A DNA stretch of 37,716 bases from Lysobacterales bacterium (lineage in GTDB: Bacteria; Pseudomonadota; Gammaproteobacteria; Xanthomonadales; SZUA-36). The notes under the pieces were generated by a model, which was not told where the DNA came from, ran no database searches, and was given only the letters and a program-made list of their open reading frames with translations. A program made the translations under genes and the position numbers. The stretch is taken from assembly GCA_013001885.1 (NCBI GenBank), contig JABDLD010000055.1:1-37716 (forward strand), given 5' to 3'. This document shows positions 1 to 37,716 of this stretch, piece by piece. Each line of letters starts with the position of its first letter. The stretch's first letter is position 1.

Positions 1-1
1 T

Positions 2-115
2 GCATTTGCCTGGTTGACGGCACATGCGAAGCAATTCGGATTCCGGATGTCATTTCCCCGCGGCAACCCCCACGGAGTCGCCTACGAACCCTGGCACTGG
101 GCCTGGCGGGGCTGA
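2..115 (+). CDS. VanY-type D-alanyl-D-alanine carboxypeptidase (M15 family), C-terminal end only
   Basis: Only the last 37 codons are in the window; the gene starts upstream and ends at TGA 113-115. The reading frame begins at base 2 and gives a C-terminus with WLTAHAKQFGFRMSFPRG and then YEPWHWAW. The YEPWHW motif is the conserved end of VanY/peptidase M15 carboxypeptidases, where the His is a zinc ligand. Members of that family trim the terminal D-Ala from peptidoglycan stem peptides in the periplasm. The gene converges on the SecB-like gene, whose stop codon lies 12 bases away. The assignment rests on this short tail alone, but the motif is quite specific. Confidence 0.75.
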   Translation, partial: AFAWLTAHAKQFGFRMSFPRGNPHGVAYEPWHWAWRG

Positions 116-124
116 ACTTCAGCC
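110..124. terminator. Small inverted repeat between convergent genes
   Basis: GGCTGAA and TTCAGCC flank a single base, so a realistic hairpin has a 5-bp stem and a 5-base loop. It overlaps the stop codon of the carboxypeptidase and lies just past the stop of the convergent gene. No T-run follows on either strand, so termination is only a guess from position. Confidence 0.25.
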
Positions 125-126
125 AC

Positions 127-594
127 TCAATGCAAAGCGCCGGAAATCCGGATCGTATCCTGTTCGGGCGAGTTGACCTTTGCCGCAAGATCGAACGGCA
201 GGTGGATCTGTTCGAGCCCAAGGCGAACCAGTAACATCCTTAATTCCTGTTGCAGAAGCGGATATAACTGGCGGGTCAGGCTGGCATGATTGGCGGTAAA
301 CTCCGATACATCGACCGGGTCGCCTTCTACCTGCTGGTAAATAGCTTCGAACCCGACCTGTGCGACAAATTTCGGTCCCGCATCCTTCTCTGCCCCGCCC
401 TTGCAGCTCAAACGCGCACTCACCTGGTACGACGGAAGCTCGTCACCGCTGTCCGTTTGCATCAGCCTCGGCGTCAGGTTCAATTCCACTTTCGCCTGCT
501 GGGAGCCGGCATCCTTGCTCACATGGATGAGCTTGGCTTTAAGCACAGAGACCTGGACGTGCTGCAGAACAAATTGGTCGAGTAGATTCATCAT
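127..594 (-). CDS. SecB-like chaperone-fold protein (155 aa)
   Basis: A soluble protein of 155 residues without signal peptide or membrane segment. Its pattern resembles SecB: alternating strands in the first two thirds (an ELNLTPRL stretch and a YQVSARLSCKG stretch), then FVAQVGFEAIYQ, and a C-terminal helix around LYPLLQQELRMLLVRLGL followed by IHLPFDL. In SecB the matching places hold the substrate-binding sheet and the helix before the NLxPxNFD motif. SecB holds unfolded preproteins for SecA. This protein lacks the acidic C-terminal tail that binds SecA, so it may be a SecB-like chaperone of another kind, such as those tied to toxin-antitoxin pairs, although no toxin gene is adjacent. It reads from tandem ATGs at 594. 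Fold assignment is by eye. Confidence 0.5.
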   Translation of the reverse strand: MMNLLDQFVLQHVQVSVLKAKLIHVSKDAGSQQAKVELNLTPRLMQTDSGDELPSYQVSARLSCKGGAEKDAGPKFVAQVGFEAIYQQVEGDPVDVSEFTANHASLTRQLYPLLQQELRMLLVRLGLEQIHLPFDLAAKVNSPEQDTIRISGALH

Positions 595-622
595 CCCTAG
601 ATGTGCCCTTGCCGCCGGTCTT

Positions 623-1258
623 TCAAGTGATCAGCACGGTATCGGCTGCGCGCCAGAAATACCAGCTGGCCGCAGACCGGTAAGGCGCCAGGTGCCGGGT
701 GCGCTCGAACGCCTGGTCAGGCGAAGGCAATTCGCTGATGCCGTATACCGCCCGGATGCCTTTCTGGACGCCGAGGTCGGTAGCCGGCATCACGTCCGGC
801 CGTCCGAGGTCGAATATCAGGAACATCTGAGCCGTCCATGGGCCGATGCCCCGGACCTGGCACAGGTTTTCGATGATTTCACCATCGTCCAGCCGCGCCA
901 TCCGCCGCATCGATTCGAGTGTGCCGTCAAGAGATTTCTCCGCGAGGTCCTGAATGGCCAGCGCCTTGTTGCGGGACAGCCCGGCGCCTCTCAGGCTGTC
1001 TATTGAAAGTCGAGACGCCTGGATCGCTTCCGGTACATCGTCATCGAATAAAGAGGAGAAACGGCCATGAATGGTCGACGCCGCCTTGCCGGACAATTGC
1101 TGATAAACGATCGCGGCCGATAATGCGCTGAACAGGTCGTTACCGCGTGCGGCCCTGAGTTTCAGCGGACCGCAGCGGTCAATGAAGGAACCGAGAGAGC
1201 TGCATTGGCCGCGCAGATGCTCGACCGCCCGCCTGCGGTTATAACGAAGGCGGCTCAT
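623..1258 (-). CDS. DNA-3-methyladenine glycosylase II, AlkA-type HhH-GPD protein
   Basis: The protein (211 aa) carries the HhH-GPD fold of base-excision glycosylases that remove alkylated bases such as 3-methyladenine. Visible hallmarks are AIVYQQLSGKAA near residue 50, the helix-hairpin-helix VRGIGPWTAQMFLIF near 135-150, and MPATDLGVQKG, whose Asp matches the catalytic Asp of AlkA. It has only the glycosylase core and lacks the AlkA N-terminal domain, as in many short bacterial homologues. The only plausible start is ATG at 1258, because the next in-frame candidate is a CTG. That ATG sits in the loop of a perfect 10-bp inverted repeat (1245-1269), described separately. The gene lies between the SecB-like gene and the secreted acylase, all on the minus strand. 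Confidence 0.88.
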   Translation of the reverse strand: MSRLRYNRRRAVEHLRGQCSSLGSFIDRCGPLKLRAARGNDLFSALSAAIVYQQLSGKAASTIHGRFSSLFDDDVPEAIQASRLSIDSLRGAGLSRNKALAIQDLAEKSLDGTLESMRRMARLDDGEIIENLCQVRGIGPWTAQMFLIFDLGRPDVMPATDLGVQKGIRAVYGISELPSPDQAFERTRHLAPYRSAASWYFWRAADTVLIT

Positions 1259-1269
1259 GGCCGCCTTCG
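1245..1269 (-). promoter_or_regulatory. Perfect hairpin with the glycosylase start codon in its loop
   Basis: CGAAGGCGGC at 1245-1254 and GCCGCCTTCG at 1260-1269 are exact reverse complements with a 5-base spacer. In the minus-strand transcript the AUG of the AlkA-type glycosylase lies in the five-base loop (CAUGA). The upstream arm holds the GAAGGCGG stretch, which is the only ribosome-binding-like sequence before the start. Folding would hide that stretch and display the start codon in the loop. Structure and position are seen directly; a role in translation control is inferred. Confidence 0.5.
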
Positions 1270-1309
1270 CTGGGTCGTGCCTGATACTATCCGCATCAGC
1301 CGGCGCGAA

Positions 1310-4153
1310 TCATTGCCCGGGGCCAAACGTGTAGTTGACGACTGCAGCTGCATCACCGTCATCTGCGCCCACCGCGAGGGGATGGTAGCTGTTGGTAAGC
1401 CATAACGGCAGCTGGCTGGAATAATTCGGATGGAAAAACACGCCGCTCTGGCCGCCGGGGATGGTTTCGTGTCCGTCCACTCCGTCGGGCGTCATGGTGC
1501 CGACAAACCGGCGGTTCGGGCCGCTGCCGAACATAAATCCGTTCAGGCTGTCCGCACGCGCGCTGTGGCTTGAGGCGTCAACTGCCTGGTAGCCGCCCTG
1601 GCGGGCCAGACCCGGCAGGTTCGGATCGAGATCCATGAATCCGCCGCCGTTGGGGATATTGAACGGGTCGGAATTGAGCGGGTGATCAAACACGATCCGG
1701 TGCAGTTTGCCCCAGCGGTAGTCCAGGATGTTGTCCGAATTACCGAATGCTGCCGCAAATTCATCCGAGGCCAGCTGGTCCAGCGCTTGCTGCATGCTGC
1801 CCGCAACGGTCTCGGCCAGGCCCGCCGAGAAGAAGTTCAGGCCGGAAGCGCCAACACCGCCGTTGGTGCCGTAATTCAACAAGTGGTAAGAGAAAGCTCT
1901 TTGCGCCGCGGTGCTGCCTGGAAGATTATCACCGAGGCCAACGGCGGTCAGGGTGGCATCGATGGTGTTCTGCACGAGCATCGAGCGCCACATGGCAAAC
2001 ACGGTGGCCGCTGCGCTGTTGCGCACCTCGTCGTTATCGGGCTCAACCGCCATCGTGGGGTCATCGCCCGCATCCCAGCCTTCGGCCAGGCCAGTCGGGG
2101 AACTGTAGTCCCAGGTCGAGAGCACATCCAGAGCCTGCGCCATCATGGATCCCGGCGCAACCGGAACCTGGCTCATGATGCCGAGCAGTGTCGGCAGCGT
2201 CAGTTCCGCGTCGAGCAACTCGACGTTGGCCTGCAGGTCCATCATGTCCTGAGCCGTTACCGGCTCGCCGGATTCGACCAGTTCCTTGAGTACCCGGTCC
2301 ACCCGGCCCTGGCGGTAATCCGCATAACCCGGGTTCAGGTAGTAGATGCCGTTGCCGCCGGGACGCAGCTGATTCAGCGGGTTGTTATCGAGCGTCGTGC
2401 CGATCGGGTCATTGTTCGCGTTGGCGATATAACCCCAGGGCGGATTCACAGTCTGCGGCATTTCGCTGTACGGCAGTATTTCATAGCGCAGGGATTGTTG
2501 AGGCTGCGGGTTCATAACGGGCAGCCATTCATGGTTCAACACGCCGCTGCCGTCGCGGATGATCCACGGCGGAACTCCGCCGCCGACGGTACCCGAAGCA
2601 AGGTCGGCCCGCAGCGGCTTTTCCCCGCTGGTGAAATAGCCGATGTTGCCCTCCACATCACCGTAAATCCAGTTCTGGGAGCCGAAGTCGAAGTACTGCA
2701 GCGCCGCCTTGAATTCATCCATGTTCCGGGCGCGATTCATATCCAGAACGAATTTCGGTTCCTGGGTCGGACCCCAGCCGGTGTGTTGCACGAACAAAGC
2801 CGAGTTTCCGCTGAAGTCAAGCAGCGGTCCGTTGTTGCGCCGCGCTGAGATGAAAGAAATACCGCCCTGGTCATAACCAATGTTCCCTCGAACGATGTTG
2901 TCCGGAACACCGTCGCCGACCACGTTAATAAAGAAAGACTGAAACGCATAGGTCAGCGGCTCGGTGCCGTCGACATGCACGGTGGCAACCGGCAGTCCGT
3001 AGGCGTTCAATTCAACCGTATCCTGGAACACGTCGGTAACATCCATCGGGTGCACCGTGCTGCCCCAGCAGATCAAGTCGTTACATCCCTGGATGATGCC
3101 CGGCGCGCCGGGAAACTGGACCCCACCGACCGAGTAGCTGCCCTCGCCGGTGTCGTACACCAGGTTGCTTTCATGGAAAGTAGCCGGCGTATTCAAAGCC
3201 AGGTGGGGGTCGTTGGCGACCAGCGGATATCCGTTTTCGGTATGAACTCCACTAACGGCCCACTCGTTGCTGCCTTTGACTTTTTCTGCCGGGGTCAGGA
3301 CATGGCTCAGCAGCGGTGAATTACGGAACTTCTCCTGGACGTTCATTGCCATCAGCAAGGTGGACTCGGGAACCAGGGTGGGCTCGGCCGGGTTTTCGTC
3401 TGACGCGCTCTTTACGCTGGCTGCAACGGACTCGGTGGATGATTGTCCGATACCGCCAATCGTGCCCAGAAATCCGGGGATCGTCACGCGCCCGTCCGGC
3501 GGCTGAGACCGGTTGGTATCCTCGAAATACAGCGCGGTGCCGTCGAACCCGACAATCTGGCCAACGACCTGGTACGTGCCCAGGTCGATCGTTGAACTGA
3601 TGTCGAGGTCGAAGGAAAGATCCCACGCCAGCAGCTTGAAGTAGGAAAGCGAATCGTGCGGCGTCCACGGTTCGACCCGGGTCAGCTCCAGTGGCGTGTA
3701 TTCAGGGGGCAGCGGGTTGTTTTTCAGCCAGGTATTTACGCCGTTGGCATAGGATTGCAGCATCCCCCGGGTCTCAGCATCGGAGCTTTGCCAGCTGGCC
3801 AGCGCAGCACGCGCCAGTCCCAGCGTGCGCAACTGAACGTCGTTTGAAAGCGCCGGGCTGCCGACCAGTTCGCTCAACCGGCCCTGGGCCACTTTCCTGA
3901 AATAATCCATCTGGAAAAACCGGTCACGGGCGTGAATGTAGCCCTGCACGAAGGCGACGTCGAGTTCCGATTTTCCCCGAATCGTCGGCACGCCGTACTG
4001 ATCCTCCGACACATGCACGGTATCGCTGAGGCCGGCAAAATTAAAGTCTTCATTGACGGGAGGTGTAATAGCATCCGATGCAAAAATCGTACTGGATACA
4101 ATCAGAATCACAAACGGGATAGAGCGGCGGAACAACCGGGAAGAGCTGGACAT
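1310..4153 (-). CDS. Secreted penicillin acylase family protein (Ntn hydrolase)
   Basis: A 947-residue precursor with an N-terminal signal peptide (RLFRRSIPFVILIVSSTIFA, cleavage near residue 26-28), so it is periplasmic or exported. The order is that of the penicillin/AHL/cephalosporin acylase family: an alpha chain with VHVSEDQYGVPTIRG and GYIHARDRFFQMDYFRK (residues 46-86), a spacer, and then KGSNEWAVSG. Ser295 would become the N-terminal nucleophile of the beta chain after autocatalytic cleavage at Gly294. PLVANDPHL follows, as expected. Such enzymes cleave amide bonds of acyl side chains, and known substrates include penicillins, acyl-homoserine lactones and peptides; the substrate here is unknown. 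It is longer than classical penicillin G acylase. A sigma70-like promoter lies upstream at 4217-4245, so it probably has its own transcript. Confidence 0.88.
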   Translation of the reverse strand: MSSSSRLFRRSIPFVILIVSSTIFASDAITPPVNEDFNFAGLSDTVHVSEDQYGVPTIRGKSELDVAFVQGYIHARDRFFQMDYFRKVAQGRLSELVGSPALSNDVQLRTLGLARAALASWQSSDAETRGMLQSYANGVNTWLKNNPLPPEYTPLELTRVEPWTPHDSLSYFKLLAWDLSFDLDISSTIDLGTYQVVGQIVGFDGTALYFEDTNRSQPPDGRVTIPGFLGTIGGIGQSSTESVAASVKSASDENPAEPTLVPESTLLMAMNVQEKFRNSPLLSHVLTPAEKVKGSNEWAVSGVHTENGYPLVANDPHLALNTPATFHESNLVYDTGEGSYSVGGVQFPGAPGIIQGCNDLICWGSTVHPMDVTDVFQDTVELNAYGLPVATVHVDGTEPLTYAFQSFFINVVGDGVPDNIVRGNIGYDQGGISFISARRNNGPLLDFSGNSALFVQHTGWGPTQEPKFVLDMNRARNMDEFKAALQYFDFGSQNWIYGDVEGNIGYFTSGEKPLRADLASGTVGGGVPPWIIRDGSGVLNHEWLPVMNPQPQQSLRYEILPYSEMPQTVNPPWGYIANANNDPIGTTLDNNPLNQLRPGGNGIYYLNPGYADYRQGRVDRVLKELVESGEPVTAQDMMDLQANVELLDAELTLPTLLGIMSQVPVAPGSMMAQALDVLSTWDYSSPTGLAEGWDAGDDPTMAVEPDNDEVRNSAAATVFAMWRSMLVQNTIDATLTAVGLGDNLPGSTAAQRAFSYHLLNYGTNGGVGASGLNFFSAGLAETVAGSMQQALDQLASDEFAAAFGNSDNILDYRWGKLHRIVFDHPLNSDPFNIPNGGGFMDLDPNLPGLARQGGYQAVDASSHSARADSLNGFMFGSGPNRRFVGTMTPDGVDGHETIPGGQSGVFFHPNYSSQLPLWLTNSYHPLAVGADDGDAAAVVNYTFGPGQ

Positions 4154-4216
4154 AGATACAAATCCCCAATGCAGGTTAACGGTGCGGGACCTGGCGGCCC
4201 CGAAAACTGTGCGATA

Positions 4217-4245
4217 ACTATATACCTTAAGCGCCGACAGTCCAA
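4217..4245 (-). promoter_or_regulatory. Candidate sigma70 promoter of the penicillin acylase gene
   Basis: Read on the minus strand, TTGGAC (4245-4240), a 17-base spacer and TATAGT (4222-4217) lie 64 bases before the ATG at 4153. The -10 box differs from consensus at one position; the -35 box is weak beyond TTG. GGGGA near 4165 could serve as ribosome-binding site. Confidence 0.45.
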
Positions 4246-4270
4246 ATCACCGTTGCTGATTCACCCCCGA

Positions 4271-5344
4271 TCAATTGTCCCCGGCAGGTTGCAGCATGTC
4301 TTCCATTTTCCGGGCGATTGAATCGTACTTGTAGCGCGGCACACGGTAAGCCCAGCCGTCAACGCGGCGGTTGATTTCCCCGGCCCGGAAGCGCGTTTCT
4401 GAATCATCCTTCGCCGCAGCACTGTAGGCGTTTTCCACTGCGGTCGTGAAGACTCCGGCCCGCAATTTGAGCCAGTGTTCCTCCCCTGACGAATCTTCAT
4501 CCTTCGTTTGAACCGTGACCAGCTCCGAATCAATCGTCAGGCCGTCCGCCGTCAAAAGCCTGAATTGTACTGGTTCGTCCCAGTTGAGATCCGCTGCGGG
4601 AAGCACTGCTTCCAGCGTCAGTGCGGCCAGTGAATTGGCCGGCGCGTTAACCGTCCATGCCGATCTGATCTCGCGGCCTTCAGGAATTTCCTGCAGCTCG
4701 AAATCTTCATCGTCAGCAGATGCTTTCGTTGCTTCGACAATGACGCCATCGGGGTGCTCGATCGTATACTCAACGACTTCTGCATCCGAAATATCGATGA
4801 TGTCTTTATCCAGCCATCCCGACGTGGTTTTTGGCAGATTCACCCGGGAGTCGATCAGGACACTCGCGGCCGAATCTCTCAGCCTGACGTATTGCCCGGC
4901 TCTCGCGTTGGCGTCGTTCCCGACAATGACCGCCGGTATGCCGCTGCCTTCGGCAAACTCCAGCATCACGCCGGCCGCTTCTGCTGCACTAACGTCTTCC
5001 ACGCCCAGGCGGGTGTAATAATCCGGATTATCTGTTTTGACTTCGACGATGCGCGCGTTCGCCAGCCCCGCCAGAACGCTTTTCAGCTGGCCCCAGTCTG
5101 CCCGGTACCCGGCACCCTCCTCGACCACCCAGGCATTGCCGTCGCGTGTCAGCGTGGCGATGACAGCATCGCCGGCTCCCGTCAGCCGCAGCCACTCGAC
5201 CTCATTGGCCCTTGCCGCCAGTTGCGGCAGGAAATCGCTTTGTTCGAGACTGCTCTCCCTGCCGGTCTTTCCCGGCAGCATCAGGACCAGCGCGGCGACC
5301 AGAAAAGTGATGAATAACAACCAGGAGAAATGTTTCCTGCTCAT
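4271..5344 (-). CDS. DUF4340-type protein of an ABC export operon
   Basis: A 357-residue protein with one N-terminal membrane segment (HFSWLLFITFLVAALVLML) and a long extracytoplasmic part. The stretch VEWLRLTGAGDAVIATLTRDGNAWVV, together with a later GWLDKDIIDI, matches the repeated layout of DUF4340 proteins. These are commonly encoded directly behind GldG-like genes; their biochemical role is not established. It is the last gene of the four-gene operon, and its ATG at 5344 overlaps the stop of the preceding gene by 4 bases, which suggests translational coupling. The partners imply that it works at the outer face of the inner membrane with the ABC complex. The penicillin acylase gene downstream has a promoter of its own. 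Confidence 0.75.
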   Translation of the reverse strand: MSRKHFSWLLFITFLVAALVLMLPGKTGRESSLEQSDFLPQLAARANEVEWLRLTGAGDAVIATLTRDGNAWVVEEGAGYRADWGQLKSVLAGLANARIVEVKTDNPDYYTRLGVEDVSAAEAAGVMLEFAEGSGIPAVIVGNDANARAGQYVRLRDSAASVLIDSRVNLPKTTSGWLDKDIIDISDAEVVEYTIEHPDGVIVEATKASADDEDFELQEIPEGREIRSAWTVNAPANSLAALTLEAVLPAADLNWDEPVQFRLLTADGLTIDSELVTVQTKDEDSSGEEHWLKLRAGVFTTAVENAYSAAAKDDSETRFRAGEINRRVDGWAYRVPRYKYDSIARKMEDMLQPAGDN

Positions 5345-7200
5345 GCCGCTTTAGCCTCCCTGATCTGCGATTGATTCTGCTTTTTCCGCCTGCGGTGGCC
5401 GTAAACCAGGGCCGCCAGCATCACGATGGCCGGGATCAGTCCGATGTTGACCAGCTTCAGCCGGGTACCCAGTTGGTTGATATCCCGCTGAAGATCATGT
5501 TGAACCTGCCTCAGCTCGCGCCGAATCTCGAACTTCCGGTCCACGAAACGCTGGATTTCCGCCTGCTGCTCCGGGCTGATGACCGTGATCTCGCTTTCGC
5601 CCTTGGCTGCCTGGAGCTCGGTCAGCTTGCGCTCCGTTTCTTCCAGTTCCATTTGCAGCCGTTCCTCGGTCGCGCGATACGACTTCTCGGCCGCCACGCG
5701 AATTTCGTCCACCCGTTCGAACGGGCGGCCCGAACTGGCGCGGGTCCGGATGCTGATCAGGTCTCGATTACCCAGCATATTATCGACGGCATTGACCACC
5801 AGCGAGCCGTTGTCGGCGAAATCAGTGAGTAGGTCTTCCCCGAAAAACTGCTGCTTCTGCACCCACATCCAGTCGGTCAGCAAGTCCGTGTCCGCGAACA
5901 GCAGCACGTTGATTCCGGCTTCCCCCGACTCGGCCACGTACCGCGCACCACCCTCTTCCGAGGCCGGTGACGAAGCCTGGGCCGGGCCCGTGATCCTGGC
6001 CGCAAGTGCATATTGCTCCCCCGTGGGATTGAATCCGTTCATCAGGTCTGTCGGGTTGGTGAGAAACCTGAGGCGCGAAGAGTCCATCGGCGCCGCATTT
6101 TCGCTGCTTTGAACCAACGTCTCGAATGCGGTTTCCGCAGCCTCTGCAGGTGCAAACCAGCCGCTGGACGAAAAGTTCACGAGCTCGAGATCCGCGGTGA
6201 TGATGTGCTCGGGGTTCATTCCTCCCGCAGGCACCGACAGTATGCCGATGTGGCGGGAGCGGGTCGTGCCTGCCCCGTACTGCAAGTCGCCGATGACCCG
6301 GGTCGGGTCGTAGCGGACGCCCCAGGCCTCCAGCAGGCCGCCCAGCGACGAAGCGCTGCCCGCCTGCATTTGTGCCATCGGGTCATTGGGGTCCCCGCGG
6401 TCGGACTCGGCAAAGGGATCCAGGAACGCGATCAGGTGCCCGCCGCGCAGAACGAATTGCTCGATGCCATAGAGCGCCGCGTCATCCAGATCCTTTGGAT
6501 GAACCAGCAGCAGCACATCGAGATCATCCGGCAATGCCTCGCCGGCTGCCAGGTCCTGGATTTCGAACAGCTGGCCGAGCTGGTCGTACACCACCCAGGC
6601 GTCCTGTGCGGTTTGCATCCCGGCGTTAAACCCGGGTTTCATATCGAGGCTGGAGAGCAGGCCGATGGTCTTCCGCTCCGGATTTCCCAGCGATGAAACC
6701 ATTTTGGCCAGGTCATACTCGAGAAATTTTTCTTTCGACGGCTGCAGGAACGGCATGGCCTGTATGTCATCGATTGAGTTACTGCCGGCGATACCGAGAT
6801 ACAGGGTCGCGCCGGAAGCGCCGACCGGCACCGCCTGCAGTCCGAATGCGGCCGCCTGATCTTCCTGCTCGGAAAACGGCGCCGGGTTTACCCGCCTGAG
6901 CTCCAGGTTTCCGTTACTGTGGTTTACGAACTCATCCAGCAGTTCGTCAACCCGCCGGGCATAGCTTCGAACCTGTGGCAAATCGCGGCTGGCATCCTCG
7001 GAAAAGAACAGGTAAAGCGTGACCGGCTCCTGCAGGTTGGACAGTATATTCCGCGTGCCGGTGCTCAGCGTGTAGAGTCCGTTGTCCGTCAGATCAAAGC
7101 GCAGACCACGCAACAGATTGCCGGACAAAACATTGACCGCGACGAAAAGCACCAGCAGCAGAGCCAGTGAACCGAGTGAATAAATCGACTTTTTCTGCAT
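5341..7200 (-). CDS. GldG-like ABC auxiliary protein
   Basis: The 619-residue protein opens with a membrane helix (LGSLALLLVLFVAVNVLSG) and the typical FDLTDNGLYTLSTGTRNIL start of GldG-like / ABC_transp_aux proteins. A large extracytoplasmic domain follows, then a coiled-coil stretch of about 90 residues rich in Glu, Arg and Gln, and a second membrane helix (LVNIGLIPAIVMLAALVYG) before a basic tail RRRKKQ. In Flavobacterium, GldA, GldF and GldG form an ABC transporter needed for gliding. Proteobacterial homologues are widespread in species that do not glide and their cargo is unknown. It starts 10 bases after the permease stop and overlaps the DUF4340 gene by 4 bases, so permease, this protein and DUF4340 appear to be one unit. 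Confidence 0.8.
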   Translation of the reverse strand: MQKKSIYSLGSLALLLVLFVAVNVLSGNLLRGLRFDLTDNGLYTLSTGTRNILSNLQEPVTLYLFFSEDASRDLPQVRSYARRVDELLDEFVNHSNGNLELRRVNPAPFSEQEDQAAAFGLQAVPVGASGATLYLGIAGSNSIDDIQAMPFLQPSKEKFLEYDLAKMVSSLGNPERKTIGLLSSLDMKPGFNAGMQTAQDAWVVYDQLGQLFEIQDLAAGEALPDDLDVLLLVHPKDLDDAALYGIEQFVLRGGHLIAFLDPFAESDRGDPNDPMAQMQAGSASSLGGLLEAWGVRYDPTRVIGDLQYGAGTTRSRHIGILSVPAGGMNPEHIITADLELVNFSSSGWFAPAEAAETAFETLVQSSENAAPMDSSRLRFLTNPTDLMNGFNPTGEQYALAARITGPAQASSPASEEGGARYVAESGEAGINVLLFADTDLLTDWMWVQKQQFFGEDLLTDFADNGSLVVNAVDNMLGNRDLISIRTRASSGRPFERVDEIRVAAEKSYRATEERLQMELEETERKLTELQAAKGESEITVISPEQQAEIQRFVDRKFEIRRELRQVQHDLQRDINQLGTRLKLVNIGLIPAIVMLAALVYGHRRRKKQNQSQIREAKAA

Positions 7201-7210
7201 CTCCGACTCC

Positions 7211-7957
7211 TCAATCCGCCTTTTTCAATTCGAGCACGATGGTCGTGGCCAGCAGCCACAGAATCATGACTAGACCGAAATAGACCAGGTCCCGAAGGTC
7301 GATCACACCTTTGGAAATGGCCGCGAAATGGGCGAGAAAACTGAAGTTGGCGATTGCATCCAGCAAAAGCTGCGGCGCCCAGCCGGTAAACAGGTTCATC
7401 ACCATTGGCAGCCCGCTCAGCAGGAAGCCGAAACAGACCACTACGCTGAGAATGAACGCCACTACCTGGTTGCGCGTTAGCGCCGACATGCACGAAGCAA
7501 TGGCCAGGAACCCGCCGGCCATCAGCCAACTGCCGATATAACCTGCCAGGATCACACCGTTGTCTGGGCCGCCAAGGTAATTGACCGTTAACCAGACGGG
7601 GAATGTCAGGACCAGCGCCAGCCCCACGAACAGCCAGGCGGCCAGGAATTTCCCCAGAACCGCCTGCCAGGTTGTGATCGGCAGGGTCAACAGCAACTCG
7701 ACCGTTCCGGAGCGGCGCTCTTCGGCCCACAGTCGCATACCGATAGCCGGCACCAGGAACAGGTACAACCACGGGTGGAATTGGAAAAACGGCTCGAGAT
7801 CAGCGATCCCACGCTCGTAAAACGAGCCGATATAGAAGGTGAACACGCCGGCCATGACCAGAAAGATCACGATAAACACCCATGCGACCGGAGTTGAAAA
7901 GTAACCGGAAAGCTCCCTCCGGGTTACGTTGGCTACTGCGTTCAGTGAACGGCTCAT
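7211..7957 (-). CDS. ABC transporter permease, GldF-like (ABC-2 type)
   Basis: A 248-residue integral membrane protein with about six hydrophobic segments, beginning TRRELSGYFSTPVAWVFIVIF, a stretch typical of GldF-like ABC-2 permeases. WLYLFLVPAIGMRLWAEERRSGTVELLLTLP is the conserved cytoplasmic loop that contacts the ATPase. Its ATG at 7957 overlaps the ATPase stop by 4 bases. It should form the membrane channel of the transporter with the ATPase encoded just upstream. No cargo can be deduced. Confidence 0.85.
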   Translation of the reverse strand: MSRSLNAVANVTRRELSGYFSTPVAWVFIVIFLVMAGVFTFYIGSFYERGIADLEPFFQFHPWLYLFLVPAIGMRLWAEERRSGTVELLLTLPITTWQAVLGKFLAAWLFVGLALVLTFPVWLTVNYLGGPDNGVILAGYIGSWLMAGGFLAIASCMSALTRNQVVAFILSVVVCFGFLLSGLPMVMNLFTGWAPQLLLDAIANFSFLAHFAAISKGVIDLRDLVYFGLVMILWLLATTIVLELKKAD

Positions 7958-8889
7958 TGCGCATCTCCTCCCTGTGTCACCTGGCGGAAAACTTCATCAA
8001 GCCGGCCGGCCTCCAGGCGCAACTCGCTAACGGACCAGTCGTGTTCGCGAACAGCGTCGGAAATAACCTGGAACAGCTTGCAGCCCTCGGCGGGAAAGAC
8101 CGTCAACTCGCCTTCGCGAAGCTCAACCTTGCGGGCTTCGGGCAGCTCGCTCAGAACACTGGCAACACGCTCAGGTTGCTCAATGACCAGCGTCACTGCA
8201 TCGTGGTAACGGGAGCGTGCAATGAGTCCGGCCGGCGTATCGTCAACCAGCATCCGGCCGTCCGAGATAATCATGGCGCGGTTGCAAAGCGCGTGCACCT
8301 CTTCCAGCAAATGGGTGGAAATGACGATGATTTTTTCACTCGACATTTCCCGGATCAGGTGCCGCACCTCGTGCTTCTGATTAGGATCGAGGCCGTCCGT
8401 CGGCTCGTCGAGAATCAGTACGCTGGGGTCATGGATGATGGCCTGCGCCAATCCGACCCGGCGCTTGAAGCCCTTCGACAGAGTCTCAACCGTTTGCTCC
8501 GGCACCCGTTTCAGATTCAGCCGCTCAATCGCGAACCCGGCGGCCCTGACCGCCTCTTTTCCTTCAAAACCCCTGGACCGCGCAATGAACTCCAGGAACC
8601 GGCGGACCGTCATTTCACCGTAGCTGGGGGCGCCCTCAGGCAAGTAGCCGATGCAGCGCCTCGCGGCCAGCGAGTCGTTCACGATATCGTGGCCGTTGAT
8701 TTCGGCGGTTCCGGATGTCGGCGCAAGAAAACCGGTGAGCATTTTCATGGTAGTCGATTTGCCCGCGCCGTTCGGGCCGAGGAAACCAAGGACTTCACCG
8801 GCCCCGACATCAAAACTCAGGTTGTCCACAGCCACCAGGCTGCCGTAATTCTTGCACAGAGACTTCGCTTCTATTCTTAGTTCACTCAT
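7954..8889 (-). CDS. ABC transporter ATP-binding protein, GldA-like
   Basis: The 311-residue ATPase drives the transporter encoded by the next three genes. The Walker A motif GPNGAGKST is at residues 38-46, the signature is the variant LSKGFKRRVGLAQA, and Walker B is VLILDEPTDGLDP, followed by a switch His in STHLLEE. The extra C-terminal region of about 90 residues is common in ABC-2 type ATPases. The start is ATG 8889 (MSELRIEAKSLCKNYG). The good Shine-Dalgarno sequence AAGGAGG is 19 bases away, too far for this ATG, but correctly placed for an out-of-frame mini-ORF that ends just inside this gene (8882-8902). Confidence 0.9.
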   Translation of the reverse strand: MSELRIEAKSLCKNYGSLVAVDNLSFDVGAGEVLGFLGPNGAGKSTTMKMLTGFLAPTSGTAEINGHDIVNDSLAARRCIGYLPEGAPSYGEMTVRRFLEFIARSRGFEGKEAVRAAGFAIERLNLKRVPEQTVETLSKGFKRRVGLAQAIIHDPSVLILDEPTDGLDPNQKHEVRHLIREMSSEKIIVISTHLLEEVHALCNRAMIISDGRMLVDDTPAGLIARSRYHDAVTLVIEQPERVASVLSELPEARKVELREGELTVFPAEGCKLFQVISDAVREHDWSVSELRLEAGRLDEVFRQVTQGGDAQ

Positions 8890-8902
8890 GAGGAATCCCC
8901 AT
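8882..8902 (-). CDS. Six-codon leader mini-ORF overlapping the ABC ATPase start
   Basis: On the minus strand AAGGAGG is followed after 6 bases by ATG (8902-8900), which opens a frame MGIPHE ending at TGA 8884-8882. The ATPase ATG at 8889 lies inside this frame, and the leader stops 4 bases beyond it. This is the geometry of translational coupling by re-initiation. The sequence arrangement is seen directly; translation of the leader is inferred. It could instead be a chance frame with the ribosome reaching the ATPase ATG by another route. Confidence 0.35.
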   Translation of the reverse strand: MGIPHE

Positions 8903-9011
8903 AATCACCCTCCTTAGCTCCTGTCTACCCGCCGAATTTAGGGTCAGCGCGATAAATTTCAAGCTTACTCTTTCTTCGATACTTCATTGCCTGTATCTTG
9001 GCCTCCATCAT

Positions 9012-10115
9012 ATGCTTTCGCTGGACTTCATAGAGCTTGACCACCTGCCGGAAGGCGTACTCGAGCGCCCGGCATCGGCGCTTTACCAGTACTTCCAGGG
9101 GCCGACACTGATCCACCTCCAGGGCCGGGACAAGCGCCCACTGGTAGTCTCGGTGCTTCAGCACGGCAACGAGGTAACCGGTTGGGAAGCCATCCGCCGC
9201 CTCCTCAAACTCCATTACCGGCACTCAGAACTGCCCCGTTCCCTTCTGATCCTGATAGGCAACCCGCTGGCAGCGAAACACCGTCTGCGCCGGCTGGATG
9301 ACCAACCGGATTTCAACCGTTGCTGGCCCGGTGGCAAGGAAGCGGACAGTGAATACACCCGGTTGTTCAACAGGATTCACGAGCGCATGCGGGAACTCGA
9401 TCCGCTGGCGGTGATAGACGTGCATAACAACACGGGGCTGAATCCGCATTATGCGGCAGTTAACCTGATCCGGGCAGATTATCTGCGCCTTGCGTCGTTA
9501 TTTGCAACCAAAGTCGTCTACTTCACGATGCCGGCAGGCACTCTGTCACTGTCAATGTCCGAGTTCTGCCCGTCCCTGACGCTCGAATGCGGGCAGGCGG
9601 GTGAAATTCATGGCACCGATCACACCATGGCTTTCCTGGAGACCTGCCTCAACCTGGAAAAGATTTCCACCCGGCCGATTGATTCTGAGGCCGTTCACCT
9701 GTTCCACATGGTTGCCACGGTGAATGTAAACAACGACGTGCTGTTCGGATTTGGCCGCGTGCCGGCTGAGTTGGCCCTGCGGGAGGACCTGGACAAATTC
9801 AACTTCTGCGAACTGCCCGCCGGCACCTCTTTCGGCGACCTGAACAACCCCACCCGGCAACCGTTGTTTGCGTACGACCCGGAAGGCGTCGACGTCACCG
9901 GGGATTACTTTTTCTTTGGCCGCGGCCAGGTTGAAACCACGCGGGAAGTAATGCCTTCCATGCTGACCCTGGACCGCAGGGTTATCCAGCAGGACTGCCT
10001 GTGTTACCTGATGGACCGTATTCATTACGAATTCGACGAGGAGGTTACCGGCCCGGATCCGCTGCCTGAAGGCATTAAACGCTCCGACCGCCCTGGTTCC
10101 CCTCCGTCCGTTTAA
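9012..10115 (+). CDS. M14-family AstE/AspA-like zinc deacylase or carboxypeptidase
   Basis: The 367-residue soluble protein matches the succinylglutamate desuccinylase / aspartoacylase branch of the M14 zinc enzymes. The zinc site reads HGNE at residues 51-54 (H51, E54) with the third ligand in VIDVHNN (H138). DFNRCWPGG near 100-108 is the substrate-binding Asn-Arg motif and LECGQAGE near 191-198 holds the likely catalytic Glu (E192). Family members hydrolyse N-acyl amino acids or trim peptides; the substrate here is unclear, and no arginine succinyltransferase genes are nearby. The ATG at 9012 has no clear Shine-Dalgarno sequence. It is divergent from the ABC operon across 122 bases. Confidence 0.8.
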   Translation: MLSLDFIELDHLPEGVLERPASALYQYFQGPTLIHLQGRDKRPLVVSVLQHGNEVTGWEAIRRLLKLHYRHSELPRSLLILIGNPLAAKHRLRRLDDQPDFNRCWPGGKEADSEYTRLFNRIHERMRELDPLAVIDVHNNTGLNPHYAAVNLIRADYLRLASLFATKVVYFTMPAGTLSLSMSEFCPSLTLECGQAGEIHGTDHTMAFLETCLNLEKISTRPIDSEAVHLFHMVATVNVNNDVLFGFGRVPAELALREDLDKFNFCELPAGTSFGDLNNPTRQPLFAYDPEGVDVTGDYFFFGRGQVETTREVMPSMLTLDRRVIQQDCLCYLMDRIHYEFDEEVTGPDPLPEGIKRSDRPGSPPSV

Positions 10116-10144
10116 GGCCGATCATGACTTCTGTCACTGGTATC

Positions 10145-10173
10145 ATGGCACCGGTGTCCCCAATTATTAATAT
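10145..10173 (+). promoter_or_regulatory. Weak sigma70-like promoter before the PspB-like gene
   Basis: ATGGCA (10145-10150), a 17-base spacer and TAATAT (10168-10173) precede the PspB-like gene; each box matches consensus at four positions. The surrounding bases are AT-rich compared with the genes. Confidence 0.3.
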
Positions 10174-10182
10174 AGCTTAGGA

Positions 10183-10190
10183 AAGGAGGA
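10183..10190 (+). promoter_or_regulatory. Near-ideal ribosome-binding site
   Basis: AAGGAGGA sits 7 bases before the ATG at 10198. It is one of the best Shine-Dalgarno matches in the window and confirms the start of the short PspB-like gene. Confidence 0.7.
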
Positions 10191-10197
10191 ATCGGGT

Positions 10198-10437
10198 ATG
10201 AGCATGTGGACCGCTATCGCTTTGATTGTAGTGGCCGGGATTGCCGGAGAGGCATGGAGGCATCACCTCAAGTCACGCAGTTCCGGTGCGAGTAAAGAAG
10301 CCCTGGATCAGCTGAATAACCGCATGGATGCGCTGGATGCCGAAATGAGAGAACGGGTTGAAACCCTCGAACGCATCGTGACCGACAGCAAGGACGACCT
10401 GAAACGGCAGTTCGACCACCTCGACAAGGCCGGCTAG
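10198..10437 (+). CDS. PspB-like small membrane protein (79 aa)
   Basis: A short protein with one N-terminal membrane helix (MWTAIALIVVAGIAGEAW), a basic stretch HHLKSR and a charged, coiled-coil-like C-terminal part with RMDALDAEMRERVETLERIV. This is the layout of PspB, the inner-membrane partner of PspC in the phage-shock response, and ERVETLERIV resembles the PspB C-terminal signature. Family PspB is about 75 residues, so the length fits. No pspA, pspC or pspF gene is in the window, so this copy is an orphan here and the name is tentative. A very good ribosome-binding site precedes it. The gene converges on the response regulator gene. Confidence 0.6.
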   Translation: MSMWTAIALIVVAGIAGEAWRHHLKSRSSGASKEALDQLNNRMDALDAEMRERVETLERIVTDSKDDLKRQFDHLDKAG

Positions 10438-10461
10438 GCCTTCGTTTTCGGGCAGGCCAGG

Positions 10462-10488
10462 CTGTTCCTTGTGCCGGAGCGGGAACAG
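10462..10488. terminator. Hairpin between convergent genes
   Basis: CTGTTCC (10462-10468) pairs with GGAACAG (10482-10488) across 13 bases, midway between the ends of the PspB-like gene and the response regulator gene. No T-tract follows, so it would be a weak or factor-assisted terminator at best. Confidence 0.35.
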
Positions 10489-10526
10489 TGATTCATGCCG
10501 CCTTCTGTGCGCCCCGGAAGCTCGCG

Positions 10527-11168
10527 CTAAATCTGGCCCAACTCAAACGCTTTGAGCACAGCCCGCGTGCGGTCCCGCACCCCCATCTTGGACAGGATGT
10601 TGGACACATGATTCTTCACGGTGCCCTCGGCCACGCCCAGCGAGTTCGCGATTTCCTTGTTGCTGTACCCACCGGCCATGAGCCGCAGGATTTCAGTTTC
10701 CCGCTCGGTCAGAGGGTCGGGCTGGTCCAGGCTGGAAAAATCATTGTTCAGATTCGCCAGGCCTCTCAAAAGCCGTTGGGTCACCGCAGGTTTGACTATG
10801 GAACCGCCCGCGGCAACCGTCTTGATCGCGTTGACAAGGTCGGCCAGGGCAACGTCTTTCAACAGGTAACCCCTGGCGCCCGACTGGATTCCCGCCAGCA
10901 CCAGTTCATCGTCATCAAATGTCGTCAGTATGATGGTCGCGGGCAGGGTTCCGGCGCTTGAGAGTTCCCTCAAAACGTCCAGCCCGGACAGCCCCGGCAT
11001 GCGCATATCGAGTAACACGACATCCGGGTTGACTTCCGGGATCATCAGGATCGCCTCGGATCCGTCAGCCGCTTCGGCCACGACTTCGATTTCTTCAGAC
11101 AGTTCCAGCAAACTGCGCACGCCCTTGCGCACCAGGTTCTGGTCGTCGACCAACATAACGGTGATCAT
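10527..11168 (-). CDS. NarL/FixJ-family response regulator
   Basis: A 213-residue two-domain regulator. The receiver domain shows the acidic pair D8-D9, phospho-acceptor D54 in VVLLDMRMPG, the switch Thr in ILTTFDDD and K104 in YLLKD. The C-terminal LuxR-type helix-turn-helix is LTERETEILRLMAGGYSNKEIANSLGVAEGTVKNHVSNILSKMGV. Its ATG at 11168 overlaps the stop of the sensor kinase gene by 4 bases, so both are one transcript and surely a cognate pair. Regulators of this class bind DNA as dimers after phosphorylation. Target genes cannot be read from the sequence; the PspB-like gene next to it is one candidate by proximity only. Confidence 0.93.
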   Translation of the reverse strand: MITVMLVDDQNLVRKGVRSLLELSEEIEVVAEAADGSEAILMIPEVNPDVVLLDMRMPGLSGLDVLRELSSAGTLPATIILTTFDDDELVLAGIQSGARGYLLKDVALADLVNAIKTVAAGGSIVKPAVTQRLLRGLANLNNDFSSLDQPDPLTERETEILRLMAGGYSNKEIANSLGVAEGTVKNHVSNILSKMGVRDRTRAVLKAFELGQI

Positions 11169-12325
11169 GCAATTCCCTCCAGCGGAATCCGGGCCTGCAG
11201 CGAAAATCCCGCGCCTGGACTCGTTTCAATTTTCAATTCGCCGCCCACTTGCCGCAAACGCTCCGACATTCCGTTCAGCCCGTTGCCCCTCTCCACGGCG
11301 TTCACACCTCTTCCGTCATCCCGGGCGGTCAACGCGACCCCGTCCTGATCCTGGACCAGGTCGATCCACAGGTTTTTCGCCCGCGCGTGGCGTACGCTGT
11401 TGGTGATGATTTCCTGCGCACAGCGCAACAGCACCTGGGCCCGGCGCGGATCGGTCATGGCCAACTCCGACGGAAGGTTCAGATGTATCGCCGGCTCCGG
11501 TACACCGCTGACCAGGGTGCGCAGGGCTGCCGCCAGATCGACCTTGTCATCCACCCGCATGTCGTTGACCACCTCCCTGACATCGGCCAGCAGAAGTTTG
11601 GCCAGCGAGTGCGCCTGCTGCACGTGCTCCAGCGCCTTGCCGTCGGCCAAGTGGGTGGCGACTTCGAGGTTGAGCGTCAACGCGGTCAGGTGATGTCCGA
11701 CCAGGTCATGCAGTTCGCGGGCGATGCGCACGCGTTCAGCAATCCGGGTGTTGTCGGCCAGCAGGGCCTGCGTGGCCAACAGCTCGGAATTGACCTTGCG
11801 CAGCGCATCACGGGCAACATGCTGACGCAGAGCAACGATTCCGCTCATGAAAGCAAACAGGGAAATCCCAAGGAATAAACCGCCGGCCAACGCCGCATCG
11901 CTGAATGCGGCATCGGGTATCCGGCTGATCACCAGGACCAGCAATACGTTCTGGCCGATCAGCCAGGCCATGGCAGGGGCGGCCGGCAGCATCCAGGGCA
12001 GCAAGCCGGCTACGATCAGCAACAAGATACCCCCAAGCGAGGTTTCCGCCATCATGCTGACACCGAGCGCACAGGCCGTGAGCACCGACACGGTCACCAG
12101 GCGGTGTGAAAGGTTGGAACGAACCGGCAGTACCTTGACCTGGTTCCAGTAGGTCAGGCCAAATACCAGGTGCAGGACCCACCAGGTCAGGTACTGGTTT
12201 GTACCCAGCGGGATCTCATACCAATAGGTCATCAGGAACAGCGGAATGGACGCGCAGATCCAGGTAAACAGGCCCGCGTATCGCAACAGTTCGATCGGGC
12301 GGTGTTTGCTTTCAGGAAACTCCAT
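11165..12325 (-). CDS. DesK/NarX-type sensor histidine kinase
   Basis: An inner-membrane kinase of 386 residues. Five to six hydrophobic segments fill the first 170 residues with no large periplasmic domain, so the signal is probably sensed in or at the membrane. The HisKA_3 dimerisation motif AERVRIARELHDLVGHHL follows, with phospho-acceptor H206, and then an ATPase domain with ARDDGRGV and NGLNGMSERL. I chose the ATG at 12325 (MEFPESKHRPIELLRY); the open frame runs 28 codons further upstream to a TTG, but that part would be non-conserved and would run into the divergent gene. It pairs with the response regulator directly downstream. DesK-type kinases with this layout often respond to membrane state or cell-envelope stress. 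Confidence 0.88.
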   Translation of the reverse strand: MEFPESKHRPIELLRYAGLFTWICASIPLFLMTYWYEIPLGTNQYLTWWVLHLVFGLTYWNQVKVLPVRSNLSHRLVTVSVLTACALGVSMMAETSLGGILLLIVAGLLPWMLPAAPAMAWLIGQNVLLVLVISRIPDAAFSDAALAGGLFLGISLFAFMSGIVALRQHVARDALRKVNSELLATQALLADNTRIAERVRIARELHDLVGHHLTALTLNLEVATHLADGKALEHVQQAHSLAKLLLADVREVVNDMRVDDKVDLAAALRTLVSGVPEPAIHLNLPSELAMTDPRRAQVLLRCAQEIITNSVRHARAKNLWIDLVQDQDGVALTARDDGRGVNAVERGNGLNGMSERLRQVGGELKIETSPGAGFSLQARIPLEGIA

Positions 12326-12389
12326 AACGGCTAATATTACTCCAGTCTCTGCCGCATAATATCTCTCAAAAGTCATGCAACCGTGAATA

Positions 12390-12899
12390 ATGGATACTGC
12401 CATAATCAAAGTCGCCCGCTTTTCCGACAGCGATAACGCTCCGCTGGTTCAGCTTCTGTCGCGGCACGGGCTCGCGGTGCGGGTGCAACCGGCGGTAACG
12501 CCCATCCCCGGCTCATTCTGGGGTGATGAGGAAGCCGGCTTGATCGGCGATTCACTGCTCGTCAGTCCCGATACGCCGATTCACTCCATTCTGCACGAAG
12601 CCTGCCACTATATTTGCATGGATGATAACCGGCGGCGGGGCCTGGATACGGATGCCGGCGGCGATTACGAAGAGGAAAACGCGGTCTGTTACCTGCAAAT
12701 CCTGCTGTCCGATGAAATCCCCGGATTCGGACGCGAGCAGATGATGCGGGATATGGATTCCTGGGGCTACAGCTTCCGGTTGGGTTCGGCCGCGGCCTGG
12801 TTCGAACAGGACGCGGAGGATGCGCAGGCCTGGTTGCTGGACATGGGGCTGATCACGGCAAGCGGCAAACCGGCATTCAGGCTTCGGTCAGAACGGTAG
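12390..12899 (+). CDS. Small HExxH putative zinc protein, IrrE/ImmA-like arrangement
   Basis: A 169-residue soluble protein of no family I can name with certainty. It contains ILHEACHYI, an HExxH zinc motif (H69, E70, H73), followed about 20 residues later by DYEEENAVCYLQILL. In ImmA/IrrE-type metallopeptidases the third zinc ligand is a Glu in an ExxxNxFAxxLL helix, so one of E95-E97 could play that role. No helix-turn-helix domain is attached and no repressor target is adjacent. A conserved-looking GSFWGDEEAGLIGDSLLV segment precedes the motif. It is divergent from the kinase gene and its last 12 bases overlap the convergent FHA gene. Protease activity is inferred from the motif only. Confidence 0.65.
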   Translation: MDTAIIKVARFSDSDNAPLVQLLSRHGLAVRVQPAVTPIPGSFWGDEEAGLIGDSLLVSPDTPIHSILHEACHYICMDDNRRRGLDTDAGGDYEEENAVCYLQILLSDEIPGFGREQMMRDMDSWGYSFRLGSAAAWFEQDAEDAQAWLLDMGLITASGKPAFRLRSER

Positions 12900-13310
12900 C
12901 AGGCCCTGGTACCACGCGCCGGCGGCTGCCGCCATCAGCGCTGCAACGATCAGCCAGGGCAGGTAGCCGCGGCGCGGCCTGACCGCCTCGCTGGTGAGGA
13001 CTTTCTCGGGGCGCAGCCCCGGCGCCTGGAGCACCCAGCGGCAGTTGGCGATGCGTATCTCGTCACCACTGGCCAGCGGGTTTTTCCGGACCGCTTCGCC
13101 ATTGAGCAGGATCTCACCGGCCGGATCCAGCTGGGTCAGCAGCAGTCCGCCGTTTTCCTGCTCGCGGATTTCGGCGTGGCGCGGCGAAACCTGTTCGTGA
13201 TCAATGCGAAGGTCGCAGTCATCAGCCCGGCCAATCAGGGTTCTGGCGCCCAGCGGGAAAGACTGGTTGATAACCGGCCCGGAAGCGCCTTTCAGTCGAT
13301 ATTTACTCAT
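12888..13310 (-). CDS. FHA-domain protein with C-terminal membrane anchor
   Basis: A 140-residue protein with one forkhead-associated domain: LGARTLIGRADDCDLRI, then VSPRHAEI, then LNGEAV, giving the conserved Gly-Arg, the His of SxxH and the Asn that together bind phosphothreonine peptides. After a linker with RPRRG comes a single membrane helix (YLPWLIVAALMAAAAGAWYQG) at the very C-terminus, so it should be a tail-anchored cytosolic phospho-reader. Its ATG at 13310 overlaps the truD stop by 4 bases, making it the last gene of the core operon, in the place where surE is often found. Its end overlaps the convergent HExxH gene by 12 bases. No Ser/Thr kinase is in the window. Confidence 0.85.
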   Translation of the reverse strand: MSKYRLKGASGPVINQSFPLGARTLIGRADDCDLRIDHEQVSPRHAEIREQENGGLLLTQLDPAGEILLNGEAVRKNPLASGDEIRIANCRWVLQAPGLRPEKVLTSEAVRPRRGYLPWLIVAALMAAAAGAWYQGLLPF

Positions 13311-14362
13311 GTGTTTCCTGATATGGAGACGGGACCGACAGATACAAGTTCGCGCAAAACCGCTGTTGCGTAGGCTCCGGGCGGCAAGTCAAATTTCAAC
13401 GCCAGTTCGGAGTCCGAACACTGCCAGCTCATGGCGCCGGGAACAAGGCGCAGGCTGCGCCGGGCCGATTTCAGGCCCGCTTTTTCCAGCCCGGCTATCA
13501 ACGCCCCCAAGGGCTTCAGCACTTCATTTTCGATTTCGGCGGCATCCCGTTCCGGTTGCCGGCCGCCGCTGCCCGGCAGTGGGCCGCTGGGGTGGATATC
13601 GAATTCATCACAACGGCGTTCCAACTCAGGATCCGGCATGCGGCACGCAAACCCGGAGCGGCTGCCATCGAGGCTGGCGATCTCTCCGTCGAGAATCTGG
13701 TTCCAGTTCCCCAGGCCGACCCGCCTGGACACCACCGCGTTGAACAGAAAACTGCGCACCGCTGAAAGGTAAATGCTTTTTTTGTGCCTCGGGATTCGCC
13801 CGCCATGCTCGAGCCAGTGCGCACCCCTGGCCACGTTGAGCCCCCCATGCCCAAACCGTTGCGGGCCGAAGTAATTGGGAACCCCCAGTTTCGCGACCTG
13901 CTGCAGCCGTTCTTCGAGACCGTCCCTGCAGCCTTCGAGCTGGCGCGCCACGATGCGGAACCGGTTACCCCGCAACGCGCCCCGCTTCAGCTTGCGATGA
14001 TGGCGGTGGGCCTGCAGGATGACCGCATCCGGCAGTTGCCATTGATCCCAGTCCGTGTCGCGCGCTTCCTGCAAGCCAATGGAGAACCACTGCGAAGTCA
14101 CGCCATGGCGGTCCTTCATCCCGGCGTAGCCAACGTCGCGCCCCGGCACTCCCGCCTGCGAGGCCAGCTGCCGCGCCACCCAGTCGGTGTTGGCGCCGCG
14201 TTTCTCGATTTCAAGCCAGAGGTGATTTCCCTCGCCGTCCGGCTTCACCAGCGGCAGTTCCTCGACCCGAAAATCTTCATGCTGCGTGCGAAGCAGCCCG
14301 CTGATACCGGGTACGCCGAGCACCCGGCTCCAGTCCGGCAGAGACCAGTTCAGGTCCATCAT
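13307..14362 (-). CDS. truD: tRNA pseudouridine(13) synthase TruD
   Basis: TruD converts U13 of tRNA-Glu to pseudouridine. The family motif GYAGMKDRHGVTSQWFS is at residues 78-94 with catalytic Asp84, and the N-terminal EDFRVEELPL and the NYFGPQRFGHGG segment are also typical. Length is 351 residues, close to the E. coli enzyme. It starts on tandem ATGs immediately after the ispF stop with no gap, and its own stop overlaps the FHA gene start. The position directly behind ispD-ispF matches the standard gammaproteobacterial operon. Confidence 0.95.
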   Translation of the reverse strand: MMDLNWSLPDWSRVLGVPGISGLLRTQHEDFRVEELPLVKPDGEGNHLWLEIEKRGANTDWVARQLASQAGVPGRDVGYAGMKDRHGVTSQWFSIGLQEARDTDWDQWQLPDAVILQAHRHHRKLKRGALRGNRFRIVARQLEGCRDGLEERLQQVAKLGVPNYFGPQRFGHGGLNVARGAHWLEHGGRIPRHKKSIYLSAVRSFLFNAVVSRRVGLGNWNQILDGEIASLDGSRSGFACRMPDPELERRCDEFDIHPSGPLPGSGGRQPERDAAEIENEVLKPLGALIAGLEKAGLKSARRSLRLVPGAMSWQCSDSELALKFDLPPGAYATAVLRELVSVGPVSISGNT

Positions 14363-14842
14363 TCAATCACGGGTGACAAGGGCGACAGCGAGCGCGGCAA
14401 TGCCTTCACCGCGGCCGCAAAAACCCAGTTTTTCAGTAGTAGTAGCTTTTACGGAAACCGCATCGAGGGGCAAATCCAGCACCTCGGCAGTCGCCTCCCG
14501 CATGGCGGGTACATGGACCGCAATGCGCGGCCGTTCACAGACTATGGTCAGGTCCACGTTCACAATCCGCCATCCGTCCCGGCTCAGAATTCCCCTCACG
14601 CCGGCGAGCAAATGCCGGCTGTCCGCGTCGCGCCACTGGTCGTCGCCGGGCGGAAAATGTTGCCCGATATCGCCTTTGGCCACGGCGCCAAGCAGAGCGT
14701 CGCATAGTGCATGCAACGCCACGTCGCCGTCGGAATGGGCGGCCAGGCCCCGGGAATGGGGAACTCGAACGCCACCGAGCATGACATGGTCGCCTTCAGC
14801 AAAAGCATGCACGTCGAACCCCTGCCCTATTCGGAAATCCAA
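14363..14842 (-). CDS. ispF: 2-C-methyl-D-erythritol 2,4-cyclodiphosphate synthase IspF
   Basis: The fifth enzyme of the MEP isoprenoid pathway, which forms the cyclic diphosphate with loss of CMP. The start GQGFDVHAF contains the metal-binding Asp10 and His12, and [20 protein letters not shown] carries the third metal ligand and active-site region. [21 protein letters not shown] is the conserved C-terminal segment. Length is 159 residues, exactly as expected for a single-domain enzyme that trimerises. It begins 4 bases after ispD and is not fused to it. Confidence 0.97.
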
Positions 14843-14846
14843 GATT

Positions 14847-15554
14847 TCACTCCCACACGGACTGCTGCTGCAGTATGAATTCAGCCAACGCCAGATCCTC
14901 GGTGCCGGTAATCTTGATGTTGGTGGAAGACCCTTTGACCAACAGGGGATGAACCCCCGCCGCCTCCATCGCCGACGCCTCGTCGGTTGGAGTCAGGCCG
15001 GCAGCCAGCGCGGCCTCAAGGTTGGAACGCAGGGCGTCGAGCTGGAACAGCTGCGGGGTCTGCGCGGCCCAGTACCGCTCGCGATCGATGGTCTGGTCGA
15101 TGTGCCCCGAGTGGTCGGCCAGTTTCAGCGTATCGTTGACCGGTACGGCCAGGATCGCGCCGGATGCACTCTCCAGGCCGAGACTCAGCAAGCGATCAAG
15201 GTCGGCCGTCGAAAGACAGGGCCTGGCCGCATCATGCACCAACACCCAGTCGCAGTCCGGGTGATTTCGGGCTATGTGATTGAGCCCGCTCATCACCGTT
15301 TGGGCGCGGGTTTCTCCGCCATCTACCGTGAGGACTGCGCGAAAATCAGGGCGTATCAGTTCTTCAAATATGCCGTCATCAGGGGCCAGCGCGACCGTGA
15401 CCGAATCGACTGCCTGATGACGCATCACCGCGGAAATGCTGTGCGCTATTACCGGCATACCCAGCAGGTGGGCATATTGCTTTAGCGTGGTTCCGCCGAA
15501 ACGGACACTCTGGCCCGCCGCGGGAATCAGTGCGTGCACTCTGCTCCCGTTCAC
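14847..15554 (-). CDS. ispD: 2-C-methyl-D-erythritol 4-phosphate cytidylyltransferase IspD
   Basis: The third MEP-pathway enzyme, which joins MEP to CTP. The nucleotide-binding motif is [18 protein letters not shown] near residues 10-27. [13 protein letters not shown] near 107-119 and the [11 protein letters not shown] segment are the usual substrate and catalytic regions. Length 235 residues is normal. It sits between ftsB (38-base gap) and ispF (4-base gap), the standard order, so the third and fifth pathway steps are co-expressed. Confidence 0.96.
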
Positions 15555-15592
15555 TCGCTATGTCTCCTCGCAGCCGTTAATCCGGCACCAGT

Positions 15593-15891
15593 CTACTCCC
15601 TGTCGGCCGCGCCATCCTTGACCTCAGGGACCACCTGGTAAAATTCTTCTTGCTCCTTGACCATTCCCAACTCGCTCCTTGCGCGCTCCTCAACCGCCTG
15701 CAGCCCCTGGCGCAAGTCCTCAACCTCGGCCTGCAATTCCCGGTTCCGCTGCGCCAGCGCCTCATTTTCACGAACCTGCTGCTCAACCCGGAGTTCCAGC
15801 CTGGCGACATCGCTGTAGCCGCCCTCACCAAACCACATTTTCAGCTGCAGCGCGATGAACAGCAGCAGCAGGATGATCAGCAGCGAGCGCA

Positions 15892-15892
<1 letters not shown>
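15593..15892 (-). CDS. ftsB: Cell division protein FtsB
   Basis: A 99-residue bitopic membrane protein with an N-terminal helix (LLIILLLLFIALQLKMWFG) and a following periplasmic leucine-zipper-like coiled coil (VEQQVRENEALAQRNRELQ and on to about residue 70), then RARSELGMVKEQEEFYQVV, the typical FtsB end. It joins FtsL and FtsQ in the division complex. Its ATG overlaps the eno stop codon by one base (TGATG), a tight coupling typical of this locus. Confidence 0.95.
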
Positions 15893-19725
<3,833 letters not shown>

Positions 19726-19855
19726 TTATCGTCAAATTATTGATGAAGTTCTGGAAGCACATTGTACGGTATGCTGAAGCTACTTGAAAACCGTTGGTAA
19801 ACAGGTGAACATCCCTTGCCCCACCTCGGACCCCGGTACAGGCACAAAAATTGGA

Positions 19856-21739
19856 ATGAGTAACAAATACCGCGCAGAAGACATCGAAGTCCTGACAGGA
19901 CTGGACCCGGTCAAGAGACGGCCGGGTATGTACACCGACACCACCCGGCCCAATCACCTGGCAATGGAGGTCATCGACAACAGCGTCGACGAAGCACTTG
20001 CGGGCCATGCCGGCCTGATTGCAGTGACGATGTACGCGGACGGTTCGGTCGAAGTCAGTGACGACGGCAGGGGCATGCCGGTCGATGTCCACCCCGAGCA
20101 GGGGATGCCCGGCGTCGAGCTGATCCTGACCAAGCTGCACGCGGGGGGCAAGTTCTCAGACGAGAACTATCAGTTCGCCGGCGGGCTGCACGGTGTCGGA
20201 GTCTCGGTGGTCAACGCGCTGTCCTCGAAACTGGAAGTCTGGGTCAAGCGCGACGGCTTCGAACATTACATGGCGTTCAAAAACGGTAACAAGACCTCAG
20301 AGCTCGAGCAGACGGGGCCCGTGGGGCAGCGCAACACGGGCACCCGGATCCGGTTCTGGCCAGACGCTTCCTATTTCGATTCGCCCGGGTTTTCATTGAA
20401 AAAGCTGCGGCACCTGCTGCGCGCGAAAGCCGTTCTCTGCCCGGGTCTCGTGGTGCGCTTGCTGGTGGACAGCAGCGGTGAAAAGGAAGAGTGGTGCTAT
20501 CAAAAGGGTCTGACCGATTATCTTCAATCGGAGCTGGAAGGCTATACCTGCCTGCCGGAAATGCCTTTCAGCGGCGAAATGAAAGGCAACGACTCGGAAG
20601 TCGGCTGGGCGCTCAGCTGGCTGCCCGAAGGCGGACAGCTGCAGGAAAGTTACGTAAACCTCATCCCAACATCTCAGGGCGGCACTCACGTCAATGGATT
20701 GCGCACCGGCCTGGTCGAAGCGTTGCGGGAATTTTGCGAGCATCACAACCTGTTGCCGCGGGGATTACGCCTGACGCCCGACGATATATGGGAAAAGATC
20801 AGCTACATTCTTTCGGTCAAACTGACGGACCCGCAGTTTAGCGGCCAGACCAAGGAGAGGCTCTCGTCCCGGTCCTGCGTCGCCTTCGTTTCCGGCGTGC
20901 TCAAGGACGCTTTCAGCCTGTGGTTGAATCAGCACGTCAACGAAGGCGAGGCGATTGCCCAACTGGCCATCGACAGCGCCCAGAAGCGCATGAAGTCAGC
21001 GCGGAAGGTGGTCCGCAAAAAAGTCACCCAGGGACCGGCGCTGCCCGGCAAGCTGGCGGACTGCACTTCGCAGGATCTCTCCTGGACCGAATTGTTCCTG
21101 GTGGAAGGAGATTCCGCGGGCGGTTCGGCCAAGCAGGCCCGCAACCGCGAGTACCAGGCCATTCTTCCTTTGCGGGGAAAAATCCTGAACACCTGGGAAG
21201 TGGAATCCGAATCGGTCCTGAGCAACCAGGAGGTGCACGACATTTCGGTGGCGATCGGTGTCGATCCGGGCTCCAACGAAATTTCCGGGCTGCGCTACGG
21301 TAAAGTCATCATCCTGGCCGACGCCGATTCAGACGGGCTGCATATCGCCACCTTGTTGTCGGCCCTGTTCCTGAAGCACTTCACCGCACTGGTCGAAACC
21401 GGCCATATATTTGTCGCCATGCCTCCGCTGTACCGCATTGACGTGGGCAAAGAGACCTACTACGCACTGGACGACGAGGAACGCAAAGGCATTCATGAGC
21501 GGATTGCGGCGGAAAAGAAGAAAGGCAAGGTGATGGAAACGCGTTTCAAGGGGCTCGGTGAAATGAATCCATTACAGCTCAGGGAGAGCACCGTCGATCC
21601 GGATACGCGCAGGCTGGTGCAACTGACGGTTGAAAATCATTCGGCCACCAACCAGATCATGGACATGCTGCTCGGGAAAAAGCGGGCATCGGACCGCAAG
21701 ATCTGGCTCGAAGACAAGGGCAACCTGGCCACCATTTAG
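19856..21739 (+). CDS. parE: DNA topoisomerase IV subunit B ParE
   Basis: The ATPase subunit of topoisomerase IV, which separates daughter chromosomes. The start at 19856 (MSNKYRAEDIEVLTGLDPVKRRPGMYTDT) aligns with the E. coli N-terminus; the frame also opens at a TTG 72 bases earlier, but that extension is not expected. Seen in order: the GHKL ATPase with VIDNSVDEALAG and DDGRGMPVD, the lid GGLHGVGVSVVNALS, the Toprim EGDSAGGSAKQARNR and DADSDG, and the LRESTVDPDTR C-terminal segment. At 627 residues it is of normal length. It heads a four-gene operon that ends with parC. Confidence 0.97.
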   Translation: MSNKYRAEDIEVLTGLDPVKRRPGMYTDTTRPNHLAMEVIDNSVDEALAGHAGLIAVTMYADGSVEVSDDGRGMPVDVHPEQGMPGVELILTKLHAGGKFSDENYQFAGGLHGVGVSVVNALSSKLEVWVKRDGFEHYMAFKNGNKTSELEQTGPVGQRNTGTRIRFWPDASYFDSPGFSLKKLRHLLRAKAVLCPGLVVRLLVDSSGEKEEWCYQKGLTDYLQSELEGYTCLPEMPFSGEMKGNDSEVGWALSWLPEGGQLQESYVNLIPTSQGGTHVNGLRTGLVEALREFCEHHNLLPRGLRLTPDDIWEKISYILSVKLTDPQFSGQTKERLSSRSCVAFVSGVLKDAFSLWLNQHVNEGEAIAQLAIDSAQKRMKSARKVVRKKVTQGPALPGKLADCTSQDLSWTELFLVEGDSAGGSAKQARNREYQAILPLRGKILNTWEVESESVLSNQEVHDISVAIGVDPGSNEISGLRYGKVIILADADSDGLHIATLLSALFLKHFTALVETGHIFVAMPPLYRIDVGKETYYALDDEERKGIHERIAAEKKKGKVMETRFKGLGEMNPLQLRESTVDPDTRRLVQLTVENHSATNQIMDMLLGKKRASDRKIWLEDKGNLATI

Positions 21740-21749
21740 GGAGAAATTA

Positions 21750-22109
21750 ATGAGTGAACACTACGAAGTTCAACAGGCACTTGCGCTTTTTTTCAAAGGC
21801 ATCAATGAAAACGACGCGTCGATCATTCCGCTGACCCCTGACGTCGTGATCAGCGGCCCAATGATGCCGGAGCGGAAATCCGGCGAGGCGGAAGTTCGCC
21901 AGTACCTCAGTGAAATTGCGCCGTTCATTGCCAGCGTCACCCCAAAAGAAAGCTTGATTGAGGGTGGCGGCGCGGCCGTTATCGTCACCTTTGAAATGCT
22001 CAACGGCACGGTTATTGAAGGCGCTGAGTTTTTTCGGGTAAGAGACGGGCTGATCTGCCAGGACCAGGTCTTCTTTGACACCCGGGTTTTATTCAAGGGG
22101 ACCCATTGA
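21750..22109 (+). CDS. SnoaL/NTF2-like small protein
   Basis: A 119-residue soluble protein with the order of an NTF2-like cone fold: an N-terminal helix (YEVQQALALFFKGINENDASII), then LTPDVVISGPMM, VRQYLSEIAPFIASV, and strands at VIVTFEMLNGTVIEGAEFFRVRDGLI. Such proteins act as small-molecule isomerases or binding proteins; no catalytic residues are clear. The ATG at 21750 follows a GGGAGA box 10 bases after the parE stop, and its TGA overlaps the TTG start of the next gene. Placement between parE and parC points to cotranscription but says little about function. Confidence 0.7.
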   Translation: MSEHYEVQQALALFFKGINENDASIIPLTPDVVISGPMMPERKSGEAEVRQYLSEIAPFIASVTPKESLIEGGGAAVIVTFEMLNGTVIEGAEFFRVRDGLICQDQVFFDTRVLFKGTH

Positions 22110-23272
22110 CACTCGAGTCCCTATGGTCGAAGGGCTTCCGGCCTTTCTTTATCGGCGCTTCCGTGTTCGCCGTCGTGTCCATGGCGGCATGGCTCAGTAT
22201 TTACCGGTTTGGACTGCAGCTTGAGCTTTCCGGTGTTTCCATCTTTCAGTGGCATGCGCACGAAATGCTTTACGGTTATGCGATAGCCGTTATCGCCGGC
22301 TTCCTGCTGACTGCAACCGGAAACTGGACCGGGCTCGAAACAGCGAAGGGCGCGTGGCTGTCGCTGATATTCATTTTCTGGCTTGCGGCCCGCATTTTGT
22401 TGATCAACGGAACGGCACACCTTGTCTACGCGGCCGTGGCCGACCTGGCGTTCATGGCCGGACTGGGTCTCGCAGTGGCCCGCCCGATCATCAAGGTGCG
22501 GCAAAAACGGCAGACCCTGATTCTGCTGCTGGTCGCGTTGCTCACCGGGTCCAACCTGCTGTTTTACCTCGGCGCTGCGGGCATTGTCGACAACGGCGTC
22601 CGCCTGGGCATTCAAGGCGGGCTCTACCTGGTGCTGGGAATGGTGCTGTTCATGGGGCGCCGGGTCATTCCGTTTTTCACCGCCAATGGCGTGGGTTACG
22701 AGGTCGAGATGAAGAACCCGCGATGGAATGACGTGGCGACCCTGGTGCTTTACCCGGCCTTTTTGCTCAGCGAAGTGTTTTTTTCCGGCAGCCTGGCCGG
22801 AGCCCTTTTTGCCGCGGGGCTGTTCGTGTCCAATTCCATCAGGGTCAATGGCTGGCACACCCTGGGAATCTGGCAGAAACCGCTAATCTGGGGCCTGTTT
22901 GCGGCTTTCCTGATGATCAACCTGGGCTTCCTGTTGCGCGCCCTGGCGCCGGTGACGGTCATTCCAGATTTCCTGCATGTCCATGCGTTCGCCGTTGGGG
23001 GAATCGGCATCATCACGATGAGCATGATGGCCCGGGTCAGCCTGGGCCACACCGGCCGAAACGTGCACGAATCACCGGCGGTCATGCTCTTTCTGCTGGT
23101 CGCCATGGTGGCCGGCGCCCTGTTCCGGCTCATTTTCCCGATGTTTGACCCGGCCAATTATCAAGCCTGGATCGTGATATCCGGAAGTATCTGGATTATT
23201 TCTTTCACTGTCTTTTCACTCTATTTCATGCCGATGCTGTGGAAGCCTCGCGTTGACACCCAAAAATCATGA
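22106..23272 (+). CDS. NnrS family membrane protein
   Basis: A 388-residue inner-membrane protein with about twelve hydrophobic segments. The start [18 protein letters not shown] and the following [23 protein letters not shown] are the hallmark of NnrS, a haem- and copper-containing protein that helps cells tolerate nitric oxide. [42 protein letters not shown] and the retained His residues also fit. The start is most likely TTG at 22106, overlapping the previous stop as TTGA and preceded by AAGGGG at a good distance. Its own stop overlaps parC as ATGA. No nitrite or nitric oxide reductase genes are nearby. Confidence 0.88.
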
Positions 23273-25521
23273 CTGAAATTACCCAATCGTTTGCAGATCA
23301 CGAGAGAATTCCGCTGAAAGACTACGCGGAAAAGGCCTACCTGGACTACTCGATGTACGTGGTGCTGGATCGCGCCCTGCCGCACCTTGGCGACGGACTG
23401 AAGCCGGTTCAGCGCCGCATCGTCTACGCCATGAGCGAACTGGGCCTGAGCGCCAGCTCGAAGCCCAAGAAGTCCGCTCGCACGGTAGGCGACGTGATCG
23501 GCAAGTTTCACCCGCATGGCGACTCGGCCTGCTATGAAGCCATGGTGCTGATGGCCCAGCCGTTCGCTTTCCGCTATCCGCTGGTCGATGGCCAGGGCAA
23601 CTTCGGCTCACCGGATGACCCCAAGTCTTTTGCGGCCATGCGTTACACCGAATCCCGGCTGACACCCTACGCCAAAACCCTGCTGAGCGAACTGGGGCTG
23701 GGGACGGTTGACTGGGGGCCCAATTTCGACGGCACGCTGAAAGAACCGCTGATGCTTCCGGCCCGCTTGCCGAATGTCCTGCTCAACGGCAGCACCGGAA
23801 TCGCGGTGGGCATGTCGACCGATATCCCGCCGCACAACCTGCGGGAAGTCGTCTCGGCCTGTATTCACCTGCTGGAACAGCCAAAGGCCACCGTCGCTGA
23901 ACTCTGCGAACACGTCCGGGGACCTGACTATCCGACCAACGCAGAAATAATCACGCCAGGCGCAGATCTGCGCCAGATTTACGAGACCGGCACAGGGTCG
24001 GTAAAAATGCGCGCCATCTGGGAAAAGGAAAACGGTGAAATCGTTGTCACCGCCCTGCCCCACCAGGTGTCTCCGGCCAAGGTTTTGGAGCAGATCGCCG
24101 CGCAAATGCAGGCTAAAAAACTGCCGATGGTCGAGGACCTGCGCGACGAGTCGGACCACGAGAACCCGACCCGCCTGGTCATCGTGCCGCGCTCCAACCG
24201 GGTTGACATCCAACAGCTGATGAACCACCTGTTTGCGACCACCGACCTGGAACGCAACTACCGAGTGAATCTGAACATCATCGGTATCAACGGCAAGCCC
24301 CAGATCCTGAATTTGCGGGAGCTGCTGAAACAATGGCTGAGCTTCCGGATGGAAACGGTAACCCGCCGCCTCAACCACCGGCTGGACCAGGTCGTCGACC
24401 GCCTGCACATCCTCGAGGGCCTGCTGGTCGCCTACCTCAACATCGATGATGTGATCTACGTCATAAGGCACGAAGACAAGCCCAAACCGGTCCTGATGGA
24501 GCGGTTCGGCATTACCGGCACCCAGGCCGAAGCCATTCTCGACCTGAAGTTGCGCAACCTGGCCAAGCTCGAGGAAATGAAAATCCGCGACGAGCAGGAC
24601 GCGCTGGCGGACGAGCGCGAAGAACTGGAAAAAATACTGGGCTCAAAAGCCCGGCTCAAGACGCTGATCAAGAGGGAACTGCTGGCCGATACGGAGCTTT
24701 ACGGCGACGAGCGCCGCTCCATCCTGGTGGAACGCGAAGCAGCCCAGGCCCTGAAGCATGAAGACCTGCTGCCGTCCGAGCCGGTGACCGTCATCCTGTC
24801 CAAATCCGGCTGGGTGCGCTCCGCGAAGGGCCACGAAATTGATCCGGCGACGCTCAACTACCGCGCGGGCGATGAATTCCGGCACTCGGCGCACGGCCGC
24901 AGTAATGAGCAGGCCGTATTCCTTGATTCCCGTGGGCGGGCCTATTCCCTGTTGGCGCACAAGTTGCCTTCGGCCCGCAGCCAGGGCGAACCCTTGTCCA
25001 GCCATTTCAGTATCCAGGCCGGCGAGAGTTTCCTGTACACGCTGTCCGGCAGCGGCTCAGAGAAAGTCGTGCTCGCATCGTCGTTCGGCTACGGTTTCGT
25101 GACCGAACTTGAAAATCTGCACAGCCGCATGAAAGCAGGTAAGGCTGTTCTAAGCGTTCCCTCCGGGGCCGCCCCGGTCATGCCGGTCGCATTCGACCCC
25201 GGTGCCGGGAACACGATCATTTGTGCTACCTCGGACGGTTACCTGCTGGCCTTTCCGATCGAGGATGTACCGGAACTCGCCAAGGGCAAAGGCAACAAAT
25301 TGATCAACATACCGCCCAAACGCCTGAAGGCAGGTGAAGAGTTCATGGTGGGTCTGACCGTGATGGCCGAAAAGCAGGAGATACTGGTCTGGGCCGGGCA
25401 GCGCTACCTGCGCATGAGCGCGAAGGACATCGAGCACTTCCGCGGCGACCGGGCCCACCGGGGACGCAAGCTGCCTCGTGGTTTTCAACGGGTAACGAAG
25501 ATCGAACTAGCCGGAGATTAG
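23269..25521 (+). CDS. parC: DNA topoisomerase IV subunit A ParC
   Basis: The DNA-cleaving subunit of topoisomerase IV, 750 residues. The catalytic Tyr lies in [11 protein letters not shown]. The quinolone-determining region reads [20 protein letters not shown], with Ser and Glu at the places of E. coli Ser80 and Glu84, so no classical resistance change is visible there. The C-terminal half holds the coiled coil around [14 protein letters not shown] and a beta-pinwheel-type domain. It is separated from parE by two accessory genes, and its ATG overlaps the nnrS-like stop by 4 bases. A very strong hairpin follows its stop codon. Confidence 0.98.
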
Positions 25522-25537
25522 CGCAAGGAACACTGGT

Positions 25538-25582
25538 GACAGAGTAAAGGGGCAGGATAAATTCCTGGCCCTTTACTCTGTC
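25538..25582. terminator. Long inverted repeat between parC and the repeat-protein gene; terminator or REP-like element
   Basis: GACAGAGTAAAGGGGCAGG (25538-25556) and CCTGGCCCTTTACTCTGTC (25564-25582) pair at 18 of 19 positions around a 7-base loop, ATAAATT. Four more bases on each side can pair with one wobble. It lies between convergent genes, so it can terminate both; the flanks are pyrimidine-rich (CACTCTTTCC) rather than a clean T-run. From memory, the GACAGAGTAAA type of arm resembles dispersed palindromes near REP-associated tyrosine transposases in proteobacteria. No such transposase is in this window. Confidence 0.7.
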
Positions 25583-25613
25583 ATCACTCTTTCCACTCTT
25601 TAGTTCAAATCTT

Positions 25614-27059
25614 TCATTGATTCGCGCAACGCCAGTTTACGGTATTTCGGTAAGCATCCGGAAAGTCCACACCGGCACCGTCGTAAGTTTCCTGACCCGG
25701 TGTACCACAATAACCGCACACCTCGTTGCAATTTCCACCGTACAGATCGGGTGCGTTGTAGCCAAGCGAGTTACAGGCCTCGATCGTGTTATAGGTGCCG
25801 CCACCAAGCCCGGCTGAAATCCAAGCGGTATCGGAATCGGCGCGACAGACTTGCCAGTCAGCGCCACTGGCCACACCCGCGTTACCGGTTTGCCCGACGA
25901 CTGGTGGTACAAATCCCCTGTAGCAGCGCCAATTGACGGTGAGTGAGTAAGCATCTGGAAAGCCCACACCAGCACCGTCGTAAGTCTCGTCACCCGGTGT
26001 ACCACAATAACCGCACACCAAATCGCAATTTCCACCGTACAGATCGGGTGCGTCGTAGCCAAGCGAGTTACAGGCCTCGGTCGTGTCATAGATGCCGCCA
26101 CCGGACCCGGCTGAAATCCACGCGGTACTGGAATCAGCACGACAGACCTGCCAGTCAGCACCACTGGCCACACCCGCGTCACCGGTTTGCCCGACGGCCG
26201 GTGGTGCAAATCCCCTTAAGCAGCGCCATTTGACGGTGAGTGAGTAAGCATCTGGAAAGCCCACACCAGCACCGTCGTAAGTTTCCTGACCCGGTGTCCC
26301 ACAATAACCGCACACCAAGTCGCAATTTCCACCATACAGATCGGGTGTTTCGTAGCCGAGGGAGTTACAGGCCACGATCGTGTTATAGATACCACCACCG
26401 GACCCGGCTGAAATCCACGCGGTATCAGGATCAGCGCGACAGACTTGCCAGTCAGCGCCACTGGCCACACCCGCGTCACCGGTTTGCCCGACGACCGGTG
26501 GCACAAATCCCCTGTAGCAGCGCCAGTTGACGGTGAGTGAGTAAGCATCTGGAAAGCCCACACCAGCACCGTCGTAAGTTTCCTCACCCGGTGTACCACA
26601 ATAACCGCACACCAAATCGCAATTTCCACCGTACAGATCGGGTGCGTCGTAGCCAAGGAAGTTACAGGCCTCGATCGTGTTATAGGTGCCACCACCGGGC
26701 CCGGCTGAAATCCACGCGGTACTGGAATCGGCACGACAGACTTGCCAATCCGCACCATCTGCAACGCCTTCATTTCCGGTGATGCCGACGCCAGGAGGAA
26801 CGAACGTTTCGAAACTGTCGCGGAAAATAAAAGGAGGAGTTACAGCGAGGGAAACTGATTTGACTTTAGTAACCTTGGTTGTTACTCCGGCAGAGTTTTG
26901 GGATAGAGAAGATGAAGCATCGATAACAGCCCGATCCTGCTTGGCAGATTTTGCCTGGGCATCTGCACTACCGGAGATCAGGACGACGAACAAGAAGAGT
27001 AGGATTGAGAACTTGCCGGTAGCAGAACACCGCCTGTGAAAAACCTTGTAAGCACCCAT
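25614..27059 (-). CDS. Secreted protein of four near-identical 99-residue cysteine-rich repeats
   Basis: No known family recognised. The 481-residue protein starts at ATG 27059 with GGAG at good spacing (a longer frame from a TTG is unlikely). It has a basic N-terminus, a hydrophobic signal segment (FSILLFLFVVLISGSADA) and a Ser/Thr/Lys-rich linker ending FIFRDSFET. Residues 86-481 are exactly four 99-residue units with no tail. Each begins F(V/A)PP, contains DWQVCRAD, TAWISAG, LGY, DLYGGNC, VCGYCGTPG, ETYDGAGV and FPDAY, and ends WRC. Each has six Cys, so three disulfides per unit are likely after export. Secretion and a binding or surface role are inferred. A sigma70-like promoter lies upstream, so it is probably transcribed alone. 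Confidence 0.8.
   Translation of the reverse strand: MGAYKVFHRRCSATGKFSILLFLFVVLISGSADAQAKSAKQDRAVIDASSSLSQNSAGVTTKVTKVKSVSLAVTPPFIFRDSFETFVPPGVGITGNEGVADGADWQVCRADSSTAWISAGPGGGTYNTIEACNFLGYDAPDLYGGNCDLVCGYCGTPGEETYDGAGVGFPDAYSLTVNWRCYRGFVPPVVGQTGDAGVASGADWQVCRADPDTAWISAGSGGGIYNTIVACNSLGYETPDLYGGNCDLVCGYCGTPGQETYDGAGVGFPDAYSLTVKWRCLRGFAPPAVGQTGDAGVASGADWQVCRADSSTAWISAGSGGGIYDTTEACNSLGYDAPDLYGGNCDLVCGYCGTPGDETYDGAGVGFPDAYSLTVNWRCYRGFVPPVVGQTGNAGVASGADWQVCRADSDTAWISAGLGGGTYNTIEACNSLGYNAPDLYGGNCNEVCGYCGTPGQETYDGAGVDFPDAYRNTVNWRCANQ
25617..26804 (-). repeat. Four tandem 297-bp repeats within the secreted-protein gene
   Basis: The units lie at 26508-26804, 26211-26507, 25914-26210 and 25617-25913 in gene order. 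The same anchor string recurs at 25924, 26221 and 26518, exactly 297 bases apart. The units are strongly conserved at the DNA level, with scattered single-base changes; the last unit is the most changed near its end. Such arrays arise by unequal recombination or slippage and can vary in copy number between strains. Confidence 0.9.
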
Positions 27060-27120
27060 TGATTTGGCTCCATCGTGAGAGAGGCAGCACAGAATCGACA
27101 ACAATTGAATAATTAGCTTG

Positions 27121-27149
27121 ATACTAGCCCCACACTGAGGCTAATTCAA
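27121..27149 (-). promoter_or_regulatory. Candidate sigma70 promoter of the repeat-protein gene
   Basis: Read on the minus strand: TTGAAT (27149-27144), a 17-base spacer and TAGTAT (27126-27121), each matching consensus at four positions, 62 bases before ATG 27059. An inverted repeat AATTAGC/GCTAATT (27111-27117 and 27140-27146) brackets the -10 side and could be an operator. Confidence 0.45.
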
Positions 27150-27201
27150 CGACCTGCTGCGAATCCTCCGGCGGCGCCCGGGCGAACACTGACTCCGTCC
27201 C

Positions 27202-27963
27202 TTAAAGTCTCAGGCCGCCATCAATTTCGATGTTGCGGCCGTTCACGTAATCGTTTTTCATGAGGTACTGGACCGTATGTGCTATTTCATCCGGCTCACC
27301 GATGCGGCCGGCTGGAATCATAGCCTCCATTTTTGCCAGGGCTTCGGGCTTCATGGAGCGCACCAGTTCTGTCCCAATAAAACCCGGTGAGATTACGTTG
27401 ACACGGATACCGTAACGGATAAATTCCTTGGACCAGGATACCGACATGGCATCAACGCCGGCTTTGCTTGCGGAGTAGTTGCTCTGGCCCATGTTGCCGG
27501 CCCGCGAAACGCTGGAAATATTGATAATCAGCCCGCCATTGCCCGCTCGCGCCATCTGTTCCGCCGCGGCGCGGCCACAGAGAAACACGCCGGTCAGATT
27601 GACCGCGATGACCGCGTTCCAGGCCTCCAGTGACATTCTCGATTGCCGTTGTCCGCTCTTGAACTTGAGCATCATTGCGTCGCGCGTAATCCCGGCGTTG
27701 TTTACCAACACGTCCAGGCCGCCAAAATGATTCGAGATTTCCTCGAACACAAGGTCCACCTGCTCTTCATTGCTCACATCGCATTGCCTGGCCAGGCAAT
27801 CACCCTCAGGCAAAGCCAGAGCCGCCTGCAATTCATCCAGGGCATCCGTTCGAAAATCGACAAGAGCCAGTCGGGCGCCCTGCCCGGCCAGTCGTTGCGC
27901 CATCGCGGCACCCAGTCCACCGCCGGCGCCGGTGATTGCGACAATTGAGCCTTCAATTTTCAT
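27202..27963 (-). CDS. Short-chain dehydrogenase/reductase, FabG/PhaB-like
   Basis: A 253-residue classical SDR. The cofactor motif is TGAGGGLG (residues 11-18), with NNAG at 87-90. The catalytic set is Ser150, Tyr162 and Lys166 in YSASK. Asp36 at the end of the second strand (LVDF) suggests NAD(H) rather than NADP(H), which would fit oxidation in catabolism. PAGRIGEPDEIAHTVQYL and the terminal IEIDGGLRL are typical of 3-oxoacyl reductases and 3-hydroxyacyl dehydrogenases. It starts 19 bases after the depolymerase-like gene behind a clear AAAGGAAC site and is the last gene of the minus-strand accessory operon. A role in oxidising a 3-hydroxyacyl intermediate is inferred from the neighbours. 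Confidence 0.88.
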   Translation of the reverse strand: MKIEGSIVAITGAGGGLGAAMAQRLAGQGARLALVDFRTDALDELQAALALPEGDCLARQCDVSNEEQVDLVFEEISNHFGGLDVLVNNAGITRDAMMLKFKSGQRQSRMSLEAWNAVIAVNLTGVFLCGRAAAEQMARAGNGGLIINISSVSRAGNMGQSNYSASKAGVDAMSVSWSKEFIRYGIRVNVISPGFIGTELVRSMKPEALAKMEAMIPAGRIGEPDEIAHTVQYLMKNDYVNGRNIEIDGGLRL

Positions 27964-27982
27964 AGTTGTTCCTTTTTTCTGA

Positions 27983-28966
27983 TTACATACCCTTGATCCA
28001 ATTTGCCAGCACGGTCATCTGGGCGCCGTCACGATAACGGTAGTTATCGCCGGTATAGCCCCACCAGTCCCAGCATGCATGGGGATTCAGCGGCGCAAAC
28101 ATACTTTTTTCAACCTGTGGAAAAGCCAACACGATGCCGTTGGCTTCAGCCCAGGGAAGATAGCCACTTTGCTCGATAAACGCGGTACCGACCGTCTCTG
28201 CGGATTGTCCACATCCATGCAGGACCAGGTGAAGCGCACATGCCTCTCTACCGCCTTCACAGGCGACGGGAACATATAAATAAGCAGATTCCATCAGGTC
28301 AGCATCATCCGCACCGGGCAGATTGACCTCGAGTAGACCGGTCACCGGTTTCGCGCCTGGCCTGTCCAGGCCGGGGTAGAGGTACTGGAGTAATTCACCA
28401 GCCGCGTCATATCCACAATCTCCCACGAATGGCGCTTTCATCTCTGAACAGGCGTGTCCCTGCCCGTCAGCCGGGAAGAAATGCCCGGCCTCGACATCAC
28501 TTACACTGTGTATTTGCTCATCGGGAATGAACTCTGCATATAGGGCCTCGACCGTATTATGTACCTCCGGGGCAATCGTGGTGTCCTTCGTACCATGAAA
28601 TAGCCACACTCGGTCATCCTCCAGGTTTGCCGGATCAGCCAGCTTACCTGCCTCGGCATCGGTGCGGATTTCGGCGGTTATCTCCGCCACCGGCAGCGGC
28701 TCTTCCGTTTTTTCCATGCAACGGCCCATGGCGGTAACCAGCGAGTTTTCTGCACAGTTGAACGGCCCGCCCGAAACGATTCCGACACCGGAAAACATGT
28801 CCGAGTAAGCGATGTGCATCTGGTGCGCCATGTGTGCGCCTGCGGATATCCCGGAGGCGGTGACGCGGTCCTTGTTTATGTTGAGCTCCGGTGCTTCGTC
28901 GGCATAAGCAACGCCGGTTGCAAGCAGAGCCGATGAGAACAGGGTCGCTAAGAGCTTAAATGGCAT
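27983..28966 (-). CDS. Secreted PHA-depolymerase-like esterase, circularly permuted (type 2) layout
   Basis: A 327-residue exported esterase with signal peptide MPFKLLATLFSSALLATGVAYA. The nucleophile box GISAG (Ser41) comes first, then Asp128 in HGTKDTT, His162 in AGHFFP, and only afterwards the oxyanion-hole segment LVLHGCGQ (H250). PHB depolymerases of catalytic type 1 have the HGC segment before the nucleophile, so the order here is that of type 2. The conserved end NPHACWDWWGYTGDNY also fits. Seven or more Cys suggest disulfides. I chose ATG 28966, which has GGAG upstream and precedes the signal peptide; the start overlaps the upstream hydrolase gene by 11 bases. The polymer actually cut is unknown. 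Confidence 0.82.
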   Translation of the reverse strand: MPFKLLATLFSSALLATGVAYADEAPELNINKDRVTASGISAGAHMAHQMHIAYSDMFSGVGIVSGGPFNCAENSLVTAMGRCMEKTEEPLPVAEITAEIRTDAEAGKLADPANLEDDRVWLFHGTKDTTIAPEVHNTVEALYAEFIPDEQIHSVSDVEAGHFFPADGQGHACSEMKAPFVGDCGYDAAGELLQYLYPGLDRPGAKPVTGLLEVNLPGADDADLMESAYLYVPVACEGGREACALHLVLHGCGQSAETVGTAFIEQSGYLPWAEANGIVLAFPQVEKSMFAPLNPHACWDWWGYTGDNYRYRDGAQMTVLANWIKGM

Positions 28967-30047
28967 TTTCGATCTCCGGATAACTGGTCCGCGCCAGGTG
29001 CGCGTGGAAGGACTGATTGAATTCGTCGGGGTGAGTGATGAAGGGCACGTGTCCTGAATCTGCGATCGCCACTTCATCGTAAGACCCTCCCTCCGCTTTG
29101 TAATCGTCAAGCATTTTTCGAATCTGGTCCATCATCGGTTGCGGCGGAAAGGCTTCGGGACCTGGAAAGCCCGGCAACCGCCCGGTGGGGCCCCAGGTGC
29201 CCGGATCCGATGCGGCTGTATTGGAGACAGCGAGGTCTTCAGCACCGTAGGACCAGAGCGCATGCACTTTTGGATGTGCGGCAAGTATCCGATCTACGAG
29301 ATTGCCGACATACTTGGAGGACATGGCGTTCGTCGCACCCCACCTGCCGGGCCGCACGTAGGGCCAATGCGGTGATTCTTCCTTGTCCCCGGGCAGTTCA
29401 TGGTCGCCGATATGCACTCTGAACATCGCATCGATCAGCGCGTCTTCGCGCTCCGGGATCTGCCCTCCGCTCCAGACCAGGCGGCGCATGATACCGCGCG
29501 GGCTGAAATCGGCGATAGAGTCACGATCGCCGTCCAGCAGGCTTTGGATAAGATCCGGATTGATCAGACCACCGCCGGACCCCGCAAAATCAGCCGTAGT
29601 CGGAGTGCCAATGGCGTCCCGCGTTCCCCCGAAGCCGAATGGAGAGCCGGGACCGGCAAGCGTCACGGACATCAGGCGCTCCGGGGCATCGGCCATCATC
29701 CACCACACCACCAACCCGCCCAGAGAGTTGCCCACCAGGTGAAAGCGTTCGTGGCCCAAATGGTCCATGAGCGCAAGCGCGTCGTCGACAAAATCTCCCA
29801 TACCTCTTGTCGCATCGATCTTCACAGCGGGGTCTGCCCCGCCATAACCGCGCTGATCAGGCGCAATGCCCCAAAACGCAGCTGGTAACGCGACCATCGT
29901 CTCTTCCCACCAGGTCGCGGATGAAAAATTGCCGTGGATGAAGAGCACGGGAATACCGTCCTCAGGGCCGGCGAACAGAACCCGCGTAGTCAGCCGGGTC
30001 GTGCTTATCGTTTGCGCAGTAATGCCGGCAATGGTTGGCGTGTTCAT
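28956..30047 (-). CDS. Alpha/beta hydrolase
   Basis: A 363-residue cytosolic hydrolase without signal peptide. Visible elements are the oxyanion segment LFIHGNFSSATWW (around residue 38), the nucleophile elbow GNSLGG with Ser108, a large lid region of about 120 residues rich in Gly and Pro, Asp271 in YGAEDLAV and His333 in DSGHVPF, which completes the triad. Its ATG overlaps the acyl-CoA synthetase stop by 4 bases. By position it could cut imported ester oligomers or a thioester intermediate inside the cell. The substrate is not readable from the sequence. Confidence 0.87.
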   Translation of the reverse strand: MNTPTIAGITAQTISTTRLTTRVLFAGPEDGIPVLFIHGNFSSATWWEETMVALPAAFWGIAPDQRGYGGADPAVKIDATRGMGDFVDDALALMDHLGHERFHLVGNSLGGLVVWWMMADAPERLMSVTLAGPGSPFGFGGTRDAIGTPTTADFAGSGGGLINPDLIQSLLDGDRDSIADFSPRGIMRRLVWSGGQIPEREDALIDAMFRVHIGDHELPGDKEESPHWPYVRPGRWGATNAMSSKYVGNLVDRILAAHPKVHALWSYGAEDLAVSNTAASDPGTWGPTGRLPGFPGPEAFPPQPMMDQIRKMLDDYKAEGGSYDEVAIADSGHVPFITHPDEFNQSFHAHLARTSYPEIENAI

Positions 30048-31573
30048 GACAATACTTCCTCCGAGGCGAGCAATTTCTTGTCGAGCTTCCCGATCGCCGT
30101 AAGCGGCAAAGCTTCGAGAACAACGATGGACCGCGGCAGCTTGTATTTGGCGAGGCGTTCTGCAAGAAATGCTCGCAGGTCTGTCTCATCGTAGTCTTCT
30201 GTTACCACCACGAAGGCGCGACCGACCTCCCCCCAGGTTTCGTGCGGCACGCCAACAACCGCTGCTTCTTTTACCTGGGGATGCGCACACAGCACCGATT
30301 CAATTTCTGCCGGATAGACATTTTCCCCGCCACTGATGAACATTTCCTTGGAACGGCCGAGAATGTAGAAACAGCCGTCCTCGTCACGGCTGGCGAGATC
30401 CCCCGTGTGCAGCCAGCCGTCACGTATCACCTCCGCTGTCGCGGCTGGATTTCGCCAGTAACCGGCAACGACATGCGGACCGCGAATGAGTAACTCACCG
30501 CCCTCACCGACCGCACATTCTGAACCGTCCTCACGGATGGTCTTCATGTCAATATGGAAGATCGGATAGCCGACAGATCCGATTTTTTGCCGAACCATTT
30601 CCGGCGGCAGCCAGAAATTGTTGCCTGATGCCTCTGTCAGGCCGTAACCCATTTTGAAATCGATACCGCGATCCCAGAATTTCTCCATGACCGGAAGCGG
30701 GCAGGGAGCACCCCCGCTGATCACCAGTTCGAGTTTCGTGAAATCCGCTGCGGCCCATCTCGGATGCGCCTGCAGCATTTGGAACATCGTTGGCACGCCC
30801 ACGTAGTGGGTAATGCCGGAATTTTCCAGCAGGTCGAACGTCTGGTCTGGATCAAAACCGGCGCACAGAATCGTCGTACCGCCGGCATGTACCATCGGCA
30901 CCATGAAAATGTTCGGACCGCCGATATGAAAAAACGGCAACTGGAGAGCCGCCTTGTGCTGGCTGCTGATGCCCCATGAAGCAATGGTATTTACGCTGTT
31001 CCAGGTGAGGTTGCCGTGGGTGATCACCGCACCTTTCGGCAAGCCCGTGGTGCCGCCGGTATAGTAGATTCCCCAGGGATCATCGAGAGTCAATTGCGGA
31101 ACCTCATCGAGTTCGATGCTCATTGAATTCCGATCGGCAAAATCCCGCTCCCCTGCCCCCGGGTTGCTCAGGGCGACGACATGCTCAACTGTCGTGAAAG
31201 ATGCTTTGAGTTCCTCTACCTGGGGCCGCCAGTCTTCACTGTAGACGAGGATCTTGGGGGCACCGCTATCCACGATTCCGGTCAGTTCGTGCACCGTGAG
31301 GCGCCAGTTCAGATTTTGCAACATCGCACCGATTTTGGGGGCCGCCCAGAACAGGTCCAGGTAATCGATGCAATTGGAGGAGTAAACAGCTACCCGGTCG
31401 CCTTTGGCTACGCCAAGGTGACGAAGAAAGTTTGCAGTCCGGTTCGCTCTCTCGTTCCACTGGTAGTACGTGGTCTCTTCTCCGCTGGAGTAGTCGATGA
31501 GCGCCACCCGATCAGGAGTCAATCGTGCTCGTTTATCAAGCCAGTCCGTTACATAATGCGATGGCTGTTTCAT
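30044..31573 (-). CDS. Acyl-CoA synthetase (AMP-forming, ANL superfamily)
   Basis: Activates a carboxylic acid to its CoA thioester through an acyl-adenylate. Motifs in order: YYTGGTTGLPKGAVITHGNL (ATP-binding loop), GYGLTEASGNN, LHTGDLASRDEDGCFYILGR, FISGGENVYPAEIE, and the catalytic Lys in GKLDKK near the C-terminus. I prefer ATG 31573, which overlaps the KAS III-like stop as ATGA; another ATG five codons earlier (31588) lacks a better ribosome-binding site. The protein is then 509 residues, typical for medium-chain, long-chain or aromatic acid ligases. Its substrate should be the acid released by the hydrolases encoded next to it (inference). Confidence 0.92.
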   Translation of the reverse strand: MKQPSHYVTDWLDKRARLTPDRVALIDYSSGEETTYYQWNERANRTANFLRHLGVAKGDRVAVYSSNCIDYLDLFWAAPKIGAMLQNLNWRLTVHELTGIVDSGAPKILVYSEDWRPQVEELKASFTTVEHVVALSNPGAGERDFADRNSMSIELDEVPQLTLDDPWGIYYTGGTTGLPKGAVITHGNLTWNSVNTIASWGISSQHKAALQLPFFHIGGPNIFMVPMVHAGGTTILCAGFDPDQTFDLLENSGITHYVGVPTMFQMLQAHPRWAAADFTKLELVISGGAPCPLPVMEKFWDRGIDFKMGYGLTEASGNNFWLPPEMVRQKIGSVGYPIFHIDMKTIREDGSECAVGEGGELLIRGPHVVAGYWRNPAATAEVIRDGWLHTGDLASRDEDGCFYILGRSKEMFISGGENVYPAEIESVLCAHPQVKEAAVVGVPHETWGEVGRAFVVVTEDYDETDLRAFLAERLAKYKLPRSIVVLEALPLTAIGKLDKKLLASEEVLS

Positions 31574-32607
31574 TTCGCTGCGCCCCATTGAACGATGGCG
31601 CCGGCCCAGACGTAACCGATACCTGCCGCAATGACCGCCATCGTATCGCCCGATTTCAGCCTGCCCTGCTCGATACCGGCCTCGATATTGATAATGGCAT
31701 CCTGCTCTCCGATATGGCCGATTTGCGACATGTACACACTTTGCTCTTCCGACAAGCCGAGTTGTCCTAGCATTTCCCGGTGTGCCGAGGGTTTTACCAG
31801 GGACATATTGAAAAAATCGATATCGGCCCGTGTATAGGGAGATCCATCTTTTTTGGCACCTGATTTTTCAAGAGCCAGGTCGACACAGGCCAGCCAATTG
31901 CTGATGGAAACCTCGCCGAGCCGCTCTTTCATCGCTTCCGGCTCCACCAGCCTGAATTTGAAACCACCGTCCCTGACTGCCACATCGGTTGGGTGTTGAA
32001 CCGTGCCGCTGGCCGGAACGATGACGTGGCGGCTCATCAATCCGTCTGCGATCAGGTGCATGCCCAGCACCCGGTTTTCAGGCCAGTCGCGTTTTACGAT
32101 CATGGCCCCCGCGCCGGCCCCGATGTTGAACAGGAAAGAGGTGTTCACGTCGCTGAAGTCGATGAAATGTGAAATGGCGTAGCCGCCGGCAATAAGAACG
32201 GTATTAACTGTCGGGTCATCGGCCATCAGGCCGCGAGCCAACTTGAGGGCTGCGATGCTGGTGGCGCAGCGCGTATGCACATCAATTCCCCAGGCATTTT
32301 TTGCGCCGGTCTCATGAGCGATGTCGATGGCGGTGGTCCAAAGCAGGTACTCACGCCACTCCTCGGTTGTACACAGGACGACATCGATTTCCGAGGGATC
32401 GATTCCTGCTTTCATTATCGCTTTGCGCGCAGCGTGGACGGCCATCTCGTTGGGATGGACGTCCGGGTCTGCCACAAACTTGCGCTCGATTCCTAGTTTT
32501 TCCCTTACCACCCATTCGGGCAACCCGCTCTGCTCCGCAATTTCCTGCGCAGTGACGAAGGTATCCGGAAACCAGGTTCCGGTCGAAACTATGCCCATGC
32601 TCGTCAT
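31570..32607 (-). CDS. KAS III-like (FabH-superfamily) enzyme with altered active-site residues
   Basis: A 345-residue thiolase-fold protein. N-terminal GIVSTGTWFPDTFVTAQEIAEQSGLPEWVVREKLGI and the C-terminal GRLKSGDTMAVIAAGIGYVWAGAIVQW match FabH-type ketosynthases. The active-site Cys is kept (Cys114 in DVHTRCATSI). Aligned by eye, however, the FabH His of PHQAN falls on Ser269 (IDFFNMSLV) and the Asn of HGNTSA on His298 (IGHIGE). It is therefore unlikely to be housekeeping FabH. It may be an acyltransferase, a condensing enzyme of special substrate or a retro-Claisen enzyme. GAGGAA precedes ATG 32607. It is the first structural gene after the TetR regulator, 37 bases downstream. Confidence 0.82.
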   Translation of the reverse strand: MTSMGIVSTGTWFPDTFVTAQEIAEQSGLPEWVVREKLGIERKFVADPDVHPNEMAVHAARKAIMKAGIDPSEIDVVLCTTEEWREYLLWTTAIDIAHETGAKNAWGIDVHTRCATSIAALKLARGLMADDPTVNTVLIAGGYAISHFIDFSDVNTSFLFNIGAGAGAMIVKRDWPENRVLGMHLIADGLMSRHVIVPASGTVQHPTDVAVRDGGFKFRLVEPEAMKERLGEVSISNWLACVDLALEKSGAKKDGSPYTRADIDFFNMSLVKPSAHREMLGQLGLSEEQSVYMSQIGHIGEQDAIINIEAGIEQGRLKSGDTMAVIAAGIGYVWAGAIVQWGAAK

Positions 32608-32644
32608 TCGATTTCCTCAAACGCTGACCGCTGCACTTCTCTGT

Positions 32645-33256
32645 TCAACCCTGCCCGGCCTTGATGCCGTTGGCGATCAGATCGGCCACCGTCTCCGCCA
32701 CGCGGGAAGCTGAAACGGTCTCATCCCATTCGGCATATCGCATGCCCAGGATCACTGCCATTCCCATGATTGCCCAGGACCAAGTTTCATAGTCACCTTC
32801 CCTGATACCGCCAACTTCAGCCGCTTTCCTGAGGTTGTACTCGTAAGCCCTGGCAAAACCCGTGTAGTGCTCGCGGTAGGCATCATTAGCCACGAACTCG
32901 GCCTCCTGGATGATGCGGTATATGCCCTTGTGCTGTCGCGCGAATTCAATATAGGCCTCCAGGCCTTTCCGTTCAGCCGTCAAACGATCCGGAGCATCGG
33001 CCACCCTCTCCGCTATCCAGCGCCGGGTGCGTTGACTCATGAAAGAAACCAGCGCTTTGAATATTTCTTCTTTGCTGCCGAAATACGTGTAGAAAGACCC
33101 AAGCGCAACACCTGCCCTGTAGGTGATCCCGCTGATGGCGGCCTCATGAAATCCCTTCTCTCCAAATTCTATCTCGGCCGCCTGCAACAGCTTCTCTCGC
33201 GTGCGCTTACCACGAGCTGTCTTCGGCAGCTTGCCAGAACTTGAAACTTGATTCAT
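32645..33256 (-). CDS. TetR/AcrR-family transcriptional regulator
   Basis: A 203-residue regulator. The N-terminal DNA-binding domain reads LLQAAEIEFGEKGFHEAAISGITYRAGVALGSFYTYFGSKEEIFKAL, the TetR helix-turn-helix with the characteristic FYxYFxSKEE. The C-terminal ligand domain is diverse, as usual in the family. It is the first gene of the catabolic operon and divergent from the TonB receptor. An inverted repeat TGAAAC-N9-GTTTCA at 33242-33262 covers its start codon, the likely operator. The effector may be an acyl-CoA or the imported substrate (inference). No strong ribosome-binding site is visible before the ATG. Confidence 0.92.
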   Translation of the reverse strand: MNQVSSSGKLPKTARGKRTREKLLQAAEIEFGEKGFHEAAISGITYRAGVALGSFYTYFGSKEEIFKALVSFMSQRTRRWIAERVADAPDRLTAERKGLEAYIEFARQHKGIYRIIQEAEFVANDAYREHYTGFARAYEYNLRKAAEVGGIREGDYETWSWAIMGMAVILGMRYAEWDETVSASRVAETVADLIANGIKAGQG

Positions 33257-33270
33257 GTTTCATAAAGTTC
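33237..33270. promoter_or_regulatory. Candidate TetR operator in the divergent control region
   Basis: The core is TGAAAC (33242-33247), nine bases, GTTTCA (33257-33262). A second pair GAACTT (33237-33242) and AAGTTC (33265-33270) surrounds it, with its centre shifted by 1.5 bases. The core spans 21 bp, a usual size for TetR-family operators. It overlaps both the regulator start codon and the -35 box of the candidate receptor promoter, so one bound dimer could control both directions. Confidence 0.5.
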
Positions 33271-33276
33271 CATACT
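33248..33276 (+). promoter_or_regulatory. Candidate sigma70 promoter of the TonB-dependent receptor gene
   Basis: TTGATT (33248-33253), a 17-base spacer and CATACT (33271-33276), each with four consensus matches, 102 bases before the receptor ATG at 33378. The -35 box lies inside the inverted repeat, which would allow repression by the TetR-type protein. Confidence 0.4.
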
Positions 33277-33377
33277 TTGACGCGGATGGCAAGTATTTGA
33301 GCCAGTTTGGGGACAAGACCAAATCGTTGCATCGGGCTTTTTACCAAGCATCGGCGCACAAAACGGAGGAGAAAATC

Positions 33378-35636
33378 ATGAGAAGTTCAATTGATCAGCG
33401 GAACTGCCGGGCTGGCCGACAAAGGCCTTTAGCAATCCTGGTCAGCACGCTGCTCGCGTTGATGTCGGCGCCGGTCGCTACGTTCGCGCAGTCCGGTACA
33501 GCAGATGACGAAAGCGAGATGGGCCTGCTCGAAGAGGTCATTGTGACCGCCCAGCGGCGCGAACAGTCCCTGCAGGAAGTCCCGATTGCGATCAGCGCTT
33601 TCAGCGGCGCCAAACTGGCACAACTGCAGGCCGATAATCTGGACTCGTTGCAGGGCGCGGTACCCAACCTTAATCTCGTACAGGGTCGTGGGTCCAACTC
33701 CAGCGTCAACGCTTTCATCCGCGGCGTGGGACAACCTGATGCGCTGCAGTCCTTCGACCCGGCGGTTGGCCTGTATCTGGACGATGTTTACCTCTCCCGA
33801 ATTCAGGGCGGCCTGTTCAAAATATACGACATCGAACGGATAGAGGTTCTGCGCGGGCCACAGGGAACGCTGTATGGCAAGAACACTCCCGGCGGCGCCA
33901 TCCGGCTGATCACTCGAACCCCGGGCCAGGATTTCGAAGCCCAGGCCGGTTTGCTGGTCGGCAACTATGACCGGGTGCAGGCCAAGGCCTACCTCTCAGG
34001 TCCACTCAGTGACAATTTTGCTCTGGGATTCAGCGTGCTGTACGACAAGCGTGACGGTTTTGTGACCGATCCCATCGACGGCAGGGATTACAACGATGAA
34101 GACACGCTTGTCGCCCGCCTGAAAGGTAGCTGGGATGCAAGTGACAGCGTCAACGTCGTTTTTTCAGCTGACTACACCAAAGAAGACGTCGAATTGACTC
34201 TTGGGCGTGCGGAGGATGCCCTGGTCAGCGTCGACCTCGCAACCGGTCTGGTGCTCCGCCAGCTACCACCCAGCGGAGACTGGAATTTCCTGACCAGTAC
34301 TTCGATGACCGATGCGGGTGGCCAGCAGACGGATCACTGGGGCATGAACATGACCATTAACTGGGATATCAACGATCAGCTGGATTTCAGATCCATCACG
34401 GCCTACCGTGATCTTGAAACCGCATCGTTTATTGATATCGATGCCAGCACACTGGAACTGGGTGATGTCTTTGTTGGTTTGGACCAGAACCAGTTCAGCC
34501 AGGAATTCCAACTGCTTGGAAACAACGGCAGCAACATCAACTGGGTCGTAGGCTTGTACTATCTGAACGAGCAAGTGCCTTCCGACCAGATCGCCTTCGC
34601 CGATGATTTCCTGCTTTTTGGCGGCGTGCCGATTTCGTTCACCCGCACCATTACCGACGACCTCGAAACCAAGAGCTACGCCGCATTTGGCCAGGTTGAC
34701 TGGATGTTTGCTGAAAACTGGAACCTGGGCGTCGGCATTCGCTATACGAAGGAAGACAAGGACTACTTCCGTACGACCAGCACGTTCAGCAACATCTTGG
34801 GCAATGCCGATCCGGCATTCGAGTTTACTGATTCGGACAGCTGGAAGGACTGGACCCCCACATTTACTCTTGATTACAACCTGAACGACGACGTCCGGTT
34901 TTATGGCCGCATCGCCAATGGCTTCAAGAGCGGCGGTTTCAATGGCCGCGCCAACAGTCCGGCTGATGTCAGCACTTTCGATCCGGAAACGGTTTGGACC
35001 TATGAGATCGGCGCTAAAACCGTGGTTGCTGACGGCCGCTTGATAGCCAACTATGCTCTGTTCTACAGCCAGTACGACGATTTCCAGGCGCGCGTCTCCA
35101 CCGTTGATCCCGACGACATTGCCAACTTCCGCTTCCCCGTGCTGAATGCAGCAAAACTGGACATCAAGGGCGCCGAGGTTGAAATGACCTGGATGCCGAT
35201 CGATCCGCTTCAATTGTCAACGCAAATCGGCTACCTGGATGCCAAGTACGGCGCCGGCGGCTTCACCGGAGCTGACGGGGTGGAGGACGAACCGGCATTC
35301 TCGCCCAAATGGACGGCGCGATTTTTCGGTATGTATACGTTCGATCTCTCGGGCGGCTCACAATTCAGCCTGAGCGCGGCCGCCAACTATCGCGATGCGA
35401 TGTGGCTGAGCGTTGAAAATGTCGCACCGTTGACAGAGGGCGATTACTGGGTACTGGATGCTTTCGCCAGTTGGGTCAGCGAGAACGGTCGCTGGACCCT
35501 GACCGCGGGTGTCAAGAACTGGGCCGATGAAGAGTACAGAATCGAAGGCCAGGAATTCCGGAGCGTCGGCAATATCCAGACGGCTTACTACGGCAATCCT
35601 CGCACTTACACGTTTTCGGTGGATTTTAGATATTGA
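33378..35636 (+). CDS. TonB-dependent outer-membrane receptor
   Basis: A 752-residue receptor. The start at 33378 has a strong GGAGGAGA site and leads into a signal peptide (LAILVSTLLALMSAPVATFA, cleavage near residue 37); a longer frame from 33255 would lack both. The TonB box EEVIVTAQ is at residues 52-59, the plug domain follows with QEVPIAISAFSG, NAFIRGVGQ, IERIEVLRGPQGTLYGKNTPGGAI, and the rest is a 22-strand barrel ending in the aromatic FSVDFRY. This subtype is common for organic substrates as well as iron complexes. With no siderophore genes nearby and hydrolases divergent from it, uptake of the catabolic substrate is more likely than iron uptake (inference). Confidence 0.93.
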   Translation: MRSSIDQRNCRAGRQRPLAILVSTLLALMSAPVATFAQSGTADDESEMGLLEEVIVTAQRREQSLQEVPIAISAFSGAKLAQLQADNLDSLQGAVPNLNLVQGRGSNSSVNAFIRGVGQPDALQSFDPAVGLYLDDVYLSRIQGGLFKIYDIERIEVLRGPQGTLYGKNTPGGAIRLITRTPGQDFEAQAGLLVGNYDRVQAKAYLSGPLSDNFALGFSVLYDKRDGFVTDPIDGRDYNDEDTLVARLKGSWDASDSVNVVFSADYTKEDVELTLGRAEDALVSVDLATGLVLRQLPPSGDWNFLTSTSMTDAGGQQTDHWGMNMTINWDINDQLDFRSITAYRDLETASFIDIDASTLELGDVFVGLDQNQFSQEFQLLGNNGSNINWVVGLYYLNEQVPSDQIAFADDFLLFGGVPISFTRTITDDLETKSYAAFGQVDWMFAENWNLGVGIRYTKEDKDYFRTTSTFSNILGNADPAFEFTDSDSWKDWTPTFTLDYNLNDDVRFYGRIANGFKSGGFNGRANSPADVSTFDPETVWTYEIGAKTVVADGRLIANYALFYSQYDDFQARVSTVDPDDIANFRFPVLNAAKLDIKGAEVEMTWMPIDPLQLSTQIGYLDAKYGAGGFTGADGVEDEPAFSPKWTARFFGMYTFDLSGGSQFSLSAAANYRDAMWLSVENVAPLTEGDYWVLDAFASWVSENGRWTLTAGVKNWADEEYRIEGQEFRSVGNIQTAYYGNPRTYTFSVDFRY

Positions 35637-35673
35637 TGTGGCACTAACCGCGCCCTGTTCGCCGCGGAGGCCA

Positions 35674-35710
35674 GGCCCGCAGACTCAGCCCTGTTCTGGA
35701 TCTGCGGGCC
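35674..35710. terminator. Hairpin downstream of the TonB receptor gene
   Basis: GGCCCGCAGA (35674-35683) and TCTGCGGGCC (35701-35710) are perfect reverse complements with a 17-base loop, 37 bases after the receptor stop and 20 before the next ATG. No T-run follows. It may end part of the transcripts, or stabilise the receptor mRNA and lower expression of the transporter genes. Confidence 0.5.
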
Positions 35711-35729
35711 GGTTCCGTGATTTGCTCTC

Positions 35730-36191
35730 ATGAAGCGAAACCCGGAGACACTGCTCGTCATTGTCAGCGGCCTGTTGTGGTTGACCATGGTCGGCCTGGC
35801 GGCAGCAGGAAACTGGTTCGTCGCCCTGCATGTATTACTCCCCTTGCTGCTGGTCTACGGTGTACTCGGCTCATCACACAAAGGCCGGTTTGACCTGCGC
35901 CTTGTGGCCTTTCCAACTCTTGCCTGGATCGTCTTGTGGGTGTTCGCATTCGGACTGGGCAACCATTACGCGGCGATTTTCGCCGGTCGCCCCCCGGATT
36001 TCACTGTCCTCGGCTTCCACCCTTCTTTTGCCTCGATGATCGTCTTTTTCTGGATCGTGCCCACTTTGCTCATGGGCTTTGGCTTCGAGGCGGTCAAGGA
36101 TCGCTGGCTCTCGAAAGAGCGGTGGGATGAATTCGTTCGCCATGTTCATGAACATGAAAACGACGATTCGGACCAAGAGGGTGCGGCGTGA
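35730..36191 (+). CDS. Small membrane protein preceding the sodium:solute symporter
   Basis: No family recognised with confidence. The 153-residue protein has four hydrophobic segments: LLVIVSGLLWLTMVGLAAAG, WFVALHVLLPLLLVYGVLG, LVAFPTLAWIVLWVFAFGLG and SMIVFFWIVPTLLMGFGF. An acidic, His-rich cytoplasmic tail with HVHEHENDDSDQEG follows. Its stop overlaps the symporter GTG start by 4 bases, so both are made together and it may be an accessory subunit. Small partner proteins are known for some symporters of this superfamily, but those are shorter and I see no clear match. No good ribosome-binding site precedes ATG 35730. Confidence 0.75.
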   Translation: MKRNPETLLVIVSGLLWLTMVGLAAAGNWFVALHVLLPLLLVYGVLGSSHKGRFDLRLVAFPTLAWIVLWVFAFGLGNHYAAIFAGRPPDFTVLGFHPSFASMIVFFWIVPTLLMGFGFEAVKDRWLSKERWDEFVRHVHEHENDDSDQEGAA

Positions 36192-37693
36192 GCGAGTCGG
36201 TAAAATACCTGATCCTCGGCTCGTCGTTTCTCGTGTTGGCCATTTCTTTCGCTATCGGAGTCTGGGCCAAGAAAAAGGTCACTTCACCCGAGGACTTTTT
36301 CGGGGGAGCGAAAATTTTCGGACCTCTCACTGTCGGCCTTGCCACCATGGCCGCGGTCGGTAGCGCCTTCGCTGTTGTCGGCGTGCCGGGCCTGGTGTAC
36401 AGCACCGGCAACACGATCCTGCTCTTCATGTTCGCTGCCCCGGCTTTCGTGTTCAGTTACCTGGTGATTGGAAAAAAGGTCCGGGGAATGGCCGAAATCG
36501 GCACGGTTGCCAGCCTCGGAGACCTGTCGGATCTTCGTTTCAACCGGCACCGCGGGATCAAGCTGATGCTGTCTTTGATGCTGTTCATCGGCTGCGCAAT
36601 GTACCTTTCCGCCCAAGTCGCTGCCTGCGCCAAGCTCTTCGAGAACCTTTTTGACTGGAACCAATGGGTGATCAGCGCGGTAATTTTCACCATTCTCATT
36701 GCCTACACGGTGCTCAGCGGAGAGATAGGCGGTATTCTCACACAGGCATTCCAGGGGCTGGTGATCGTCGTTGCAGGCCTGATTTTCATCATATCTTTCT
36801 TTGCCGTGACCGGCGGCTTCGGACCTGTCCTTGAAGCCATCTCGGGACCCCGTGGTGAAGCCGCGGGTCTGAATACCGAGGCCATGACGGCGTGGGGCAG
36901 CCTGCCCGGAGTCTACTCCTTTGCCTGGGTCATGCTGCCCACCCTCGGCATCATGTGTCAGCCCCAGGTCCTGACCCGCATGATGATGCTGAGGGATCCG
37001 CGCGATATGCCCCAGCTTTCGATATATGCCACCTGCACCAATATGGTGGCTGGCCTGATGGTCATGGCTGTCGGATATTGCGCCATCTACCTGGTGGCAA
37101 ACGGCACGGTGACAATCAGCGATCCCGATAAGGCGGTGTTCAAGGTGGCGGACTACCTGGGAGTCGTCGCCCAACTGTTCGTCTACCCCGCCGTGCTGGC
37201 CGCCGCACTCTCCACATCGAGCCTGTTTCTGTCGCTCGCGGGCAATATCGTATCCCGAGACCTGCCGGGCTCGCTCGGACTGACCTTCGCACCGGCGACA
37301 CAAATGAGGGCCTCTCGCATCGCGATGTCCGTGATGGGAATCCTGGCTATTGGCTTTGCCGCCGTCAGCGGCGACATGGTGGCTATTCTCGGCACCTACG
37401 GGTTCGGCACGCTGACCGCGGCCACCTTTCCGATCTTTATTATTGGTTTTCTCTGGAAAGGCGCCAGCAGCAAGGGCGTCATGATAGGTATGCTTACCGC
37501 ACTCGTGACCACCATCGGGGGCGTGGCCATTGAGCTCCTCAAGAAATACGACATGTCGGGCTTCGACTGGCCGGGCGGAGTGCCCTGGTACGTCTTCGTT
37601 ATGACAGCCTCAGTGTCGGTAACGATTTTTGCCTCGCTAATCACCACGGGTGATGAACTCGACAGTCGCGTCGAGATGGCCCTGGATCTGTAG
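36188..37693 (+). CDS. Sodium:solute symporter (SSS family)
   Basis: A 501-residue inner-membrane transporter with about thirteen hydrophobic segments. The N-terminal SFAIGVWAKKKVTSPEDFFGGAKIFGPLTVGLATMAAVGSAFAVVGVPGLVY is the typical SSS start, with discontinuous first helix and small residues at the sodium site. VLSGEIGGILTQAFQGLVIVVAG and AALSTSSLFLSLAGNIVSRDL are the further family signatures. The start is GTG 36188, overlapping the previous stop (GTGA), with AGAGGG just upstream. It should import a small solute, often a carboxylate, driven by sodium. With the TonB receptor upstream, it completes an uptake path through both membranes (inference). Confidence 0.92.
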   Translation: MSESVKYLILGSSFLVLAISFAIGVWAKKKVTSPEDFFGGAKIFGPLTVGLATMAAVGSAFAVVGVPGLVYSTGNTILLFMFAAPAFVFSYLVIGKKVRGMAEIGTVASLGDLSDLRFNRHRGIKLMLSLMLFIGCAMYLSAQVAACAKLFENLFDWNQWVISAVIFTILIAYTVLSGEIGGILTQAFQGLVIVVAGLIFIISFFAVTGGFGPVLEAISGPRGEAAGLNTEAMTAWGSLPGVYSFAWVMLPTLGIMCQPQVLTRMMMLRDPRDMPQLSIYATCTNMVAGLMVMAVGYCAIYLVANGTVTISDPDKAVFKVADYLGVVAQLFVYPAVLAAALSTSSLFLSLAGNIVSRDLPGSLGLTFAPATQMRASRIAMSVMGILAIGFAAVSGDMVAILGTYGFGTLTAATFPIFIIGFLWKGASSKGVMIGMLTALVTTIGGVAIELLKKYDMSGFDWPGGVPWYVFVMTASVSVTIFASLITTGDELDSRVEMALDL

Positions 37694-37716
37694 TGGGGTC
37701 ATGCATGTAGAGGGGT

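Follow-up and report, generated by a model that had tools for sequence, protein, structure and literature searches.

A four-copy array of a six-cysteine domain family without a library model, a candidate multivalent binder from a Lysobacterales bacterium

A protein encoded in the window (the whole stretch of DNA analysed, 37,716 nt) carries four tandem copies of a domain whose family exists without a model in Pfam, NCBIfam or PHROGs and occurs in five phyla, in bacteria as well as archaea. We refer to it as the CGYC-tip domain, a name coined here for a module of about 97-118 aa with six core cysteines in the motifs W.VC, C..LG[YF], G.C...CG.C and TV.W.C. With its four copies, the window protein departs from the standard architecture of a single copy accompanied by a stalk, repeats or an anchor. 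On balance, we favour the reading that the array unit represents an undescribed, disulfide-rich and probably extracellular family serving as a ligand-binding head, and that the window protein is a multivalent binder that grew by unequal exchange.

The array gene and the elements within and beside it are located as follows.

25614..27059, minus strand: gene for the secreted four-unit protein of 481 aa, with the ATG at 27059 and the TGA stop at 25614-25616
26952..27059, minus strand: signal peptide, residues 1-36, with a basic n-region, a ILLFLFVVLISG core and an ADAQA cleavage-like end (by eye)
26808..26951, minus strand: linker, residues 37-84, Ser/Thr/Val-rich, with FIFRDSFE at its end (translation and Pfam)
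26511..26807, minus strand: unit 1, its first 60 nt diverged from units 2-4
26214..26510, minus strand: unit 2, its first 60 nt of unit-4 type and its last 47 nt of unit-1 type
25917..26213, minus strand: unit 3, the one modelled, its first 60 nt of unit-4 type and its last 47 nt of unit-1 type
25620..25916, minus strand: unit 4, its last 47 nt diverged from units 1-3
27068..27071, minus strand: GGAG, 8 nt upstream of the array gene's ATG and probably its ribosome-binding site (read from the sequence)
25529..25591, no strand: inverted repeat between the convergent parC and array genes, with 29-nt arms that are 86% complementary and 5 nt between them

The upstream GGAG favoured the ATG at 27059 over a TTG at 27104 as the start of the array gene. 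Behind a signal peptide that spans about 36 residues (by eye) and a linker of 48 residues, the four units are each exactly 297 nt, or 99 aa, and adjoin without indels. Tandem Repeats Finder reported a period of 297 with 3.7 copies, a score of 1815 and 0% indels, a result that excludes a chance origin of the repeat. The spacing of 297 nt bears out the first-pass annotation, which had described four units of exactly 99 residues following a signal peptide and linker. Its counts of six cysteines per repeat and its statement that the protein has no tail were also correct: the cysteines occupied identical positions in 4/4 units, in the order W.VC / C..LG[YF] / G.C...CG.C / W.C, and the protein stops 3 residues past the last cysteine of unit 4. 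Residues 1-84, comprising the signal peptide and linker, had no Pfam match, and translation and Pfam revealed no recognised anchor or stalk in the protein. An Rfam scan of the window gave no match. Elsewhere in the window's genome, the protein L155:1498-3018 (minus strand) has the C-terminal sequence FKDGFEK, resembling the FRDSFE that closes the linker; this may be a terminal motif, with the array fused behind it. As a genome-wide tag, FxD[GSATC]FE was discarded, since its 6 matches versus 5 in a reversed control represent no enrichment.

We compared the four units with one another at the protein and nucleotide levels. Amino acid identity between unit 3 (25917-26213) and the other three units was 83-88%, and nucleotide identity between unit pairs was 82-91%; the repeats are real, and the earlier wording "almost identical" overstates their likeness. 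The dS values between units (0.20-0.52) indicate that the copies are not recent, and the earlier claim that the array is young was accordingly not well supported. The dN/dS values (0.23-0.47) indicate that purifying selection acts on the protein. Variable positions across the four units numbered 74/297, which makes a simple assembly duplication unlikely. The differences were unevenly placed. In nt 1-60, unit 1 showed 58-60% identity to the others, compared with 92-95% among units 2-4, and in nt 251-297, unit 4 showed 68-70% identity to the others, compared with 94-98% among units 1-3. The interior (nt 61-250) was 88-94% identical across all six unit pairs, including 91-94% between unit 1 and the other units. 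Unit 1 held 20/21 of the private differences in nt 1-60 and unit 4 held 12/12 of those in nt 251-297, and in each case 0/20,000 label shuffles were as extreme.

In the tree, the four window units clustered apart from all relatives (support 100/100), indicating that the array arose within the window's lineage. From these patterns, we infer that units 2 and 3 are hybrids with a unit-4-type start and a unit-1-type end, as would be expected under unequal exchange. Exchange of this kind between two older, diverged units may have inserted the hybrids between them, and the array interior would then stay similar through exchange and purifying selection. The diverged outer edges of units 1 and 4 also lend support to the suggestion of the first-pass annotation that the array is kept uniform by recombination. 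The array illustrates a route of tandem-array growth in which the middle units resemble hybrids of two diverged end units.

The family had been called unrecognised, and library searches agreed: Pfam, NCBIfam, PHROGs and PDB sequences yielded no family match, and no well-described domain matched a unit. Across 36 aligned domains, Pfam and NCBIfam gave no common family, only stray single-member rows. The best stray row was DUF7556 (Pfam), found in one member of 36 at E 0.00026 and under its cut-off; in L084, DUF7556 scored 19.1 bits against a cut-off of 27. HVO_1552_C (Pfam) reached 19.4 bits against a cut-off of 27 for the whole array and matched 0/36 single members. A profile of the 36 rows had 0 matches among PDB sequences at E<=10, the best PHROGs match for the three domains scanned had an E of 0.22, and BFVD gave no E below 0.46. 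The TIGR02232/DUF4215 repeat profile covered the unit in 0/36 domains, its best stretches preceding the domain in relatives. Among the papers searched, the string VCGYC came up only in work on cone-snail venom, and a joint mention of SRCR, bacteria and myxobacteria only in a review.

A scan of genome contigs from 84,980 species with a degenerate DNA motif (GG.C..VCGYC) matched 76 stretches, and 33 of these contained 34 further copies of the CGYC-tip domain, with similarity extending well beyond the motif. The 33 loci comprised 22 myxococcal/deltaproteobacterial loci, 3 from Rhodobacteraceae/Paracoccaceae, 3 that we take to belong to the class Gammaproteobacteria (L063, L084, L095), 2 from Woesearchaeota, and 1 each from Comamonas, Flavobacterium (Bacteroidota) and Nitrospinaceae (Nitrospinota), a distribution that is biased and incomplete because the scan demanded G.C..VCGYC. 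Of the loci, L073 and L083 share a single Nannocystis pusilla contig. When a looser profile was applied to the loci from the motif scan, it additionally picked up L046, L057, L058, L069 and L107. In these, ORFs of 57-94 aa matched over 40-56 residues that surround the scan motif, and we took them as chance. That profile failed to recover L062, L074 and L108, whose scores reach E 3e-31 or better once the filters are switched off.

Profile searches of genomes, with chance matches left out for the first two groups, found the domain in 1/39 genomes of the window's family (the window genome itself), at least 1/369 of its class (again the window genome), at least 8/188 of the phylum of Nannocystis and at least 1/394 of the family of L053; the last three counts are lower bounds, as part of each genome's candidates was scored. 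The matches counted as misses, from raw tallies of 2/39 and 2/369, were G007 in the family search (23 aa with a stop, E 0.007) and G323 in the class search (two stops, E 2e-4). Profile E-values in the relatives' genomes ranged from 1e-26 to 1e-42. Among 16 such genomes, 15 had one copy and Sorangium had two, in neighbouring genes; G899, from the Nannocystis-phylum search, had three copies in its genome. The two Sorangium cellulosum genes (L067:2076-5195) are adjacent paralogues, each with a C-terminal CGYC-tip domain after a poly-glycine stretch. The tandem array was seen solely in the window protein; the other ORFs compared carry one copy each, which makes the window array the exception in copy number.

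Single-sequence searches recovered nothing beyond the array gene itself and weak matches: one second match in the window's own genome (E 0.049, judged chance) and matches in 1/39 genomes of the family, 9/369 of the class (8 of them weak) and 1/398 of the phylum. Five of the 8 weak class matches recurred in phmmer once translated: two appeared to be of multihaem-cytochrome type and two biotin synthase-like (by eye), and one had no recognisable identity. Searches for related loci found no relative in genome contigs or viral contigs with the four units, and none in viral contigs with the 36-row alignment. Against plasmids and phages, tblastn returned nothing at E 0.01 with the array, L053 or L045 as query, and with one unit at E 10 the best matches were only E 2 or worse. 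The motif scan of viral contigs matched 24 stretches, with a CGYC-tip domain in none (by eye). These empty searches leave a phage or plasmid origin without support. The patchy spread of the domain suggests horizontal transfer; the third-position GC of the array gene, 0.533 compared with 0.60-0.77 in seven window genes, fits such transfer and does not prove it.

We then examined the cysteines across the family. The six core cysteines were present in 42/42 extracted domains (4 window units and 38/38 relatives); extraction demanded the four central ones, and the first and last, though free to vary, were lost in none. Ten domains found by profile in the Nannocystis-phylum search also had six cysteines in 10/10 cases (9 by pattern, L150 by eye), and three of them replaced CGYC with CGFC (L147), CGHC (L146) or CGTC (L150). 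A first accessory pair, with one cysteine before W.VC and the other in ..TSC after CGYC, was complete in 29 domains and wholly absent from 12; the two co-occurred in 29/29 domains where either was present and both sites were covered, and L113, whose ORF starts inside the domain, covers only the second site. The second accessory pair occurred together in 19/20 domains, L113 having one of the two, and in L093 the cysteines are shifted nearby. That each pair is gained and lost together suggests two additional disulfides beyond three core ones, and the domain would be held by those three core disulfides. W32 and W95 were invariant in the 36-row alignment and Y69 was nearly invariant in the wider set, which makes a glycan a fair first guess as ligand. 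The alignment and the structural model further indicate that the WQVC, AWISAG, GGNC, VCGYC and WRC motifs, picked out earlier, belong to a genuine compact domain, of which they form the conserved core.

The tree separated a 6-Cys side, which includes the window units, from an 8-10-Cys side (support 100/98). Beyond the window units, the 6-Cys clade consists of L053, L079 and L117 (Paracoccaceae/Rhodobacteraceae), L092, L147 and L148 (from the Myxococcota searches), and L055 and L114 (Woesearchaeota). Its members share with the window units the six core cysteines, VCRAD and W[RQ]C, at 44-54% identity to unit 3 (six rows, L147 and L148 lying outside the alignment), and L092 has two cysteines of its own. 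Unlike the window protein, they have one copy per protein, together with Ig-like, repeat, barrel-like (by eye) or C-terminal membrane regions. The 8-10-Cys clade includes Nannocystis, Enhygromyxa, Sorangium, Shewanella, Flavobacterium and others. It shares the six core cysteines and core motifs with the window units at 32-45% identity to unit 3, but differs by one or two extra co-occurring cysteine pairs and by a mostly C-terminal position after DUF4215, Stig1-type or coiled-coil-like regions.

A conserved CG.C could also act as a CxxC site in a redox or metal-binding domain. CG.C is retained in every domain seen, and DsbC has CGYC as its active-site motif. We regard this explanation as very improbable, because the position between CG and C is variable (Y, F, H, T), the remaining core cysteines are also kept, as expected of structural disulfides, and thioredoxin-family profiles matched over the domain in 0/36 members, with no thioredoxin-type fold named in the fold rows. 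One relative does contain a thioredoxin match, at residues 102-253 of L064 and before the CGYC-tip domain. This Flavobacterium protein (L064:2-3784, minus strand) combines a DsbA-like thioredoxin region (CPFG, lacking the second cysteine), a CGYC-tip domain and HYR domains in one chain, which also carries a C-type-lectin match just below threshold.

The position of the domain within the relatives was strongly biased. It lay 5 residues or fewer from the C-terminus in 27/34 instances and after a signal peptide (by eye) in 6/34 (L053, L055, L079, L094, L114, L117); in the remaining instance, L064, it was internal, after the DsbA-like region. It thus occupied one protein end in 33/34 relatives, with export judged by eye and several ORFs cut at a contig or locus edge, and the window protein also ends with its last unit. 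A Pfam scan for partner domains covered the proteins of 21 of the 34 instances. DUF4215 (L045, L047, L072, L083, L092, L096, L104) or Stig1 (L054, L062, L074, L108, L112) repeats scored above cut-off in 12 proteins in total. In L062, L074 and L108, which are myxococcal/deltaproteobacterial, long Stig1-type repeat arrays close in one CGYC-tip domain. Other partners above the Pfam cut-off were Big_12 (L079), HYR (L064) and IPTL-CTERM (L094), the last scoring 21.2 against a cut-off of 20.8 in Pfam and 16.2 against 20.5 in NCBIfam. Big_12 in L117 fell below the cut-off, and L053, L055, L084 and L117 had no Pfam match above it. Weak coiled-coil-type rows were obtained for L063 and L095 (Pfam), and L066 looked alike by eye. 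The archaeal proteins L055 and L114 end in a membrane-like segment (by eye), and a sortase-type anchor model scored at its cut-off in L055 (15.9 of 15.9) and below it in L114. An outer-membrane barrel perceived by eye in L053 and L079 was rejected, with no Pfam barrel match even at E<=10.

The carrier proteins look exported and often bear a stalk or an anchor, and a domain located terminally in them is most simply read as a binding head. A binding role had been proposed earlier; it stands as the best reading of the end placement in 33/34 relatives, as an interpretation of position. We predict that the CGYC-tip domain serves as a head that binds a ligand, with a glycan or other surface polymer as the most likely target. 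Each relative would present a single head, carried by repeats, by a stalk of coiled-coil-like type or by an anchored chain, and the window protein, with four heads after its linker, would be a secreted multivalent binder without a recognised anchor. A different reading takes the array as a structural or matrix protein: packed or cross-linked, its units would build a coat or biofilm matrix and would not bind ligands individually. The lack of a recognised anchor, the four similar units and the exchange between them are compatible with it. We consider it improbable, because the relatives carry a single domain, at one end in 33/34 and not as a building block, and the array has only four units. With no library model for a domain of five phyla, its carrier proteins likely lack annotation for what is probably their functional end. 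A definition of the CGYC-tip family offers a way into the question of which targets myxobacteria and other, scattered microbes contact through these proteins. As a soluble protein with four copies of the domain, the window protein would lend itself well to a search for the ligand.

We predicted the structures of single domains with AlphaFold2. Both models were confident (window unit 3: pLDDT 93.2, pTM 0.86; Nannocystis L045 domain: pLDDT 93.9, pTM 0.87) and contained short strands and a single helix, the latter located at C..LGY. Foldseek against the PDB gave no clear match (best E 1.8 and 2.7 for the two models) and no confident lectin or carbohydrate-binding domain among their rows. The best VIA-align row for both models was 4m1x (Z 5.6, 2.7 Å over 67 residues; Z 5.8, 2.3 Å over 66 residues), with Z values short of what the tool counts as meaningful. 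This entry is the p060 ring protein of Pseudomonas phage 201phi2-1; it differs in being a 71-73-residue phage protein with 9% identity to the modelled domain, and the similarity probably reflects a shared small beta arrangement. Weak structural rows also included C-terminal beta domains of glycoside hydrolases (Z 3.4 or less).

The domain could alternatively belong, as a strongly diverged member, to a known disulfide-rich fold such as SRCR or WSC/PAN, with a kinship visible only in a solved structure; binding would then be expected and only the label would be new. SRCR domains are extracellular modules of about 100 aa that come in forms with 6 or 8 cysteines, carry C..LG within a helix and form tandem arrays in some proteins. 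The CGYC-tip domain is like SRCR in size, cysteine versions, C..LG helix and occurrence in a tandem array, and its C..LGY helix followed by a Gly/Cys-rich stretch, with 6- and 8-10-cysteine versions, is reminiscent of SRCR groups A/B and WSC. In contrast, 0/36 members matched the SRCR profile and 0/36 the WSC or PAN profiles of Pfam at E<=1 (HMMER filters drop most matches above 0.1), the PDB sequence search was equally empty, and no SRCR, WSC or PAN chain was named among the Foldseek and VIA-align rows for the two confident models, kinship being compatible with a missing row. We therefore judge such membership rather unlikely. From the models, it is possible that the fold is new. A broader proposal, which we put forward tentatively, is that this is a new-fold extracellular binding domain carried among bacteria and archaea by horizontal transfer and placed at the tips of surface proteins, with the window protein as a secreted four-headed version enlarged by unequal exchange.

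Finally, we inspected the genomic neighbourhood. To the left of the array lies the convergent parC (named from its own sequence and its parE neighbour). To the right, 142 nt away and in the same direction, lie genes for a FabG-like reductase and an extracellular-type polyhydroxyalkanoate depolymerase (both above the NCBIfam cut-off), followed by alpha/beta hydrolase-like, acyl-CoA ligase-like and ketoacyl-synthase III (above cut-off) genes, a TetR regulator and a divergent TonB-dependent receptor. Nothing was found that ties these neighbours to the function of the array gene. A secreted antagonist, that is, a disulfide-stabilised inhibitor or toxin-like protein directed against competitors or predators, would likewise be secreted and disulfide-rich, and the patchy distribution would suit exchangeable weapons. 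No immunity-like partner gene was recognised beside the array, and the relatives look like surface proteins bearing stalks, repeats or anchors, which makes an antagonist quite improbable.

In four congeners (L158-L161), parC is directly followed by a convergent SufS-type cysteine desulfurase-like gene (by eye; 4/4 genomes), and this gene had no tblastn match in the window. With the array gene in that place in the window, across the 25522-25613 gap, the array sits at a break in gene order. The inverted repeat in this gap was not flagged by a terminator scan, and its core, GACAGAGTAAAGGG, was absent from the parC loci of the four congeners; it is possibly a shared transcription end or bidirectional terminator, or a mobile palindrome. 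A separate short tandem repeat, with a period of 18 and 2.7 copies, lies at 15842-15890 of the window.
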